Assembly: GCA_902782665.1 (NCBI GenBank)
Contig: CACZOA010000109.1
Coordinates: 62,001-126,000 of the forward strand
Direction: 5' to 3'
DNA: 64,000 bases
Source: an uncultured Bacteroidales bacterium
Lineage (GTDB): Bacteria; Bacteroidota; Bacteroidia; Bacteroidales; Paludibacteraceae
The notes beneath the pieces are model-generated. The model was not told where the DNA came from. It worked only from the letters and a program-made list of their open reading frames with translations, and did not search any database. A program made the translations under genes and the position numbers. Of this stretch, positions 1-64,000 are shown piece by piece. Position 1 is the first letter of the stretch, and every line of letters begins with the position of its first letter.

Positions 1-2
1 AG

Positions 3-863
3 GATGTCTATGTCTGCGAGGGTAGCACAGTGCCAGAACTGGAAGCAGGAATATCCATCATGGAAGGAGCTGGCAAAAACGAATCGGAATATAGTTTGAA
101 TTGGTATGGAACAGAAGATCCAAGAGATTCTAACGATCCAACGCCTCTCAATTCAGTAAGTCAAACTACATTCTCAACAGGCATCACCTCTGCAGTTGCC
201 GTCAATAATGCAAAGACAACAACTCAATATTACGTAACACAAAAGGATAACACAACGGGAGCAGAAAGCGATCCTTCTGTAATCAACGTGGTTGTCTTGC
301 CAAAACCAGTGATAATGTCTAAAGATGTCACAGTCAAATACGGAGAGAAAGTTGATTTGAATGAATGTTTTGAAATTGTAAACTCATCCGAAGTGGGAAC
401 CACTACTCCCACTTATGCGAAAGGCTCAAATATAGTTGAAAATTCAGGCACATATTCGTTCACAGTGGCTTATCCTGTTGACTATACAAGACCTCAGTAC
501 ACAGTGGATGATGACCAATGCGTTAGTGAAAACTCGTATATCTCTGTTGTAATCGAGCAGCAAGACAGCACAGATAAAGGTGGACCTGAGCCAGAACTCC
601 AAATTCCTAACTATTTTTCACCAAATGGAGATGGCGTGAACGACAAATGGACAATAGAAGCGCTAAAAGACGCCTATCCAAAATCCCAGGTTCAGATCTA
701 CAACCAAATCGGTAAACTAATAATAGAATATCTTGGTAAAGATTTTGATGGTTGGGATGGAACTTACCTTGGACAGCCAATGCCTTCTACAGACTACTGG
801 TACAAAATTTACATCGAAGAAAAGAGAAAATATTTACTTGGCCACTTTACACTAATTCGATAA
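3..863 (+). CDS. T9SS cargo protein with CHU_C (type B) sorting domain, 5' end outside window
   Basis: This is the C-terminal part of a larger secreted protein; the frame is open from the first bases, so the start lies upstream. The last roughly 85 residues carry the gliding-motility-associated C-terminal pattern: a PNYFSPNGDGVNDKW-type opening, a central IYNQIGKLI strand and the GWDGTYLGQPMPSTDYWY segment. In this family that domain directs export through the type IX secretion system and attachment at the cell surface. The upstream 190 residues look like beta-rich, Ig-like adhesin repeats but no family is clear. The functional domains of the cargo are not visible. No obvious hairpin terminator follows the stop. 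Confidence 0.85.
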   Translation, partial: DVYVCEGSTVPELEAGISIMEGAGKNESEYSLNWYGTEDPRDSNDPTPLNSVSQTTFSTGITSAVAVNNAKTTTQYYVTQKDNTTGAESDPSVINVVVLPKPVIMSKDVTVKYGEKVDLNECFEIVNSSEVGTTTPTYAKGSNIVENSGTYSFTVAYPVDYTRPQYTVDDDQCVSENSYISVVIEQQDSTDKGGPEPELQIPNYFSPNGDGVNDKWTIEALKDAYPKSQVQIYNQIGKLIIEYLGKDFDGWDGTYLGQPMPSTDYWYKIYIEEKRKYLLGHFTLIR

Positions 864-1014
864 ACTGTTAATTCTATATGAAATAATGGATAAGATGTTG
901 TAGTAAAAACCAAAATCACGACAAAAACCGAACGTAATCGAAAAGATTTATCAACATTATCACCGAAAAAGCGAAAAAACAAAACGAAAATTTAGTAATA
1001 AGAAAAAAGATTTG

Positions 1015-1022
1015 TAATTTTG
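1015..1022 (+). promoter_or_regulatory. -7 box of yceD-rpmF
   Basis: TAATTTTG matches the Bacteroidetes sigma-ABfr -7 consensus TAnnTTTG. It ends only 8 nt before the first ATG of yceD, so the transcript would be leaderless or nearly so, unless the ATG at 1040 is used. Confidence 0.6.
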
Positions 1023-1030
1023 CAAACCAA

Positions 1031-1597
1031 ATGAAAGCCATGGATAGATTTATCATAGACTTGAAGCATCTTGAGAAAGGAGTTTACAACTATCACTTTT
1101 CGATGACCGATGAGGATTTCGAGAAGATAGGAGGCTCGGAGTTTCAAAAAGGAGATGTGGAAGTCGACGTGGAGATGAGGGTTTCATCCGGAGATTCTTT
1201 CTCTTTCGACTTTGAGATAGACGGCACGGTGATTGTTCCTTGCGACAGATGTCTTGAAGATATGGAGCTTGAGATTTCCACAGATGGTCATTTCGATGCC
1301 AAGTTTGGCGACGGAGAATCTGATGATGAGTTGGTGTTCATCTCTGAGATCGACCAGAAGATTGACCTTTCATGGCACATATACGAGTTTATTGCTCTCG
1401 CAATTCCGATTCGTCATGTCCATGAAGACGGCGAATGCGATGAAGCAATGGCTGAGAAATTTAGAAGTCACGAGTGTTTCGAAAGCGGCGAAGATGATGA
1501 GGATAGCGAGTCTGCCGACCTGGCAAGTGATACGGCAGCAGGTGAGAAGGAGATTGATCCGCGTTGGGAAGCACTGAAAAATTTTAAAATAAAATAA
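1031..1597 (+). CDS. yceD: YceD family (DUF177) 23S rRNA accumulation protein
   Basis: A 188-residue protein of the DUF177/YceD family, implicated in 23S rRNA accumulation and large-subunit assembly. It has the family Cys pair in VPCDRCLEDM (C71, C74), a very acidic tail, and the typical DPRWEALKNF ending. It sits 19 bp upstream of rpmF, the classic yceD-rpmF arrangement. The start is either this ATG (MKAMDR) or the ATG nine bases later (MDR). A -7 box ends 8 nt upstream, so the later start would leave a short leader. The E. coli yceD role is known; here it is inferred from family and context. Confidence 0.9.
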   Translation: MKAMDRFIIDLKHLEKGVYNYHFSMTDEDFEKIGGSEFQKGDVEVDVEMRVSSGDSFSFDFEIDGTVIVPCDRCLEDMELEISTDGHFDAKFGDGESDDELVFISEIDQKIDLSWHIYEFIALAIPIRHVHEDGECDEAMAEKFRSHECFESGEDDEDSESADLASDTAAGEKEIDPRWEALKNFKIK

Positions 1598-1616
1598 CAT
1601 TAAATAATAAAGCAAA

Positions 1617-1802
1617 ATGGCACATCCTAAGAGACGTCAGGGAAAGACAAGAGGAGCAAAGAGAAGAACTCACTACAAAGCAGTAGCACCAACACTTGCT
1701 GTTTGTCCTAACTGTGGTTCATTGCACATCTTCCACACAGTATGTGGTGAGTGTGGTTACTACCGTGGTAAGGTAGCAATCGAAAAAGCAGTAGAGGAGT
1801 AA
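1617..1802 (+). CDS. rpmF: 50S ribosomal protein L32
   Basis: A 61-residue L32 of normal length, starting MAHPKRRQGKTRGAKRRTHY. Four cysteines at 30, 33, 43 and 46 (CPNC and CGEC) form the zinc-binding C+ version of the protein. It is co-transcribed with yceD and closed by a strong hairpin terminator 30 bp past the stop. In other bacteria fatty-acid genes (plsX, fabH) often follow; here a phosphatase and uvrA follow instead. Confidence 0.97.
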   Translation: MAHPKRRQGKTRGAKRRTHYKAVAPTLAVCPNCGSLHIFHTVCGECGYYRGKVAIEKAVEE

Positions 1803-1830
1803 AAAACTTTTGCTTATCGAAAATAAACAC

Positions 1831-1859
1831 CCCGAGAGATTTTCTACTCGGGGTTTTTA
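1831..1859 (+). terminator. Rho-independent terminator of yceD-rpmF
   Basis: Stem CCCCGAG (1831-1837) pairs with CTCGGGG (1848-1854), with a 10-nt loop and a run of T after the stem. Confidence 0.85.
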
Positions 1860-1926
1860 TGTTTAATGTAATTGTTTGCCGACACACAACTCCGACAAGC
1901 AATCACAATCATCAATTAAATTATAT

Positions 1927-2562
1927 ATGGTTCGTCTTCTTCTTTGCCGACATGGTCAGACGGAGTGGAATGTGGCTCACAGATTCCAAGGCCAAACCAA
2001 CTCCAACCTCACTCCGCTTGGTGAGCAACAAGCTGTGAAACTTGGAGAGAGGCTTGCGGAAACCCACATCGACGCTGTCTACAGCAGTTCCCTGCAACGT
2101 GCGTTGGACACCGCAAAACTTATTGTGGGCAAACGTGGTTTCGACATCATTCCCGTCGACGCATTGAAAGAGATATATCTCGGCAAACTCGAAGGCTTGA
2201 CTTTTGAGGAAGGCGAACGTCTATACCCAGAAGCCATGATGCATTTCTGGGACCTCACTTCAAACACCGATGAGCGTGAGGCTGTGGGCGACGTGATGCG
2301 TCGTGCATCCCAAGCTATTGAAGAGATTGCACAAAAGCATCCCGATCAGACTGTTCTTATCGTCACTCACGGCGTGGTGCTCCGTTCTCTTTACATCTAC
2401 TTCAAACGCTGGGACATGAAGGACGCTTCCAACCAGCCTAAGCCACAAAGCACTTGCCTTTGCGACATCCGCAAAGAGGCCGGTGTGTGGGATATCAAGA
2501 TGTGGAACGACACCGAGCATCTTAACGATTTAGTCTCTGCAAACACTCATCCTTTCATCTAA
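1927..2562 (+). CDS. Histidine phosphatase family protein (phosphoglycerate mutase-like)
   Basis: A 211-residue member of the histidine phosphatase superfamily. The N-terminal [11 protein letters not shown] motif holds the catalytic His9, and [10 protein letters not shown] holds the second active-site histidine (H148); the acid appears to be in the [10 protein letters not shown] segment. An in-frame TTG at 1876 would add 17 unconserved residues, so the ATG just before the RHG strand was chosen. The substrate cannot be assigned: cofactor-dependent mutase, alpha-ribazole phosphatase and broad phosphatase members look alike. The stop is 7 bp from uvrA, so the two are probably co-transcribed. Confidence 0.88.
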
Positions 2563-2569
2563 GATTCTT

Positions 2570-5383
2570 ATGGCAGACAGTGGATTCATATCTATAAAGG
2601 GTGCACGAGTACACAACCTTAAAGATATAGACATCAAAATACCTCGCAATAAACTGGTGGTGATCACCGGTCTTTCTGGTTCGGGCAAGTCCTCTCTTGC
2701 CTTCGACACTCTCTATGCGGAAGGCCAACGCCGTTATGTGGAGAGTCTTTCGTCGTATGCCCGCCAATTCTTGGGCAGAATGAGCAAACCAGAGGTGGAC
2801 TACATCAAGGGGCTTCCTCCGGCAATCGCTATCGAGCAGAAAGTCAGCACAAGGAATCCTCGCTCCACCGTCGGCACATCAACAGAGATATATGAATATC
2901 TCAAACTTTTGTTCGCCCGCATCGGCCGCACTTTCTCTCCTGTTTCAGGCGAAGAGGTGAAGCGTCATCAAGTGTCGGACATCGTGGATTATATTCTTTC
3001 GTTTGAAGACGGTACAAAAGGAATGATTCTTTCATCGCTTTCCAAAGATAATCTTGTGGAGACGGTGGAGAAAGCCAAACTGGAAGGTTTTGCGCGCTTG
3101 CTTATAGATGGCAACGTGATCAAGATAACTGACTTCTCTGCAGAGATGGCAAAGAGCTGCAAAGAGGCTTACATTGTTGTGGACAGATATGTGGTGCGTC
3201 ACGACAATGAGACAAAAAACCGTGTGTCCGACTCTGTGCAGACAGCATTATGGCAGGGCGACGGTTCTTCTTGCCAAATATTGGTTTACACTCCTGATGG
3301 AGAGACGTTGAAGCAGTTCAGCACAAAATTTGAGGCTGACGGAATATCTTTCGACGAGCCAACCGAGCTGATGTTCAGTTTCAACTCGCCATACGGAGCA
3401 TGCCCAGTCTGTGAAGGATTCGGACGTGTGGTAGGCATTGATGAAGACCTTGTCGTGCCAGACAAAACATTGTCGGTATATCAAGGAGCCGTGATATGCT
3501 GGCGTGGAGAAAAGATGGGAGAATGGCTACAGGATTTCATTTTCCACGCAGAAGCGATCAAATTTCCAATACATAAGCCATATTTCCAGCTGACAACAGA
3601 AGAAAAGAACAAGCTATGGCATGGCACTCAGCTCACTCAAGGAATCGATGACTTCTTCAAGTTCATCGAGTCGCAACAATATAAGATCCAATACCGTGTG
3701 ATGCTTGCCCGCTATCGTGGCAAAACGATCTGCCCTAAATGCGGTGGCACACGGTTGAAGGAGAACGCGTCATGGGTGAAGGTGGCAGGAAAAAGCATCA
3801 CCGAATTGGTGGATATGCCAGTGTCGGAATTGAAAGTGTTCTTCGACAATCTACAGCTCACTGAACAAGACCAGGCAATCGCCAAGCGTCTGTTGATCGA
3901 AATCAAAAACCGTTTGACATTCTTGGTAGACGTGGGGCTTGGCTACCTGACTCTGAACCGTCTATCCAACTCCCTTTCCGGAGGTGAGAGCCAACGTATC
4001 AACCTTGTGACATCATTGGGTAGCAGTCTCGTAGGCTCACTATACATCCTTGACGAGCCAAGTATAGGTCTGCACAGTCGCGACACAGAACGATTAGTGT
4101 CAGTGTTACGCAGACTACAGAAACTTGGCAACACTGTGGTTGTGGTAGAGCACGACGAAGAAATCATGCGTGCGGCCGACTATATAATAGATATCGGTCC
4201 AGAATCTGGACGCAACGGAGGTAAAGTAGTGTTTGAGGGATCTCCTGAAGACGCGAAAAAAGCCAAGCAGCAAGAGGGACTACACAGCTACACTATAGAT
4301 TATCTTAACGGAGTGGAGAAAATACCAGTGCCGGAATTCCGTCGCCCATGGAACAACTATATCGAGGTCAAAGGAGCATTGCAAAATAATCTGAAAGGCT
4401 TCGACGTGAAGTTTCCACTCAACGTGATGACTGTTGTGACTGGCCCGAGTGGATCAGGAAAATCATCACTTGTGAGAGATATATTCTATCTTTCACTAAA
4501 GAGGATATTGGATGAGTCAGAAGAGAAGCCTGGTTTGCATTCAGCTGTCACTGGAGCCACAGACTTGATCAAGAATGTGAATTTTGTGGACCAGAATCCG
4601 ATTGGAAAATCATCACGATCAAATCCTGTGACGTACGTCAAAGCTTACGATGAGATCCGCAAACTGTTTGCTGACCAACAACTATCCAAGCAGATGGGTT
4701 ACCGCAGTGCTCATTTCTCATTCAACACAGAAGGAGGTCGATGCGACGAGTGCCAGGGAGAAGGAACAACGACAATAGAGATGCAGTTTATGGCAGACTT
4801 GGTATTGCCATGTGAAAGCTGTAAAGGAATGCGTTTCAAGCAAGACATTCTGGAAGTCCGCTACCGTGGCAAGAACATCTACGACGTGCTAGAAATGACC
4901 ATCAACCAAGCTGTGGAATTCTTCTCAGAGAAGATGGAGTCGACAGAGAAGAAGATAGTCAAGAGACTGAAATCATTGCAGGATGTCGGACTTGGCTATG
5001 TCAAACTTGGACAATCATCGTCAACATTGTCGGGAGGAGAGAGCCAACGTGTGAAATTGGCAGCTATCCTGGCAGAAGAGAAGACACAACCAACAATCTT
5101 CATCTTCGACGAGCCAACCACAGGACTTCATTTCCACGATATCAAGACACTGTTAAAAGCATTCAACGCATTGATTGAGAAAGGACATACCGTCGTCATC
5201 ATCGAACATAACATGGATGTGATCAAATGTGCGGATCATGTGATAGATATCGGTCCAGACGGAGGAGATAAGGGAGGAGAACTTGTGTTTGCAGGCACAC
5301 CTGAAGAGCTTATAAAAAATGAAAAATCATTCACTGCAAAATGCTTGAAAGCAAAATTTGCAAACGATGGACTGATTTTTTAA
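2570..5383 (+). CDS. uvrA: Excinuclease ABC subunit A
   Basis: A 937-residue UvrA of full family length, the damage-sensing ATPase of nucleotide excision repair. It has two ABC ATPase modules: Walker [10 protein letters not shown] at 34-42 and GPSGSGKSS near 625, with an LSGGESQR signature in each half (near 468 and 820). The zinc modules are visible as CPVC near 277, CPKC near 388, and CDEC near 725 with CESC near 748. The DEPS/DEPT Walker B strands follow each signature. It begins 7 bp after the phosphatase gene. No uvrB or uvrC is in the window. Confidence 0.97.
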
Positions 5384-5395
5384 TGCGTATTATTA

Positions 5396-5422
5396 TAGAG
5401 ACGTCGCGATGCGGCGTCTCTA
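5396..5422. terminator. Hairpin after uvrA, GAGACG family
   Basis: A 12-bp stem TAGAGACGtCGC / GCGgCGTCTCTA with a GAT loop and one G-T wobble, 13 bp after the uvrA stop. The T-tract is weak, so termination is likely but not certain. The same GAGACG-CGTCTC outer stem recurs elsewhere in the window. Confidence 0.55.
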
Positions 5423-5527
5423 CTTGTTTTACGCATTTCGGCTTCTTTCTAGACAGGGTGCCTCCCCATCTATACTTATAAATTATTCTTTTGTATTAAC
5501 AATCATGTAAGTTGTTTCGATAATTTA

Positions 5528-5535
5528 TATCTTTG
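5528..5535 (+). promoter_or_regulatory. -7 box of zeta toxin gene
   Basis: TATCTTTG matches TAnnTTTG. The transcript should start near 5541-5543, which rules out the in-frame TTG at 5533 as translation start and supports the ATG at 5554. Confidence 0.6.
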
Positions 5536-5553
5536 TACCGTACAAAAAGGAGT

Positions 5554-6162
5554 ATGGCAGAAAAGAATCTCTACATAATAAGCGGATGTAACGGAGCAGG
5601 AAAAACGACTGCTTCATATAGTGTTTTGCCAAAGCTTCTGGACTGCAAACAGTTTGTAAACGCAGACGAGATAGCCAAAGGATTATCTCCCTTCTGTCCA
5701 GAAAGCGTTGCGATTCAAGCAGGTAAGCTGATGCTACTACGTATTGAGGAACTGCTTGCCACCGACGAAACATTTTCTATCGAGACCACGTTAGCAACCA
5801 GATCTTATTCAGAATTAGTAAAAAGAGCTCAAGAAAAAGGATATAAAGTCACATTGCTATATTTCTGGTTAAACTCTCCAGAATTAGCTGTTGAACGTGT
5901 TGCAAGAAGAGTAAGAGAAGGAGGGCATAACATTCCTAAAGACGTCATTTACAGAAGATATAAGAAAGGATTGAAAAACCTATTCAACATCTTTATCCCT
6001 ATCGTTGACTCGTGGATAATTGTAGACAATGGCGTTGAGCCTCGCGAAGTTATTGCTGAGGGAGGCATAAACGAAATCAATATTTGTTGTGTAGAAAAAT
6101 TTGAAAAGATTAGAAATCATGAAAAACAATCCGACATTAGAAAAAATAAAAGCCGCTCTTAA
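5554..6162 (+). CDS. Zeta toxin-type P-loop kinase
   Basis: A 202-residue P-loop protein of the zeta toxin / COG4185 group. Walker A is SGCNGAGKTT (10-19); NADEIAKGL (36-44) and FSIETTL (74-80) match the substrate-side motifs. The RVREGGHNIP and VIYRRYKKGL segments (119-140) match the phosphotransferase lid. Related toxins phosphorylate UDP-N-acetylglucosamine and block wall synthesis; others in this group have unknown substrates. The start follows a -7 box at 5528 and an AGGAG-like stretch. A 55-codon gene overlaps its 3' end by 44 bp and is the likely partner. Context with AbiH suggests a defence role; this is inference. Confidence 0.8.
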   Translation: MAEKNLYIISGCNGAGKTTASYSVLPKLLDCKQFVNADEIAKGLSPFCPESVAIQAGKLMLLRIEELLATDETFSIETTLATRSYSELVKRAQEKGYKVTLLYFWLNSPELAVERVARRVREGGHNIPKDVIYRRYKKGLKNLFNIFIPIVDSWIIVDNGVEPREVIAEGGINEINICCVEKFEKIRNHEKQSDIRKNKSRS

Positions 6163-6286
6163 AATTGCAGAGATCGAATTTCTGGAGAAAAAAGCGGCCA
6201 ACAACGAGACGCTGATCCTTTCAGACAAGGATGGTAACATCGTGGAAATACCTGCAAAGGAATTACTAAAAAAACGAAATCTTTAA
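6119..6286 (+). CDS. Small acidic/basic protein, probable partner (antitoxin) of the zeta-type toxin
   Basis: A 55-residue protein starting MKNNPTLEKIKAALKIAEIE. The first half is a strongly predicted amphipathic helix; the second half has a LILSDKDGNIVEIPAKELL strand-turn-strand segment. It overlaps the end of the toxin gene by 44 bp in another frame, so the two are probably translationally coupled. An upstream in-frame TTG would add six residues. I recognise no named antitoxin family. The role rests on gene order and overlap only. The usual epsilon-zeta order has the antitoxin first; here it comes second. Confidence 0.6.
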   Translation: MKNNPTLEKIKAALKIAEIEFLEKKAANNETLILSDKDGNIVEIPAKELLKKRNL

Positions 6287-6301
6287 CAATTAATAAATCG
6301 T

Positions 6302-6333
6302 AAAGACGGGACATCTCCCCCGTCTTTCTTTTT
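6302..6333 (+). terminator. Terminator of the zeta toxin operon
   Basis: Perfect 9-bp stem AAAGACGGG (6302-6310) / CCCGTCTTT (6319-6327), 8-nt loop, followed by a T-rich tract to 6334. Confidence 0.85.
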
Positions 6334-6427
6334 TGCTGATCTGCAACAGGCAATTGGGGCGATGGCGAGTTTTTTGGAATAGGCATGAAATTTCATTTTG
6401 AAAAGTTCCTAGGAGTTCAACAACACA

Positions 6428-6454
6428 GATATTTCCTATATTTGTAGAAATATC
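6428..6454 (+). promoter_or_regulatory. abiH promoter with dyad around the -7 box
   Basis: TATATTTG (6437-6444) fits the -7 consensus. It lies inside a perfect 8-bp inverted repeat, GATATTTC (6428-6435) and GAAATATC (6447-6454), 11 nt apart. This spacing suits a dimeric repressor blocking the promoter. A second small dyad ACGCA/TGCGT (6482-6497) lies in the leader. Confidence 0.5.
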
Positions 6455-6516
6455 ACTGAAATCTATAGCAGACAACAAAAAACGCATAAACGTGCGTATA
6501 TTATATTAGCAAAAAA

Positions 6517-7611
6517 ATGTCACGTCACGTAATCATAATAGGAAATGGATTCGACTTGTTCCTTGGCAGAAAGACCAAGTACAGCGATTTCTACAAGAGC
6601 GATATCTATTGCCCTAAGGATTTTCCTGCGCCTTTGATTGACTATCTTAATCAGTGGCAACCGACAAGAGGTCTAAATGATGTCAAATGGTTTGACTTCG
6701 AAACAGAGCTATATAATTATTCACAAATAAATCACGACATCAAGGATCCCATAAGTCAGGAAGAGCATAAAGTCCTTGCATTTATAAAGGAACGGAATTG
6801 TCCGGTAAGTGCAAATGAGATAAGTGACTTTCTATACGTGCCCTCCAACGAGTCTGGCGAAGTTTACGTATTATACAACAATCCAGAAGTGGAGATACGC
6901 GAACTTTTCCTAAAGCAAACTGTTTGCAATTTGGAAAAGATGGTGGAGAGACATCTTCTTTCCCAAACCGAAGACTTGAAACTTTATTATCTGAAGGATC
7001 CTGTTTACGCTGAATCCAAAGAGGTCAGAGACAAAGAGGCTTTCAAGAAGATAAAGAGTGGACTTCGTGATTACCTGCTCAGCCAGCCGTTTTCCCATAC
7101 AAACGATGAAGCGTTGAGGAATCGTCTGAATACGATTTTTGAAATGGACAAGTTTGATCAAATTGAAGTGTTTACATTCAATTACACTGATGTCCCATGG
7201 CCAGAGAAAGCGGATGTCCAATATGTCCACGGAAAGATCAAGGACGACACGATTGTGATCGGAACTAAAGAGTATAATGAGACGAACAACTCATACAAAT
7301 TTCTCCAAAAGGCGATGGACGACAATTTCAACCCTCCTGCGATCATTGATTCGTTGCTCACATTAGGGAATGGCGACAAGGTGACTTTCTTCGGGCACTC
7401 TCTTGGAGAGAATGACCAACAGTATTTCAGGGATTTCATCCAAAGCCGAAGCTCTGGAGTGACTTACAAGGATCTGACTATTGAGTTTGTACTGAAATCG
7501 CTTAACGACAAACAGTATACCAAGATGGCTATTCAAGACATGTCTAACTATCAGCTCACGTCGTTCCAATCAAAAAACAGAGTGATTTTCAGATCTTCAG
7601 AAGACTTGTAA
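6517..7611 (+). CDS. abiH: AbiH family abortive-infection protein
   Basis: A 364-residue protein of the AbiH family (Pfam bacteriophage abortive infection AbiH), usually a single-gene phage defence. The N-terminus has the family signature IIIGNGFDLFLGRKTKYSDF (residues 6-25). Further motifs are WFDFETEL (58-65), TFNYTD (220-225), YVHGK (236-240) and FFGHSLGEND (291-300). This order resembles SIR2-like domains (glycine-rich loop, NYD-like strand, HG, and a GxSxxD strand), so NAD or nucleotide binding is plausible but unproven. It stands alone behind its own promoter next to a zeta-type toxin pair, in a small defence patch between uvrA and envelope genes. Confidence 0.88.
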   Translation: MSRHVIIIGNGFDLFLGRKTKYSDFYKSDIYCPKDFPAPLIDYLNQWQPTRGLNDVKWFDFETELYNYSQINHDIKDPISQEEHKVLAFIKERNCPVSANEISDFLYVPSNESGEVYVLYNNPEVEIRELFLKQTVCNLEKMVERHLLSQTEDLKLYYLKDPVYAESKEVRDKEAFKKIKSGLRDYLLSQPFSHTNDEALRNRLNTIFEMDKFDQIEVFTFNYTDVPWPEKADVQYVHGKIKDDTIVIGTKEYNETNNSYKFLQKAMDDNFNPPAIIDSLLTLGNGDKVTFFGHSLGENDQQYFRDFIQSRSSGVTYKDLTIEFVLKSLNDKQYTKMAIQDMSNYQLTSFQSKNRVIFRSSEDL

Positions 7612-7618
7612 CTGATTA

Positions 7619-8452
7619 TCAATCACGTTCGATACGGTATGAGACTCCCAATGAAAAGAAAATTGGGAACATCTTGAATGATATCGTCTCAAAATCATCA
7701 GGGAAGACGCTGCCAAAACCATAATCCAGATTGGCAAAAACGCCAAAACCATTTTTGATTCTGAAATCAGCAGCCACCTCCGCACCAAGACAAGCTTTCT
7801 TCACGTCTTCTGAAAAATCATACGATGCTGTAGATCCGTCGCTGAACACAATCTTCTGACCAACCGGTGTGTTCTCACGCAAATATCCATCGTAAACCTC
7901 TCCCTTAAACTCTCTGTGAATATTTATCTGAGCGTACGGACCAACACGCAAATCAAGACGTGGAGTAACTCTCGCCACAAATTCAAATGGTATTTTGACG
8001 GAAATGAGTTTGGCTTCAGTCTTATCCACACCTGTAAAATAGCCACTGATGTAGTCACCACCCTGCTCTATGCTCATGTGGTAATTCTTGACTTTTGCCT
8101 CTACATTCATGCCTTCTACAGCAAGTCGCTCACCAAGATAAACACCAAATTTATTGTTGAACAGTTTGTATACAAAAAACTCCTGCATGAATGCACCATT
8201 AGGGCTGAATGTCATCATCTCACGAACCTCCGCTGGCAACGGCACAGGAGTGATTCCTCCGATTGTGAATCCGAGTCTGCATCCATATCCCAATCCCGAG
8301 CTAGGGGAAGCAGAAGCCTCTGACAAACTAGGCGTTTCACTTGTATTCACGCCAACTGAAACCGACTCATTATCTTCAGCAGAAACTGAGAATAAAGAAG
8401 CCACGAACATCAACACCAGTGATATGATATATTGTCTACTATTCATCTTCAT
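7619..8452 (-). CDS. Outer membrane beta-barrel protein
   Basis: A 277-residue exported protein with a signal peptide (MNSRQYIISLVLMFVASLFSVSA). The mature part begins with an acidic, Ser-rich linker, then alternating amphipathic strands and ends YRIERD, as in PorT/OmpW-like Bacteroidetes barrels. The start codon overlaps the stop of the upstream PCMD lipoprotein gene by 14 bp, so translation is probably coupled. The start may be either MKM or the ATG two codons later. PCMD lipoproteins are often followed by a barrel gene of this type. Its ligand is unknown. Confidence 0.8.
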   Translation of the reverse strand: MKMNSRQYIISLVLMFVASLFSVSAEDNESVSVGVNTSETPSLSEASASPSSGLGYGCRLGFTIGGITPVPLPAEVREMMTFSPNGAFMQEFFVYKLFNNKFGVYLGERLAVEGMNVEAKVKNYHMSIEQGGDYISGYFTGVDKTEAKLISVKIPFEFVARVTPRLDLRVGPYAQINIHREFKGEVYDGYLRENTPVGQKIVFSDGSTASYDFSEDVKKACLGAEVAADFRIKNGFGVFANLDYGFGSVFPDDFETISFKMFPIFFSLGVSYRIERD

Positions 8453-9599
8453 TACAAATTAGTCGTACTTCATCAATCGTAAATGTACTGCCGACAGCAC
8501 CAGAGAATTCTCCTCCTGCAAAACTTGAGGTGAAGACCATAGCGAAACTATAGCCTCTGTTTTCCAAACGAGTCTCGTCAATCTCCTCCAAGTATTCAAA
8601 CGGAATATTTATCTCAGTCCATTTGTCGGCTGAGATCTTTTTAGCCTCAGTCTCACTCAAAAACGCACGGGCCACAATATTAGGATTTGTCTTTCCATCA
8701 TCTCCACGAAGAGTGACACTGTTTCCATCCGCGTCGGTATTCTTATAAAGCACAGCATACATATCAGGATAGTCTACCATACCAGACACTTCCGTAGATT
8801 TACGCTTGTATTTGTCACCAGGCTTATATTTTGCCATAAACTTGATTCTCATCGGACGATACATGAATGGTTTGCCAAACAGTGTGGCAGCCATCGCATC
8901 TTTCAATGCCTGACTAACATCAAACGAACCAACAAACAGATTTCCTGCTGCAATCGGCATTCCCACCATCTCACCAAACAGACCTGTCGAACGAGTGACA
9001 AGAGCAACCGCATCTCCATCATAGCCATTCTCATCCACTATTGTAGGATACTCATCGGGTTTGGCTGTCGACTTACTCAACTTAAATCCAGGATTGCCGG
9101 AAGCCCAATAATCAACATCATCGTTGTTGAGCCAGATGCTATATTTTCCACCGTCGTCCAGACGATGATCCTCAAAATTAAACTCAAAAATTCTCTTTTC
9201 AATCGTGAAAGATTCATCAGGGACAGAGAAGGATATCGTATAAATACGATTCCACTTTCCATCCTCGCTGGTAGTTCGAATCTTAATCTCGTCAGATTTA
9301 TATTCCGAAATATTGTTGAAAGTGGCTCCATCCGTAAGGATATACTCAATGCGCATCAACGAAAAATCTGCGTCCGGACGAACCTCAATTTTGATTTCAT
9401 TGTTGGCAGGAGGCACTATAATTATAGAGTCGGAAAGACGGTAGAACAAAGAATCCGGGGTCGGATAATGAATAATAATCTTTTCTATGTCACACTCAGA
9501 ATTAGGCAGTTCATCCTTTACACAAGAAGAAGCACCCAAAGCAAACAGACCCAGCATCACAAGAAAACGCCAGAAATGTTTAATTGTCGTTTTTGCCAT
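8439..9599 (-). CDS. PCMD domain-containing lipoprotein
   Basis: A 386-residue lipoprotein with lipobox GASSC (Cys26). Residues 30-130 form a beta-sandwich-like region (HYPTPDSLFYRL onward). The C-terminal 240 residues match the putative carbohydrate metabolism domain (PCMD): FEFNFEDHRLDD opening, a DYWASGNPGFKL strand, and the FTIDEVRLICNED ending. PCMD proteins are thought to bind surface polysaccharide in Bacteroidetes. It forms an operon with the overlapping barrel gene. A -7 box lies about 26 bp upstream of the start. Confidence 0.85.
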   Translation of the reverse strand: MAKTTIKHFWRFLVMLGLFALGASSCVKDELPNSECDIEKIIIHYPTPDSLFYRLSDSIIIVPPANNEIKIEVRPDADFSLMRIEYILTDGATFNNISEYKSDEIKIRTTSEDGKWNRIYTISFSVPDESFTIEKRIFEFNFEDHRLDDGGKYSIWLNNDDVDYWASGNPGFKLSKSTAKPDEYPTIVDENGYDGDAVALVTRSTGLFGEMVGMPIAAGNLFVGSFDVSQALKDAMAATLFGKPFMYRPMRIKFMAKYKPGDKYKRKSTEVSGMVDYPDMYAVLYKNTDADGNSVTLRGDDGKTNPNIVARAFLSETEAKKISADKWTEINIPFEYLEEIDETRLENRGYSFAMVFTSSFAGGEFSGAVGSTFTIDEVRLICNEDE

Positions 9600-9624
9600 A
9601 TCTTCTAATATTAACCTTTGAACG

Positions 9625-9632
9625 CAAAGTTA
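9625..9632 (-). promoter_or_regulatory. -7 box of PCMD-barrel operon
   Basis: On the minus strand this reads TAACTTTG, matching TAnnTTTG, about 26 nt upstream of the ATG at 9599. Confidence 0.55.
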
Positions 9633-9694
9633 ATGATTTTATAGATAGAGACAAAATAAACATTCTCTTCCTTGCTTTTTCGTGCATCAACGTA

Positions 9695-9722
9695 TTGAAA
9701 GCCATTAAAATTTCTATATTTG
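9695..9722 (+). promoter_or_regulatory. Promoter of M15-DUF4846 operon
   Basis: TATATTTG (9715-9722) with TTG 17 nt upstream (9695-9697) fits the Bacteroidetes -33/-7 arrangement. The start codon is 33 nt downstream of the box. Confidence 0.55.
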
Positions 9723-9755
9723 CAGACGTAGGAATAAGATTTTAACTCAAAGCCA

Positions 9756-10610
9756 ATGAAATGTCAGCGTCTCCTCATTATAGCAGTATCGTCTCTATGC
9801 AGTATGAATGCATGTTCGCAGTCTCAGGAATCGAACGTCATATCCATTGAAAAAGCAGACTGCATTCCGTCAGCGGTAGAGATTCCGTCAGGAGCAAAAG
9901 CATTATCAGCCACTTATCCTGATTTTATAAAAGGCTATTCCGACGGGAGTCTGACCCTTTCTAACGGTGAAAAAATCATCTACGACGATAAAACACAAAA
10001 ATCATTTGTCGAGCAGATGGACAATGCCGACATCGAGGACATGTTTACCCAACCATACGACACGAGCGTCTGGACACCATCCAAAAACTATGATCCCGGC
10101 AGGATCCGCAACGAAAGGCTCTTGAAATATATGTATGGGAAGACACCTCAGGAAGTGTCTAGAAACCTGGTGAAAGTAAAATGGTTCAACCAACAATTGC
10201 CATTCACTAAGGTGAACGGAGCAGCAGACAGTCTACGTGCTGTAGAAAAAGAGTTGGCTTCACTTCCAGAGAAATATCATAAATACTTCTATCAATCGTC
10301 AACCTACAACTGGAGAAAAGTGAGAGGAAGCGATCGGTTAAGTGCTCATAGTTACGGAATAGCTATTGACATCTGCACAAAATATTCTGATTTCTGGAGA
10401 TGGAAGAATCCAGGGAAAGAGGAAATGGACGAAATTGTGTACGCAAACCGTATTCCTAAAGAAATCATTCGTATATTTGAAAAACATGGATTCATTTCCG
10501 GAGCACGCTGGTATCACTACGACACCATGCACTTTGAATTCAGACCTGATCTGATTCATCATAGCCGGATGACAAAAAACAGAAATGATAATAAAACAGA
10601 CTGCTTATGA
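9756..10610 (+). CDS. M15 family D,D-peptidase-like lipoprotein
   Basis: A 284-residue exported protein with lipobox SMNAC (Cys20). The C-terminal domain carries the M15 zinc motif SAHSYGIAID (H198, D205) and the second part ARWYHYDTMHFEF (His259 as third ligand). This type cleaves D-Ala-D-Ala or related bonds in peptidoglycan stems. The 110 residues before it hold a FNQQLPFTKVNGAADSL segment common to M15_4 proteins. The stop overlaps the next ATG by 4 bp (ATGA), so it is translationally coupled to the DUF4846 gene. It probably acts in the periplasm on the cell wall. Confidence 0.85.
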   Translation: MKCQRLLIIAVSSLCSMNACSQSQESNVISIEKADCIPSAVEIPSGAKALSATYPDFIKGYSDGSLTLSNGEKIIYDDKTQKSFVEQMDNADIEDMFTQPYDTSVWTPSKNYDPGRIRNERLLKYMYGKTPQEVSRNLVKVKWFNQQLPFTKVNGAADSLRAVEKELASLPEKYHKYFYQSSTYNWRKVRGSDRLSAHSYGIAIDICTKYSDFWRWKNPGKEEMDEIVYANRIPKEIIRIFEKHGFISGARWYHYDTMHFEFRPDLIHHSRMTKNRNDNKTDCL

Positions 10611-11620
10611 ATAACATACCTAATAAATTATCTGCCATCTTGTTTTTGGCAATCGGACTGTTCAACGAATGTAGCGTTGCTGCGGACAACCAACAAAACG
10701 GACAGCAACAAATCGAGGCATCGGATTCAACGTTGAAAGACACGATACGAAATAAAGTCACCAGAAAATTCACCGTCAATCCAGATGGCGACGATATACG
10801 TACTCGATTCGTGAATGAAGACACAAACTACGTTAGACCATATAACACAGATTACGCACAATGGCTGCTCAATCGTAAACTTTTTCCGTTTGATCACAAA
10901 GTGCGATATTACAATGGAGAAGAAAAACAAAACTCTAATGGACGAAACAACATAATATCCGTTGGAGTTTTGAAATATGATCTTGTCGGCACTTTTTCAA
11001 AAAACAAAGAAAGACCTGCCGATCTGCAACAGTGTGCGGATGCCTGCATACGATTATGGGCTGAGTATCTATGGGAGCATAAGATGTATGACAAGATCCA
11101 CTTCAAGAATGCCCCAGGATTTGTGTTCTCTTATAAAAAATGGGCAGAAGGCTACAGAGTACACTTCGATAAAAATTGGAAAGCATCGTGGAGCAAAGAC
11201 GCAGGTGTGGACTATAGCTACACCACATTCCGCAAGTATCTGTCACTTGTGTTCACCTATTGCGGCACAGCCACTTTAGCAAAGGAGATGATGCCTGTAA
11301 AATCAACAGACATTCAGCCTGGAGACATCCTGATTTGGGGAGGCAGTCCGGGCCATGCTGTCACAGTGATGGATGTGCTACGCAACAAACAGACAGGGAA
11401 ACTGAAAGTCATGTTCAGCCAAAGCTATATGCCAGCACAAGAGATTGAAATTCTAGCCAATAACGAAAACAATTACCGTTGGACGGAAAAATATACAAAA
11501 GGAATGTGGTTTTCTCCATGGTTTGAAATCGACGAAGAGAAATCTCCAGTGATCAACACACCTCAATGGACTTTCGATCTGTCTGACGGAGCCAAATTCA
11601 TGCGTTGGAGAGACAAATAA
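10607..11620 (+). CDS. DUF4846 exported protein
   Basis: A 337-residue exported protein with an N-terminal hydrophobic signal (residues 7-26). The body matches DUF4846: LQQCADACIRLWAEYLWEH near 140-158, SYTTFRKYLSLVFTY near 204-218, then DIQPGDILIWGGSPGHAVTV and SQSYMPAQEIEIL. The family has no assigned activity. The GDILI/PGHAV pattern recalls NlpC/P60 folds, but Cys219 aligns where I would expect Ala in relatives, so a catalytic cysteine should not be assumed. It is coupled by ATGA to the M15 peptidase, which suggests a cell wall or envelope task. Confidence 0.82.
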   Translation: MNNIPNKLSAILFLAIGLFNECSVAADNQQNGQQQIEASDSTLKDTIRNKVTRKFTVNPDGDDIRTRFVNEDTNYVRPYNTDYAQWLLNRKLFPFDHKVRYYNGEEKQNSNGRNNIISVGVLKYDLVGTFSKNKERPADLQQCADACIRLWAEYLWEHKMYDKIHFKNAPGFVFSYKKWAEGYRVHFDKNWKASWSKDAGVDYSYTTFRKYLSLVFTYCGTATLAKEMMPVKSTDIQPGDILIWGGSPGHAVTVMDVLRNKQTGKLKVMFSQSYMPAQEIEILANNENNYRWTEKYTKGMWFSPWFEIDEEKSPVINTPQWTFDLSDGAKFMRWRDK

Positions 11621-11680
11621 AAGGAGTTTTATTAATCATTAGGGCATAAAGCAAAAGCGAGAATGTACAAATGCATAATA

Positions 11681-11713
11681 GAGGAGACGCCTATTCCCAA
11701 CGTCTCCTCATTT
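11681..11713. terminator. Bidirectional hairpin between DUF4846 and sirtuin genes
   Basis: Perfect 9-bp stem GAGGAGACG (11681-11689) / CGTCTCCTC (11701-11709), followed on the plus strand by ATTTT. The convergent genes on both sides suggest a shared terminator. Confidence 0.7.
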
Positions 11714-11718
11714 TGAAT

Positions 11719-12426
11719 TTATAATTTCACATTTTGAATTTCCATAAACTCCCTCATTCCTTCCGACGCTCCCTTTGCGATCACATTTATAGGGCGGTTG
11801 AAACCGGCAGTGTTTGGTTTAGGATCAATGAGAAACATCTCCGCGTTACGTGGAGCATACATCGAAAGACTTGCCGCCGGATACACCTGCAAAGAAGTTC
11901 CGATGATAAGCAGGATATCAGCAGTCTGCACCAACTCAATGGCCGGCTCTATCATTGGCACCGCCTCGTTGAAAAAGACAATGAAAGGACGCCATTTTCC
12001 ACCGTCTGGAGCAACATCTTCTCTTGAGATCAGTGGATTCGGCAAGGTGTTTCTGTCGACGATGAGATTCTCATTCTTCATCGAACAGACTTTTGTCAAC
12101 TCTCCATGCAGATGGATTATATTGCTGCTTCCAGCTCTTTCGTGAAGATTATCCACATTCTGGGTGATTATCCGCACATCAAACTTATCTTCCAACGTCT
12201 TCAATGCCAAATGAGCGGCATTCGGTTCCACTGTGGCAAGTTGAGCGAATCTGTCGTTATAGAACTGCACCACCATATCATAGTTGCGATACAGAGCCTC
12301 ATGTGTACAGATCTCTTCAACAGAATGTTTTTCCCATAGGCCGTCGGAATCACGGAATGTGCTGATTCCGCTTTCTGCACTTATTCCTGCTCCTGTGAGC
12401 ACCACTAATCTTTTCTTGTCTCCCAT
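11719..12426 (-). CDS. cobB: NAD-dependent protein deacylase, sirtuin (CobB-like, class III)
   Basis: A 235-residue sirtuin that removes acyl groups from lysines using NAD. Visible motifs are GAGISAESGIS (12-22), ITQNVDNLH (87-95) and catalytic His107 in HLHGEL. The small domain has FYNDRF with Tyr56 and Arg59, the YxxR pair that marks class III (SIRT5/CobB-type) enzymes with desuccinylase activity. The usual four zinc cysteines are missing: only Cys114 is present before the FIVFFNE segment. The enzyme would therefore rely on a zinc-free small domain, as many short bacterial sirtuins do. It follows a thioredoxin gene after 93 bp that contain two hairpins. Confidence 0.9.
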   Translation of the reverse strand: MGDKKRLVVLTGAGISAESGISTFRDSDGLWEKHSVEEICTHEALYRNYDMVVQFYNDRFAQLATVEPNAAHLALKTLEDKFDVRIITQNVDNLHERAGSSNIIHLHGELTKVCSMKNENLIVDRNTLPNPLISREDVAPDGGKWRPFIVFFNEAVPMIEPAIELVQTADILLIIGTSLQVYPAASLSMYAPRNAEMFLIDPKPNTAGFNRPINVIAKGASEGMREFMEIQNVKL

Positions 12427-12447
12427 ATCTCTCTTATAATAAAGTAA

Positions 12448-12467
12448 AGACGGAGCATGCCCCGTCT
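12448..12467. repeat. Hairpin of the GAGACG/GACGG family
   Basis: Stem AGACGG-a-GC / GC-c-CCGTCT with an AT loop and one A-C mismatch, between the thioredoxin and sirtuin genes. A second small dyad ACGGGA/TCCCGT lies at 12495-12512. Confidence 0.5.
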
Positions 12468-12519
12468 CTACAATGATTTATCTATATCCGCTTTACGGGA
12501 CATAACTCCCGTCGATACA

Positions 12520-12843
12520 TTATCCAATCAAAGAATTTAACTTCTGCTCGATCTGCTCCTTCTTGACTGCTCCTGTCATTTTCTCCGACAATTCGCCATC
12601 CTTGAAGAACAACAACGTAGGCGCGCTCATCACTCTGTATTCCATGCAAAGATCGTCCACATCACCACTTCCCATGTCGCCATTGAAGAATGCCACCTTC
12701 TCTGCGAACGACGGTTCTATCTCCTCCAAAGTCTTGCTTAACGCCTTGCATGGTCCGCAACCGGGAGCTCCGATCTCTACCACCATCACTTTATTCTCGT
12801 TCAGTTCACTAGTGAAACTGCTGTCTGTAATCACTTTTGCCAT
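12520..12843 (-). CDS. Thioredoxin family protein
   Basis: A 107-residue cytoplasmic thioredoxin fold protein with active site CGPC (C29, C32) in GAPGCGPCKAL. The residue before the first Cys is Gly instead of the usual Trp (WCGPC), which should change its redox behaviour. The conserved cis-proline is in MSAPTLLFF. It has no signal peptide. It is flanked by the HAD phosphatase gene 52 bp upstream and the sirtuin downstream. It may serve as a general disulfide reductase; its specific partner is unknown. Confidence 0.9.
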   Translation of the reverse strand: MAKVITDSSFTSELNENKVMVVEIGAPGCGPCKALSKTLEEIEPSFAEKVAFFNGDMGSGDVDDLCMEYRVMSAPTLLFFKDGELSEKMTGAVKKEQIEQKLNSLIG

Positions 12844-12895
12844 AACAAAATCAAATTTTTAATGCTGAATGTCAAATTATACACTCAGGGTTATT

Positions 12896-13684
12896 TCATT
12901 TAATCAATCCTTTTTCAAACAATCTGTCGACGGCTTTTGCAAGTCCATCGTTGTCGATATCCTCCGTAGTGAATTTCGCCACACGTTTCAACTCGTCGCA
13001 AGCATTGCCCATCGCAATTCCCCACCCCACAGATTCAATCATCTCCAAATCGTTACCACCGTCGCCAAAAGCCGCAACCTCATCCTTCGTAATGCCAAGA
13101 TGCTGGATCATTTTCTCTATTCCAACCATTTTGTTGACACCGTTTGGAATGATATCACTGAAGAGCGGACTCCAACGTGGTGCGTAACACTTCGGAAAGA
13201 TAGGCAAAATTTTCGAATTTTCCTCTTCCGTGAATGAAATAATCATCTGGTAGACGTCGGAATCTGCAAAATCATCAAGATTTGCAGACGGTGGGATTGG
13301 AAAGTCCAACACTTCAAACACCTTCTGCATCTGATCGTCGATGAAGTTGATCACGATCTTGTCCTGCAGCACGAAACATGTGGAACGAGGCTCTTTCTTT
13401 ATATATTCAAGCCACAACTTCACATCTTTCTTTGACATAAGATTGCTGTGCACAATCTCGTCGCCAAACGTACAGAGTCCGCCATTCACCATCACATAAC
13501 CATCAAAAAGGTCGGCATGAGGCTCTATCTTATCCATACTTGCTCTGTGACGTCCACTTGCGATAAAAAGACGGACACCAGCTTCACGCAAACGCTTCAA
13601 TGCATCTAATGACGAATCGGGGATCTTATGAGTGTTGAAACTTACAAGAGTTCCGTCGATGTCGAAGAAAGCCGCTTTGATCAT
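12896..13684 (-). CDS. Cof-type HAD-IIB family hydrolase
   Basis: A 262-residue HAD phosphatase. Motif I is FFDIDGTL with nucleophile Asp8 and acid Asp10; motif II is FIASGRH; motif IV is AFGDGGNDLEMIE. The large cap domain between them is the C2/IIB type of the Cof group, whose members dephosphorylate sugar phosphates or nucleotides. The start overlaps the stop of the upstream PfkB kinase gene by 4 bp, so the kinase and phosphatase are made together. The substrate is unknown; the kinase partner hints at a nucleoside or sugar phosphate. Confidence 0.9.
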   Translation of the reverse strand: MIKAAFFDIDGTLVSFNTHKIPDSSLDALKRLREAGVRLFIASGRHRASMDKIEPHADLFDGYVMVNGGLCTFGDEIVHSNLMSKKDVKLWLEYIKKEPRSTCFVLQDKIVINFIDDQMQKVFEVLDFPIPPSANLDDFADSDVYQMIISFTEEENSKILPIFPKCYAPRWSPLFSDIIPNGVNKMVGIEKMIQHLGITKDEVAAFGDGGNDLEMIESVGWGIAMGNACDELKRVAKFTTEDIDNDGLAKAVDRLFEKGLIK

Positions 13685-14670
13685 ATCTTCGCAAACTCAC
13701 TTTTGATATTGTTCCAAACTTCAGCCGGCATCTTTGTTCCGATATGCTCCACGATATTAGCGCCAACGATCGTTCCGTATTTAGCAGCCACCTTGATATC
13801 ACCAGTCGACATCAGGCCATAAAGGAAGCCCGACGCAAAAAGGTCTCCAGCTCCGGTCGTGTCGATGCAATTTCTGCCTTTCAAACCTTCGACAAACACA
13901 ATCTCGTCGCCACGCTTTGTCCAAACGCCTTTGGCTCCACATTTCACGATCGCAACCTCGATATCTTCAGAGATGATCTCCGCAGCACGCTTCAAATCAT
14001 CGCACTTAGTGAACGAATGCCCCTCGTCTTCATTAGCAAAAGCAATATCAACATAATTCTTGGCGAGGTAGTGCATGAAATCAAAATTCTCATCCACAAC
14101 ATTGTAGCTTGCCAAGTCGAGAGAGACTTTCGCTCCACACTCTTTCGCAGTCTTCATCACCTTCTCTATCAGATCATGACTCTGCACAAGATAACCGCCG
14201 ATATGGCACACATCCGCACCCTTGAAATATTCAGGGCGGATATCATCAGCAGAGAACGTTCCCGTCGCACCAAGGCAAGTACACATCGTACGCTCGCCAT
14301 CTGGAGAGATAAGAGATATACAACGGCCAGTAGGAAGTTCCGAGCGAATCATCTGAGCCTCTATTTCAGAGTTTACTAGATCAGACTCAAAAAAGTTTCC
14401 CACCTCATCGTTGCCGATCTTGCCAAGAAAACTTGTTTCGGCTCCGAGGTTTGCCAAACCGCTGATTGTGTTGGCAGCGGAACCTCCAGCCACAAACTGG
14501 CACTCTAGATGTTTGATGTCATCAGAGATCTTTAATGCCAATTCATCATCTATCAATTGCATTCCTCCCTTAGGAAGATTATATTTTTTTATAATGGTCT
14601 CATCGGGCAATCTACACAACATATCCACCAATGAGTTGCCTATACCTAGTATTTTCATATTATTTTTCAC
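13681..14670 (-). CDS. PfkB family kinase, adenosine kinase-like
   Basis: A 329-residue ribokinase-fold kinase. The GGSAANTISGLANLG segment near 62-76 is the substrate-side glycine-rich motif, and DTTGAGDLFASGFLYG near 269-284 is the PfkB signature with the catalytic Asp and anion hole. The overall layout matches bacterial adenosine/inosine-guanosine kinases. The start is the ATG at 14670 or the one four codons later. It leads an operon with the HAD phosphatase. Its promoter is divergent from the tRNA-Asn promoter. Ribokinase or fructokinase activity cannot be excluded. Confidence 0.85.
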   Translation of the reverse strand: MKNNMKILGIGNSLVDMLCRLPDETIIKKYNLPKGGMQLIDDELALKISDDIKHLECQFVAGGSAANTISGLANLGAETSFLGKIGNDEVGNFFESDLVNSEIEAQMIRSELPTGRCISLISPDGERTMCTCLGATGTFSADDIRPEYFKGADVCHIGGYLVQSHDLIEKVMKTAKECGAKVSLDLASYNVVDENFDFMHYLAKNYVDIAFANEDEGHSFTKCDDLKRAAEIISEDIEVAIVKCGAKGVWTKRGDEIVFVEGLKGRNCIDTTGAGDLFASGFLYGLMSTGDIKVAAKYGTIVGANIVEHIGTKMPAEVWNNIKSEFAKI

Positions 14671-14690
14671 TTTTTTGTTATTTTTTTCAG

Positions 14691-14698
14691 CAAATATA
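14691..14698 (-). promoter_or_regulatory. -7 box of PfkB kinase operon
   Basis: Minus strand reads TATATTTG, about 20 nt upstream of the ATG at 14670. It is back-to-back with the tRNA promoter. Confidence 0.6.
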
Positions 14699-14729
14699 TT
14701 GTTTTATTTCAAAAAAGGCACTACTTTTG
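14699..14729 (+). promoter_or_regulatory. Promoter of tRNA-Asn
   Basis: TACTTTTG (14722-14729) with TTG 20 nt upstream (14699-14701) is a close match to the Bacteroidetes -33/-7 consensus. The tRNA starts 40 nt downstream of the box. Confidence 0.65.
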
Positions 14730-14768
14730 CATCGCAATTCCCGAGAGGAGGGTTGCAAAACATAAAAT

Positions 14769-14842
14769 GCTTCTTTAGCTCAGTTGGTTAGAGCACATGA
14801 CTGTTAATCATGGGGTCCTAAGTTCAAGCCTTAGAAGAAGCG
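14769..14842 (+). tRNA. tRNA-Asn (GTT)
   Basis: A full cloverleaf can be drawn. Acceptor GCTTCTT/AAGAAGC, D-arm GCTC/GAGC, anticodon stem CATGA/TCATG with loop CTGTTAA (anticodon GTT), variable GGGTC, T-arm CTAAG/CTTAG with TTCAAGC loop. The discriminator base is G, as expected for asparagine. The 3' CCA is not encoded. Confidence 0.95.
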
Positions 14843-14850
14843 CTTAACCC

Positions 14851-14887
14851 AAAGAGATGTGATTTTGAATCGCATCTCTTTTTTTAT
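14851..14887 (+). terminator. Terminator after tRNA-Asn
   Basis: A 14-bp stem AAAGAGATGTGATT / AATCGCATCTCTTT (one wobble) with a TTG loop, then seven further T. A second hairpin TGTAGACG/CGTCTACA follows at 14888-14913. Confidence 0.9.
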
Positions 14888-14913
14888 TGTAGACGGAATG
14901 ATTTGCGTCTACA

Positions 14914-15137
14914 TCCCAAAATCCTACTCCGACACAAAGTCTCCTTTTTGATTTTCATAAGTAAATATGATAAAAATGTCGGAATATTCAAAATTTACGA
15001 GGGAATAAAATCAATTCGTAATTTATAAATTTGGTGGACATCCACACATCTGATGTATCCAACTCTCGTAGAGACGCACGGACGTGCGTGTAATAATACA
15101 GAATTCGTAATTCATAATGCGTAATTGTAAGGGATAA
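14914..15137. other. Gene-free spacer with intergenic repeat module A (about 15043-15095)
   Basis: No plausible gene is seen. The stretch holds an AT-rich segment and a copy of repeat module A, in reverse orientation to the copy at 57981. The module contains the GAGACGCAC hairpin core (ACGCAC 15074-15079 / GTGCGT 15084-15089), flanked by a CTCTCGTA side and a CATCTGATGTATCC side. Confidence 0.6.
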
Positions 15138-15494
15138 TCAATTGGATTATTCAACTGGATTATATTCAGAAATATAAGCGAGCATATCTCAAACATTTCC
15201 CCAGAAAAAGAATTATTAGAAACAGCAACTGTTCGGAAATTCCGAACAATTAGAAAAGAAGGTGTGGGTGCAGGAATGACCAGACTACAAGATGAGTACA
15301 ATCAACAAAAGGACATCCAAGAAGTGAAAGTATACAAATGGAGGAAAGAGCCTCATGATAGATTTCTCATTATAGACGATAAGCCATATCATTGCGGACA
15401 TTCACTAAACGCAGCTGGAGGAAAGGTTTCCGCTATTATGCTAATGAGTACTTCTCCTGATCTAATTCTTAACGAAATGATACTTGATTCATAA
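15138..15494 (+). pseudogene. Decayed DNA-binding (RhuM/ORF6N-like) gene fragment
   Basis: An open frame without a good start: the first possible start is GTG at 15264. The segment upstream, NISEHISNISPEKELLETAT followed by VRKFRTIRKEG, recalls the N-terminal DNA-binding part of virulence RhuM-type proteins. It then jumps to a C-terminal-looking segment with HDRFLIIDDKPYHCGHSL, as seen in Bacteroidetes ORF6N-type or PLD-like proteins. The middle of the protein is absent, so this is read as a remnant with an internal deletion, probably of mobile origin. A short functional protein from the GTG cannot be ruled out. Confidence 0.45.
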
Positions 15495-15495
15495 T

Positions 15496-15525
15496 ATAAG
15501 GGCAATCTCTAGAGATTGCCCTTAT
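15496..15525. terminator. 30-bp perfect palindrome, bidirectional terminator
   Basis: The half-site ATAAGGGCAATCTCT is followed directly by its exact reverse complement. It sits between a plus-strand fragment and a convergent minus-strand gene, so it can end transcription from both sides. Confidence 0.65.
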
Positions 15526-15546
15526 TACAACATATAAAGCTAGGAA

Positions 15547-17055
15547 TCAGTACGTGATTTTGAGTATGCTATATACCTTCTCTCTGCCTTCTTTACTCTT
15601 TGTAAGCAATTTTCCAGTAGCTAAAAAATGGTTTCCGTACCAATACTTCGTGTCTAAGTCAAAGGATCTTCTTAATGTTTCCTCGTCACCCACATATTTG
15701 ATTTCTTCAGTCGAGATTTCATCTCCATTTGAATCATACGATGTTTTTACCACACATCCATATGAAGGGTATACTATCTGCAAAGAGTTAGCATCTTTGT
15801 TTACCGCCAAGTGTTTCATACGAACTGGAATCATCTTTACATTTAGTTCCGCCGCATTGCTCCACTCAACTTTGCCCTCATTGTTATACTCCACTATGAA
15901 GTAGTGTGTATAATTATATCCTAAAAAATGAGAACCAGAGACACCGTTTTTATCTACTACTGTTTCCCAAACAGAATAGTATGCTTCTCCAATCAGAAGA
16001 TATTTTCCGTCATTTTCAATGGCGTTGTATGGCAAAATATTGTACTCTTTTGTAAGTTCTTTACCACTTGCTTCGCTTTTGCTTTTTTCTACCTCTATTC
16101 CACTTTTATTTTTGTCTGACATGTAAGAAGTGAAGTTCTTTAGGTCAAGGAAATTTGTGAATGTAGAAAATAGAGTTTTTCCATTGCTGTCGGTCTTGAG
16201 TACAAAGATTCCTACAGCCTCCTTCATTTTACTGTTCTCAGACAATGAGTATGTACCAGAGAACAGATAGTTTCCATCATTCAATTTCGACACAAAAGCA
16301 GTCGCAGGATATTTCTTGTCCCCCTTCACGTTGAATGACATTTCATTGGTTTTCTTACCGTCTGAAAATGTATATAGTTTTGTGACATATCCTTCTTTTC
16401 CATTTTTTTCCTTTGTCAACACATGCACCTCATTATGCGTTTTGTCGACATTGTAAGACATTATTGCGTAATTCTTTTTGTCGAGTGTATTGATATCAAC
16501 AAAGTTCGACTCTCCAGTCTTGATGTTTGTAATGAGCATAAATGGCTGCGAGAAGTATGCCTCACCGAGCATATAAAGGTAATCGCCTAGAACCATAGGA
16601 TCTTCCCATGTTGGGAAATACTTATCTATAGATCCATCATACCTCGTTGTTGTCATTTTATCATAATCAATGATGGTTATCTCATATCGTTGATGCCCCC
16701 ATTTTGTCGCTCCAAAATTCGAGCTTATAAGAAAGAATTTTCCATCGTCATCAAGTGCCCGTCTTTGACAATTCGATCCTACGGTAATGTCTATACTTGC
16801 AGTGTTGTTTAGCAAAGTATCCATTTTCGTAATAGTCCAGATCTCATGTTTTTTCTCTGCACCCTTTTGTTTCTCTTTTTCTATAGTGCCAAGAAGAAGT
16901 CCCTTTTCTCCAATAGAGCTACATATTTTGAAATCGTTTGAAGAAGTCTTATCAAGTTCCACACGCTTGATATCCGCATTTTTCGCATGCATTAAAGTTG
17001 GGACAATCAGAATAAATGTCGAAAGAAAGGCACATCGTAGTTTGTTCCTAATCAT
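15547..17055 (-). CDS. Secreted protein of unknown function, possible beta-propeller
   Basis: A 502-residue protein with a clear signal peptide (FLSTFILIVPTLMHA, cleavage near residue 24). I recognise no family. The mature chain alternates short beta strands with Gly/Asp turns. Phrases such as DDDGKFFLISSNFG, LNDGNYLFSGTYS and ENDGKYLLIGEAY repeat a (D/N)DGx-(F/Y)L-(I/F) pattern about every 60-90 residues. That suggests a propeller-like repeat fold. It is charged and Lys-rich. It stands alone between repeat-rich spacer and HU. No promoter of the -7 type was found. Confidence 0.7.
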   Translation of the reverse strand: MIRNKLRCAFLSTFILIVPTLMHAKNADIKRVELDKTSSNDFKICSSIGEKGLLLGTIEKEKQKGAEKKHEIWTITKMDTLLNNTASIDITVGSNCQRRALDDDGKFFLISSNFGATKWGHQRYEITIIDYDKMTTTRYDGSIDKYFPTWEDPMVLGDYLYMLGEAYFSQPFMLITNIKTGESNFVDINTLDKKNYAIMSYNVDKTHNEVHVLTKEKNGKEGYVTKLYTFSDGKKTNEMSFNVKGDKKYPATAFVSKLNDGNYLFSGTYSLSENSKMKEAVGIFVLKTDSNGKTLFSTFTNFLDLKNFTSYMSDKNKSGIEVEKSKSEASGKELTKEYNILPYNAIENDGKYLLIGEAYYSVWETVVDKNGVSGSHFLGYNYTHYFIVEYNNEGKVEWSNAAELNVKMIPVRMKHLAVNKDANSLQIVYPSYGCVVKTSYDSNGDEISTEEIKYVGDEETLRRSFDLDTKYWYGNHFLATGKLLTKSKEGREKVYSILKITY

Positions 17056-17137
17056 TTTAGTTTAATGTTAGTTATACTTAGTTTTGGTTTTTCATTCAGT
17101 AAAAAAGCTTAAAAATTAAGCGATATCTCATCATAAA

Positions 17138-17178
17138 AAGAAAGAGTATCAAAATGAATGATTTTGATACTCTTTCTT
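17138..17178. terminator. Long hairpin terminator after HU gene
   Basis: Perfect 18-bp stem (17138-17155 with 17161-17178) and a 5-nt GAATG loop. On the minus strand it is followed by TTTTTATGA. It lies 26 bp past the HU stop. Confidence 0.85.
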
Positions 17179-17203
17179 ATTTCGATTGCATATAGCAGTA
17201 GGA

Positions 17204-17485
17204 TTATTTTCCGTAACGAACTACATCTGCAAGTTCAGCTCCTGCTTTGAAGTTTACAACCTTTTTAGCCTCTGTAGTCATCTGCTCACCTGTGCGTGGG
17301 TTGCGACATGTACGAGCAGGTTTCTCTTTAACTGACAAAGAAGCAAAACCAGTCAGATTGACTGAATCACCCTTTTTCAATGTGTCTGAAACAACACTAA
17401 TGAAAGCATCTAATGCCTTCTTGCTGTCTGTCTTAGTTAGACCAGACGCTGATGCCATTGCATCTACCAATTCCGACTTGTTCAT
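17204..17485 (-). CDS. HU family DNA-binding protein
   Basis: A 93-residue histone-like HU protein. The N-terminal MNKSELVDAMASASGLTKTD helices, the GFASLSVKEKPARTCRNPRT beta-arm region and the VNFKAGAELADVV C-terminus match the family. HU bends and compacts DNA as a dimer. The frame is open further upstream, but the ATG at 17485 gives the normal HU N-terminus and lies downstream of a -7 box. It is monocistronic with a strong terminator. Confidence 0.93.
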   Translation of the reverse strand: MNKSELVDAMASASGLTKTDSKKALDAFISVVSDTLKKGDSVNLTGFASLSVKEKPARTCRNPRTGEQMTTEAKKVVNFKAGAELADVVRYGK

Positions 17486-17512
17486 ATAACCGATAATTAA
17501 ATTTATTTTTCT

Positions 17513-17520
17513 CAAATATA
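17513..17520 (-). promoter_or_regulatory. -7 box of HU gene
   Basis: Minus strand reads TATATTTG, about 28 nt upstream of the chosen ATG. It makes the more upstream start candidates unlikely. Confidence 0.55.
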
Positions 17521-17676
17521 CTATCTTTTTCAATAATCATACAGCTTGCCATAAAAAAAATACAAACAAATCATTATTTTAACAACAAAACATGATTAAC
17601 AACATCATTTCTATGCTATTGTTGTATAAATAAGCAACATGACACACTTCAAATCAATGCTGATGACCATTGACAA

Positions 17677-17706
17677 AAAAGGAGACATCTTCCGATGTCT
17701 CCTTTT
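17677..17706. terminator. Terminator of the Sus locus
   Basis: 13-bp stem AAAAGGAGACATC / GATGTCTCCTTTT with a TTCC loop, 24 bp past the stop of the glycan-binding lipoprotein gene. On the minus strand it ends in a T run. Confidence 0.85.
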
Positions 17707-17729
17707 CTTATTGTCTTTACAAATACAGA

Positions 17730-19265
17730 TTACTTACAAGAAGGAACTGGATTTGTGTAGAAGTCACGTGTTGACTGACCCCACTTAATCAAAGGCCAAA
17801 CACCACCGTTTCCATCTTCTGGTACAATACGCAAGTTATCGATACCGATCAATGGATTATGGTCTTTGTTAGGCTGGTCATCAGAACCGAAGATAAATCC
17901 AAGACTACGAAGAGCCTTTGCTCTTGTTCCACCCAACTGATCAGCAAGTTTAGCTATAGAAGGCTGGTCGAAGAATGCGACACCATTCTCCTTATCACCA
18001 AATCCTTTGTACTTCTCATCATCAACACCTAGACGGTCATCCTGAGCGCAATGAGGATATGAAGCAGAAGCAAAGTCGTATTTAACCTCATCAAATGGGA
18101 TTGTGATTGTCAACCAGTCACCACCTGATGTCCAATTATCACAAGTACAAGTCTGCTGCCATACTCCATCTGCATCTTTAGCAAAAGATGCCTTTGAAGG
18201 CTGCCAGAATGCACAATACTGTCTTACTGCACCCCATGGATCATCATTAAAGAATCCGATAGCTAGACCATTTCCGTTAATTGGTTTAGCTTCAGTAACA
18301 AGAACCTCAAACTTGATCACATAATCACTGAACTTAGTTTTTCCACTTACGATATCATCAGTAAAGCAACCAAATACAGTTGGATATTTAGGCTCCTTCT
18401 TCTCTGGGTTTGCCTCTCCAACTGGGCAATATGTCCAAGAGGTGTAAAGATTACTCCAGAAAATAGAGAAGTTAGTTGTATTGTTCTCAGAGGCCATACC
18501 ATCTTGACTGATAGGAGTAGAAACCAAAGCATCTTTATCCTCAAGGTCAATATCTGGTTTGTTCTGATTAAACAAATCCAAGTATTCAGGATCATCATGA
18601 GTGATCAACATGTTTCTAGTATCACGGAATTTGAAGCTAGACTCACTTTCACCTGCTTCTGTTACGAATACAATTGTACCACCATCTACAACTCCCTTAG
18701 GAACCTGGATTTTAGCACGTTTTGCATTGTTATCAACAGTGATTGTACCATCTTTTGTTGAAGCCTCAATAGTATGACCTTCTCCGTCCCAGAACTTAGC
18801 AGTAAGAGGAGCGAACAAAGAGTTACCATAAACGTTCAAAGTCTTCTCTGCCATTTCATTGTCACACATTGTAACACATGGTGGAGCCACAACGACCTTC
18901 AACAAATCTACATCAAAGCCCTGAGCACAAGAAGCAGTAGCTACATGAGCGATACAATCCTTTGAGATACCTTCTGGAACCTGGAAAATAATCTTTCCAT
19001 CTTCCATAAATGCAGGCTGAAGCTCAGCATTCACGCCATTAAAAGAAATCTCTGTTACATCTGTTAGGTTAGAACCATAAACCACAATTGCAGTACCAGA
19101 AGCAACTGTACCATCAGCGTTCTTTGCCACGCCTGGTTTCAAAATTTCCCAGCTATCGAACTTGGGCATGTTACAATCACAACCGCAATCTACTCTGTCG
19201 TCACAAGATGTAGCGAATAAAGCTCCTGCGATAAGACCGATTGTATAAAACTTATTTTTATTCAT
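17730..19265 (-). CDS. Surface glycan-binding lipoprotein (SGBP, IPT/TIG type)
   Basis: A 511-residue lipoprotein with lipobox FATSC. The mature N-terminus is Cys-rich (CDDRVDCGCDCN). The next 200 residues look like IPT/TIG-like beta sandwiches (GTAIVVYGSNLTDVTEISFNG; VYGSNLFAPLTAKFWDG). The C-terminal half (from DPEYLDLFNQNKPDIDLEDK) resembles the SGBP-B glycan-binding domain and ends with aromatic-rich strands. It is third in the SusC-SusD-SGBP operon and should capture glycans at the surface. The ATG at 19265 was chosen because the upstream extension has no ATG and no conserved residues. Confidence 0.85.
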   Translation of the reverse strand: MNKNKFYTIGLIAGALFATSCDDRVDCGCDCNMPKFDSWEILKPGVAKNADGTVASGTAIVVYGSNLTDVTEISFNGVNAELQPAFMEDGKIIFQVPEGISKDCIAHVATASCAQGFDVDLLKVVVAPPCVTMCDNEMAEKTLNVYGNSLFAPLTAKFWDGEGHTIEASTKDGTITVDNNAKRAKIQVPKGVVDGGTIVFVTEAGESESSFKFRDTRNMLITHDDPEYLDLFNQNKPDIDLEDKDALVSTPISQDGMASENNTTNFSIFWSNLYTSWTYCPVGEANPEKKEPKYPTVFGCFTDDIVSGKTKFSDYVIKFEVLVTEAKPINGNGLAIGFFNDDPWGAVRQYCAFWQPSKASFAKDADGVWQQTCTCDNWTSGGDWLTITIPFDEVKYDFASASYPHCAQDDRLGVDDEKYKGFGDKENGVAFFDQPSIAKLADQLGGTRAKALRSLGFIFGSDDQPNKDHNPLIGIDNLRIVPEDGNGGVWPLIKWGQSTRDFYTNPVPSCK

Positions 19266-19347
19266 TTTATTCTTTTTTGAAATCAAACAAATTATTGCGG
19301 TTTACTTTCTTGCGATTTCAACCGCAATAATCATGAATTTTCACAAA

Positions 19348-21312
19348 TTAATATTGATACTGACCGTTCAAGATCTGCTCACTGTAATCATTAATTGTAT
19401 TAAAGTTTGCAGTCTTTGCAACAGATGCAGGAACAGGCAAGAAGAACTGAAGCTTGTCAAGCTCGATCACACCCTCAGATGCCTGCTCTGCATAAGCAGG
19501 ATTAATCTGATTAGCTCTTACAGAAAGGTCGTGGATCAAACGCTGACGCTGGAAGTCTGACATCTTTGTTGGGCTTCCCTCAAGACCAAATTTCTCGCCA
19601 TAAACATAAGCACGATCCTGGCTCTCGATATATTTCTTTGCAGCCTCTGGATTACGGTAGTACAATCTCTTGATATCCAACCAAGCCTGGTTCTCAAGAG
19701 CGAACTCATGACGACGCTCAAGCATCAAGTCGTAAGTTGATTTGTACATATCACAGCTTGCAGTAATATCTACATCATTACCATCAGGATCCTGAACTGT
19801 AGCTGTTGCAACATCAGCGTTTCCTGCAAAGATGTCTGGCATACAGAATGCAACCTTAGTTGTATCTTTCAAACCAGCACGCTTACGTACATAATTGATA
19901 TAAGAGTCTCCAGAAGATGTAGGGTTTTCTACAGATTTCGACTCAAGTCCCATCTGTGCCTCAGCAACCAATAGGTATACATCAGCAAGACGAAGAAGTG
20001 GGAATGTCAAATTAATACTAAACTCTGAATTAGCTGGCTTTACAGAGTAAACGAACTTACGACAGTGGTTGAAGATAGCTGAGTTTGGCTCATTACCAAA
20101 ATACTGATCTCTTTCTTTCTGCTTCAAGCTCTTGTTAGGATTCAAGAAGTAGTAGTATGTATTCTTTCCATCAGGAGCATCGATCAAGTTGTAAGAATGA
20201 GCAGTACCCTTCTCAATCTCTTCCAAAGTCATTCTATCTGTATGGTTTACATCAAAAGTACCGATGTAATAAGATGTTGCGTCCAAGCGAACATCTCCCT
20301 TCTCGTAAGAATTGAATAGGTTTGTAGTCAAACCTTTCTCACCACCATATGCGTTACCGCCAGCAGCAAGATGCTTTGATCTAGCGAACTGAATCTGACG
20401 AGAGCATCCCTGAGCATATACACCCTGCTCAAACAACAATGCAAATAGGATTTCAGGGTTCTGACTTCCAGGCTGGAACATCTGGTCATATCCCTCTTTT
20501 GGAGTTAGATCAACGCCATTCTCTTTGCAAAGGTTAATTGTCTCATCACCATAGCTCTTCGCTTTTTCGTAGTATTCATCTGGATTATCGCACTTATAAG
20601 AACCTGGCTCATCCAAATTTGCCTGACAAGAAGCCATAGTTACATATAGCTTTGTCAACATACCTAGAGCAGAAGCTTTCCATACACGATTGTTTTCTCT
20701 TGGTTGAGTTGGTAGCAAATCTACTGCCTCTTTCCAATCCTTCTCAATCAAAGTATACAAAGACTTTCTGTCTGCTTTTGTCACCTGAGGAGCCAAATCC
20801 TTAGATACAGTCTCGCTATTATGAAGAATGATAGGAGATGCACCCCAATACTCTGCCAAGAAGAAATAAGCCATACCACGGTACATCTTAGCCTCACCGA
20901 TAGCAGTGTTAAGTACAGTCTCAGAAAGACCATTCTTCTTAGCTATCTCAGGAATATCATTGATGATATGATTACACTTGGCAATCACACTATACAATGA
21001 AGTATAACCGTTGCTGATATGTGCGTTGTTAGCAGTAAACGACATAAAGTGGAACTGACCCTCATCGGCGAAGTTGTGGTAAACGTTACCTGAATAAAGC
21101 TCACCTACGCACCATGAGAACTTGTCGTCAAATCCGTTCCAAGTCAAAGGTCCGCAAACCTGTTTTGTATAATCACTCAACTTATCGTCTGAATTCAAGA
21201 AATCCTCCAACAAATAAGAATCCTGAGGATCACGTGTCAAGAAATCTTCACACGAAGAGAAAAGAGACATTGCTCCAAATAAAAGAGCTACTGATTTATA
21301 AATTGCTTTCAT
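19348..21312 (-). CDS. SusD/RagB family nutrient-binding outer membrane lipoprotein
   Basis: A 654-residue SusD-type lipoprotein with lipobox FSSC (Cys21), followed by EDFLTRDPQDS, the standard SusD start. It has the TPR-like helical repeats (AKMYRGMAYFFLAEYWG; ALGMLTKLYVTMASCQ) and the C-terminal LERRHEFALENQAWLDIKRL motif. SusD caps the SusC barrel and delivers oligosaccharide. It lies 21 bp downstream of the susC gene in one operon. It is somewhat longer than many SusD proteins. The glycan cannot be read from sequence. Confidence 0.95.
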   Translation of the reverse strand: MKAIYKSVALLFGAMSLFSSCEDFLTRDPQDSYLLEDFLNSDDKLSDYTKQVCGPLTWNGFDDKFSWCVGELYSGNVYHNFADEGQFHFMSFTANNAHISNGYTSLYSVIAKCNHIINDIPEIAKKNGLSETVLNTAIGEAKMYRGMAYFFLAEYWGASPIILHNSETVSKDLAPQVTKADRKSLYTLIEKDWKEAVDLLPTQPRENNRVWKASALGMLTKLYVTMASCQANLDEPGSYKCDNPDEYYEKAKSYGDETINLCKENGVDLTPKEGYDQMFQPGSQNPEILFALLFEQGVYAQGCSRQIQFARSKHLAAGGNAYGGEKGLTTNLFNSYEKGDVRLDATSYYIGTFDVNHTDRMTLEEIEKGTAHSYNLIDAPDGKNTYYYFLNPNKSLKQKERDQYFGNEPNSAIFNHCRKFVYSVKPANSEFSINLTFPLLRLADVYLLVAEAQMGLESKSVENPTSSGDSYINYVRKRAGLKDTTKVAFCMPDIFAGNADVATATVQDPDGNDVDITASCDMYKSTYDLMLERRHEFALENQAWLDIKRLYYRNPEAAKKYIESQDRAYVYGEKFGLEGSPTKMSDFQRQRLIHDLSVRANQINPAYAEQASEGVIELDKLQFFLPVPASVAKTANFNTINDYSEQILNGQYQY

Positions 21313-21333
21313 ATGTTATCTCTTGCATTAGAA

Positions 21334-24300
21334 TTAGAAACTAAAGCCTAAGCCCAAAGTGTAAGTACGAGGAGTTGGGTAACGAGCCTCATCCACACCC
21401 TGACGGATTGCGCTTCCTGGGTTTTCAGGATCGTAACCTGAGTAACCAGTGATTGTGCATACATTTGAGCAAGAAGCTGAAATACGAAGTCCCTCGATAT
21501 GCAACTTCTTAGTTGCCTCAGGACGGAACTTGTAAGACAAACCTACATTCTGAAGTCTCAAGAATGATCCATTTTCAACATAACGGTCAGAAACTGCCTT
21601 CTGATCCTTATCTGTTGCAGTAGGAACAGGAATTGAAGAGTTGCTTACAACGTGCTTGTCTGCACCTTCTCCTTCAACTTTTGTACAGTTCAAGACATCA
21701 GCCAACTGGTTCCACCACTTAGCATCACCTGAGTTGTTCTCAAGTTTCATACGAACAAGATTGTAAACATCGTTTCCTACAGTTGCGTTGAACTGAACAT
21801 TCAAAGACCACTGTCCTAGAGTGAATGAGTTGCTCCAACCTGCTGTGAATGCTGGGTTTGGATCACCAATCCAAGTCTCCTCATCAGAAAGCATCATATC
21901 ACCTACACCGATGTTCTTGCCTGTGCGGCTGTTGTACTCATCAGCCTGAGCCTGAGTCTCAGCAACACCTAGATACTTATAACCCCAGAACTTACCAGGA
22001 GCCTCATCAACAACAGTCTTGTTGATCTTGTACTCGTTAGTAAACAAGAAGTATCTACCACGTGGAGATCCTGCTGTATTCCAGATTGCCTCACAAGAAG
22101 AACCAAGGTCAAGCACCTTAGAACGTACAAGAGAGAATGTCAAATCTGACTCCCAAATAAAGTTTGTCTTCTCTGTAACCTTCTTGTTGATTAGCTGAGC
22201 ACCAATCTGCAAGTCCATACCGACGTTCTGGATAGATCCTGCGTTAACATATGAAGGCTCGATATTTAGATAACCACTCTGACCAACATATGTAGGAAGT
22301 TCCTGCTTCAAAAGCAAGTCTGTGTTCTTCTTGTAGTATCCATCGATAGTAACATTCATCTTACCACCAAGGAATCCAAGATCCAATCCTAAGTTAGCCA
22401 TTGAGTTTGTCTCCCAAGTCAAGTTTGTGTTAGTGTACTGTCCAGGACCATAGATACCTGAAGAAGCCACATTAGACACAGTTGTCAAGTGAGCCTGAGC
22501 ACAGTTTGCATTACCTGTCTGTCCGTAACCTGCACGAACCTTGAATGCTGAGAATATCTTCTGGAATGATTCGCTAGACTTAGCCCACTCCTCCTCTTCA
22601 AGACGCCATGCGAAGCTGACTGATGGGAAGAATCCCCACTTGTTACCTGGAGCGAAGTTAGAAGATCCATCGAAACGACCTGTTGCTGTGAACAAATACT
22701 TTCCTGCAATGCTATAGTTAGCACGACCAAAGAAAGATGCCATAGATCCGTCTCCGATGAAGTTAGATGATACTGTATGGCCATCTGTAGCTGCGGCTGC
22801 AGTCTCGATAGAACCATCAGAATATCCCTTATGCGTCATCACGATACCGTCGTAAGAGTACTTGTTGAACTCAGTACCTAGCATAAATGTTAGATTATGC
22901 TTCTTATTGAAGTCGTGCAACCAAGTTGCATAAGAAGAGAAACGAATTGAATTGTTCTTGTAATCACCAATTGTTAGAGTAGCAGCATCCTCCTTACGGT
23001 TGAAAGCTGAATTGATGAAATAATATGGCTGGTAATAACTTTCGTCAGCATTTGTGACATCGATACCAAACTCATTTCTCCATGACAATCTGTTCTCTCC
23101 AAGTTTAGACTTCTCAGCAGTAGCACCGCTCTCCTGAGCTTCCTTATCCAATCTCTCCTGATCTTTCTTCTTCTTGTCGAACAATGTCATGTCTACGAAT
23201 GCTGTTCCCAAAACATTGAACTCAGTTCTCTCAACTGGGGACATGTTCAACTCAGCGATAGGGTTCATCTTAACACCATCTGAAGTCTGAGGTCCAAATG
23301 GTCTTCCATCAACACCGTATGGCTGGCTTGAAGGCTGAGAAAGCAATGCCTGCATGATGATAGACTCATCCATATTATCGAAATTTCCGATAGAAGCCTG
23401 GTTTGCAGACAAGTCTAGGATATTACGGATAGATGTTTTCTCCTGACGAGTAACACCGACGTTCATACCAACCTTCATCCAATCCTTAGCCTGAGTTTCC
23501 AAGTTAACACGGCCATTGATACGCTTATAGTCAGAGCTTAGCATAACACCTTCCTGACCTGTGTATCCTAATGAAATGTTGTATGTAGTCTTGTCAGTAC
23601 CACCACTAGCACTTACCTGGTGGCTGTGACCGATACCGTTGCGGAACAACTCATCCTGCCAATCTGTACCCTCACCCAAAACATCTGGATTAGTCAAAAG
23701 TACATCTGGCTCAGACTTGAATGCTTCGATAACAGCTTTGTCATTCACATATTGAGCATACTCCTTAAGATTCATCATATCGTATCTCTTAGTGAACTGA
23801 GATACTGAGAAGCTACCGTCGTATGTGATCTTAGCGTCACCGCTCTTACCCTTACGAGTTGTGATCATAACGACACCATTAGCAGCACGAGATCCGTAGA
23901 TAGCTGTAGCAGACGCATCCTTCAACACCTCCATAGATACGATATCTGCAGGGTTGATTGAAGCCAATGGGTTAGAAGACGCAGAGTGAGAAGCATCACC
24001 ACCACCAATTGGCATACCGTCTACAACGTACAATGGCTCAGATGAACCAGACAAAGAGCTGACTCCACGCACACGTACTGAAGTTGCCTGTCCTGGCTGA
24101 CCTGATGAAGATGTTACGCTAACACCAGATACACGACCTGCCATAGCCTGGTCGATTGATGTAGCAACACTCTCCTTAAGTTTTTCCTCATTTAGAGAGG
24201 ATACCGAACCAGTAACATCACTCTTCTTCTGAACACCATAACCAGTTACCACCAACTCTTCTAGCATCTCCTCTGACAAAGTCACATTAAGAGTAGATCC

Positions 24301-24552
24301 TGTCTTTGCAGTGATCTTTCTTGTCTGTGTCTCGTAACCTGAGTAAGAGAACTCTAGAATAGCACCTTCTGGCACCTCAATTTCGTAGTTACCGTCCATA
24401 TCGGTATTTGTACCGATTGTAGTTCCTTTAACGACTACATTGGCGAACGGTAGAGGTTCTTTCGCATCTTTCACAACACCCTTGATGGTTCTATCGGCCA
24501 TCACTGTAAGTGCTGAGGACATCATTGCGACAGATAATAAAACTTTCCTCAT
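21334..24552 (-). CDS. SusC/RagA family TonB-linked outer membrane transporter
   Basis: A 1072-residue SusC-type TonB-dependent receptor. It has a signal peptide (to about residue 19), a carboxypeptidase-like regulatory domain (GVVKDAKEPLPFANVVVKGT), and a TonB-box-like EELVVTGYGVQ. The plug domain includes VRGVSSLSGSSEPLYVVDG and the DASATAIYGSRAANGVVMIT motif. A 22-strand-type barrel ends in TYTLGLGFSF. It imports oligosaccharides or peptides across the outer membrane with SusD. The locus has no glycoside hydrolase, sigma/anti-sigma pair or hybrid two-component regulator next to it. Confidence 0.97.
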   Translation of the reverse strand: MRKVLLSVAMMSSALTVMADRTIKGVVKDAKEPLPFANVVVKGTTIGTNTDMDGNYEIEVPEGAILEFSYSGYETQTRKITAKTGSTLNVTLSEEMLEELVVTGYGVQKKSDVTGSVSSLNEEKLKESVATSIDQAMAGRVSGVSVTSSSGQPGQATSVRVRGVSSLSGSSEPLYVVDGMPIGGGDASHSASSNPLASINPADIVSMEVLKDASATAIYGSRAANGVVMITTRKGKSGDAKITYDGSFSVSQFTKRYDMMNLKEYAQYVNDKAVIEAFKSEPDVLLTNPDVLGEGTDWQDELFRNGIGHSHQVSASGGTDKTTYNISLGYTGQEGVMLSSDYKRINGRVNLETQAKDWMKVGMNVGVTRQEKTSIRNILDLSANQASIGNFDNMDESIIMQALLSQPSSQPYGVDGRPFGPQTSDGVKMNPIAELNMSPVERTEFNVLGTAFVDMTLFDKKKKDQERLDKEAQESGATAEKSKLGENRLSWRNEFGIDVTNADESYYQPYYFINSAFNRKEDAATLTIGDYKNNSIRFSSYATWLHDFNKKHNLTFMLGTEFNKYSYDGIVMTHKGYSDGSIETAAAATDGHTVSSNFIGDGSMASFFGRANYSIAGKYLFTATGRFDGSSNFAPGNKWGFFPSVSFAWRLEEEEWAKSSESFQKIFSAFKVRAGYGQTGNANCAQAHLTTVSNVASSGIYGPGQYTNTNLTWETNSMANLGLDLGFLGGKMNVTIDGYYKKNTDLLLKQELPTYVGQSGYLNIEPSYVNAGSIQNVGMDLQIGAQLINKKVTEKTNFIWESDLTFSLVRSKVLDLGSSCEAIWNTAGSPRGRYFLFTNEYKINKTVVDEAPGKFWGYKYLGVAETQAQADEYNSRTGKNIGVGDMMLSDEETWIGDPNPAFTAGWSNSFTLGQWSLNVQFNATVGNDVYNLVRMKLENNSGDAKWWNQLADVLNCTKVEGEGADKHVVSNSSIPVPTATDKDQKAVSDRYVENGSFLRLQNVGLSYKFRPEATKKLHIEGLRISASCSNVCTITGYSGYDPENPGSAIRQGVDEARYPTPRTYTLGLGFSF

Positions 24553-24905
24553 CTTTACCTTTTGTTAATTATTTATTAATATTTTTATTTACTTTCTATC
24601 TCTAAAATGCGACAAATATATTCAATTTACTAATATATTTAGCATAATAAGACAAAGAATTTCCCTTTGTTTCCACAAAGAGTGCAGCAAAAATGTTATT
24701 TAACACATTTTTACAGATAATGTTAACTTTTGTTGATTATTTTCATTGGCATTAGTGTTTGTAATACAGTTATACAATAGTGTTGTTTGTTTGGAAAACA
24801 CATTTTCAAATTGTCTCCTTTATCTCAAATGTGTCTTTCTGATATTAGGAATAACCGACTTAACACATTCCATTTGTTTTATGTCGGAAGGTAATATACT
24901 TATAT
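24553..24905 (-). promoter_or_regulatory. Long susC leader/upstream region with -7 box
   Basis: About 350 bp without a gene. Minus strand has TATATTTG at 24613-24620, giving a leader of about 55 nt. Upstream lies a small hairpin CTTTGT-ggaa-ACAAAG (24665-24680 on plus). The rest is AT-rich with several TTTGTT-type runs; no other clear site is seen. Confidence 0.5.
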
Positions 24906-24951
24906 AAAAAGGGGGGGCAAGAATCTCTACAATATCAAATTCTTGGCCCCC
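24906..24951 (-). terminator. Terminator of trpS operon
   Basis: Arms GGGGGgCAAGAAT and ATTCTTGgCCCCC pair with one mismatch across a 14-nt loop; on the minus strand a TTTTT run follows. It lies just after the trpS stop. Confidence 0.8.
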
Positions 24952-24964
24952 TATATAGTTTCTA

Positions 24965-26053
24965 TTATTCTGCTCTATATCTAGCTGCCTGTTCTTTGAT
25001 TAGTTCTGCATCGTCGAAATAATTAATCTTCATCGCACTGCGAACATCTGCCAATGTTTGTGCGGCCACCTTTCTTGCCTCATCCGAGCCCTTCTTCAAG
25101 ATTCTGTATATTTCCTCGATATCTTTCTCTAGCTCTTTTCTTCGTGCACGAATCGGATTCAATTCTTCCTGCAATATTGAGTTAAGGAACATCTTCACCT
25201 TCATGTCTCCAAGACCTCCTCTTGTATAGTGGTCTTTCAACTCCTGCAGATTTGCATACTCAGGAAGGAATTCCGCAAAGTGTTCGTCACGGCTGAATGC
25301 GTCAAGATATGTGAAGACGGCATTTCCTTCTAGCTTACCTGGATCCGAAACCTTCAAGTGAGTTGGGTCTGTAAACATTGACTTAACCTTCTTTTGAACA
25401 TCAGCCTCAGTATCCGATAGATAAATACAGTTTCCAAGAGACTTGCTCATCTTTGCCTTTCCATCGGTTCCTGGCAAACGCAAACATGCTGCGTTATCTG
25501 GCAATAGGATGTTTGGTTCTACCAACGTCTCACCATAGATATGATTGAATCTGTTTACGATCTCACGAGTCTGCTCTATCATCGGTGCCTGATCCTCTCC
25601 TACAGGAACTGTTGTTGCCTTGAACGCTGTGATATCGGCTGCCTGAGATATCGGATAACAGAAGAATCCGACTGGGATGTTAGCCTCGAAATTACGCATC
25701 TTGATCTCTGTCTTTACAGTCGGATTACGCTGCAAACGAGAGACTGTGACAAGATTCATATAATAAAAAGCCAACTCACATAGTTCAGCCACCTGACTCT
25801 GAATGAATATAGTCGACTTTGTCGGATCCAAACCAACAGAAAGATAGTCTAACGCTACCTCTATGATATTCTGACGCACTTTCTCCGGATTGTCAGCATT
25901 GTCTGTCAACGCCTGTGCGTCGGCAATCATGATAAATATTTTGTCATACAATCCAGAATTCTGCAACTCGACACGTCTTTTCAATGAACCTACGTAATGG
26001 CCGAGGTGCAATTTGCCAGTTGGTCTGTCTCCTGTTAATATTATTTTCTCCAT
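24965..26053 (-). CDS. trpS: Tryptophan--tRNA ligase
   Basis: A 362-residue class I aminoacyl-tRNA synthetase. The nucleotide-binding HIGH-like motif is LHLGHYVGS near residue 16, preceded by TGDRPTGK. The KMSKS loop is [10 protein letters not shown] near 203-212. Length and motifs match the longer TrpS group found in Bacteroidetes and Firmicutes. It is essential for charging tRNA-Trp. It lies 43 bp downstream of the GT9 gene in the same direction, and its 3' side is closed by a strong hairpin. Confidence 0.95.
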
Positions 26054-26096
26054 TTTATCTATATTTTCGTTTTATGCAAACGATAATTACTCTATA

Positions 26097-27122
26097 TTAC
26101 TCTTTTAAATTAAGTATATCCAAAATTTTTCTGCATACTGAATCGGGCATTATCTGCGTCATGCATCGCAGATCTCCGAATCTGCATGGTTTGTTGCCGT
26201 ATGCCGAACAAGGCTGGCAATCAAGATTGGCGACAATCGCGTCTTCTGGATCCTGACCGTAGCCATAGAACCCCATGTACGGATGTGTAGCTCCCCATAT
26301 TGAAACAACTTTTACTCCACATAGCGACGCGAGATGCATATTTGCAGAATCCATTGTGAGCATCAGATTCATCTTCTTCATCAGTACCATCTCTTCCTGC
26401 AATTTATATTTTCCAGCAAGAGAGGTGACGTTGGGATATCTCTCAACCCAAGAATTGAACACATCTTCTTCTTTCTTGCCTCCGCCAAAAAGATAGATGC
26501 CTATATTGCGTTCAGACAATGTCTTTACTACCTGCTCCATTTTATCCAAAGGATAAATTTTCCCTTCATGCTGGGCGAACGGTGCTATTCCAATGTTGGA
26601 TACGCAAGATGTAAGATTCAAATCATCACTGAAATCTGTTGCTGTGTTGGAATCATAGCCATCATAGCCGAGTTCAAACTTATAACCTGCCTTTTCAAAT
26701 GTCTCATAATAACGTTGGACCATCTGTTTCAACGGAGTCTTGTTTTTTCCGTTCAACAAGGCCTTCTTCTCTGCCCTACCTTTATCTACTACTGTCACAT
26801 CAACACCTCTCAGGTGCATGATTGTTCGTAGTATCTTACTACGCAATACATCATGAAGGTCGATCATCTGGTCGAACTTGCCATCAGCGACAATCTCTTT
26901 GCTCAATCTCCACAATCCCCTGATCCCTTTATGTCGTCCGTTTTTTTCGACTCCGACAAAATTAAGGTTGGGGATATTTGCAAACAAAGGTTGGAAACGT
27001 GGTGTGGAAAGCATCGTGATATTGATGTCGGGATAAGCCTTGGCGAATGAAGTCACAACAGGCACCGTCATCGCAACGTCGCCCATCGCCGACAATCTCA
27101 TCAACAACACTCTCTTAGCCAT
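26097..27122 (-). CDS. Glycosyltransferase family 9 protein (heptosyltransferase-like)
   Basis: A 341-residue GT-B fold protein of family GT9. The N-terminus LLMRLSAMGDVAMTVPVV is the family hallmark, and the C-terminal half has MDSANMHLASLCGVKVVSIWGATHP, the nucleotide-sugar side. A Cys-rich tail (CQPCSAYGNKPC, DLRCM) is common in this group. GT9 enzymes add heptose or other sugars to the lipopolysaccharide core. The gene starts 2 bp after the DUF4254 gene ends, as is usual in Bacteroidetes, so the two likely work together on LPS. Confidence 0.9.
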   Translation of the reverse strand: MAKRVLLMRLSAMGDVAMTVPVVTSFAKAYPDINITMLSTPRFQPLFANIPNLNFVGVEKNGRHKGIRGLWRLSKEIVADGKFDQMIDLHDVLRSKILRTIMHLRGVDVTVVDKGRAEKKALLNGKNKTPLKQMVQRYYETFEKAGYKFELGYDGYDSNTATDFSDDLNLTSCVSNIGIAPFAQHEGKIYPLDKMEQVVKTLSERNIGIYLFGGGKKEEDVFNSWVERYPNVTSLAGKYKLQEEMVLMKKMNLMLTMDSANMHLASLCGVKVVSIWGATHPYMGFYGYGQDPEDAIVANLDCQPCSAYGNKPCRFGDLRCMTQIMPDSVCRKILDILNLKE

Positions 27123-27124
27123 AT

Positions 27125-27733
27125 TTATTTACCCGATGCGTAAAGTACAGGATTTAGATTTGGATCGTTGTACATTTTCATCTGTTTATAGACTTTCATG
27201 TAACGATCTCCATTCTCAATATCAGAAATCAATTGATCGATAGCCGACGACAAATCAACTCTCTGCTCCAAAAGGACATTAAGTTTTTTCTGACAAGCAT
27301 CAATATGTGATGCGTCAACATCCTTACGGTCGACCTCAACCTGCATATGATAAATCTTCAATGCCAATATAGAAAGACGGTCGATAGCCCAAGCTGGCGA
27401 CTCTGTATTGATAACAGCAGTCGGTTTTACTTTCACCGATGAATATTTCTCCAAGAAATAGCTGTCTATTCTCTCCACTAGGTCTGTACGATCCTGATTT
27501 GACTTATCGATACGACGCTTGATTTTCAACGCCTCAACTGGATCGATCTGCGGATCACGGATGATATCCTCCAAATGCCACTGGACCGAATCAATCCAGT
27601 TCTTCAAATATAGCACAGACTCAATCGTACCTGCCTGATACGGGTTATTCATCTGTGCATTGACGTCATCGCTCTTGTGATAGTCTGCGACAACCTGATC
27701 AAAAATCTTATTTGCGTCTGAACTAAAACTCAT
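27125..27733 (-). CDS. DUF4254 domain protein
   Basis: A 202-residue soluble, highly helical, charged protein matching DUF4254 (LYLKNWIDSVQWHLEDIIRD and IKRRIDKSNQDRTDLVERID segments). It has no signal peptide. The family has no known activity but is a regular neighbour of GT9 glycosyltransferases in Bacteroidetes, as here with a 2-bp gap, suggesting a role in LPS core assembly. A -7 box lies 28 bp upstream. Confidence 0.88.
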   Translation of the reverse strand: MSFSSDANKIFDQVVADYHKSDDVNAQMNNPYQAGTIESVLYLKNWIDSVQWHLEDIIRDPQIDPVEALKIKRRIDKSNQDRTDLVERIDSYFLEKYSSVKVKPTAVINTESPAWAIDRLSILALKIYHMQVEVDRKDVDASHIDACQKKLNVLLEQRVDLSSAIDQLISDIENGDRYMKVYKQMKMYNDPNLNPVLYASGK

Positions 27734-27760
27734 TGACTTAAATTAATTAAAAAACTCCGT

Positions 27761-27768
27761 CAAAATTA
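27761..27768 (-). promoter_or_regulatory. -7 box of DUF4254-GT9-trpS operon
   Basis: Minus strand reads TAATTTTG, about 28 nt before the DUF4254 ATG. Confidence 0.55.
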
Positions 27769-27801
27769 GTTTTTTTTATTTAAAAAACTGATTCTTTATC
27801 G

Positions 27802-28365
27802 TTAGAAATTGAATGAAAACTCAAAACCTTTGTTTCTTCCAGTACCATCTTTATAAAAAGAGAGCAAACCTACACGATAACCGACATTGGCTGAAATTCT
27901 GTTTGCTATTCGCATGGAAGCCCCCGCAAAAACGGAACATTGAACCGGTCTGACATTAGAATCATAACTATTGTTGGACACCCTCATTATCTTCTCTGCA
28001 TCCATGCCTCCATAGGCTCCGACTCCGAATGTACCATTATTGATAAGACTATAATCCGCTCTTACTGGCACACGCAATGATTTATACTCAGCTGAATAGC
28101 CATCACAACTGAAATTATCCCAGTTGTAAACCAAGCGAGGAGACACAGCCAATTTTTCATCCACATGGAATGTATATCCGGTACTCACCCAAAAACCCTG
28201 CGATTGACCATTGCCATCAGTGTCGTAGGAATAACCACCTCCTGTGTTCGACAAAATATTAGCAATTATTTCAGATGTACTTGTACCCTTCTTCGCTTGT
28301 GCCTCCTGAGACATTGCCAGAGAAGACACTAAAGAAAATAATGACAGAATAATAAATTTTTTCAT
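27802..28365 (-). CDS. Small outer membrane beta-barrel protein
   Basis: A 187-residue exported protein with signal peptide (KKFIILSLFSLVSSLAMS). The mature part has alternating strands with Tyr/Gly girdle residues (GFWVSTGYTFHV; RISANVGYRVGLLSF) and ends in aromatic GFEFSFNF, the usual C-terminal barrel strand. It fits the OmpA/OmpW-like small porin fold. The start lies one base after the yigZ stop, so it is in the deaD-yigZ operon. The function is unknown. Confidence 0.78.
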   Translation of the reverse strand: MKKFIILSLFSLVSSLAMSQEAQAKKGTSTSEIIANILSNTGGGYSYDTDGNGQSQGFWVSTGYTFHVDEKLAVSPRLVYNWDNFSCDGYSAEYKSLRVPVRADYSLINNGTFGVGAYGGMDAEKIMRVSNNSYDSNVRPVQCSVFAGASMRIANRISANVGYRVGLLSFYKDGTGRNKGFEFSFNF

Positions 28366-28366
28366 A

Positions 28367-28963
28367 TTAGTCTTCTATTATGAGTGATTCAACTTTTTTC
28401 AACCTTTCAATCAAATTCGGAGCGTCCCCCTTACGGATGGAAAGGACCATCTTACAACTGTTGTCAAACTGTTGCGACAGAACCTGTGGAGCCACGTCCT
28501 TGATTATCTTCATCACATCGTTCATCACCAAGTAGTCAAATGAAATATGAATCTCCTCATCCACCGTCTTCTCTATTATTTCAGCATTTTCCAAAGCATC
28601 TGCCGACGCTACTTTATAAGCGTTTATCAATCCGCTAGTTCCCAGTTTTGTGCCGCCGAAATAACGTACCACAGCAATCAAGACATTCGTCACTCCTGCG
28701 GATAGAAGAGATCCAAGAATCGGACGACCCGCCGTTCCCGACGGTTCTCCATCATCATTTGAACGGTAATCCGTTTTGTCAACACCCAGAATATAGGCAT
28801 AGCAAACATGTCGGGCATCGTGATGCTCCTTACGTTTCTCTTCAAGTATCTCCTTGATCTGCTCAACATTAGACACAGGGATAGCAAAAGCAATAAACTT
28901 ACTGCCTTTTTCTTTGTATAAGCCCTCTGCTGGAGCACTGATTGTCAGATACTTGTCTTCCAA
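28367..28963 (-). CDS. yigZ: YigZ/IMPACT family protein
   Basis: A 198-residue YigZ family member. The N-terminal domain has EKGSKFIAFAIPVS, HHDARHVCYAYILG and SNDDGEPSGTAGRPIL, the family core; an additional C-terminal DUF1949-like domain follows. The role in bacteria is unclear; the eukaryotic relative IMPACT regulates a translation kinase. The only usable start is TTG, 9 bp after the deaD stop: the frame has TAG just upstream and no ATG. Translation is therefore probably coupled to the helicase gene. Confidence 0.9.
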   Translation of the reverse strand: MEDKYLTISAPAEGLYKEKGSKFIAFAIPVSNVEQIKEILEEKRKEHHDARHVCYAYILGVDKTDYRSNDDGEPSGTAGRPILGSLLSAGVTNVLIAVVRYFGGTKLGTSGLINAYKVASADALENAEIIEKTVDEEIHISFDYLVMNDVMKIIKDVAPQVLSQQFDNSCKMVLSIRKGDAPNLIERLKKVESLIIED

Positions 28964-28972
28964 ATGAATCTA

Positions 28973-30829
28973 TTAGTTAAACTTATTGCGACGCTGCCCT
29001 TCCTTCTTACGTTTTCTATTGTCAGTCGGAGCACCCTTGCGGTCACGTCTAGGCTTCTGGTAAGCCCACTCATCTTCATCGTGCTTGCGTTTTCCGCCAC
29101 CAAAGTTCTTGTCTCCAAAATCTTTGTTTCGTCTTTCGCTGTTGCGGCTGCGTCCACGCTGTTCTCCTTGTACCTCAGCCAAAACAATATCACTGCCACG
29201 ATGTACCTCACTGAACGCTTTGAACATCTTCTGCACGTGAGAGTTAGGAACATCAAAGAATGTATAACGAGGAGTGATTTCTATATCACGAATGCTGATT
29301 TTCTTATCGTTGACAGTATCGTTGATAAGGCCAAGCACCTTCTTTGGAGTCATACCGATATTTTCTCCCTTGTTGATTTTCAAGCGAGTGTAATCAGGGC
29401 GAGTGTAACCTCCACGCAATCCCTTCTTCTCCTTGCCTTCCGACCTATCATCATCTCCACGTCTTCCCTTTCTATCACGGCTGCCACGCTCCGGACGCTC
29501 TGCGATATTAAGATCCTCCGCATCCTTATAATACTCGATAAACTGGTTGAACTGCAATGAGACGAAATGTTTGATGATATCCTCACGACTCATTCCATCT
29601 AGTTCAGAGTATGCCATATCCAGATATTGCGACACCTGATCCTCATTGATCTCAACAGTCTTCAGTTTATTCAGGATAGACTTCAACTGAGCGGAACAAA
29701 CTTCAATTCCAGAAGGGACATCTTTTCTTTCGAACTCCTTGCCGATGATCTTCTCTATCTCACGGATTTTGCTTTTCTCACGCAAGTGAAGGATGCTTAT
29801 AGAGACACCCTTTTTACCAGCTCTACCTGTACGGCCACTTCTGTGAGTGTAGCTTTCCACATCATCAGGCAAACAATAGTTGATAACATGGGTCAGATTA
29901 TTCACGTCCAAACCACGAGCAGCGACATCCGTTGCCACCAGCAGCTGTAGATTCTTTATTCTGAATTTCTGCATCACAGCGTCACGCTGAGCCTGCGACA
30001 AATCGCCATGAAGAGCGTCAGCATTGTAGCCGTCCTTCATCAAAGCCTCAGCTATATCTTTAGTCTCCTGACGAGTGCGGCAGAACACAATTCCATAGAT
30101 ATCAGGGTTAAGGTCGACCACACGCTTCAAACAAGCGTAACGATTCTTAGCAGCAACCATATAATAAATATGGCTCACGTTTTCAGAACCAGAATTTTTC
30201 TTGCCGATTGCAATCTCCACATGATTCTTCATGTAGTTTTTAGCGATATTGGCAATTTCTCTAGGCATTGTGGCAGAGAAAAGAAGAGTACGGTGGTCTT
30301 CTGGTATCTCACTGAAGATTCTTTCGATATCTTCTTTGAAACCCATGTTGAGCATCTCATCAGCCTCGTCAAGGACAAGGAACTTCACATTTTCAAGATG
30401 CACTTTTTTTCTCTCTATAAGATCGATAAGACGACCAGGTGTAGCCACAAGGATTTGAGGCTGTACATCAAGGTCCTTAAACTGGCGGATGATACTCTCT
30501 CCACCATAAACAGGGACAACCTTAACTTTAGTATACTTTGCAAAATTCTTCAAATCATTACTGATCTGCACACACAATTCACGTGTAGGAGCCAAGATCA
30601 ATGTTTGAATCTGATTACGGGAATCATCAGTGAGTTGAAGTACAGGAAGTCCAAAACCAGCAGTCTTGCCAGTTCCGGTTTGGGCCAAAGCCACTAGATC
30701 TCTATCGTCATCACTAAGCAAGAAAGGAGTCACTTTCTCTTGGATTGGCATTGCTTCGACAAAACCCATGTCGGAAACAGCCTTTAGGATTTCATCTTTG
30801 AAACCCAATTCTTCGAATGTTGCCATCAA
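28973..30829 (-). CDS. deaD: DEAD-box ATP-dependent RNA helicase (DeaD/CsdA type)
   Basis: A 618-residue helicase. The Q motif and Walker A AQTGTGKT (49-56), DEAD box (VLDEADEML), SAT motif and HRSGRTGRAG are all present. After the RecA-like core there is a DbpA-type RNA-binding domain (RLKINKGENIGMTPKKVLGL) and a basic Arg/Gly/Lys-rich tail. Such enzymes unwind rRNA during ribosome assembly, often in the cold. The start is MM or the second Met. A -7 box about 97 nt upstream predicts a leader of about 90 nt, long for this genome and common in cold-regulated helicase genes. Confidence 0.93.
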   Translation of the reverse strand: MMATFEELGFKDEILKAVSDMGFVEAMPIQEKVTPFLLSDDDRDLVALAQTGTGKTAGFGLPVLQLTDDSRNQIQTLILAPTRELCVQISNDLKNFAKYTKVKVVPVYGGESIIRQFKDLDVQPQILVATPGRLIDLIERKKVHLENVKFLVLDEADEMLNMGFKEDIERIFSEIPEDHRTLLFSATMPREIANIAKNYMKNHVEIAIGKKNSGSENVSHIYYMVAAKNRYACLKRVVDLNPDIYGIVFCRTRQETKDIAEALMKDGYNADALHGDLSQAQRDAVMQKFRIKNLQLLVATDVAARGLDVNNLTHVINYCLPDDVESYTHRSGRTGRAGKKGVSISILHLREKSKIREIEKIIGKEFERKDVPSGIEVCSAQLKSILNKLKTVEINEDQVSQYLDMAYSELDGMSREDIIKHFVSLQFNQFIEYYKDAEDLNIAERPERGSRDRKGRRGDDDRSEGKEKKGLRGGYTRPDYTRLKINKGENIGMTPKKVLGLINDTVNDKKISIRDIEITPRYTFFDVPNSHVQKMFKAFSEVHRGSDIVLAEVQGEQRGRSRNSERRNKDFGDKNFGGGKRKHDEDEWAYQKPRRDRKGAPTDNRKRKKEGQRRNKFN

Positions 30830-30925
30830 AAAAGGATTATATTCATGGCCGAAACATCCTCACCCCCTTTTACAACAGTGATACATACCTCGCCACAAAC
30901 CATTTAGCATAAATATTATCGGTGG

Positions 30926-30933
30926 CAAATGTA
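30926..30933 (-). promoter_or_regulatory. -7 box of deaD operon
   Basis: Minus strand reads TACATTTG. It gives a leader of about 90 nt before deaD. The region between the divergent deaD and PPIase starts (30830-31090) holds only these promoters. Confidence 0.5.
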
Positions 30934-31060
30934 AGAAAAAAAGTTTACAAATAATGTTTAAAAGCAGAAAATAAGGAGACAAAAGCATACGATTTATCAA
31001 AAACATCATTTGTTTTCAGTTCAAAGCATTTTTTCATTATGAATAAAGAGAAAAAAGTGA

Positions 31061-31068
31061 TAGATTTG
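31061..31068 (+). promoter_or_regulatory. -7 box of the SurA-like operon
   Basis: TAGATTTG matches TAnnTTTG, 22 nt upstream of the first ATG. Confidence 0.55.
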
Positions 31069-31090
31069 CAAAAACAAAATTCAAGAAATA

Positions 31091-33091
31091 ATGAATATTA
31101 CAAAATACATCACGACAGTTTGCGCTTTGACAAGCATTAGCGCATCAGCGATGGACATAGATGTTGCAGGTTTGATGAAAACACTCAACAAATCCGATGA
31201 TCCAGTCCTTATGATTGTTGGCAAAGAAGAATACAGATTCGACACTATCACAAGAGGTGAGTTTGAATACATGTACAACAAGAATAACAATATCTCTCTT
31301 GACGGTCCTATGAGCATGGACGACTACAAAGAGTTGTTCATCAACTACAAATTGAAAGCTTTTGATGCCACAAAGAGATTCCCTGATTTGAAGCTCAACA
31401 CTTACACAAGCGAAATCGAATCATACACAAAGCATTTGGCATATCCATACCTGATCGACAAAGATTTGGAGAAGCAGTTTGTAAAAGAAGCGTATAAGCG
31501 CGAGCAGGAATATATCACAGCCAGCCACATCCTTATCAAAGGAGTGAACGAAAAATCCAGAAAAAAGATAGAGGAGATATACTCCCGTCTTAAAAAAGGA
31601 GAAAAATTCTTTGACTTGGCAAAAAACAATTCTGAATGCGGTAGTGCTGTAAGAGGTGGATTCCTTGGAGAATTCTCCGCTTTCGACATGGTTTACAATT
31701 TTGAGACAGAAGCATACAACACTCCAGTCGGAGAATTCAGCAAGCCATTCACAACTCAATTCGGATACCACATCGTGTATGTGCACGACCGTCGTCCTAA
31801 AGCTATCGCTGTAAAGGCACAAGAGATTTTCTTCCCTTTGGAAACCAGAGAATCCTATGTAGACTCTATTTTTGCGATTGCAAAGAAGAGCAAGAATTTT
31901 GGCAAAGTTGCTAAGAAATATTCGCAAAAAGGTGACGCCAAAAAAGACAAAGGAGACATGGGCACAATAAAGAATGACGGAAAATACCCAAATGAAGTTG
32001 TTGAAAAACTTTTCAAAATGCCTGTCGGAGACATCCAGAAATTCAAGAGTTCATTCGGAAACCATATTTTCAGAGTTTACGAGATGGAAACTGCGGAGCC
32101 TCTTGATAGTGCTAAATATGAGCGTTTGAAGAAGAAAGTGATGAGTGGAGACCGTTATGAAGCCATCAAAGGAAGAGTCGCTGTCAATCTTCGTGAAAGA
32201 CGTGGATTCCTGCTTAACGACTCAATCATCGATCTTGTAAGTAAATACCAGAGCACAGATCCGAATGCGATAAGCGATTCGTTGAAAAAAGTCGACGGTG
32301 CATGGTATTACTACAATGGAGATGCCATCTCAACAGATGTCATTAAAAACGAATTCACTAAATTCCATGCTTCTTACTTTAGAAAAACAGTTGACAAATA
32401 TCTTAAGACAGAAGTCGCAATCGACACAACAGTGTCATACAAGCAGAATTTGATCAACTTCATTTATAGCAAGGTTGACACAGATGCTTTGAACCATGAG
32501 TTGAAAGATATAGCCAAGAACAACAAGGATTTCGTCTACGCACTAAAAGAATACAGTGACGGATTGTTGGTATACGCAGCAAGCGAATACAATATCTGGG
32601 GACACAAGTCAACAAAACCAGACAGTCTGTCTAAATTCTTCCGTGAAAGAAAAGAAAAATATCAGTTTGATGAGCCTAAATGGGTCGGTATAATCTATTC
32701 GGTAGCTAACAAAGATACTTTGAAAAAAATCAAGAATCTTGCGGCTAAGAATCCAAACATGGAGGCGTTTGATTTCTACAATCTTGTCAGAGATAAAGTT
32801 TACAATGGATTCATGTCAAAGAAGGGTGCTTGGAAAGCCGGCGAAAACGCCATTTTGGACAAGCATTACTACAAAACAATTCCTGCCGATTCTACAGTAG
32901 AAGCAGAGAAGTTCCCTCTTGTCTACTTATATGGAAAGGAATCTAAGATTCCTCAGTGGTACACATTGGTAAAAGGCAAAGTGATTTCCGACTACCAAAA
33001 AGAGCTTGAGAAAAATTGGATTAACAACAACCGTCGAATATATCCAGTTGTCATAAAAGAAGATGTATACAAAACAGTGAATAACCATTAA
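31091..33091 (+). CDS. Parvulin-type peptidylprolyl isomerase, large
   Basis: A 666-residue exported protein with a short signal (to SASA near residue 18). It contains two PpiC/rotamase-type domains: the first starts at TASHILIKGVNEK (near 140) and includes GGFLGEFSAFDMVYNFE and FGYHIVYVHD; the second starts at KAQEIFFPLETRE and includes DMGTIKNDG and FGNHIFRVYE. The C-terminal 250 residues are unassigned. It leads a run of three related isomerase-chaperones, which in Bacteroidetes assist outer membrane protein folding. There is only a 1-bp gap to the next gene. Confidence 0.88.
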   Translation: MNITKYITTVCALTSISASAMDIDVAGLMKTLNKSDDPVLMIVGKEEYRFDTITRGEFEYMYNKNNNISLDGPMSMDDYKELFINYKLKAFDATKRFPDLKLNTYTSEIESYTKHLAYPYLIDKDLEKQFVKEAYKREQEYITASHILIKGVNEKSRKKIEEIYSRLKKGEKFFDLAKNNSECGSAVRGGFLGEFSAFDMVYNFETEAYNTPVGEFSKPFTTQFGYHIVYVHDRRPKAIAVKAQEIFFPLETRESYVDSIFAIAKKSKNFGKVAKKYSQKGDAKKDKGDMGTIKNDGKYPNEVVEKLFKMPVGDIQKFKSSFGNHIFRVYEMETAEPLDSAKYERLKKKVMSGDRYEAIKGRVAVNLRERRGFLLNDSIIDLVSKYQSTDPNAISDSLKKVDGAWYYYNGDAISTDVIKNEFTKFHASYFRKTVDKYLKTEVAIDTTVSYKQNLINFIYSKVDTDALNHELKDIAKNNKDFVYALKEYSDGLLVYAASEYNIWGHKSTKPDSLSKFFRERKEKYQFDEPKWVGIIYSVANKDTLKKIKNLAAKNPNMEAFDFYNLVRDKVYNGFMSKKGAWKAGENAILDKHYYKTIPADSTVEAEKFPLVYLYGKESKIPQWYTLVKGKVISDYQKELEKNWINNNRRIYPVVIKEDVYKTVNNH

Positions 33092-33092
33092 A

Positions 33093-33971
33093 ATGGCACA
33101 CACTAAAAAGATAATTGTCAAGAAGGCAATAAAACTGACCGGAATAGCAGCACTATTTTCTATGTGCTGCTTTTCGTCATGTAAATACTTCGGGAAAGGA
33201 ATTGAGCCGATAGCCGAATTGAACGGAAAACCTTTATACGAAGATGAAGTCAAAAGCGTACTTCATCCAGACATGTCTTACGAAGACAGTGTCAAGAGTA
33301 TCGAGAACTATATCCGCAACTGGGCTGTCGAGGAGCTTCTATACCTTAAAGCAGAAGAAAACATCACAGAAACAGAAGAGGTGGATCTGCTTGTAGAGAA
33401 ATATCGTAAATCACTAATGATATACGAGTACCAGCAACACCTAATCCAAGAGAAACTCAGCAACCCTATTAAAGAGTCTGAGCTACAGGATTTCTACAAC
33501 AGCAATCCAGAGCTTTACACCGCTCACGAAACACTGTTCAACGGAATCTTCATCACTATGCCTGTCAAATCTCAGGCAAAGAATGAGATCAACAGCCTGC
33601 TGAAATATGCAGACATAAACATCAGTGCTATAGAACCGATAGCTACAAAATATGGTTTGAAGATCAAATATTTCGACAATGAATGGACCCCTATCGCAGC
33701 TGTCCAGCGTTTGGGAATGAACGATATTTCCCGAACACATTCATTTGAGCACAAGAACCATTTTGAAAGCACAGACGAAGAAAATGTTTATATTCTTATT
33801 GTCCAGGACCATATCAAAGTGGGAGACAAACAGCCATTCGTCTACGTGAAGGAGAGAATCGAGAACATGATGATAGAACAGAAAAAGGCTAATTTCCTAC
33901 GCAAACTGGCTGATGATGCTTACAACGAAGCTATAACGTCAGGTGCTTTGATCAGAAACGAGAAAAAATGA
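33093..33971 (+). CDS. PpiC/SurA-like lipoprotein (degenerate isomerase domain)
   Basis: A 292-residue lipoprotein with lipobox FSSC (near residue 30), followed by PIAELNGKPLYEDEVKSVL, a SurA_N-like opening. The helical chaperone module is clear. The C-terminal region lacks the usual HILxK and GGDLGW parvulin motifs, so it probably acts as a chaperone without isomerase activity. The stop overlaps the surA ATG by 4 bp. It is the middle gene of the isomerase operon. Confidence 0.82.
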   Translation: MAHTKKIIVKKAIKLTGIAALFSMCCFSSCKYFGKGIEPIAELNGKPLYEDEVKSVLHPDMSYEDSVKSIENYIRNWAVEELLYLKAEENITETEEVDLLVEKYRKSLMIYEYQQHLIQEKLSNPIKESELQDFYNSNPELYTAHETLFNGIFITMPVKSQAKNEINSLLKYADINISAIEPIATKYGLKIKYFDNEWTPIAAVQRLGMNDISRTHSFEHKNHFESTDEENVYILIVQDHIKVGDKQPFVYVKERIENMMIEQKKANFLRKLADDAYNEAITSGALIRNEKK

Positions 33972-35317
33972 AAAGTATAAAATTTATTTCAATATTGGCT
34001 TTGCTGAACATAGTAGTTTCAGCATTTTCACAAAACAACATAGTGGACGAAATCGCTTGGATTGTCGGCGACGAAATAATTCTGAAGTCTGACGTGGAGG
34101 AGCAAAAAATCCGTATGCAGATGGAAGGTGAGAAGATCAAAGGAGACCCGTACTGCTATATTCCAGAACAGATGGCTCTTACTAAGTTGTTCCTCGACCA
34201 AGCAAAAATCGATAGCATTGAGGCTGACGAGAAAAACGTTGACCAACAGGTCGAGATGCGTCTCAATTATATGGTCGGACAAATCGGTTCAAAAGACAAA
34301 CTTGCGGAATATTTCATGAAAGACTACGAGGATATCCGCACAGAGTTGAAAGATATGGTCCGCACTCAACAATTAGTACAACAGGTACAGAACAAAGTTG
34401 TTGGAACAATCCAGTCGACACCAGCTGAGATCCGTAAATTCGCCAACAGCCTACCAGAAGACAGTCTGCCAAGTATCCCTAGCCAGGTAGAAGTGCAGAT
34501 CCTTACTGTTGAGCCTTTCATCACAAAAGAAGAGATTGAAGAGGTTAAAGACAAACTTCGTGATTTCCAGAAACGTTGCGACGATGGAAGTACATCATTC
34601 TCCACTTTGGCAATCTTTTATTCTGAAGATGCGGAAAGTGCGAAAAGAGGAGGTGAACTTGGATTCATGGGAAGAGGTCAGTTGGTAAAAGAATATGCCG
34701 ACGTTGCTTTTGCCATGTATGAACCTGGTAAAATCTCAAAGATTGTGGAGAGTGAGTTCGGATTCCACTTGATCCAACTTATCGAAAGAAAGGATGAGAA
34801 AGTGAACACACGACACATCCTGCTTAAGCCAAAAGCTTCTTTGGAGAATATGAACAAAGCAAAAGCCCGCATTGACAGTATCGCTCAGATCATTAACGAT
34901 AAAAAGTTCACATTCGAGCAATGTGTCTCTCTCTACTCTACAGACAAAAACACTCGCAACTGTTCCGGCATTCTAACAAACATGCAGACAGGAACAACAA
35001 AGCATGAGATGCAGGAGCTTCCTCAGGAAGTTGGTAGAGCAGTCTACTCTTTGGAAGAAGGACAGATTTCAAAGCCATTCCTTATGGTCGACCGTTCAGG
35101 AAAAACCGTTTACTGCATCGCCAAACTGAAGAGTAAGACAAAAGCTCACAAGGCAAACATGAACAACGACTTCGCTCTGCTCAAGCAGATGTATGAGGCT
35201 CACAAAAAACAGGAAAAATTAAACAATTGGATTGCGAAGAAGCAGAAAGACACTTACGTCCGCATTGATGAGAATTGGAAGAAGTGTGACTTCGAGCATG
35301 ATGGTTGGATAAAATAA
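33968..35317 (+). CDS. surA: SurA-type periplasmic chaperone-isomerase
   Basis: A 449-residue periplasmic protein with signal peptide (ISILALLNIVVSAFS). The SurA N-terminal module (VDEIAWIVGDEIILKSDVEE) is followed by two parvulin domains. The first has RGGELGFMGRGQLVKEYADVAF and EFGFHLIQLIERK; the second opens with NTRHILLKPKAS and is less complete. SurA guides unfolded barrel proteins to BAM. It overlaps the preceding gene by ATGA and is followed by the OstA-like gene after 21 bp, matching a shared envelope-assembly role. Confidence 0.92.
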   Translation: MKSIKFISILALLNIVVSAFSQNNIVDEIAWIVGDEIILKSDVEEQKIRMQMEGEKIKGDPYCYIPEQMALTKLFLDQAKIDSIEADEKNVDQQVEMRLNYMVGQIGSKDKLAEYFMKDYEDIRTELKDMVRTQQLVQQVQNKVVGTIQSTPAEIRKFANSLPEDSLPSIPSQVEVQILTVEPFITKEEIEEVKDKLRDFQKRCDDGSTSFSTLAIFYSEDAESAKRGGELGFMGRGQLVKEYADVAFAMYEPGKISKIVESEFGFHLIQLIERKDEKVNTRHILLKPKASLENMNKAKARIDSIAQIINDKKFTFEQCVSLYSTDKNTRNCSGILTNMQTGTTKHEMQELPQEVGRAVYSLEEGQISKPFLMVDRSGKTVYCIAKLKSKTKAHKANMNNDFALLKQMYEAHKKQEKLNNWIAKKQKDTYVRIDENWKKCDFEHDGWIK

Positions 35318-35338
35318 AAGTTCCTATACAAAACGACA

Positions 35339-36847
35339 ATGAGTCTACTTAAAAAGACATATTTATTTTTATTGTTGTGCATTTTTGCAGCGTCCGCTAA
35401 TGCAGCGACCAACGTGATCCTTGAAAACAGCGAGGAGCTGTCTTTCGACAAGGAGCATGGCCGTGACTATCAGATTCTTCGTGGCAATGTACGATTCCGC
35501 CATGAGAATGCTGTGATGTACTGCGACAGCGCATACTTCTACGATACTAACAATTCGTTTGACGCATTCGGCAATTGTCGTGTGGTGCAGGACACTATGA
35601 CAATGGTGTCCAACACGATGTATTACGATGGAAACACCCGAATAATAAAAGTGCGTGGAGGAGCAGTGCTTCACAACGGAAGCATGACACTGACAACAGA
35701 CTGGCTTGATTTCTACAGAGATGCCAACTACGGCTATTACGCTGACGGCGGCCATCTCGTCGACCCTCAATTTGATATTGTCTCAAAGAAAGGCTACTAT
35801 TATCCGAATTCCAAAGTCTCGTTCTTCAAGGGCGACGTGACTATGCTGAGCGGAGAGACAAAAATCCTCACCGACTCTTTGAAGTTCGACCAGAAGCAGA
35901 ACATTTCATCTGTGTTCGGTCCGTCGACAATCTACCACACAGACTACACGATAGAGACAACTCACGCATGGACCAACACGGTGGACAGATATGGTCGTCT
36001 TTACAACCATTCAGTCCTGACCAACAAAAATGGAGGCAAAATGACAGCTGACTCCATATATTTCTCAAGTCTGACAAATACTGTGGAGATGTGGGGCGAC
36101 GCGTTGGCTCTCGACGACTCCACTCATACTGGTTTTTCCGGCGATTACGCTTGGATGCAAAACAATCCAGGCAAAGGTATCGTAGTAGGCAGAGCTTGCA
36201 TGATGGACTTCACAAACCCGGAGGACACCATGTTTGTGCATGGCGACACAATCAAGTATCGTCAGTCTACCGTTGACACAACGAAAAGAGAACTTTTCGC
36301 TTTCCATCATGTGAAACTTTTCAGCAATGACATGCAGGCGAAAGGAGATTCAATGACTTATATAGAATTGGATTCTTTGATCCGTCTGGACGGAAATCCC
36401 GTCTTATGGTCGGACGAGAGTCAGATAACAGGTGACACTATCAAGATTTTCACGAAAGACAACAAGCCAAACTGGATGCACATCCGCGGCAACGCATTCG
36501 TGATTCAACAGCAAGCGGTGGACTGCTACGACCAGCTAAACGGACGTGAGGCAAAAGGCTACTTCAAAAACAGTTATCTTGACAAACTTGACATGATCGG
36601 CAATGCCATGTCGCTTTACTACGCACAAGACGAATACAACAAACTGATCGGAATAAATAAGTGTGAAGGTCAGATGCTCACCATCTTCCTTCTCAACAGA
36701 AAAATGGACAGAATCAAAATGACTCCGGCATCGAAAGGCAAAATGTATCCGCCGGGCAAAATGTCGGAGAAAGAGCAAAAATTGAGAGGATTCAACTGGA
36801 GAGAAGAAGAAAGACCTTTATGCAAAGAGGATATTTTTAAATGGTAA
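35339..36847 (+). CDS. OstA-like LPS transport protein (LptA/LptD N-terminal fold)
   Basis: A 502-residue exported protein with signal peptide ending ANAA near residue 20. The whole chain is made of OstA-like beta-jellyroll repeats, for example RGNVRFRHENAVMYCDSAYFY and RGGAVLHNGSMTLTTDWLDFY. It lacks an obvious barrel, so it corresponds to the OstA-like proteins of Bacteroidetes that extend the periplasmic LPS bridge. It lies directly after surA. LptD assembly depends on SurA in other bacteria, so the order makes sense. The next gene, proA, starts 10 bp later. Confidence 0.85.
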   Translation: MSLLKKTYLFLLLCIFAASANAATNVILENSEELSFDKEHGRDYQILRGNVRFRHENAVMYCDSAYFYDTNNSFDAFGNCRVVQDTMTMVSNTMYYDGNTRIIKVRGGAVLHNGSMTLTTDWLDFYRDANYGYYADGGHLVDPQFDIVSKKGYYYPNSKVSFFKGDVTMLSGETKILTDSLKFDQKQNISSVFGPSTIYHTDYTIETTHAWTNTVDRYGRLYNHSVLTNKNGGKMTADSIYFSSLTNTVEMWGDALALDDSTHTGFSGDYAWMQNNPGKGIVVGRACMMDFTNPEDTMFVHGDTIKYRQSTVDTTKRELFAFHHVKLFSNDMQAKGDSMTYIELDSLIRLDGNPVLWSDESQITGDTIKIFTKDNKPNWMHIRGNAFVIQQQAVDCYDQLNGREAKGYFKNSYLDKLDMIGNAMSLYYAQDEYNKLIGINKCEGQMLTIFLLNRKMDRIKMTPASKGKMYPPGKMSEKEQKLRGFNWREEERPLCKEDIFKW

Positions 36848-36857
36848 ATAAAAGAAT

Positions 36858-38345
36858 ATGAGCAATAAATCAACAAAGGAGTTAAATCTCGTTCTTCAGA
36901 ACTCAGACGGTATTCGTGACAATCAAATTAATACCTATAAATATTCTAATTTGATAGAAGAACATAAAAAATTTCAGGATTTTTTTGTTTTGATAGAAGA
37001 ACATAAAAAATTTCAGGATTTTTTTGTTTTGTTAGAAGAATATAAAAAATTTTTGGATTATTTTGAAAACAAAATTAAACCAAAAGAAAAAGATTGTACG
37101 GCATATAATCTAGATATTTTCAAAAAGGTGCAGAAGGCATCAGCGGAACTGAACCTTCTGACTGAAAGTAAGATCAACGATATTCTTCGTGATTTGGCAG
37201 ACGCTGCAGAAAGCAACTGTGCAGAGATCTTAGCAGCCAATGAAAAAGATTTGGCAAAGATGGATCCTGCAAATCCAATGTACGACAGATTGAAACTGAC
37301 AAAAGATCGTATAGACGGAATTGCATCCGACATCCGCAACGTTGCTACCCTACCTTCGCCACTTGGCAAAACATCAAAGGAGAACACACTGCCAAACGGT
37401 CTGAAGATCAAACGTGTGAGTGTGCCATTCGGTGTGATTGGAATTATCTATGAGGCCCGTCCAAACGTGACATTCGATGTGTTCAGCCTATGTTTGAAAT
37501 CAGGCAACGCATGTGTACTAAAAGGTGGAACAGACGCATTCGACAGCAACACTGCGATTGTCAATGTCATCCACAACGTATTGAAGAAGAACAATGTCAA
37601 CCCAGATATCGTAGCTCTTATGCCAGCAGGACGTGAGGCGACAGCTGATTTGCTTGCAGCACGTGATTACGTCGACCTTCTTATTCCTCGAGGAAGCGCA
37701 GGTCTGATCAAATTTGTACGAGAGAACGCAAAAGTGAATGTCATTGAGACAGGAGCTGGAGTTGTCCACACATATTTCGACAAAGCAGGAGATTTGGAGA
37801 AAGGAAAGGCAATCGTCAACAATGGAAAGACTCGTCGTGTGAGTGTATGTAACGCTCTCGACTGCCTGATCATCCACAAAGACCGTCTATGCGACATCGA
37901 TGCTCTATGCGCTCCTCTTGCCGCAAGCAATGTAAAGCTTTATTGTGACGATGCGTCGTTTGCCGCACTTAAACAGTATCCTGCAGAATTGAAGAACCAC
38001 GCGACTGCGGACGATTTCGGTTGTGAGTTCCAAGACTACAAGATGGCAATCAAGACTGTCGATGATATCGACGGTGCGATTGAGCATGTGAGCACATATT
38101 CGTCTAAACACTCAGAAGCCATCATCAGTGAAGATCCAGCAGCGTTGGCAAAATACGTCCAGTTGGTGGATGCCGCATGCGTCTACCAGAACGCACCAAC
38201 AAGTTTCACCGACGGAGCCCAGTTCGGACTTGGAGCAGAGATCGGAATCTCTACACAGAAGCTTCATGCACGTGGTCCGATGGCACTTGAGGAGATCACC
38301 ACATACAAATGGGTGATTGAAGGAAACGGACAAGTGAGGAAATAA
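36858..38345 (+). CDS. proA: Gamma-glutamyl phosphate reductase with repeat-built N-terminal extension
   Basis: ProA reduces glutamyl-5-phosphate in proline synthesis. The catalytic domain begins near residue 77 ([16 protein letters not shown]) and contains [18 protein letters not shown] and the active-site cysteine in [11 protein letters not shown]. Families usually start at that point, with about 415 residues; this protein has 495. The extra N-terminus is AT-rich and Lys/Phe-rich and contains three 13-residue repeats ([13 protein letters not shown], twice identical, third diverged) encoded by 39-bp DNA repeats at 36951-37067. No in-frame ATG exists between the repeats and the domain. proB is not adjacent; argF' follows after an inserted gene. 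Confidence 0.92.
36951..37067 (+). repeat. Three in-frame 39-bp tandem repeats in proA
   Basis: Copies start at 36951, 36990 and 37029. The first two are identical over 39 bp; the third has diverged. Each encodes a 13-residue amphipathic unit. Confidence 0.95.
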
Positions 38346-38409
38346 TGCTAAATGCTAAATGCTAAATGCTAAATGCTAAATGCTAAATGCTAAATGCTAA
38401 ATGCTAAAT
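38344..38409 (+). repeat. Heptamer tandem repeat (ATGCTAA)n, about 8 copies
   Basis: Starting right at the proA stop, the 7-mer ATGCTAA is repeated about eight times, then passes into AT-rich sequence. Each unit contains ATG and, across units, TAA. A similar two-copy version is at 52204-52221. Confidence 0.95.
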
Positions 38410-38454
38410 AAATAAAAAAATAAATGGATTAGAATAAATACAGGAGGATTATGA

Positions 38455-38838
38455 ATGAAGGAGAATATTGTTGAGTCAAAAAGTTTGGATTTTGCAGTAA
38501 AATGCATTGAACTATACAAGCATCTAACATTTGAGAGTAAAGAATATATACTTTCAAAGCAAATGGTAAGAAGTGGCACTAGCATTGGAGCGAACATAAA
38601 AGAGGCGGTAAGAGGTCAAAGCAACGCTGACTTCATTTCTAAAATGAGTATTTCATTGAAAGAAGCAAGCGAAACCGAGTATTGGCTAACACTACTAGAG
38701 AAAACTAATTATATCACTCCTCAACAATTCCGATCTATGATTGCTGATTGTAAAGAGTTGATCGCGATTCTAACTAGTATTACAAAGACTGCCAAACTAA
38801 ATATAGACAAGAAAAAAATGCAAAATGCGACAAATTAA
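38455..38838 (+). CDS. Four-helix-bundle (23S rRNA intervening-sequence type) protein
   Basis: A 127-residue protein of the S23/four-helix-bundle family: LDFAVKCIELYKHL, QMVRSGTSIGANIKEAVRG, and KMSISLKEASETEYWLTLL are the family helices. The family is found inside 23S rRNA intervening sequences and as Avd-like accessory proteins of retroelements; many copies sit alone in intergenic DNA with unknown role. It has a canonical AGGAGG (38442-38447) 7 nt before the ATG, rare in this window. It splits proA from argF' and is flanked by AT-rich repeats, which suggests insertion. Confidence 0.88.
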   Translation: MKENIVESKSLDFAVKCIELYKHLTFESKEYILSKQMVRSGTSIGANIKEAVRGQSNADFISKMSISLKEASETEYWLTLLEKTNYITPQQFRSMIADCKELIAILTSITKTAKLNIDKKKMQNATN

Positions 38839-38876
38839 TTTCGCATTACGCATTTATAATTTATAATTTAAAAAAG

Positions 38877-39833
38877 ATGAGATATTATACAGGCGTCAAA
38901 GATCTTGGCGATTTGAACGCAGCCGTTAAGGAAGCGTTGGAAGTAAAGAAGAACAGATTCGGATACAAGCATCTTGGAGAGAACAAGACTTTGCTTATGG
39001 TATTCTTCAACAACAGTTTGCGTACACGCTTGTCTACACAGAAAGCAGGCATGAACCTTGGTATGAACACAATGGTGTTGGACGTTAACCAGGGAGCATG
39101 GAAGCTTGAGACAGAGCGTGGAGTGATCATGGATGGAGACAAGAGCGAGCACTTGCTTGAGGCAATCCCAGTGATGGCATCATTCTGCGACATTATTGGA
39201 GTAAGAAGTTTCGCACGTTTTGAGAGCAAGAAATTCGACTACGAAGAGACTATCATCAACCAGTTTATCAAATACTCTGGCAAACCTGTTTTCTCTATGG
39301 AGTCGGCAACATGCCACCCACTACAGGCATTCGCAGACCTTATCACAATTGAGGAGTTCAAGGAGGTAAAACGACCAAAGGTTGTTTTGTCGTGGGCTCC
39401 ACATCCAAAAGCACTTCCACAGGCAGTGCCAAACTCGTTCGCTGATTTCATGAACGAGGCAGACGTTGATTTCGTGATCACACATCCAAAGGGATACGAA
39501 TTGGCAGAGCAGTTTGTAAGAGGAGCAAAAGTGGAGTACGATCAGGACAAAGCACTTGCTGGAGCTGATTTCGTATATGCTAAAAACTGGAGTGCATACC
39601 AGGATCCTAACTACGGACAGATCTTGAGCAAAGACATGTCGTGGACAATCACAACAGAGAAGATGGCATTGACAAACAACGGACATTTCATGCACTGTTT
39701 GCCAGTTCGCCGCAACATGATCGTTTCAGACGACGTGATCGAAAGCCCACGTTCACTAGTTATTCCAGAGGCTGCCAACAGAGAGATCTCTGCACAGGTA
39801 GTATTGAAGAGAATATTAGAGACTGAATTTTAA
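38877..39833 (+). CDS. argF': N-acetyl/N-succinylornithine carbamoyltransferase
   Basis: A 318-residue carbamoyltransferase of the Bacteroidetes ArgF' type, acting on N-acylated ornithine in arginine synthesis. The carbamoyl phosphate site is SLRTRLSTQKA near 44-54; the ornithine-side motif is MHCLPVRRN near 278-286. In Bacteroides fragilis the enzyme uses N-succinyl-L-ornithine; the same substrate is likely here but not proven. Its neighbour proA belongs to the linked glutamate family pathway. An AT-rich stretch, part of a repeat, lies just before the start. Confidence 0.92.
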   Translation: MRYYTGVKDLGDLNAAVKEALEVKKNRFGYKHLGENKTLLMVFFNNSLRTRLSTQKAGMNLGMNTMVLDVNQGAWKLETERGVIMDGDKSEHLLEAIPVMASFCDIIGVRSFARFESKKFDYEETIINQFIKYSGKPVFSMESATCHPLQAFADLITIEEFKEVKRPKVVLSWAPHPKALPQAVPNSFADFMNEADVDFVITHPKGYELAEQFVRGAKVEYDQDKALAGADFVYAKNWSAYQDPNYGQILSKDMSWTITTEKMALTNNGHFMHCLPVRRNMIVSDDVIESPRSLVIPEAANREISAQVVLKRILETEF

Positions 39834-39853
39834 TAATTTAAATAACAAGAATT

Positions 39854-40528
39854 ATGAAAAAAGAGTATTTAGCAGAGATGATAGGAACAATGGTTCTTGT
39901 CCTCATGGGATGCGGTACAGCCGTAAGTTTGAATTGTGGTGTTGACACAGCGTCAGTTGTTGGCACAGCAGTAGCATTCGGTTTGGCAGTTGTAGCTATG
40001 GCCTACACAATCGGAGGAATCAGCGGATGCCACATCAACCCAGCTATCACACTTGGCTGCCTGATTTCAAAGCGTATTTCTCCAAAAGATGCTGGTATGT
40101 ACATGGTATTCCAGGTGATTGGAGCATTCATCGGAAGCGGTTTATTGGCATTGTTGGTTAGTCAGGTAGGTGCGGCAGGCACACAGACAGGAGCCAACGC
40201 ATGTGCGAACGGACCTGTTGCCGCTTGTATCGCAGAGGTCATCTTGACATTTGTATTCGTGCTTGTAGTGCTTGGCACAACAGATTCAAAGAAGGGTGCT
40301 GGCAATTTCGCAGGACTTGCTATCGGTTTGTCACTAATCCTAGTGCACTTGGTAGGAATCCACTACACAGGCACATCAGTGAACCCAGCACGTTCAATCG
40401 CTCCAGCTGTATTTGAGGGAGGCGAGGCATTGTCTCAACTATGGGCATTCATCGTAGGCCCATTCGCTGGTGCTGCTCTTGCAGCAGTAGTTTGGAACTG
40501 CATTTCAGGATGCTGCAACAAAGACTAA
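39854..40528 (+). CDS. aqpZ: Aquaporin Z-type water channel
   Basis: A 224-residue MIP family channel with six membrane helices and two NPA loops: GCHINPAITLG near 57 and TSVNPARSIAP near 180. His in LVHLVGIH and the Arg after the second NPA fit the narrow AqpZ selectivity filter, so water rather than glycerol is expected. The C-terminus is Cys-rich (NCISGCCNKD). It follows argF' by 20 bp and is closed by a strong hairpin, so it is likely the last gene of the proA operon. Confidence 0.93.
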   Translation: MKKEYLAEMIGTMVLVLMGCGTAVSLNCGVDTASVVGTAVAFGLAVVAMAYTIGGISGCHINPAITLGCLISKRISPKDAGMYMVFQVIGAFIGSGLLALLVSQVGAAGTQTGANACANGPVAACIAEVILTFVFVLVVLGTTDSKKGAGNFAGLAIGLSLILVHLVGIHYTGTSVNPARSIAPAVFEGGEALSQLWAFIVGPFAGAALAAVVWNCISGCCNKD

Positions 40529-40552
40529 AAACTGATTTCAGATAAACAGAAT

Positions 40553-40587
40553 AGGCGGAGAGATGAGCGTCTCTCCGCCTTATTTTT
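40553..40587. terminator. Terminator after aqpZ
   Basis: Perfect 11-bp stem AGGCGGAGAGA / TCTCTCCGCCT with a 6-nt loop, followed by TATTTTTG on the plus strand. It lies between convergent genes and may act both ways. Confidence 0.85.
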
Positions 40588-40617
40588 GTACATCACATTT
40601 GCATTATCATCAATTAT

Positions 40618-41781
40618 TTATTTTGCTGTCATCAGCTTTTCTTCAGTATACAAAACGACATCTTTTATTACGAGTTTTTGTATGGCAGAGATAAAAGTTT
40701 CCATTGCTTTGTAGTCGAGATTACCGTTTTTTACGGGAAGATACATTTTAAAGCCTTGACTTTTAGAACTGCGTAATTTGTGTCCATACGAGTATTTTCC
40801 TTCAAGCGATTTACCTACAGCTGTAGCAAAAAAAAGCATTTGTTCTTTTGTATATTCCTTTTGATCATTCCAATATGCTCCTGTATCATCTCCCAAGCCA
40901 TAATCAAAACTACGATAAAATGTATTACCAAAGATATCTACAGTAAGTGAATTTCCAGGAAAAGATGCCACAGGATTTGAAATATAATTTACAACGCCTG
41001 TGTTTGTAATTCCAGACATCACAAATGGAATTGAGCCAGATTTTTGATCTTCTTTCTTCAACCGTCTACCTTGCTCAATGTGGTTGAAAATCTCATCATA
41101 TCTGAATTTCTGCCATTCAAGCGAATCAAAGGTGTTTAGTGCATTTTGTTCCTCGTCTGTCAATGTATAGTCTTGCAATCCTGTAACAACAAGGTACGAT
41201 TTTAGTTTACGTACACGCTCCTCTTCAAGTTCACGTATAAAAGACTCCATAAAATCAAAATCGATTTCGTTGTTTTCGGTAATGGGAAGATGAATAATCG
41301 TGCTGTTCATCGCGTCACGGTTGAACTTGTGTGCATAATCATATCCTGCATTTACCGTTGCAACTCTACACGCAGAAATAATGAACATGGCAATAGATTC
41401 GTCGAACGGCTCAATCTTCGGGACAAAATGCTGAATATGCTGATAGCCAATAAAATCATCTTTTTGATAATACATTGTATCAGCGCCAAGCGTCGTATCA
41501 GAACAAGAAATTGTATTTCCCTTGTTATTCGCTTTAAGATTTGAAAATCCCATTACACCATTGTCTGTTGATGAATTTGAAACAAGAGGCACTTTTCCAC
41601 CGTCAGATAAAATCTGATCATTTGTGAATTTATACCATTTCGTCGGATTTATCTCAAACAAATCCCCAAGCCTGAATTTTCCCCACTTGACCGCTTGTAG
41701 CTTTTCGCCAAGTGGGGAATCTATTTTCCCAAGCCGTCTTCCCCGTCTGTTTGTTTTTTCAAAAGATTTGACACTTCCCAA
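40618..41781 (-). CDS. Restriction specificity (S) subunit frame, probably the -1 extension of the upstream gene
   Basis: This frame encodes two target-recognition domains. TRD1 opens [14 protein letters not shown] and TRD2 opens [14 protein letters not shown]; each is followed by a helical spacer ([19 protein letters not shown] and the C-terminal [13 protein letters not shown]). That is the layout of type I HsdS and BcgIB. The only upstream start is a TTG at 41781, which would make 19 residues that are just an out-of-frame reading of the methylase end; the first ATG is about 90 codons inside TRD1. The frame is best explained as entered by a -1 shift at 41724-41730. If translated alone, the start is unresolved. 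Confidence 0.85.
41679..41730 (-). promoter_or_regulatory. Candidate -1 programmed frameshift site (slippery heptamer plus hairpin)
   Basis: On the minus strand the methylase frame reads TTG GGA AAA TAG. G GGA AAA (41730-41724) is a canonical X XXY YYZ heptamer, immediately followed by the stop. Four bases later begins a perfect 11-bp stem, TTCCCCACTTG (41719-41709) / CAAGTGGGGAA (41689-41679), with a 19-nt loop. After a -1 slip the reading continues ATA GAT TCC CCA into the specificity frame. Confidence 0.65.
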
Positions 41782-43778
41782 GCAAGATAATCCGCAACGG
41801 TTTTCTTGAAGTCCTGTAAAGTCGGCTTTGTGTCCACTGGTGCACTCTGATTCCAGTCTGCCCCGTTTTCTGGATCAATAGTACTTTCGTAATATTCCTT
41901 TTCTGTAAAAATACTCAGTTTGCTTTTGCCAAACCTAACAAGATTTACAACTTCATCATATCGTCCTTTTGCGTTGTCTGTGTCACGAAGATTAATACTT
42001 GCTTTCTTACGGTTGGTTCTTGTGTAACCGTCATTTGAAAAATCAATGAACTTTACAATATCGTCTTTCTGGTGAGCTTCTCCAACACGGAACACATATA
42101 CATTCGTCTGAACACTTGATTTACCGACAAATAAGTCTATCGGCATTTTTATGCTAGCAAGAAGTGTGGAATGTTTCAGAATATTTTTGTTATATTCAAC
42201 AGCTTTTCCGCTTCCTGCACTGTTTTGAATGATAATTGCCGCATATCCCTTTTCCATCATCGAAAGAGCCTTTTCAACGAAAACCATACCGTTACCACTT
42301 GCAGAATATGGAGGATTCAATACAAATGCTGTTGCAGGGAATTTTTCTGCAGTACGAACAAATCCATAGTTTCCGTCAAAATCAGTCAACGAGTTTTTGT
42401 TCAAGATATTGCTACTTCCATCGCCCATCAAAATCATATTTAAAATTGCAAGCATATAAATTGACGGTAAGATTTCCAAACCCAAAAGCTGGTTTGTCTT
42501 TATAAATGCTTCCTTTTTCTTGAATTCTTCAGGACTCTTTATGCTAATCTTTGCGTCATCAATCATAATGTTCATTGCCGCAACCAAAAGACCAGCCGAA
42601 CCTGTGGCAAAATCCCATACATAGCTGTCTTTGTTCACTCTGGCAAGACGTGCCAAAAAAGTTGCAACATAACTCGGTGTCAATACCACATCATTCAGTT
42701 TGTCCTGCGTAAAGCCGAGCCAATTGTACATTTCATTAAAGAGTCTTCCTGTAAAATCCGTAGTCAAACCGATTTTATAATACAATCCCAAATCGTCTAT
42801 TACTTTTGAAAAAACTCTTTTTAATTGACTTTCTCCATTTATCGGTTTGTTGATGTTTTCGTTTGTCAAAAGACCTTCTGAAAAAGTCTGTATGATAAGG
42901 TTCTTTTTGTCCTCTGGAACATTTTTAGCAGTCAAAAAAGAATTGATTTTGCGAAGCATTATGTCACCATCACGCTCACCTTTTTCCTCAGAACATTTCA
43001 AGTCTGATTTTTCCAGTGGTCTTACAGCATTTTCGCCTTTAATGCCGAGGTTAGCTATTATAGAAGCAGCAACAAGATAAATACGAGCAGACTCTCCAAG
43101 TCCACTTTCGTTTTTGTATATATCATTATTGAGTTTCACAAGACTTGAAGAGATTTCCTGCTCACGCTTTTCTATGCTCTTGGTTTTCTCTTCTTCAGTG
43201 AGATTAAGCGATTTTACTTTCTCTATAAATAAATCAAAGTTCTCTTTCTTCAAGAAAGACAAATCTGTATATTTTGCTACTTCCTGACCGTAACCGTAGT
43301 TCTTGCTAGAAACATAATAAACACCGATTTCGCTGTGTATTTTTCCTCCTTCATCTTTGTAGCCAGTAACGCCGATTGAAATTATATCTTCGTAATCCGT
43401 GTAATGCAAAAGAGCGTTTGCATAGTGAACCGCACCGTTAACGGCATAAGAATTTATATTTTTGTAATCGTTTTTATTATCTGCCGTTTTGATTGCGACA
43501 TTGCCGTTTTCGTCAAACTTTACTAGTCTGTCTTTATATCCTTTGTATTCAATGAGAACAGGATAATTCGTACCGTAAGAATCATGCACTAGCAATTTGC
43601 AGTCTGGTCTGTTTCCTCCTGTTCCGCCTTGTTTTGATTTGTATTCGTCCAAAGCCTTGTCAATTGGAGTGTTAAGGCTTTCCTGTTCAAGTTTGTAGTC
43701 AAGTTTGTATGTTTTTAGCCAACCGTTTACTAGGTCAGCAATATTTGGTTCTACTGACTTTTCTTTTTGTTTCGCCAT
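41721..43778 (-). CDS. BcgI-like restriction endonuclease-methyltransferase subunit
   Basis: A 685-residue protein. The N-terminal 200 residues look like a nuclease: PD at 58-59 (NRPDCKLLV) and EYK at 77-79 ([12 protein letters not shown]) form a PD-(D/E)xK pattern. The rest is a gamma-class N6-adenine methyltransferase like HsdM: AdoMet motif DFATGSAG at 389-396, [13 protein letters not shown] near 366-378, and NPPY at 488-491. Fused cleavage and methylation plus a separate or linked specificity part is the BcgI (type IIB/IIG) layout; no HsdR is present. The reading frame ends at a slippery site before the specificity frame. Confidence 0.88.
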
Positions 43779-44134
43779 TGTCTTCTGTTTTTAGGTGCGT
43801 TTGCCATTCCCCTAAAAACGACAGTCAGACCAAGCACAAAAAAGAACGTGGACATTTCCTCATCCACATTCCGGGTGCTTGGCCAAACCCATCCAATCAG
43901 ACAAGGAATGTCCACGCCATACGACGCAGACATTCGCAACTATCATCTGATTGGAATTCCTATGCGGCCAAGCTTTGGAATGATTTCAGAATAGCAGCAA
44001 ACGCTATAATTATAAATATGTCAAGTATCTAAATCTTCTGTTTCTTTTTATCTATAGTTTATTCGTTCAACATTTTTCTGAATTTGTTCAACTTCACCGC
44101 AAAATTAACATATTTCTAGTTTGAAATGAAAATG
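43779..44134. other. Gene-free spacer with a cluster of nested hairpins upstream of the restriction locus
   Basis: No credible gene. Hairpin 1: TTTTTAGG (43788-43795) / CCTAAAAA (43811-43818). Hairpin 2: CCAAGCAC (43830-43837) / GTGCTTGG (43875-43882) enclosing GTGGA/TCCAC (43848-43852, 43863-43867). Hairpin 3: TCCAATCAGA (43892-43901) / TCTGATTGGA (43946-43955), with an inner pair GAATGTC/GACATTC. CGTGGACATT (43847-43856) and AATGTCCACG (43907-43916) give an alternative pairing across hairpins 2 and 3, and GCTTGGCC/GGCCAAGC (43877-43884, 43966-43973) another. The remainder (43990-44134) is AT-rich with two GTTCAAC direct repeats. Confidence 0.75.
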
Positions 44135-44365
44135 TCATTTGCAAATATCATTAGGCAACTTGTATCCGTATTCTAACAAAAGCTCATCAGCAAGATATTC
44201 ATCGCTAAAACAATGCATATCAGCTACGCCATTACTTATCAAGTCGTAAGTTTGCGAATCATAAAATTTTCCCAAAGCATCCTCATACGACAGGTTTGCC
44301 TGCTCAGCAAAAATTTTTATGATGCGTGCATACTTCATCTGTAATATAGCTGGATTGGCTTCCAT
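44135..44365 (-). CDS. DUF3791 protein (second copy)
   Basis: A 76-residue small acidic protein matching DUF3791: MKYARIIKIFAEQANLSYEDAL with helical core, and the YDLISNGVADMHCFSDEYLADELL end. It is the last gene of a three-gene cassette, 2 bp after the DUF3990 gene. DUF3791 genes regularly flank DUF3990 genes and are suspected antitoxin or accessory components. It differs from the first DUF3791 copy in sequence, so the two are not a recent duplication. Confidence 0.85.
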   Translation of the reverse strand: MEANPAILQMKYARIIKIFAEQANLSYEDALGKFYDSQTYDLISNGVADMHCFSDEYLADELLLEYGYKLPNDICK

Positions 44366-44367
44366 AA

Positions 44368-44838
44368 TTATAAAATTTCTGAGGATTGGAAATGTAGAAA
44401 ATTATCTAACACAAACTGTGAAGTAATACAAACCTGATGATTAGGTTTCTTGTATTGCAACTGATTAAGAGCCTGCTCTCGTGTGTATATTCCAGAAAAA
44501 TACAAATCAATTGTGTCAAAAACTTGGTCATCGGCGATTCCTCCCTCTATGACATCATAGGCTTCATGTGACAGATCTTTGCGACATGCTGTTACAAAAT
44601 CAAGCCACTCTCCATCATAGGCAGAAAATATTTTGCGAGTGAACGCAGAACTGGTTTCATCAAACATGAAAGTGTTGAGTACTGCCATTTCTCCTCGTCT
44701 AGTAAATCGTTCTCCGTATCGTTCCGCTTGATTGCGAAGCGAGGTAAGATAAAAGCCCCTGCCAAAATCAAGTCGTGGACGAGAATGCAACAAATCAGGT
44801 TGCTTGATTTCTATTGTTGAAGTATGATACAATATCAT
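44368..44838 (-). CDS. DUF3990 protein, predicted ADP-ribosyltransferase-fold toxin
   Basis: A 156-residue protein of DUF3990, a family placed in the ADP-ribosyltransferase clan. The N-terminus has LYHTS with His5 and RLDFGRGFYLTS with Tyr30, matching the H and Y of the H-Y-[E/D/Q] triad; the third residue may lie in GGIADDQVFD. It sits between two DUF3791 genes, overlapping the first by 4 bp (ATGA). Such a sandwich is common in Bacteroidetes and Firmicutes and is read as a toxin-antitoxin or defence cassette. The target is unknown. Confidence 0.82.
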   Translation of the reverse strand: MILYHTSTIEIKQPDLLHSRPRLDFGRGFYLTSLRNQAERYGERFTRRGEMAVLNTFMFDETSSAFTRKIFSAYDGEWLDFVTACRKDLSHEAYDVIEGGIADDQVFDTIDLYFSGIYTREQALNQLQYKKPNHQVCITSQFVLDNFLHFQSSEIL

Positions 44839-45050
44839 GACAACACTCCTTTCTTTCGCATAAATGACACTAAATCTTCAACGATATACTCTTTTGAGAA
44901 TGTGTGCAATACGTCATAACAAGGCACAATATAGCCATTTATAATGTTGGCGTCCTGCATCAAATGATATACTTCTCTTGCATTTCGGTTGAGATACGAT
45001 GCAACATTATTCACACAGAAAATCGTAAAGTTCAAACTATTAAAATCCAT
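44835..45050 (-). CDS. DUF3791 protein (first copy)
   Basis: A 71-residue protein matching DUF3791, with NFTIFCVNNVASYLNRNARE and the GYIVPCYDVLHTFSKEYIVEDLVSFMRKKG end. It is the first gene of the cassette and overlaps the DUF3990 start by ATGA, so the suspected antitoxin is made before the suspected toxin. A -7 box lies about 93 nt upstream, and a GAGTCT/AGACTC hairpin (45065-45078) lies in the leader. Confidence 0.85.
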   Translation of the reverse strand: MDFNSLNFTIFCVNNVASYLNRNAREVYHLMQDANIINGYIVPCYDVLHTFSKEYIVEDLVSFMRKKGVLS

Positions 45051-45142
45051 ATCTATACGAATAAGAGTCTAAAGACTCAGTATGTCTGACAATTCCACGG
45101 CAAGTACATTGTTCATGCGCTTTCCAACAGTCATCACTCATG

Positions 45143-45150
45143 CAAATATA
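45143..45150 (-). promoter_or_regulatory. -7 box of DUF3791-DUF3990 cassette
   Basis: Minus strand reads TATATTTG. It predicts a leader of about 87 nt that contains the GAGTCT-AA-AGACTC hairpin at 45065-45078, a possible control point. Confidence 0.5.
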
Positions 45151-45210
45151 ATGAATGATTTACAATCCATTATGAAAATGTCATTAATTCAGCATTATGA
45201 ATCACACATT

Positions 45211-45295
45211 ATCGAGCAACCACAAGGGCTCGCATCTACGGTCAAATTTCCTACGATGGAGTTTCCCAACAATTATGCATTATGAATTATGAATT
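45211..45295. repeat. Intergenic repeat module B, copy 1
   Basis: About 75 bp shared with 58071-58139. Common core ACCACAAGGG, then CTACGGTC, GATGGA and CAACAATTATG. The hairpin around the core is CGAGC/GCTCG here and GGGCGA/TCGCCC in the other copy. Confidence 0.75.
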
Positions 45296-45298
45296 CCT

Positions 45299-45976
45299 TC
45301 AAAGGCTGTATTCAACAAACGTATTCACCTCTTCAGCCACCCACTGAGCTGAAATGGATTCCGACGTTTTAAGCTGGGCAATAATTGATTTCACTCTGTC
45401 GAGATATTGCTCACGTCGTGCCACCTGCTTCAAGAAGAAGGCGATCGCAGACAAGGCTCTCTTGTCCGTGTTGTGCACATCATCCACAGATTTGGATAAA
45501 TACCGCTCTATCATAGCGTCTATGGATCTGTCGTTCATAAGAAGACGCGAATGCAATGAATATCCGATCAGCATCTTCTGCCATTCCGTCGCATCGGCAA
45601 GACTTTCCACTATATTTCCTGCAAAATCAAGTCTGATCAAAAGGTTGCGTGACAGATACTCGGCAATCTCCTCGTTGAAGGCTTCCGACACCCATTTGTC
45701 TGCCACCTCTGGTGTGCAACATTCCGTCGGCATTATGATTGTGGCGATAAGCATCGTCTCTCGTTGACGCAATCCCCATAAACTTTCTGCAAGTTCCGCA
45801 TCTGGCTCGATCTCAGCGGTCAACTCCCTCAAACGGGGATATGTCACTCCAAAAGTCAGTTTATAGCCCAAATGACGCAATCTTGCGGCTGTGCTTCCAT
45901 CCATCGACAGACGAAGCATCTCTTTCACTTTACGAACTCTTTCACGGAGTTCCAATTTCTTATTTACCTTCAACAT
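45299..45976 (-). CDS. DNA alkylation repair protein, AlkD-like
   Basis: A 225-residue all-helical protein resembling the HEAT-like AlkD/DNA alkylation repair family: RLSMDGSTAARLRHLGYKLTFGVTYPRLRELT at the start and ATEWQKMLIGYSLHSRL in the core. AlkD-type glycosylases remove positively charged alkylated bases. The active-site Trp/Asp pattern is not clear enough to claim activity. It lies 65 bp downstream of tamL in the same direction, so it may be the second gene of that transcript. Repeat module B abuts its stop. Confidence 0.75.
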   Translation of the reverse strand: MLKVNKKLELRERVRKVKEMLRLSMDGSTAARLRHLGYKLTFGVTYPRLRELTAEIEPDAELAESLWGLRQRETMLIATIIMPTECCTPEVADKWVSEAFNEEIAEYLSRNLLIRLDFAGNIVESLADATEWQKMLIGYSLHSRLLMNDRSIDAMIERYLSKSVDDVHNTDKRALSAIAFFLKQVARREQYLDRVKSIIAQLKTSESISAQWVAEEVNTFVEYSL

Positions 45977-46041
45977 AATCTTCTATTTTATCAAGCCACC
46001 GATAATCAAACATTTTGCATTCTGCATTCCTAATTTTGCAT

Positions 46042-48357
46042 TTAGAATGGATATCCCACAGCGAAATGGAATGCGAAATCATCACCCCAATTCATGCCAT
46101 GCGCAGTACGCCACTGTTTACCTTCATCAATTCGAGATGGATCGTGGAATTTCAGACCGAGGTCAAAACGGATCAAGAAATAAGAGAAATCTATTCTCAA
46201 TCCAGCACCTCCGGCCAACGCAATCTGCTTATAGAATTCATCTATAAAGAATTCACCACCTTGCTGATCTTCGTTATTATCATTATATAACGTCCACACA
46301 TTTCCTGCATCGACAAATGTGGCAAGCTCAAGTTTCCAGAACAATTTGATGCGGTACTCCAAATTCAACAGAAGGTTAATATCACCCGTCTGGGCAAGAT
46401 AGTCGTTAGTAGACGGAAATTTACCGGGACCAAGTGTACGAACCGCCCAACCTCTCACGCCACTCGCTCCACCAGCATAGAAACGTTTTTCAAACGGTAC
46501 ACCATCTGAATTTCCATACGGCACCGCGACACCAGCTTTCGCATGGTAAACAATCCTACACTTCTCGTTGATATACTGGTTGAAAGCATATTCCAATTCC
46601 GTCTTCACATATTGAGAATATGGAACCTTAAAAATCATATTCTGACCAAAATTAGACGTATCATATTTACATACATGGCTGAAAAGCTGGAATGTGTTTC
46701 CTCCAGTCTCAAAACTAGCCTTGAAAAGTCTCTTATTAAGCAATCGCTTGCTCGACATATTATCAAATGTATAGGTGAATCCCGTACATAGGATCTGGTG
46801 GTCGGTATAATTATAGAGCAAGATAGGATTGGCATGCTCTTTGAAATACTTTTCACGGAAAGCATCCGCATTCTCCATCTTCACAAGATTATAGTCGAGG
46901 AAGTCTATCTCAAAATTATAGAAGCGACGACGCTGCCACTTATACTTCCAACCAAAACTAAGCTGATCTCGTCTATATCCCATCTGCTGGACACTGAACG
47001 CCGCATCAAGTTCTGTGTTGGCGTTGATACGTCGTCTGAAATCACGAGTCAGGAACGGGAACATCACACGGGGAATGGCAAGTGTGACACTAGCTCCATA
47101 ATCACGGATTTTATCATTAGTGATATCCATTCCGCTGATCGCCTCCTGAGAGTAGCTCAACTTGAATGTCAAGCATTCAGATCCACGGAAAATATTGTGG
47201 TGGCTCCATCCCAAAGTTCCGCCAAAACCGAAGTCGCCGGATGTGGTAGTAGCCTCAACATCAGCCGAAATTGATTTCGTCTTTGTCGGAGAGAGTGTGA
47301 TCTGGCAATCCACCTCATTAGCATCATTATGTTTGTCGTTGAAATTGATATATGCGGCTCGCACAATACCAAGAGAATTGAACTTAGACAAAGTGAAGTC
47401 GGAACGCATAGAATTGTATAGTTCACCTCTTCCAAACATAATATTGTCTTCTATCACTGAAGACCTCAGAAACGGTTTATGCATATACTTCATCAAAATG
47501 CCCTCCTCCGTCCTGGCACTATCATATTCCATCACCTCAGAGAAAGAGACATGCGGCTTGTCGAGAGTGACAACAGAGATATCAGAGATTTTATACTTTG
47601 AGTGCGGGACATCCACCCTGCTTCCATCCGACTTCGTTTTAGAGAACGGTTTAAGTTCCAATGTCAGATCCACCTTATGATCGCCGACTGTAGTATCCGC
47701 AGTGTAAGTGATATAATCCTTGTTGAAATAAAAATATCCGTGTCGACGCAACAGGCTCGACATATTGTTGCGTTCCGCATCCAGCTCATCACTGTCGAAA
47801 AGCATTCCCTTCTTCAATTTTGACTCAAAGAATCTGTCCGTCTCCACAATTCTTTTGATTGCCGAGTCGCCACGGTAATCGAAGTCGATATTTTCGATTC
47901 GGAATGGTTCACCTTCATTAATATGATAAGTCACCACAGCACGTTTTTTATTGAACACCACGTCGGAAGAAACCTTTGCGTTCAAAAAGCCCTTCGCACG
48001 GTAATATTTCTCCAACTGACGTTCCGACTGGATACGCATCATAGAGTTGTAGATCACAGGCGGTTCTCCCATTTTACGAAGAGCACGACCCAAACGTCTT
48101 ACCTTACCATTGCGCTTAATAGAATCTTTTCTGGAAAGGCTATAAAGACGGAGGTGAGCACGGAAAAGACCGAAGATTTTTAGATTGGGTTGCTGACAGA
48201 TATACGACTCCGCGTCGTTCTCCTTCAATTGCGTATTTTTATTGTCAATTTTTACATCATCAAGCAAAAAATCACCGTCCGCCACATACTTCACTGGCGA
48301 GCAGGCGGAAAATAAGACTAAAAATATTGCAATTATTAAGAAATACGTTTTTTTCAT
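46042..48357 (-). CDS. tamL: TamL, lipidated TamA/BamA-family outer membrane protein
   Basis: A 771-residue Omp85 protein. The signal ends in a lipobox, LFSACSPVKYV (Cys19), so this is the lipoprotein form TamL of Bacteroidetes rather than TamA. POTRA domains follow (YHINEGEPFRIENIDFDYRG; YKISDISVVTLDKPHVSF). The C-terminal 16-strand barrel includes FYAGGASGVRGWAVRTLGP, the VRGF-like lid-lock motif, and ends in FAFHFAVGYPF. TamL and TamB form the translocation and assembly module; tamB lies 5 kb away in this window. Its promoter is divergent from that of glmM. Confidence 0.92.
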   Translation of the reverse strand: MKKTYFLIIAIFLVLFSACSPVKYVADGDFLLDDVKIDNKNTQLKENDAESYICQQPNLKIFGLFRAHLRLYSLSRKDSIKRNGKVRRLGRALRKMGEPPVIYNSMMRIQSERQLEKYYRAKGFLNAKVSSDVVFNKKRAVVTYHINEGEPFRIENIDFDYRGDSAIKRIVETDRFFESKLKKGMLFDSDELDAERNNMSSLLRRHGYFYFNKDYITYTADTTVGDHKVDLTLELKPFSKTKSDGSRVDVPHSKYKISDISVVTLDKPHVSFSEVMEYDSARTEEGILMKYMHKPFLRSSVIEDNIMFGRGELYNSMRSDFTLSKFNSLGIVRAAYINFNDKHNDANEVDCQITLSPTKTKSISADVEATTTSGDFGFGGTLGWSHHNIFRGSECLTFKLSYSQEAISGMDITNDKIRDYGASVTLAIPRVMFPFLTRDFRRRINANTELDAAFSVQQMGYRRDQLSFGWKYKWQRRRFYNFEIDFLDYNLVKMENADAFREKYFKEHANPILLYNYTDHQILCTGFTYTFDNMSSKRLLNKRLFKASFETGGNTFQLFSHVCKYDTSNFGQNMIFKVPYSQYVKTELEYAFNQYINEKCRIVYHAKAGVAVPYGNSDGVPFEKRFYAGGASGVRGWAVRTLGPGKFPSTNDYLAQTGDINLLLNLEYRIKLFWKLELATFVDAGNVWTLYNDNNEDQQGGEFFIDEFYKQIALAGGAGLRIDFSYFLIRFDLGLKFHDPSRIDEGKQWRTAHGMNWGDDFAFHFAVGYPF

Positions 48358-48386
48358 ACATTTTTACCCTTTCTGCAAAGGTTTTG

Positions 48387-48394
48387 CAAATATA
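48387..48394 (-). promoter_or_regulatory. -7 box of tamL
   Basis: Minus strand reads TATATTTG, about 30 nt upstream of the tamL ATG. Confidence 0.55.
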
Positions 48395-48420
48395 TCCTTT
48401 TTATCACTAAAAATTTGTTA

Positions 48421-48428
48421 TAACTTTG
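48421..48428 (+). promoter_or_regulatory. -7 box of glmM
   Basis: TAACTTTG matches TAnnTTTG, 39 nt upstream of the glmM ATG, back-to-back with the tamL box. Confidence 0.55.
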
Positions 48429-48467
48429 CTTTAATCATTGATTGAACGAAAAAAATAATAAATAGAC

Positions 48468-49859
48468 ATGACACTGATAAAATCTATTTCTGGAATCAGA
48501 GGTACCATTGGTGGAGGCACAGGAGATAACCTAACACCACTTGACGTAGTAAAATTCACAGCAGCGTTCGGCACTTGGATCGCCAAGAGAAACGGAAAGA
48601 AGACAGCGACAATCGTTGTCGGCCGTGACGCAAGAATTTCCGGACCAATGGTGGACTCGATTGTAACTGGCACACTTGTAGGTCTTGGTGTGAATGTAGT
48701 GAACATTGGTCTTGCATCAACTCCTACTACAGAGATCGCAGTTGTAAATGAGAAAGCAGACGGTGGTATCATCCTTACTGCGAGCCACAACCCAAAGCAG
48801 TGGAACGCATTGAAGCTTCTAAACGAAAGAGGAGAGTTCCTTTCTGATGCAGATGGAAAAGAAGTGTTGAAGATGGCAGACAACGACGAATATACATTCG
48901 CTGAGGTCGACAATCTTGGACAGGTTAAATATGTAAACAACTACGACGACATCCATATCGACAAGGTATTGGCATTGAAGCTTGTAGACGTAGAGGCAAT
49001 CAAGAAAGCCAACTTCACAGTTGCTATCGACTGTGTCAACTCAGTCGGAGGAAATGTATTACCAAAACTTCTTGAGCGTCTTGGCGTAAAGAACGTTAAA
49101 TGCTTGAACTGTGAGGCAACAGGACACTTCGCACACAACCCAGAACCAATTCCAGCAAACTTGACTGATATCGCAGACCTTTGCAAGAAAGAGAAAGTTG
49201 ATGTCGGTTTTGTTGTTGACCCAGATGTAGACCGTTTGGCTATCATCACAGAGAACGGAGACATGTTCGGAGAGGAATACACATTGGTTTCAGTCGCAGA
49301 CTATGTGTTGAGCAAGACTCCAGGAAATACAGTTTCCAACCTAAGTTCAACTCGTGCTCTACGTGACGTGACAAAACGTCGTGGCGGTGTGTACAACGCA
49401 GCTGCAGTAGGTGAGGTCAACGTGACAACTAAGATGAAGGCTACAAACGCAGTCATCGGTGGAGAGGGTAACGGAGGAGTTATCTATCCAGAGAGCCACT
49501 ACGGTAGAGACGCATTGGTAGGTATCGCTTTGTTCTTGACTCATCTTGCAAACAAGGGAATCAATGTAAGTGAGTTGAAGAAGGAATACCCACTATACTT
49601 CATCTCAAAGAACAAGATCCAGCTTACTCCAGACATCAACGTCGACAAGGTGCTTGCTTCTATCAAAGAGGCATACAAGAACGAAGAGGTCAACGACATC
49701 GACGGAGTAAAGATCGACTTCGCAGACAGTTGGGTTCACTTGAGAAAATCTAATACAGAGCCAATCATCCGTATCTACTCAGAGGCAGCAACTGAGGCTG
49801 AAGCTGAAAAGGTAGCAAAGGAGATCATGGACGCTGTAGCAAAAATCACAAAGAAATAA
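48468..49859 (+). CDS. glmM: Phosphoglucosamine mutase (alpha-D-phosphohexomutase family)
   Basis: A 463-residue phosphohexomutase. The phosphoserine loop is TASHNP with Ser106, the metal loop is DPDVDRLAI, the sugar loop is GGEGNGGVIYP, and the phosphate-binding tail is RKSNTEPIIRIYSEA. It converts glucosamine-6-P to glucosamine-1-P, feeding UDP-GlcNAc for peptidoglycan and LPS. In Bacteroidetes this group is annotated GlmM, but related phosphomannomutase activity cannot be excluded. It is monocistronic, with its own promoter and terminator. Confidence 0.9.
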   Translation: MTLIKSISGIRGTIGGGTGDNLTPLDVVKFTAAFGTWIAKRNGKKTATIVVGRDARISGPMVDSIVTGTLVGLGVNVVNIGLASTPTTEIAVVNEKADGGIILTASHNPKQWNALKLLNERGEFLSDADGKEVLKMADNDEYTFAEVDNLGQVKYVNNYDDIHIDKVLALKLVDVEAIKKANFTVAIDCVNSVGGNVLPKLLERLGVKNVKCLNCEATGHFAHNPEPIPANLTDIADLCKKEKVDVGFVVDPDVDRLAIITENGDMFGEEYTLVSVADYVLSKTPGNTVSNLSSTRALRDVTKRRGGVYNAAAVGEVNVTTKMKATNAVIGGEGNGGVIYPESHYGRDALVGIALFLTHLANKGINVSELKKEYPLYFISKNKIQLTPDINVDKVLASIKEAYKNEEVNDIDGVKIDFADSWVHLRKSNTEPIIRIYSEAATEAEAEKVAKEIMDAVAKITKK

Positions 49860-49877
49860 GATTTGTTTGAAGAAGTT

Positions 49878-49914
49878 AGGGTTCAGGGCAGAAATGTTCT
49901 GAACCTTAATTTTT
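49878..49914 (+). terminator. Terminator after glmM
   Basis: Stem GGTTCAG (49880-49886) / CTGAACC (49899-49905) with a 12-nt loop, then TTAATTTTTG. Confidence 0.75.
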
Positions 49915-49969
49915 GTTAAACGCTGATCAAATCTATCGATTTTGTCGTTTTTCCGATACCTTTTTATGA

Positions 49970-49977
49970 TATCTTTG
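49970..49977 (+). promoter_or_regulatory. -7 box of Asp-tract lipoprotein gene
   Basis: TATCTTTG matches TAnnTTTG, 30 nt upstream of the ATG at 50008. Confidence 0.55.
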
Positions 49978-50007
49978 CAAAGAGTTTAATATTAATCTAA
50001 TTACAAT

Positions 50008-50466
50008 ATGAAAAAATTTTTATTAATGTTGCTTTCCTGGACAATGCTATTGTTAGGAAGCGTTTCTTTTGTCTCTTGTGGTGATGACGACGATGATGAC
50101 AACAACAAGTCATCAGTACCAGCAAATGCAAGTGAAGCATTCAGCAAGTACGGAAGCACTAAGGGTGCAAAGCTAGATGGAGACAATGTAGTTTGGGTAT
50201 ACGATCAGGAAGAAACCAACACTACAATGATAATGGTATTCCATTACAATGGAGCAAACATGGAGTCTGGAATAGCTTACTCTAAATTTGAGAGCGAAGA
50301 AGCTGCTAAGGCCTATTATGAGGCAGCAAAGGCAGATGGAAGCGAGGCATCCATTGATGGCAATTATGTCACTGTAAAAAGCAGCAAAGGTGATCTTGCA
50401 GAATATGAAGGTCTAGACAAGAATTCATTAGTTGCATTCTTTAACGCAATGAATGAATATTTCTAA
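50008..50466 (+). CDS. Small lipoprotein with Asp tract, unknown function
   Basis: A 152-residue lipoprotein with lipobox FVSC followed by GDDDDDDNN. An acidic stretch right after the lipidated Cys matches the Bacteroidetes lipoprotein export signal that sends lipoproteins to the cell surface. The mature domain (about 110 residues) has a SKYGSTKGAKLDGDNVVWVYD strand-loop-strand core and an amphipathic FESEEAAKAYYEAAKAD helix. I recognise no family. It is monocistronic and ends in two tandem hairpins. Confidence 0.75.
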   Translation: MKKFLLMLLSWTMLLLGSVSFVSCGDDDDDDNNKSSVPANASEAFSKYGSTKGAKLDGDNVVWVYDQEETNTTMIMVFHYNGANMESGIAYSKFESEEAAKAYYEAAKADGSEASIDGNYVTVKSSKGDLAEYEGLDKNSLVAFFNAMNEYF

Positions 50467-50484
50467 TCAACAAAGCCATAGAAC

Positions 50485-50504
50485 AGTCCTAAGACATTAG
50501 GACT
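50485..50504 (+). terminator. First of two tandem hairpins after lipoprotein gene
   Basis: Perfect 8-bp stem AGTCCTAA / TTAGGACT with a GACA loop and no T-tract; may protect the 3' end or aid termination. Confidence 0.5.
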
Positions 50505-50518
50505 AACTTATACGACAT

Positions 50519-50550
50519 GGGCATATCAAAAAATGATATGCCCTTTTTTT
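50519..50550 (+). terminator. Rho-independent terminator
   Basis: Perfect 10-bp stem GGGCATATCA / TGATATGCCC with an AAAAA loop, followed by seven T. Confidence 0.92.
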
Positions 50551-50594
50551 GTGTCATCTGGCAAGTATGTAATCTAAATATTCCTGCAAATTTA

Positions 50595-50625
50595 TTGTAA
50601 ATATTCCAATACAATTTTATTTTTG
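50595..50625 (+). promoter_or_regulatory. Promoter of LRR-thioredoxin operon
   Basis: TATTTTTG (50618-50625) with TTG 20 nt upstream (50595-50597). The ATG is 16 nt after the box. Confidence 0.6.
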
Positions 50626-50641
50626 TATATGTCTAAACATT

Positions 50642-51733
50642 ATGCAGATGCAAAGACTGATTATTCTGACATTATCCATATTGCTGAATAGCATATTCGT
50701 AATCGCGTCTCCTTTCTCATTCTCTTTTGATGAGATGACGGGAGAGGCGACACTTCTGTCTGTAGACAAAACACTTTCCAAAACAGCTATTATTCCTGAC
50801 AGCGTGGAAAATAAAGGAAGATGGTATGTCGTGACAAAAATAGCAAAACAGGCGTTTGCGAAATCTGGCAAGATGGAGACTGTGCAATTACCGTCGAAAC
50901 TGAAAAAAATCGGAGCTGTCGCATTTGCGGAATGCAGCAAACTTAAAACAATAGTCATTCCAGAAGGTGTTGAAGTCATTCCTCACCACTGTTTCTACCT
51001 GTGCACTTCACTCGAGTCGGTGACATTGCCGTCTACATTAAAATCCATTGAGCACGATGCTTTCATAGCTTGCAGATCATTGCAGACGATACATATTCCC
51101 AACAGTGTAACCAAGATTGGCAGCTGGGCTTTTGGAGAAAACATAGCTTTAGAATCAGTAGATTTTCAAGCAGGCAACAATGGGCTATCTATCGAAGACC
51201 ACGCATTCGACCGTAGCGGATTGAAGACACTGACCATTCCGTCATTCGTGAAGTTTCTCGGAGAATACGTTTTCAACGGATGCCGTTCATTGAAATCTGT
51301 CGTCATAGAAGCCGACTTTGACACCCTTCCCAAAATGACATTCCATGGTTGCGAAGAGATGATGGATGTGATGTTGAAAGGGAAAATGAATGCCATCGCA
51401 TACGGAGCATTTTCCGACTGCAAGAATTTGGAAGTAATCACGCTTCCTACCACATTGAAAGAAATTGGAGTAAACGCGTTCGACGGATGTAAATACCTAA
51501 CAACCATCAATCTGCAAGACCTCTCGTCGCTACAATCAATCGGAGAAACTGCATTTTCCGGCTGTGAGGAAATCGAAAGGATTACATTGCCAAGCGGAAT
51601 AAAGAAGATCGAAGACGGCACTTTCATGAGATGCCATTCATTGATAGAGATAACGGGGGAAAATGTGGAATCAGAAGCAGAGTTCTCATTCTACGATTGT
51701 CCTAAATTGAAAACTAAAAAGTTTGCCAAATGA
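50642..51733 (+). CDS. BspA-type leucine-rich repeat secreted protein
   Basis: A 363-residue exported protein with a signal peptide (ILTLSILLNSIFVIAS). From about residue 60 onward it consists of LRR_5 (BspA/treponemal) repeats of about 23 residues, such as FAECSKLKTIVIPEGVEVI and FIACRSLQTIHIPNSVTKI. Such proteins bind host matrix proteins or other cells, though many have unknown ligands. There is no sorting domain or lipobox. It overlaps the following thioredoxin lipoprotein gene by ATGA. The start could also be the Met two codons later. Confidence 0.88.
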   Translation: MQMQRLIILTLSILLNSIFVIASPFSFSFDEMTGEATLLSVDKTLSKTAIIPDSVENKGRWYVVTKIAKQAFAKSGKMETVQLPSKLKKIGAVAFAECSKLKTIVIPEGVEVIPHHCFYLCTSLESVTLPSTLKSIEHDAFIACRSLQTIHIPNSVTKIGSWAFGENIALESVDFQAGNNGLSIEDHAFDRSGLKTLTIPSFVKFLGEYVFNGCRSLKSVVIEADFDTLPKMTFHGCEEMMDVMLKGKMNAIAYGAFSDCKNLEVITLPTTLKEIGVNAFDGCKYLTTINLQDLSSLQSIGETAFSGCEEIERITLPSGIKKIEDGTFMRCHSLIEITGENVESEAEFSFYDCPKLKTKKFAK

Positions 51734-52206
51734 GGAATATTTTTCGCGCGATAATCGCATTGATTACACTATCATGCTGTACTCCAAAGAACGGTGTCGA
51801 GTCGCAGGCTCGCGTCAAAAGTATAAAAAACATGATAAGTAAAGACAAAGAAATTCCATCTATCTCATACAGGGAATTTCTTGACAAGATATACGATTTC
51901 GAGAACGATTCAGCACAAAAATGGACAAACAAATCCGGTCGTCCTATTGTAATCGACTTCTACGCCACTTGGTGTGCCCCATGCAAAAAACTGACCCCAA
52001 GTCTGGAGGCTCTGGCTAAAGAATATCCGAATGTTGATTTCTACAAGGTTGACACACAAGAAGAAGAACGTTTGGCAATAGCTTTCAATATCCAATCCGT
52101 ACCGACACTTATGTTTATTCCTAAAGAGGGAGAACCATATCTGAGTCTTGGATATATTTCAAAGGGAGAAATAAAACAGATAATCAAGGAGCTTGTAAAA
52201 TATTAA
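51730..52206 (+). CDS. Thioredoxin-fold lipoprotein
   Basis: A 158-residue thioredoxin domain protein with a lipobox-like LSCC near residues 14-17. The active site is WCAPC (C82, C85) in FYATWCAPCKKL and the cis-Pro loop is SVPTLMFIP. It probably faces the periplasm and handles disulfides. It is coupled by ATGA to the LRR gene, whose repeats contain many cysteines (AECSKL, YLCTSL, IACRSL, NGCRSL, SDCKNL), so the LRR protein itself may be the client; that is inference. Confidence 0.88.
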   Translation: MRNIFRAIIALITLSCCTPKNGVESQARVKSIKNMISKDKEIPSISYREFLDKIYDFENDSAQKWTNKSGRPIVIDFYATWCAPCKKLTPSLEALAKEYPNVDFYKVDTQEEERLAIAFNIQSVPTLMFIPKEGEPYLSLGYISKGEIKQIIKELVKY

Positions 52207-52234
52207 ATGCTAAATGCTAAATAAAAAAATAAAA
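52204..52234. repeat. Two-copy (ATGCTAA) heptamer stretch
   Basis: Directly after the thioredoxin stop: AAATGCTAAATGCTAAATA, then an A-rich run. It matches the edge of the eight-copy array at 38344 and, like it, leads to a GCATTnCGCATTTATAATTT segment on the right. Confidence 0.8.
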
Positions 52235-52270
52235 AAATGCGGGACGCTAATAATTTAGCATTCCGCATTT
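52235..52270. terminator. Bidirectional hairpin between thioredoxin and tsaD genes
   Basis: Outer stem AAATGCGG (52235-52242) / CCGCATTT (52263-52270), inner stem GCTAA (52246-52250) / TTAGC (52255-52259). Flanking A and T runs suit termination from both convergent genes. Confidence 0.65.
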
Positions 52271-52286
52271 ATAATTTCTAATTCTA

Positions 52287-53306
52287 TCAAATCGTGACTT
52301 TTGCGAATGGAGGAAGCGAAACATCGCTGAAATCTCCGTCCTTATATTTGAAATAGCCGGTGATGCCGACCATCGCCGCGTTATCGGTAGTATATCCGAA
52401 TTTCGGAATATATATATTCCATTTGTAGCGACGTGCATGATCCTCGAATGCGGCTCTCAAAGCTGAGTTTGCCGACACTCCACCTGCCACAGCCACATGG
52501 TTGATTCCAGTCTGTTTGACAGCCTTACGCAACTTATCCATCAGTATCTCAACGACCGTAGTCTGCAAAGAAGCACACAAATCGTTGACATTCTCCGCAA
52601 CAAAATTCTCGTTCTTGGCTATCTCATCACGTAATGTGTATAAGAAAGACGTCTTTAATCCGCTGAAACTATAATCCAAGCCAGGGATATGTGGTTTACA
52701 GAATTTGAAAGCCTCTGGGTTACCCTCCTTAGCCAACTTGTCTACCACCGGACCACCAGGGTATGGAAGCCCCATCACCTTAGCACATTTGTCGAATGCC
52801 TCACCTGCAGCGTCATCTATCGTCTGACCTATGATATTCATCTTGTTGTAGTTTTCCACCAAAACAATCTGTGAGTTTCCTCCAGACACAAGCAGACATA
52901 GGAATGGGAAAGGAGGACATTTGTGGTCAACATCTTTTTCTTCGATGAAATGGGCCAAAATGTGAGCCTGAAGATGATTGACGTCTATCAACGGAATACC
53001 CAACGATAGAGAGAATCCTTTTGCAAACGAAGTTCCGACCATAAGGCTTCCCATCAATCCCGGTCCACGTGTGTATGCCACAGCATGAAGGTCTTCCTTC
53101 TTCAATTCTGAACGTTTGATCGCCTCACTCACCACTGGCACAATATTCTGCTGATGAGCTCGGGATGCCAACTCTGGCACCACTCCACCGTAACTTTCAT
53201 GCACCTTTTGACTCGCGATCACATTGGACAAAAGGATATTGTCCTGCAAAACGGCAGCAGAAGTGTCGTCGCACGAAGATTCTATCGCTAAAATGTTTAT
53301 TGACAT
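52287..53306 (-). CDS. tsaD: tRNA N6-threonylcarbamoyladenosine transferase subunit TsaD
   Basis: A 339-residue Kae1/TsaD protein that transfers threonylcarbamoyl to A37 of ANN-decoding tRNAs, with TsaB and TsaE. It starts MSINILAIESSCDDTS; the iron-binding motif NHLQAHILAH has His111 and His115; AGGVSANSALR is the ATP-site motif. The frame extends two codons upstream to a TTG, but the ATG gives the normal N-terminus. It is divergent from tamB and convergent with the thioredoxin gene. Confidence 0.95.
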   Translation of the reverse strand: MSINILAIESSCDDTSAAVLQDNILLSNVIASQKVHESYGGVVPELASRAHQQNIVPVVSEAIKRSELKKEDLHAVAYTRGPGLMGSLMVGTSFAKGFSLSLGIPLIDVNHLQAHILAHFIEEKDVDHKCPPFPFLCLLVSGGNSQIVLVENYNKMNIIGQTIDDAAGEAFDKCAKVMGLPYPGGPVVDKLAKEGNPEAFKFCKPHIPGLDYSFSGLKTSFLYTLRDEIAKNENFVAENVNDLCASLQTTVVEILMDKLRKAVKQTGINHVAVAGGVSANSALRAAFEDHARRYKWNIYIPKFGYTTDNAAMVGITGYFKYKDGDFSDVSLPPFAKVTI

Positions 53307-53329
53307 TTTCAAATCTTTTTATTTATCAC

Positions 53330-53337
53330 TAACTTTG
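53330..53337 (+). promoter_or_regulatory. -7 box of tamB
   Basis: TAACTTTG matches TAnnTTTG. Predicted transcript starts near 53344, just before an out-of-frame ATG at 53350 and 50 nt before the GTG at 53394. Confidence 0.55.
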
Positions 53338-53393
53338 TAGCATTATTCAATGACTGCAAAATTTATACAAAGATAAAAAAACTTACTTACATA

Positions 53394-56300
53394 GTGCTTA
53401 TTCTTGCCGCACTTGTTTTCACCTTATTCACTGCGGCGTATTTTGTATTGCAAAATGAGCAACTACAGAGTAAGGTCGTACGCAAAGTAACGAAAGAAAT
53501 AGAGGCTCGCACTGGAGCCGACGTATATCTTGACAGAATAGACTGGAATTTTCCTAACGCATTCATTATAAATCAGTTCTATATTTCAGACGAAGAGAAA
53601 GACACTCTGCTTTACGTGGACAGAGCCAAAGTCACGCTTAATGTGTTGCCTCTTCTCAAATCCTGCATCAGTTTCAGAACTATCCAGTTTACAGAAGCCG
53701 ACGCAAGGATAAAATATCTGAAAGACCGCAATAAATACAACTACGATTTTCTCGTCGAAGCATTCACAACTCCAAACGACACCACGTCGCTTGACTGGGA
53801 TTTCGACCTTGAATCTCTCGCATTCACCGATTGCAAGATGAAATTTGTGACTGACGACGCGGTCATTCCCGTCGACAGTGTCTTCTGTCCGCAACATATC
53901 GCATTCAACGACATCAACGGAGCATTGTTCATCAAAGAGTCTATGTTCTCCAATTCACAGGAATTCCGTCTGCACCGTCTTCACTTCAAAGAACGTTCCG
54001 GACTTGAATTGAGCAATCTCTCCACAACTGTGACACTCACAGACGATGAGATCAATTTCGACGAGTTTGTGACAGAGACACAGAACAGCCAGCTGGCATT
54101 GTCGAAAGCATCAATAATACTTCCTAAAATCAGGGAAAACATACACAGATTGGCAGACAGCAAGATCGATATTTCATTAAGACCATCCAACATTCATCTT
54201 GCCGACTTTTCTTCTCTTGTCCACTCGTTCAAGAATTCCAAGGATGATATCCGTCTGAGCGGAAGTATCTACGGAACAAAACACGAGATGAATCTGAAAT
54301 CAATCCAGATGGATATGGGAGAGACCATGACTTTCGACGCTGATTTCAAGTTCACTGACTTCTTCAACATTGACTCTCTTGGAATCGACGCTGATTTCAA
54401 ATCAATCACATTGACAGCGACCGACGCGAAAAAATTAGGACAATTGATCATCGACCGTCCTGTCTATCTTCCTCCTGTGGCAGACTCGCTTGGCTTGATC
54501 CGATTCTCAGGATTGGTATATGGAAAATTCAAAGAGCTTTACACAGAAGGAAATCTAAGTACAGACGGGGGCTCTATTTCAACAGACGTTGTCATAAAAG
54601 CCAGCGACAACAAATATGAGAAATTCAATATCATAGGTGCGACAGCAGCCAGAAACTTCAATCTCACCAAACTGTTCGGAAAAGAGAGTGGTTTCGGCAA
54701 AACCGCCTTTGAACTTGAGGTGGATATACAAAAAATCGAAGCAGACAAGTTTGAGATGGAACTTGCCGGAAGAATCGACACAATCTACTTCAAAGATTAT
54801 CTCTACCAAGGTGTGACGATCAACGGAAAACTTAACGACAGAAGCTACACCGGAAATTTCACACTCAAAGATGACAATATCAACTGTGAATTCGAAGGAA
54901 GCGTCAACATGAAACACAAGGACATGCCTGTGATGAATTTTGTGGCAAGTGTAAAAGACGCGAATATAGACAAGCTTAACTGGGTAGAGTCGGAAGATCC
55001 TATCACCGTCTCTTTCGATATAACAACAAACTGTACAGGAAAGACAATCGACGATCTGTCCGGATCAGTGACTCTTGATAATTTCCTATGCACACGTGGT
55101 GACAGGTATTTATATCTGAATCTCTTCACACTCAACACTGTCCCTTCAAAAGAAGGCAAAAAACGCATCAACATCATCTCCGACTATCTCAACGGAAATG
55201 TGGAGGGCAAATACTCATTCGCCTCTCTCGTCGACAACATGAAGCATATTACATATTCTTATCTGCCGACGTTGAAGCAGATGGACAGCAAATATGACGA
55301 ATCGAAGGAGACGTTTGAGAATGCCAACGACTTCACTTTCAACTTCACAATAGAAAATACCGAACCGATAAACGATATTTTCGAACTGCCAGTTGTGATA
55401 CATCAAAAAAGCAAAGTGAAGGGATTCATCAACGACAACACTAAAAAATTCCAGTTGAGATTCGAAGCACCTCTGTTCATCTACAAAGAAAACATTGTGG
55501 AAGACGCATTGCTTTTGATCGAAAATCCTCATGACAATCTAAAAGTTGTGTGCCGCACAACTTACACTGACCCTGACAAACGCAGGTATCCATACTATAT
55601 CAGTTTCAACGCCAACGCAAAAGATGACAATCTCGACTTACGTCTGTCTTTCAGCAATTCGGAAGATGTGACATACAGTGGAAATCTGTCGTTGAAAACA
55701 GCGTTGAAAGGATACCACGACAATGGATTGTCGGCAGACATCTCAATCATTCCATCCAAAGTTGTAATCAAAGATTCGGTATGGAGCATCGGAGCCGGCG
55801 AGATAGAGCTACGTCCGAAGTTGCTTAATGTCAAACGTTTCGAGATAGAGAACAAATTCCAAAAATTCCACGCTCTCGGACGTACTACTGATTTGAAAGA
55901 TGACAGTCTGAGAATATGGTTTACCGACCTCGACGTGACTCATTTCAGCAACATTCTCGACAACAAATTCATCACATTCGGTGGTATCGGAGACGGTGAT
56001 TTCTACTTGACAAAACTGTTCAGCAACCCTACGATAGAAGGAAAGTTAGGACTGTTTGACGCATATCTGAACAATTATCCGTTTGGTGATATGCAGGCTG
56101 AATTCGGCTACGACAAGAAGAACAACACACTCATTTTCGGAACAAACGTCATTTCCGCCTATGAGACTCATCAAAAGAGCGAGATCGACGGTGCTGTTTA
56201 CTTTGATGAAGATTCGCTATTCATCGACGGAAGGCTCCGAGACATTGACATGAAATTCCTCCGCATCTATCTCGACGGAATATTGAGCAACAATACAGGA

Positions 56301-57908
56301 GTGCTCAACACCCACGTCTTGGCACTCGGACACTTCAACAACATCGGTTTGGAAGGTATGGGTCTTGTGCGTGATTTCGACTTCAACATCGACTATACAG
56401 ATGTCAAATATACATTCACAGACACAGTGTGGATGACACAGAATTCATTCAGAATGGACGGAATAAAGATAAAAGACCAAGAAGGCAACGACGGACTTTT
56501 GTCGGCACTCATCCTACATGAAGGATTCCTGCATTGGAAATATGCAGTAAACGTTGATTCAGAACACTTGTTAGCCATCAACACAAACGAGACAGATAAC
56601 GATCTATTCTATGGCAAGGCTTACATCGGAGGCAAAGTAGGAGTATCTGGAAGTGGTGACGAACTGAATATCGACATCAAAGCAAAGACAAACAAAGGCA
56701 GTAGGTTTGTTGTGCCACTCGACGGAACCAAAGGTGTGGATGACGCTGGATTCATAACCTTTAAGAAAAACACCAAGATGACGACGCAGGAGATGCGTAG
56801 GGCAAGAAGGATGAAGATTCAAAAGATACATGAGGAGGAGGAAGAAGATCCTCTCATTGTGAATGTCAATGCCGCGATAGATGCCACTCCAGACGCACAA
56901 GTATCTTTGATTCTAGACCAGAAGCTTGGAGATGTGATACGAGCGAGAGGAAACGGAAACCTGACATTCTCATACGACGGTAGAGACGACCTTTTCAAAC
57001 TGTTCGGACAATACCAGATTACCAAGGGAGATTATCTGTTCACGATCCAAAGTATCATTGCCAGAAAGTTTGAACTGCTCGACGGAAGTACAGTGCGATG
57101 GAATGGAGATCCAAGTGCGGCCATCCTTGACGTGAATGCTAAATATACACTGAACGCATATGTCGGTGATATTCTTGCAGATGATAATGTCACCACGACT
57201 CAAGTCAACTGTATGATGGGCATCTCCGGTACAATTTCCCGTCCTATTGTCAAATTCGACCTCAACATGCCAAACATCGACGACGACATGATGCGTAAAG
57301 TACGAAGTGTGATCAACACCGACGAAGCGATGAACAGAAACGTCGCCAGCCTACTCGCATTCGGAACATTCAACACAAGCGACTTTGCCACAAGCAACGC
57401 ATCTGGCATGTCGACGGTAGGATTATTCGCCGCACTATCTTCTGAAATCAGCGGATTACTTTCAAAAATCAATAACGATGTCAATGTTGGTTTGAACTAC
57501 CGTCCATACACAGAAGACCAGACATCCGGAACCACAGAATTCGAAGTCGCATTGTCAACAGGACTGCTCAACGACCGTCTGCTTCTGAACGGAAATTTCG
57601 GATACCGCGAAGGAATGTCATCATACGACGATAAGACATATAGCAGTGGAGTTGTGGATTTTGACATTGAATACAAGATTTCACCAAACGGAAGACTACG
57701 AGGAAAAGCATTCAACCGCTCATCCAACAGTTATCTGCGTAAGTTCAATTCCCAGACACAAGGCGTAGGTCTGCTTTACCGTCACGATTATGACAACGCA
57801 GAAGAACTGATCAGCACATACATTTCTCCTTTCAAAAAAATGTTTGGCAAGAGACGTGAAGAAAAGAAAGAAGAAAAAGAAAACAAAGGTAAAGAGACAA
57901 AAGAATAA
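53394..57908 (+). CDS. tamB: TamB family translocation/assembly protein (DUF490)
   Basis: A 1504-residue AsmA/TamB-type protein. One N-terminal membrane helix (LILAALVFTLFTAAYFVL) is followed by a long beta-rich shaft and the C-terminal DUF490 domain (RARGNGNLTFSYDGRDDLFK; GDYLFTIQSIIARKFEL; the RLRGKAFNRS end). It spans the periplasm as a hydrophobic groove for lipid or barrel delivery, working with TamL, encoded nearby. The tail is highly charged (KKEEKENKGKETKE). The start is uncertain: the frame is open back to 53304 with no ATG, so the GTG is used by default, and the preceding codons (KKLTYIV) look like native sequence. Confidence 0.88.
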   Translation: MLILAALVFTLFTAAYFVLQNEQLQSKVVRKVTKEIEARTGADVYLDRIDWNFPNAFIINQFYISDEEKDTLLYVDRAKVTLNVLPLLKSCISFRTIQFTEADARIKYLKDRNKYNYDFLVEAFTTPNDTTSLDWDFDLESLAFTDCKMKFVTDDAVIPVDSVFCPQHIAFNDINGALFIKESMFSNSQEFRLHRLHFKERSGLELSNLSTTVTLTDDEINFDEFVTETQNSQLALSKASIILPKIRENIHRLADSKIDISLRPSNIHLADFSSLVHSFKNSKDDIRLSGSIYGTKHEMNLKSIQMDMGETMTFDADFKFTDFFNIDSLGIDADFKSITLTATDAKKLGQLIIDRPVYLPPVADSLGLIRFSGLVYGKFKELYTEGNLSTDGGSISTDVVIKASDNKYEKFNIIGATAARNFNLTKLFGKESGFGKTAFELEVDIQKIEADKFEMELAGRIDTIYFKDYLYQGVTINGKLNDRSYTGNFTLKDDNINCEFEGSVNMKHKDMPVMNFVASVKDANIDKLNWVESEDPITVSFDITTNCTGKTIDDLSGSVTLDNFLCTRGDRYLYLNLFTLNTVPSKEGKKRINIISDYLNGNVEGKYSFASLVDNMKHITYSYLPTLKQMDSKYDESKETFENANDFTFNFTIENTEPINDIFELPVVIHQKSKVKGFINDNTKKFQLRFEAPLFIYKENIVEDALLLIENPHDNLKVVCRTTYTDPDKRRYPYYISFNANAKDDNLDLRLSFSNSEDVTYSGNLSLKTALKGYHDNGLSADISIIPSKVVIKDSVWSIGAGEIELRPKLLNVKRFEIENKFQKFHALGRTTDLKDDSLRIWFTDLDVTHFSNILDNKFITFGGIGDGDFYLTKLFSNPTIEGKLGLFDAYLNNYPFGDMQAEFGYDKKNNTLIFGTNVISAYETHQKSEIDGAVYFDEDSLFIDGRLRDIDMKFLRIYLDGILSNNTGVLNTHVLALGHFNNIGLEGMGLVRDFDFNIDYTDVKYTFTDTVWMTQNSFRMDGIKIKDQEGNDGLLSALILHEGFLHWKYAVNVDSEHLLAINTNETDNDLFYGKAYIGGKVGVSGSGDELNIDIKAKTNKGSRFVVPLDGTKGVDDAGFITFKKNTKMTTQEMRRARRMKIQKIHEEEEEDPLIVNVNAAIDATPDAQVSLILDQKLGDVIRARGNGNLTFSYDGRDDLFKLFGQYQITKGDYLFTIQSIIARKFELLDGSTVRWNGDPSAAILDVNAKYTLNAYVGDILADDNVTTTQVNCMMGISGTISRPIVKFDLNMPNIDDDMMRKVRSVINTDEAMNRNVASLLAFGTFNTSDFATSNASGMSTVGLFAALSSEISGLLSKINNDVNVGLNYRPYTEDQTSGTTEFEVALSTGLLNDRLLLNGNFGYREGMSSYDDKTYSSGVVDFDIEYKISPNGRLRGKAFNRSSNSYLRKFNSQTQGVGLLYRHDYDNAEELISTYISPFKKMFGKRREEKKEEKENKGKETKE

Positions 57909-57917
57909 CGACATGTA

Positions 57918-57945
57918 GAGACGCACATCCGTGCGTCTCATTTTA
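57918..57945 (+). terminator. GAGACG-family hairpin after tamB
   Basis: Perfect 9-bp stem GAGACGCAC / GTGCGTCTC with an ATCC loop and ATTTTAT following, 10 bp past the tamB stop. Confidence 0.75.
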
Positions 57946-57980
57946 TATCACACGTATCATTTATTTATTTCATCATACAT

Positions 57981-58030
57981 ATTACACGTTCGTACGTCTC
58001 TACGAGGGGATTACACCAGATGTATGATAT
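57981..58030. repeat. Intergenic repeat module A, copy 2
   Basis: Contains CGTCTCTACGAG, GGATTACAC and CAGATGTATG. It aligns with the reverse complement of about 15043-15095, where the order of blocks is the same. Confidence 0.7.
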
Positions 58031-58070
58031 GAATATTCCCAACAATTGTGAATCATGAATTACGAATTAT

Positions 58071-58139
58071 TGGGCGACCACAAGGGATCGCCCCTACGGT
58101 CTAAATCCATCAGATGGATTCCTCAACAATTATGAATTA
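58071..58139. repeat. Intergenic repeat module B, copy 2
   Basis: Hairpin GGGCGA (58072-58077) / TCGCCC (58088-58093), then CTACGGTC and GATGGATTCCTCAACAATTA. It runs into the stop of the transporter gene. Matches 45211-45295. Confidence 0.75.
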
Positions 58140-59102
58140 AATTTTTCCTTCTTTCTCAAATTTCCTCATCTGCCAAGTGTTGAACAGATTTTGCCACAAG
58201 CTGTAAAATCCACCAGCTATCGCACATGAAGGATGAAGGAATGTGGAGCCGAGCCAAATAATAAATACGGTATTACGTTGAGCTAATCCCTGCCCTGCAC
58301 CGATATGTTCTCCATAAACTCTTCCTATTCGTTTTCCTGAGTAGAACAATAGAGCACAAACTAACATAGAGATAAATGCGACAGCAATCTCAATAGAGAT
58401 ACCAAACTCACTCGTTATCAGATAGCTTAAAGTCATTGAAATTGCCAGACACATGGCCACAGCCCAAAGGTATAATGGAAGGTCTTTCCATCCCTTCACT
58501 ATATCTATCACCTTAGGGATCATTATCTGTGTCAACAATGCCATCAGCATCGGAATAATCAACAATGGCGTAACACGTTCCACAATCATCCAAAAACTTT
58601 TCCAAAGCGAATAATCCTGCGTCGACATAAAAGGAATCATCACAGGCACAAAAAGAGCTGTAATGACGTTAGAAATAAGTGTATACGTGGTTGTAGTCTC
58701 ACTATTGCCACCCCAACGTTGAGTCAGGACGACAACACTACCCGTAGCTGTAGGACTTGCTATACAGATAAACGCAGCCTCAGCCAAAACAACATATTTC
58801 GTACCCTGAAGTAGCGACGCGATCAATGTCACCAACGTCATCAACAATAACTGAAACAAGAAAAGCATCAGATGCCAACGGGTGAATTTCAACTGACGCA
58901 GGTTCACCTTGCAGAATGTAACATAAAGCATCACAAGCACCATCGTCGGAATCGTGAAATTCACAATGGCACGAACAGTTTCACGTGTTGAACTCTGCAG
59001 ATCGAGGTTGTGATAAACCAAATACGCGGTAATACCAAATACCATTGCAATCAGGAGCACATACTGATTAAAAAAATGCTTTATTTTTTCTTTTGATGAC
59101 AT
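58137..59102 (-). CDS. Bile acid:sodium symporter (BASS) family transporter
   Basis: A 321-residue membrane protein with about nine to ten helices. The fold and the ASPTATGSVVVLTQRWGGN segment, with SNVITALFVPVMIPF and the second crossover GQGLAQRNTVFIIWLGSTFLHP, match the BASS/ArsB-like transporter group. Such proteins move organic anions with sodium; bile acid itself is not implied. The frame extends 20 codons upstream to an ATG at 59162, but that part is hydrophilic and unlike relatives, so the ATG at 59102 was chosen. Repeat module B overlaps its stop codon. Confidence 0.78.
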   Translation of the reverse strand: MSSKEKIKHFFNQYVLLIAMVFGITAYLVYHNLDLQSSTRETVRAIVNFTIPTMVLVMLYVTFCKVNLRQLKFTRWHLMLFLFQLLLMTLVTLIASLLQGTKYVVLAEAAFICIASPTATGSVVVLTQRWGGNSETTTTYTLISNVITALFVPVMIPFMSTQDYSLWKSFWMIVERVTPLLIIPMLMALLTQIMIPKVIDIVKGWKDLPLYLWAVAMCLAISMTLSYLITSEFGISIEIAVAFISMLVCALLFYSGKRIGRVYGEHIGAGQGLAQRNTVFIIWLGSTFLHPSCAIAGGFYSLWQNLFNTWQMRKFEKEGKI

Positions 59103-59208
59103 TTCTATTTTCTTTTGACGTCCGTTCTGCGTGTTGTAAAAATGGGCACAAGTTGTATCCATTTGAATCCATATTCAAGGGACTCACTATGAAATCATAT
59201 TATCCAAA

Positions 59209-59242
59209 CAAAAAACAAGGTCGAGATTGAATCCCGACCTTG
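59209..59242 (-). terminator. Terminator after papain-like gene
   Basis: Stem CAAGGTCG-a-GAT / ATC-c-CGACCTTG with a TGA loop (59216-59242), followed on the minus strand by TTTTTGTTTGG. Confidence 0.8.
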
Positions 59243-59262
59243 CCATTATAAATCAGATTTGA

Positions 59263-60756
59263 TTATTTCAACTCCTTTGCCAAGTAACCGATCAATTCAG
59301 CACCTGTATAGTCGTTTCTAATCTTACTTCCCAAATCAGCAGTAAGGATCTTGACATCGTTTGTGATTTCGTTGTTGAACACCTTCAATGGCTTCGCATC
59401 TGAAGATGTGATGAAAGCGAAATTGTTTTCAAGATTGTCATCACCCGACTCATTCTTTGGATCAAGAGCCAAGAACATGTAGCAATCCGCATCTGTAGAA
59501 ATACCGTTGCAGAACTGAGATGGCAACTGATATTCAATAGTCAATTTCTTACCTAGGACAGATGAAGCCTTAGCTCCAGCAGGAAGGATCACGTTTACAT
59601 TCACGTCAGCCAATATAGACTTCTCGTGGAAATGCTTTTTCTTGTATAAAGTGTAGACGACGTTGCAATCTGCCAAATTAACATCACCTGTACCATTGTT
59701 CACAATATCGTAAGTCAACTTACGGTTGCCATTAGCAAGTGCCTCATCAGCGATAACCTCAAGTTTCAAATCTATGCCTGTGATTCCTCTCGTCGCAGCG
59801 GCAGAACTTGAATATGCATCAACTTTATTGGATGCAGACCATACACCAAATGCGAAATTATTGACAAAGTGGTTGTAACCTACCCAAATATATCCATTGT
59901 CACCCCACTCAGTTGTTCCCCAAGAATTCTGTATACGGAACGCCTTTCTTGAATCATCATATCCGACGATCATCATTGCATGGTATGCATGTCCACCGTT
60001 GTATGAATCTGGATCATCACTTGTGATGGTAGCACTGCTGTTCCAACGCATGAATGATTCTCCAAGTTTTGCACCTACTACAAGAGGACCTTCGTTAAGT
60101 TTAGACTTCAAGTTTGCAACACTCATACCATAAGATCCACTGCCAGACAACTCACTTGTGTATGCCACCAAACGATAAGCACCTAGTTTATTGCTTGAGT
60201 TTCCAGTAGGAGTTGCACCATCACACGTCATTTTTTGACCCGTAAATGGTTTTGTACTCATCGTAGCCACACCCTTATCAATCATAACCTTGAAAGCAGG
60301 GTCAAAACTTGAACCTCCACACTTTGTTGAAGTAGCACTACTATAGTTAGATCTCATCAAATGCCAAAGGTCAATTGGCGAAGTCTGATAAGAAGCATTA
60401 CTCCTATAACTTGTATAATTTTTGTCAATATTGTTAAGTGTAGTCTTCAAGCCATAACCAGTAGCCCAAGCCACACATGTACCATAGGATCCCTGATTTC
60501 CTACAGCAGGAGCATATTTAGTCCAATCTTTAGATGAAGGAAGTCCAGAATCATCATTATCCACATCATCAGTTGGAATATCTTCCACATCCTCTTCGTT
60601 AAGAAGCAAACCCATACTGTCCAATAAAGTTGTTAATATATCAACCACAGCTTGAGTTGTTGCTTCATCACATGAAGTCATAGAAAACGGCATTGTGGCA
60701 ATCGTGCCGCTAAGAAAAAGCTTGCCAACACGTCCACGTAGATTCCTTAAATTCAT
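59263..60756 (-). CDS. Papain-like (C1) cysteine protease lipoprotein
   Basis: A 497-residue exported C1 peptidase. The signal ends SMTSC (Cys29), so it should be lipid-anchored; an acidic linker (EEDVEDIPTDDVDNDD) follows. The active site is complete: Gln88 and Cys94 in GNQGSYGTCVAWA, His259 in GGHAYHAMMIVGYDD, and Asn277 in IQNSWGTTEWG. The C-terminal 170 residues form an Ig-like accessory domain (LKLEVIADEALANGNRKLTY). No long propeptide is visible. It is co-transcribed with the pentapeptide-like lipoprotein gene 17 bp upstream. It likely degrades proteins at the cell surface. Confidence 0.9.
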   Translation of the reverse strand: MNLRNLRGRVGKLFLSGTIATMPFSMTSCDEATTQAVVDILTTLLDSMGLLLNEEDVEDIPTDDVDNDDSGLPSSKDWTKYAPAVGNQGSYGTCVAWATGYGLKTTLNNIDKNYTSYRSNASYQTSPIDLWHLMRSNYSSATSTKCGGSSFDPAFKVMIDKGVATMSTKPFTGQKMTCDGATPTGNSSNKLGAYRLVAYTSELSGSGSYGMSVANLKSKLNEGPLVVGAKLGESFMRWNSSATITSDDPDSYNGGHAYHAMMIVGYDDSRKAFRIQNSWGTTEWGDNGYIWVGYNHFVNNFAFGVWSASNKVDAYSSSAAATRGITGIDLKLEVIADEALANGNRKLTYDIVNNGTGDVNLADCNVVYTLYKKKHFHEKSILADVNVNVILPAGAKASSVLGKKLTIEYQLPSQFCNGISTDADCYMFLALDPKNESGDDNLENNFAFITSSDAKPLKVFNNEITNDVKILTADLGSKIRNDYTGAELIGYLAKELK

Positions 60757-60773
60757 ATTTTATACAATAATGG

Positions 60774-61871
60774 TTATTCTTTTACTTTTTGGATATTGAT
60801 TTTGTCAGGATCAATTTTTTCTTTGTCCTCAGCCACAGAAGAAGATTCATCCTTATTTTTATCTGCCAAGCGGAACACATGTCTTTCACTAGAGACAAAT
60901 CTATAGACGCTTTCTCCATTGACCACCTTCTCAATCTTTACATTAGACAAATCTGGAGCAAAGAAGAACAAAGCCTCATTCATGTCAATCGCATAAGTAG
61001 ACGCATTTGAGAATCTACTTGGAGAACTGAACACACAATAATTTAGGATAATCTTACCCAAGATTTCAGCATGAGTCATAATAACAGGAGCCAAGAACTT
61101 TGAGTAAGACAAATCAAAATCATGGTTGAACTTAGCATAGTTGAATAAAGCAGCTCCACGGATTGTCTGATTAGAGAATATCGCATCTCCTTCAAACGTT
61201 GTATTGTTCATCATCAATTCCGAACAAATCAACTTATGGAAATTAGCGTCACCCTTGAAAGTGGCATCCATAAATGAGATATTTCCATTAGAATAGCTTG
61301 ACGTGAATGAGAAATTCTTCTCAGCAATGATCTCGTAAAAACGGTTGATACCACCACGTAGTTCCACCAAATCAAATTTTGCGCTTTCTCCAAAAGTAGA
61401 CTTGCTGAAATCTATATTGTCAGCAACCATAACCTTGGTAAAATCAACTTCACCACGGAAATCACAGTCTGAGAATGTTACCGAACGACGGAAGTTGGCG
61501 CTACATGAGAACTTGTCCTTGAATTTAGATTTTCCAAGCACATTACCCATAAACAAGCAATGATTGAAATATATCGGAACCTCCACATCTACCTCAACAG
61601 CAATACCAGAGGTGACTCTTGGCTCACCACACTGTGTGAAATCCAAGTCATCCCAAATCATACAGTTCATCAACTGAATAGGTTTGCCTTTCTTTATCAT
61701 TTTAATGATATCTGCGGCATGGTATTCTGTCATTGAACTTGAAGTCAATGACTCTGATTCTTTCGCCTCTGCAGTTGTAGAGCCTACTCTTCCACAAGAA
61801 ACATTGAAAAAAGAGAAAAGCAATAAAATTACTATTTTTATGTAAATATGCGACTTTGTCATATACCTCAT
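60774..61871 (-). CDS. Pentapeptide-repeat-like lipoprotein
   Basis: A 365-residue lipoprotein (lipobox FNVSC). The middle 230 residues follow a loose pentapeptide-repeat rhythm, with Phe/Leu every five residues: FTKVMVADNIDFSKSTFGES, then SFMDATFKGDANFHK, and MMNNTTFEGDAIFSNQTIRG. The result should be a right-handed quadrilateral beta-helix. The C-terminus is acidic and disordered. Upstream in-frame starts lie inside a -7 box at 61890-61897, so the ATG at 61871 (or the next, at 61862) is preferred. It forms an operon with the papain-like lipoprotein; a scaffold or inhibitor role is possible but unproven. Confidence 0.75.
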   Translation of the reverse strand: MRYMTKSHIYIKIVILLLFSFFNVSCGRVGSTTAEAKESESLTSSSMTEYHAADIIKMIKKGKPIQLMNCMIWDDLDFTQCGEPRVTSGIAVEVDVEVPIYFNHCLFMGNVLGKSKFKDKFSCSANFRRSVTFSDCDFRGEVDFTKVMVADNIDFSKSTFGESAKFDLVELRGGINRFYEIIAEKNFSFTSSYSNGNISFMDATFKGDANFHKLICSELMMNNTTFEGDAIFSNQTIRGAALFNYAKFNHDFDLSYSKFLAPVIMTHAEILGKIILNYCVFSSPSRFSNASTYAIDMNEALFFFAPDLSNVKIEKVVNGESVYRFVSSERHVFRLADKNKDESSSVAEDKEKIDPDKINIQKVKE

Positions 61872-61889
61872 TTTTACTCTATTTAAAAG

Positions 61890-61897
61890 CAAAGTTA
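61890..61897 (-). promoter_or_regulatory. -7 box of pentapeptide-papain operon
   Basis: Minus strand reads TAACTTTG, 18 nt upstream of the ATG at 61871. The far upstream start candidate at 61892 falls inside it. Confidence 0.6.
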
Positions 61898-62046
61898 ACT
61901 ATTTTTGAATACTAAAGGCAAAAATAGTACAAAAATAAAAACACATTTCACAAAAAAGGTCTATTTTTTTATGCAACCATAAAATCTTTATGGTATATAT
62001 ACATTTATCTCTGCTTCAGATCTATAATTATGCGCAACCGAACACA

Positions 62047-62079
62047 CAAAAAAAAGAGACGTGATCACTCACGTCTCTT
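62047..62079 (-). terminator. Terminator of the FKBP cluster
   Basis: Perfect 11-bp stem AAGAGACGTGA (62054-62064) / TCACGTCTCTT (62069-62079) with a TCAC loop, followed on the minus strand by a T run. Its outer stem is again GAGACG/CGTCTC. Confidence 0.9.
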
Positions 62080-62099
62080 ATTATAAAATATCTCTTTTA

Positions 62100-62840
62100 T
62101 TATCTACGAGGCATTCCTGGACGAACTGGTCTCTCTGGATCAACCTCTACAAGCTCAACTTCAAATGTGATACATGATGCTGGCGGAATAGATCCTGCCT
62201 CGCCATCACCGTAAGCCAAACGTGCTGGAATTGCAAGTTCTGCCTTACCACCTTCCTTCATCATCTTTATACCCTCAGCGAATCCTGGGATTACACCTTT
62301 AAGATTGAAGATAGCTGGTTCACCACGTTCAATTGAGCTGTCGAACACAGTTCCGTCGATCAACTTACCTGTATAGTTAACCTTTACATACGAAGAATCA
62401 GTAGCCTGCTTTCCTGTACCCTCAACGATAGACTTAAAGTGCAATCCTGATGTTGTAACCTGAACACCCTCTTTTGACTTGTTAGCCTCCAAGAAAGTCT
62501 CCTCCTCAGCTCTGTTCTTCTTGATCTGAATGTCACGAACTTTAGTGACATACTCCTGCATTACGTTTCTTGCATCTTCAATAGACATAGGCAGGCTTTC
62601 AGCGTCTGCTGCCTTCATAGCCTCTGTGAAACCAGCGATTAGAGCATCCTTGTTGATTGTATCACCAGGGAATCTCTCCAAGTCGTGCTTAAATCCATCT
62701 CCGACATTGATTCCAAGTGCATAAGAAACAGAGTCAACATCTGACTTCAAATTCTTTACCGACATCGTTGACTGCTTCTGGCATGATGTCGACGCTAGTA
62801 GTGTCAAAACAGACACTGCTGTCATTAATTGTTTTTTCAT
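62100..62840 (-). CDS. FKBP-type peptidylprolyl isomerase lipoprotein
   Basis: A 246-residue FKBP of the Mip/FkpA type. The signal ends LASTSC (Cys20). Residues 30-130 form the helical dimerisation domain (VDSVSYALGINVGDGFKHDL). The FKBP domain follows: VKVNYTGKLIDGTVFDSSIE, GVIPGFAEGIKMMKEGGKAEL, IPARLAYGDGEAG and ITFEVELVEV. It folds periplasmic or outer membrane proteins. It is last of three tandem FKBP genes, 29 bp after the second. Confidence 0.93.
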   Translation of the reverse strand: MKKQLMTAVSVLTLLASTSCQKQSTMSVKNLKSDVDSVSYALGINVGDGFKHDLERFPGDTINKDALIAGFTEAMKAADAESLPMSIEDARNVMQEYVTKVRDIQIKKNRAEEETFLEANKSKEGVQVTTSGLHFKSIVEGTGKQATDSSYVKVNYTGKLIDGTVFDSSIERGEPAIFNLKGVIPGFAEGIKMMKEGGKAELAIPARLAYGDGEAGSIPPASCITFEVELVEVDPERPVRPGMPRR

Positions 62841-62869
62841 TATTATTGCTATTTTTCTTTTCTTTCAAA

Positions 62870-63616
62870 TCACATTGTACGCTGATAAGGCTTGAACTGG
62901 AACTTGGCTGAGCTACGAGTCTGTGCCTTCTCGATACCAAGAAGTTCCACATCGAAAACCAAGATTGAATTTGGTTTGATTTTACCTGTAGCACGATTGC
63001 CATAAGCAAGTTCTGAAGGAATAAACAATTTATATTTGCTTCCCACAGACATCAACTGAATACCCTCTGTCCAACCTGGAATGACCTTGTTTAGTTCAAA
63101 TGAGATTGGAGACGTAGAGCTATCGAATATAGTTCCGTCTGTCAATGTACCTGTATAAGTAACTGTCACCTTATCAGTTGCCTTAGGCTTATCTCCAGCA
63201 CCTTCAGTGATAACCTGATACTGCAAACCGGAAGCAGTTTCCTTAACTCCAGCCTTCGTTTTGTTGTTTGCCAACCAAATCTTGTTGGCTGCCAAATCCT
63301 TCATTGCCTTCTCCTGCTCTGCTCTTTGCATCACTGTCATGACGACATTGCCAGCATCTGAGGCTTTGATCTTCAGGCTTGCTGTATCCTTATTAAGAGT
63401 ATATTTAAGAGCCTCACAAAATGCTGACGTGTTGATATTATCAATAGGAAGCTGTTTGAACTGCTCCTGAAGGCTCATACCAATATTGATACCAAGTGCA
63501 TAGCTGACTGAATCTATTGAATTTGCCAACGCACCAGCATCTTTTTTCGATCCCTTCGCGGAAGAGGATCCTATTGCAAGCGATAATGACATTATCGTCA
63601 AGAATAATTTTTTCAT
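62870..63616 (-). CDS. FKBP-type peptidylprolyl isomerase, periplasmic
   Basis: A 248-residue Mip/FkpA-like protein. It has a signal peptide ending SSSAKG without a lipobox Cys, so it is likely soluble. The helical domain is IDSVSYALGINIGMSLQEQF; the FKBP domain has VTVTYTGTLTDGTIFDSSTS, KVIPGWTEGIQLMSVGSKYKL and FVPSELAYG-like [14 protein letters not shown] basic tail (SSAKFQFKPYQRTM) extends past the domain. It is the middle gene of the cluster and lacks the lipid anchor of its downstream paralogue. Confidence 0.92.
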   Translation of the reverse strand: MKKLFLTIMSLSLAIGSSSAKGSKKDAGALANSIDSVSYALGINIGMSLQEQFKQLPIDNINTSAFCEALKYTLNKDTASLKIKASDAGNVVMTVMQRAEQEKAMKDLAANKIWLANNKTKAGVKETASGLQYQVITEGAGDKPKATDKVTVTYTGTLTDGTIFDSSTSPISFELNKVIPGWTEGIQLMSVGSKYKLFIPSELAYGNRATGKIKPNSILVFDVELLGIEKAQTRSSAKFQFKPYQRTM

Positions 63617-63624
63617 AATTTTAT

Positions 63625-64000
63625 TTATTTTATGCCCAACAACTCTACATCAAAGACCAATGTAGAATTTGGCTCGATTGTTTCTCCAGCACCATATTCT
63701 CCGTAAGCCAACTCAGACGGGATGTAAAGCTGCCACTTTGAACCGACAGGCATCATCTGCAACGCCTCAACCCATCCTGGAATAACTCCATTTACAGGGA
63801 ACTGAGCAGACTGACCTCTTCTGTAGCTACTGTCGAATACAGTACCGTTGATCAAACGACCCTCATAGTGGCAGTCTACTGTATCTGTAGCCTTTGGCTT
63901 AGATCCTGTTCCTGCAACTAATACTTTATATTGAAGTCCGCTTGCCGTCGTCTGAACTCCTTCTTTTGACTTATTCTGTGCTAAAAACTCCTCACCAGCC
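63625..64000 (-). CDS. FKBP-type peptidylprolyl isomerase, cut by window end
   Basis: The frame is open to the last base of the window, so the start lies outside. The visible 125 residues hold the end of the helical domain ([20 protein letters not shown]) and a full FKBP domain ([66 protein letters not shown]). It is closest to the middle paralogue in its VIPGW and SELAYG motifs. It is the first of the three genes seen and ends 8 bp before the next start. Confidence 0.93.

Follow-up and report, generated by a model that had tools for sequence, protein, structure and literature searches.

The junction between the restriction-modification (RM) gene and the specificity (S) frame of the window, by which we mean the whole 64,000-nucleotide stretch of DNA analysed here, is very probably a programmed −1 ribosomal frameshift site, from which both RM and an RM-S fusion would be made in a 2RM:1S role; that frameshifting occurs, its rate and the assembly role are what we infer from the sequences. 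The signal appears to follow the three-part design of bacterial dnaX: a Shine-Dalgarno-like (SD-like) sequence, a slippery heptamer and a stem-loop. Ribosomes that keep their frame would stop at the end of RM and give RM alone, and those that slip would enter the S frame and give an RM-S chain of about 1053 residues. With two target-recognition domains (TRDs) per S, each needing an RM partner, RM and RM-S translated from one mRNA would assemble as 2RM:1S with S always fused. The first-pass annotation had proposed a programmed −1 frameshift joining RM to S, and the comparative evidence supports this proposal. The case rests on in-phase heptamers of efficient classes, which are present at 100 of the 103 unique junctions and at 138 of 60,770 codons in the RM genes, together with an open −1 frame, a stem that appears to covary, an SD-like element, a 0-frame stop that moves and the frequent lack of a start codon for S.

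In the window, the RM gene (nuclease plus N6-adenine methylase) is a 685-residue ORF in the 0 frame of the minus strand (41721..43778). Its 3' end reads ...GGC TTG GGA AAA TAG, with the TAG stop at 41723..41721. The slippery heptamer G GGA AAA occupies positions 41724..41730 of the same strand, is in phase with the RM frame (X XXY YYZ) and directly abuts the stop, exactly as had been claimed. A −1 slip at this point leads into the frame that starts with I-D-S-P-L-G-E-K, also as previously described, and 368 codons are open there. This S frame (40618..41724, minus strand, stop at 40620..40618) contains two Methylase_S stretches according to Pfam. The stem-loop is located at 41679..41719 of the minus strand, and its first pair is 4 nt past the heptamer. 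The perfect 11-bp stem reported earlier is present, and RNA folding extends it by a G-U and a C-G pair to 13 bp (arms 41719..41707 and 41691..41679), which leaves a loop of 15 nt. The folding energy of a 46-nt piece is −22.4 kcal/mol, and none of 200 shuffled sequences was as stable (z −5.6). For an 81-nt piece, one of 200 shuffles was as stable (z −2.9). The SD-like pentamer GGGGA (41740..41744, minus strand) is a third element, beyond the heptamer and stem of the first-pass annotation. It begins 14 nt before the heptamer and has an anti-SD energy of −5.7 kcal/mol. A known RNA family at the junction was rejected as Rfam gave no match at E up to 1 within 41500..44200.

Relatives were collected by a scan with the RM protein, using peptide patterns that all lie within RM and leave out the junction. 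From genome contigs the 80 best of 154 relatives were kept, three relatives came from viral contigs, and the others were from plasmids, phages, E. coli and further genomes. We dropped the window itself (L001 and L114), members of other families (L003, L004 and L104), a partial match (L087), a locus at the same place as L098 (L106) and a contig that ends before the junction (L019), which left 111 rows. Three loci with RM and S in frame (L043, L050 and L063) and two in which S has its own ATG (L091 and L092) were set apart, leaving 106, and removal of the duplicates L093, L112 and L117 gave 103 unique loci. L119-L123 are outside these counts. The junction was placed by hand in L042, L048 and L109, and in L051 and L118 one of two in-phase candidates was chosen.

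At identities to the window of about 45% or more, RM and S lie in two frames at 106 loci (103 unique) and are fused in frame at three, and the two-frame arrangement extends down to members at about 45%. The comparison of homologous loci, which the first-pass annotation had suggested, shows that the two-frame loci keep the heptamer, the frame relation and the stem with few exceptions. An uninterrupted fused gene, which would have spoken against a frameshift, was found only in the three in-frame cases versus the 103 two-frame loci. The other adverse case, a separate S gene with a normal start, is not the general rule at or above about 45% identity, but it does occur at about 40% and below. In L091 and L092 (about 40% identical, on plasmids of Ligilactobacillus and Lactobacillus), S starts at an ATG of its own and overlaps RM by 8 nt; in L104 (31%) S also has its own ATG, and in L124 (27%) the S gene overlaps RM as annotated.

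The phylum is on record for 75 of the 103 loci, and 12 phyla are named among them. Many of the loci are metagenome-assembled, and the same arrangement is found in the isolates Ruminococcus bicirculans and Acinetobacter venetianus, in complete E. coli chromosomes and in a complete Acinetobacter plasmid. The family is carried by a phage, E. coli prophage-like regions, a plasmid and viral contigs. Of 300 genomes of the window's own taxonomic family, 14 were positive at E up to 1e-40, including the window and the distant L104. With the RM of L002 as a query, 9 of 393 genomes of the window's order were positive, again including the window. In a phylum-wide set of 395 genomes, the window's own copy was the only one found at E up to 1e-40. 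In L098/L106 (G428:C28), a frame break near residue 470 divides RM itself, and this copy looks broken.

Where the frame changes, an in-phase X_XXY_YYZ heptamer is present in the window and at the 100 junctions mentioned above. GGGAAAA is found in 74 of the 103 loci, GGGAAAG in 17, AAATTTT and AAAAAAA in four each and AAAAAAG in one, and the heptamer of the remaining three is degenerate. The family switches between slippery types, and all 100 canonical heptamers belong to either the V_VV.A_AA.R or the H_HH.U_UU.Y class, both of which are among the efficient heptamer classes of an E. coli study (PMC4066793). The same study places GGGAAAG and AAAAAAG among the three best heptamers in the presence of stimulators, and GGGAAAA is missing from its list of under-represented motifs that exceed 0.10% without a stimulator (PMC4066793). 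At the three junctions with degenerate heptamers (GGGACAA in L042, GGAAAAG in L048 and GGATTTT in L109), the stem is stable and the −1 frame is open.

Over the 17 codons that follow the heptamer, the −1 frame is free of stops in all 103 loci, whereas a stop is present in the 0 frame in all 103 and in the +1 frame in 96. The heptamer keeps its place at the junction and the 0-frame stop shifts relative to it: the distance between them is 0 nt in 81 loci, 3 nt in 17, 12 nt in one, 15 nt in one and 24 nt in three. The frame break carries no long simple-sequence repeat of the kind that marks phase-variable R-M systems. The longest run at the junctions is A7, and 91 of the 103 have GGGAAAA or GGGAAAG.

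When the register of the downstream stem-loop was searched (spacings of 3-8 nt), a stem of at least 9 bp was found in 102 of 103 loci and one of 6 bp in L074, and the best spacing was mostly 4-6 nt (95/103). We compared each stem with same-size windows from the RM and S genes of the same locus (up to 94 each). In 66 of the 103 loci the stem was more stable than every window tried and in 81 it ranked in the top 2%, and in the other 22 more than 2% of the windows were equally stable.

Covariation was analysed in 83 of the 103 loci, i.e. those with distinct ungapped sequences and the same stem register, and 88 same-register sequences were used for pair counts. In the 83 sequences, 98.5% of the stem cells were paired, compared to 93.0% after shuffling and 34.6-48.0% when the arms were slid. 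Both sides were changed in 60 cells, whereas the shuffled sets averaged 17.3 and none of 500 shuffles reached 60. The number of pairs that vary on both sides (4 of 12) was, however, no greater than in the shuffles (mean 3.7; 358 of 500). The clearest covarying pair joins a synonymous third base of a Leu codon to the first base of a Lys/Glu codon (UA 47, CG 26, UG 12, GC 2, AG 1 and CA 0; n = 88), with a Fisher probability of 5e-13 if relatedness is ignored. On a tree of 98 rows, built by a quick method and with long branches flagged, the two sides of this pair change 12 and 14 times. Among eight independent pairs of sequences, 4.6 differ in the same way, none in the opposite way and 3.4 show no difference (median p 0.0625). 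For the three further pairs examined with the tree, changes are too few to tell. Hence, the tree-corrected covariation comes from the Leu-Lys/Glu pair alone and is suggestive only.

The stem appears, from the alignments, to covary within the family and to be wholly different in its distant members, including the clade at about 46% identity. In L002, the predicted stem consists of CCCTCGTTTG paired with CAAGCGGGGG and stands beside A AAT TTT. The stem of L101 has 11 bp and a 7-nt loop, unlike that of the window, and in E. coli the stem CTCCCG/CGGGAG stands beside A AAA AAG.

An SD-like pentamer, scored as any of seven pentamers of our choice, was found within 24 nt upstream of the heptamer in 83 of 103 loci, as opposed to 449 of 7210 control windows. 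It mostly starts at −11 to −17 relative to the heptamer. The mean anti-SD energy is −7.7 kcal/mol at the 103 junctions and −2.5 kcal/mol in the control windows, so that the GGGGA of the window is weaker than the family mean. By the motif list, the pentamer is absent in 20 of the 103 loci, and in the seven Pseudomonadota loci the anti-SD energy is weak on average (−2.6). Glu codons at the SD-like site are GAG in 77 cases and GAA in 18, while elsewhere in RM they number 398 and 1152, respectively. This codon choice points to selection on the RNA, although the residues at the site are often acidic. In the E. coli study, SD sequences were searched 6-17 nt upstream since they are stimulatory there in experiments (PMC4066793). 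An element is found in this range in the window as well, albeit a weaker one.

The first-pass annotation had also stated that S lacks a credible start. For the window this did not wholly hold, as a TTG is present in the S frame 19 codons before the junction (ORF 40618..41781), but no such start is conserved in the family. An ATG, GTG or TTG upstream of the junction in the S frame is found in only 27 of 103 unique loci. A Trp codon marks where the S domain begins. Between the previous in-frame stop and this codon, ATG, GTG and TTG are all lacking in 42 of 103 loci, and ATG is lacking in 79. The codon just past the slip point is ATA in 57 loci, GTA in 16, ATG in eight, ATT in five, ATC in two and some other codon in 15. 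A start codon of any kind is therefore absent at the slip point in 31 loci, e.g. those with GTA.

These counts bear most directly on translational coupling, in which S would be reinitiated near the RM stop in the style of EcoKI hsdM-hsdS and the heptamer would be incidental. We consider this improbable, and reinitiation as the general mode is rejected on the start-codon counts and the SD spacing. The distance from the end of the SD-like pentamer to the slip-point codon has a median of 15 nt (10-19 nt, 83 loci), which is far for initiation, the usual SD-to-start spacing being 5-9 nt. Coupling would also need the stop to stay near the start, but the stop is up to 24 nt away while the heptamer stays, and it would leave both the in-phase slippery heptamers and the covarying stem unexplained. 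It does have precedents. In EcoKI, M and S likewise lie in different frames, and their translation is described as coupled across a 1-nt overlap in a text that contains no "ribosom-" word (PMC3510504). The outgroups L091, L092 and L104 have an overlapping ATG for S, as L124 has an overlapping S gene by annotation, and within the family the S-frame ATG overlaps a TGA stop in 8 of 103 loci. Furthermore, ATA, ATT and ATC, which occupy the slip point in 64 of 103, can be rare starts, so that weak initiation there is compatible with codon identity, and an AUA 7 nt downstream has been reported to support SD-driven initiation at a low level (PMC4066793).

An alternative raised with the original proposal was that an ancestral fused RM-S gene had lost one A, or that the sequence contains an error. 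In-frame fusions do exist (L043, L050 and L063), and a few S frames are broken. However, the same frame relation recurs in 103 unique loci, isolates and complete E. coli chromosomes included, and S is intact with two TRDs in 81 of them. We give this explanation practically no weight, and decay or sequencing error is rejected as a general cause. A very slight chance is left for transcriptional slippage in the A run, which would produce a mixed mRNA as in Thermus dnaX. Slippage requires neither a downstream stem nor an upstream SD, and yet both are conserved here. Four loci do have a run of A7, and slippage at nine A has been reported for Thermus dnaX, but the GGGAAAA or GGGAAAG of most junctions is shorter than the homopolymers of at least 8 that are usual for slippage (PMC3711429).

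As to the enzyme itself, the window system is best described, from sequence comparison and structure prediction, as a putative BcgI/BsaXI-like RM with a two-TRD S. This identity relies on the N6_Mtase domain found by Pfam in the 685-residue RM, the match to the PADLOC model REase_MTase_IIG (E 3.3e-241), a set of invariant residues and the predicted-structure match. D59, E77, K79 and the NPPY motif (488-491) are invariant in 44 aligned sequences, and D59/E77/K79 form what we take to be the PD-(D/E)xK pattern. The nuclease assignment is based on conserved residues and a fold match, and there is no Pfam nuclease match in the window. The predicted structure of RM (mean pLDDT 83, pTM 0.72) resembles Type I M subunits and the Type IIB BsaXI RM in Foldseek (BsaXI 8w0p, E 2.4e-13). 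TM-scores normalized by the query length are moderate (2okc 0.44, BsaXI 0.37), and the rmsd of 21.7 to BsaXI means that the domain positions differ. A phmmer search of the window RM against the PDB gave a single weak match to an M subunit, and NCBIfam gave just one match, to MADS2 and far under the cut-off. No HsdR-type ORF, i.e. an ATP-dependent motor, was seen by eye among the ORFs at 36-48 kb of the window.

The nuclease and the N6 methylase thus share one chain, as in Type IIB (BcgI-like) enzymes. The S subunit is different: in BcgI and BsaXI it is separate, whereas here no S start is conserved, which makes the system a variant and not a standard two-subunit member of Type IIB. The nuclease, methylase and TRD sequences are intact. 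BcgI has an RM to S ratio of 2RM:1S (PMC3874165) and BsaXI is (RM)2S (PMC11997821). Frameshifting would, we infer, provide both free RM and RM-S in this Type IIB 2RM:1S ratio.

The number of TRDs was examined with half-domain models made from the same sequences. Two TRDs, as in Type IIB, were found in all 81 complete frameshift-read S frames (324-547 residues), and the result was the same when the models were crossed, with the N-half model on residues 200 onwards and the C-half model on residues 5-195 (81/81 both ways). Six uncut frames shorter than 300 residues were set aside, as were 16 that run off the end of their sequence. With Pfam alone, 15 two-frame S frames were searched: 13 showed two Methylase_S stretches, and L066 and L107 showed one each. 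In contrast, each of the in-frame fusions (L043 and L050, which are 95% alike, and L063) has a single TRD, which means that each RM already has its TRD. The predicted structure of the L043 fusion has a mean pLDDT of 68 and a pTM of 0.48. The link between the TRD number and the frameshift is correlative and draws on two fused lineages at most, of which L063 may be decaying. In L063 (4001-7173), the in-frame fusion of RM to TRD1 lies at a run of A8; a second frame break precedes TRD2, with a TTG overlapping a TGA, beside repeated LEAERIEE units.

We lean towards the view that a widespread branch of Type IIB systems encodes its subunit ratio in the mRNA via a dnaX-like −1 frameshift, in which one-TRD members fuse RM and S in frame and two-TRD members keep the slip. 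If true, restriction would join DNA polymerase III as a case in which architecture is set by programmed frameshifting, and for this branch it would be explained in concrete terms how an enzyme that is fused and has two TRDs keeps two catalytic arms. The frameshift could also be real but regulatory, with a low rate that limits the S-bearing enzyme, for example while a new host becomes methylated. The presence of the family on a phage, in prophage-like regions, on a plasmid and in viral contigs agrees with this, as do the 1-3% frameshift rates by which mobile elements limit a product (PMC3711429). We find such a role unlikely, though well short of implausible: in BcgI-like enzymes both cleavage and methylation need RM and S (PMC3874165), so that limiting RM-S would limit both, and the one-TRD fusions do without a frameshift altogether.

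Among the closest known frameshift systems, E. coli dnaX (tau/gamma) also has an SD-like sequence, an A_AAA_AAG heptamer and a hairpin. Its frameshifting of about 50% is said to fit the complex (PMC3711429). The dnaX slip yields the shorter product, however, whereas the RM/S slip would yield the longer one and fuse a second subunit, and the RM/S family has a wider heptamer set in a different gene. IS3/IS911 elements likewise have two overlapping ORFs, a −1 slip, stimulators and the same heptamer classes (PMC4066793), but their product is a transposase, and the expected rate and purpose differ. The restriction enzymes BcgI and BsaXI likewise combine a PD-(D/E)xK-type nuclease-N6 methylase with a two-TRD S, and the fold matches that of BsaXI; unlike in these enzymes, S is predicted here to be made as an RM-S frameshift fusion and has no conserved start of its own. 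AloI and CjeI, for which no frameshift is known, carry RM and a two-TRD S in one chain, as would the predicted RM-S, and their existence speaks against the stoichiometry argument. They are single-chain enzymes with a 1RM:2TRD composition in which one TRD is without an RM domain, a situation that has been termed a mystery (PMC3874165). AloI and CjeI are made as a single protein, whereas here free RM is predicted too, and production of RM and RM-S would solve the 1RM:2TRD problem for this system. An engineered M-S fusion of EcoKI gave an active enzyme once R and more M were added (PMC3510504).

The first-pass annotation knew of no −1 frameshift described in a restriction system, and our search of the open-access literature had the same outcome: no report of frameshifting in such a system was found. 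GeneTack clusters may hold the RM/S family unnamed. If real, this frameshift would, as far as the literature found shows, have no described precedent in restriction-modification, and its signal is kept in 103 unique loci.

The phage-borne L089 has matches in 29 of the 5426 complete E. coli genomes; in 22 the match covers at least 80% of the query, and 20 of the best places are at least 99% identical. The neighbouring genes are annotated as phage-like (antiterminator Q, Hok). The seven E. coli loci examined have G GGA AAG (two) or A AAA AAG (five) and a stem in each case, and from the previous stop to codon +20 the S frame of none of them contains an ATG, GTG or TTG. RefSeq treats S as a pseudogene that lacks its N-terminus in two of these loci, and places its start past the junction in four and before it in one. 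A programmed frameshift would thus correct an S annotation that is currently a pseudogene or a misplaced start. The presence of the family in complete E. coli genomes makes the hypothesis testable at once. In L123 (E. coli 2015C-3121), an IS1 is present in the S region (3602-4299), about 110 nt past the RM stop. RefSeq flags the IS1 frameshift as programmed and not the RM/S one, and the S start is annotated past the junction.

The S frames vary in length and composition. In 6 of 103 loci, S is short though uncut. An early end of the S frame is seen in L045, L060, L083 and L086, where S-like sequence resumes in another frame, and in L006, where it is followed by unrelated-looking sequence. The S frame of L058 (3113-4711) has a C-terminal Peptidase_S24-like domain (Pfam, E 2e-12), and S frames of at least 500 codons are also found in L069, L082, L095-L097, L099 and L100, with the tail of L082 looking different. 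Repeat units similar to ELEAER(I/V)AE are present between the TRDs in the S frames of L010, L062 and L063, and may resemble the spacer repeats of EcoR124I. Upstream of RM, a small protein with a GFYL motif, which may be a DUF3990 protein, is encoded both in the window (44368..44838, minus strand) and in L002 (404-904), and the two look similar.
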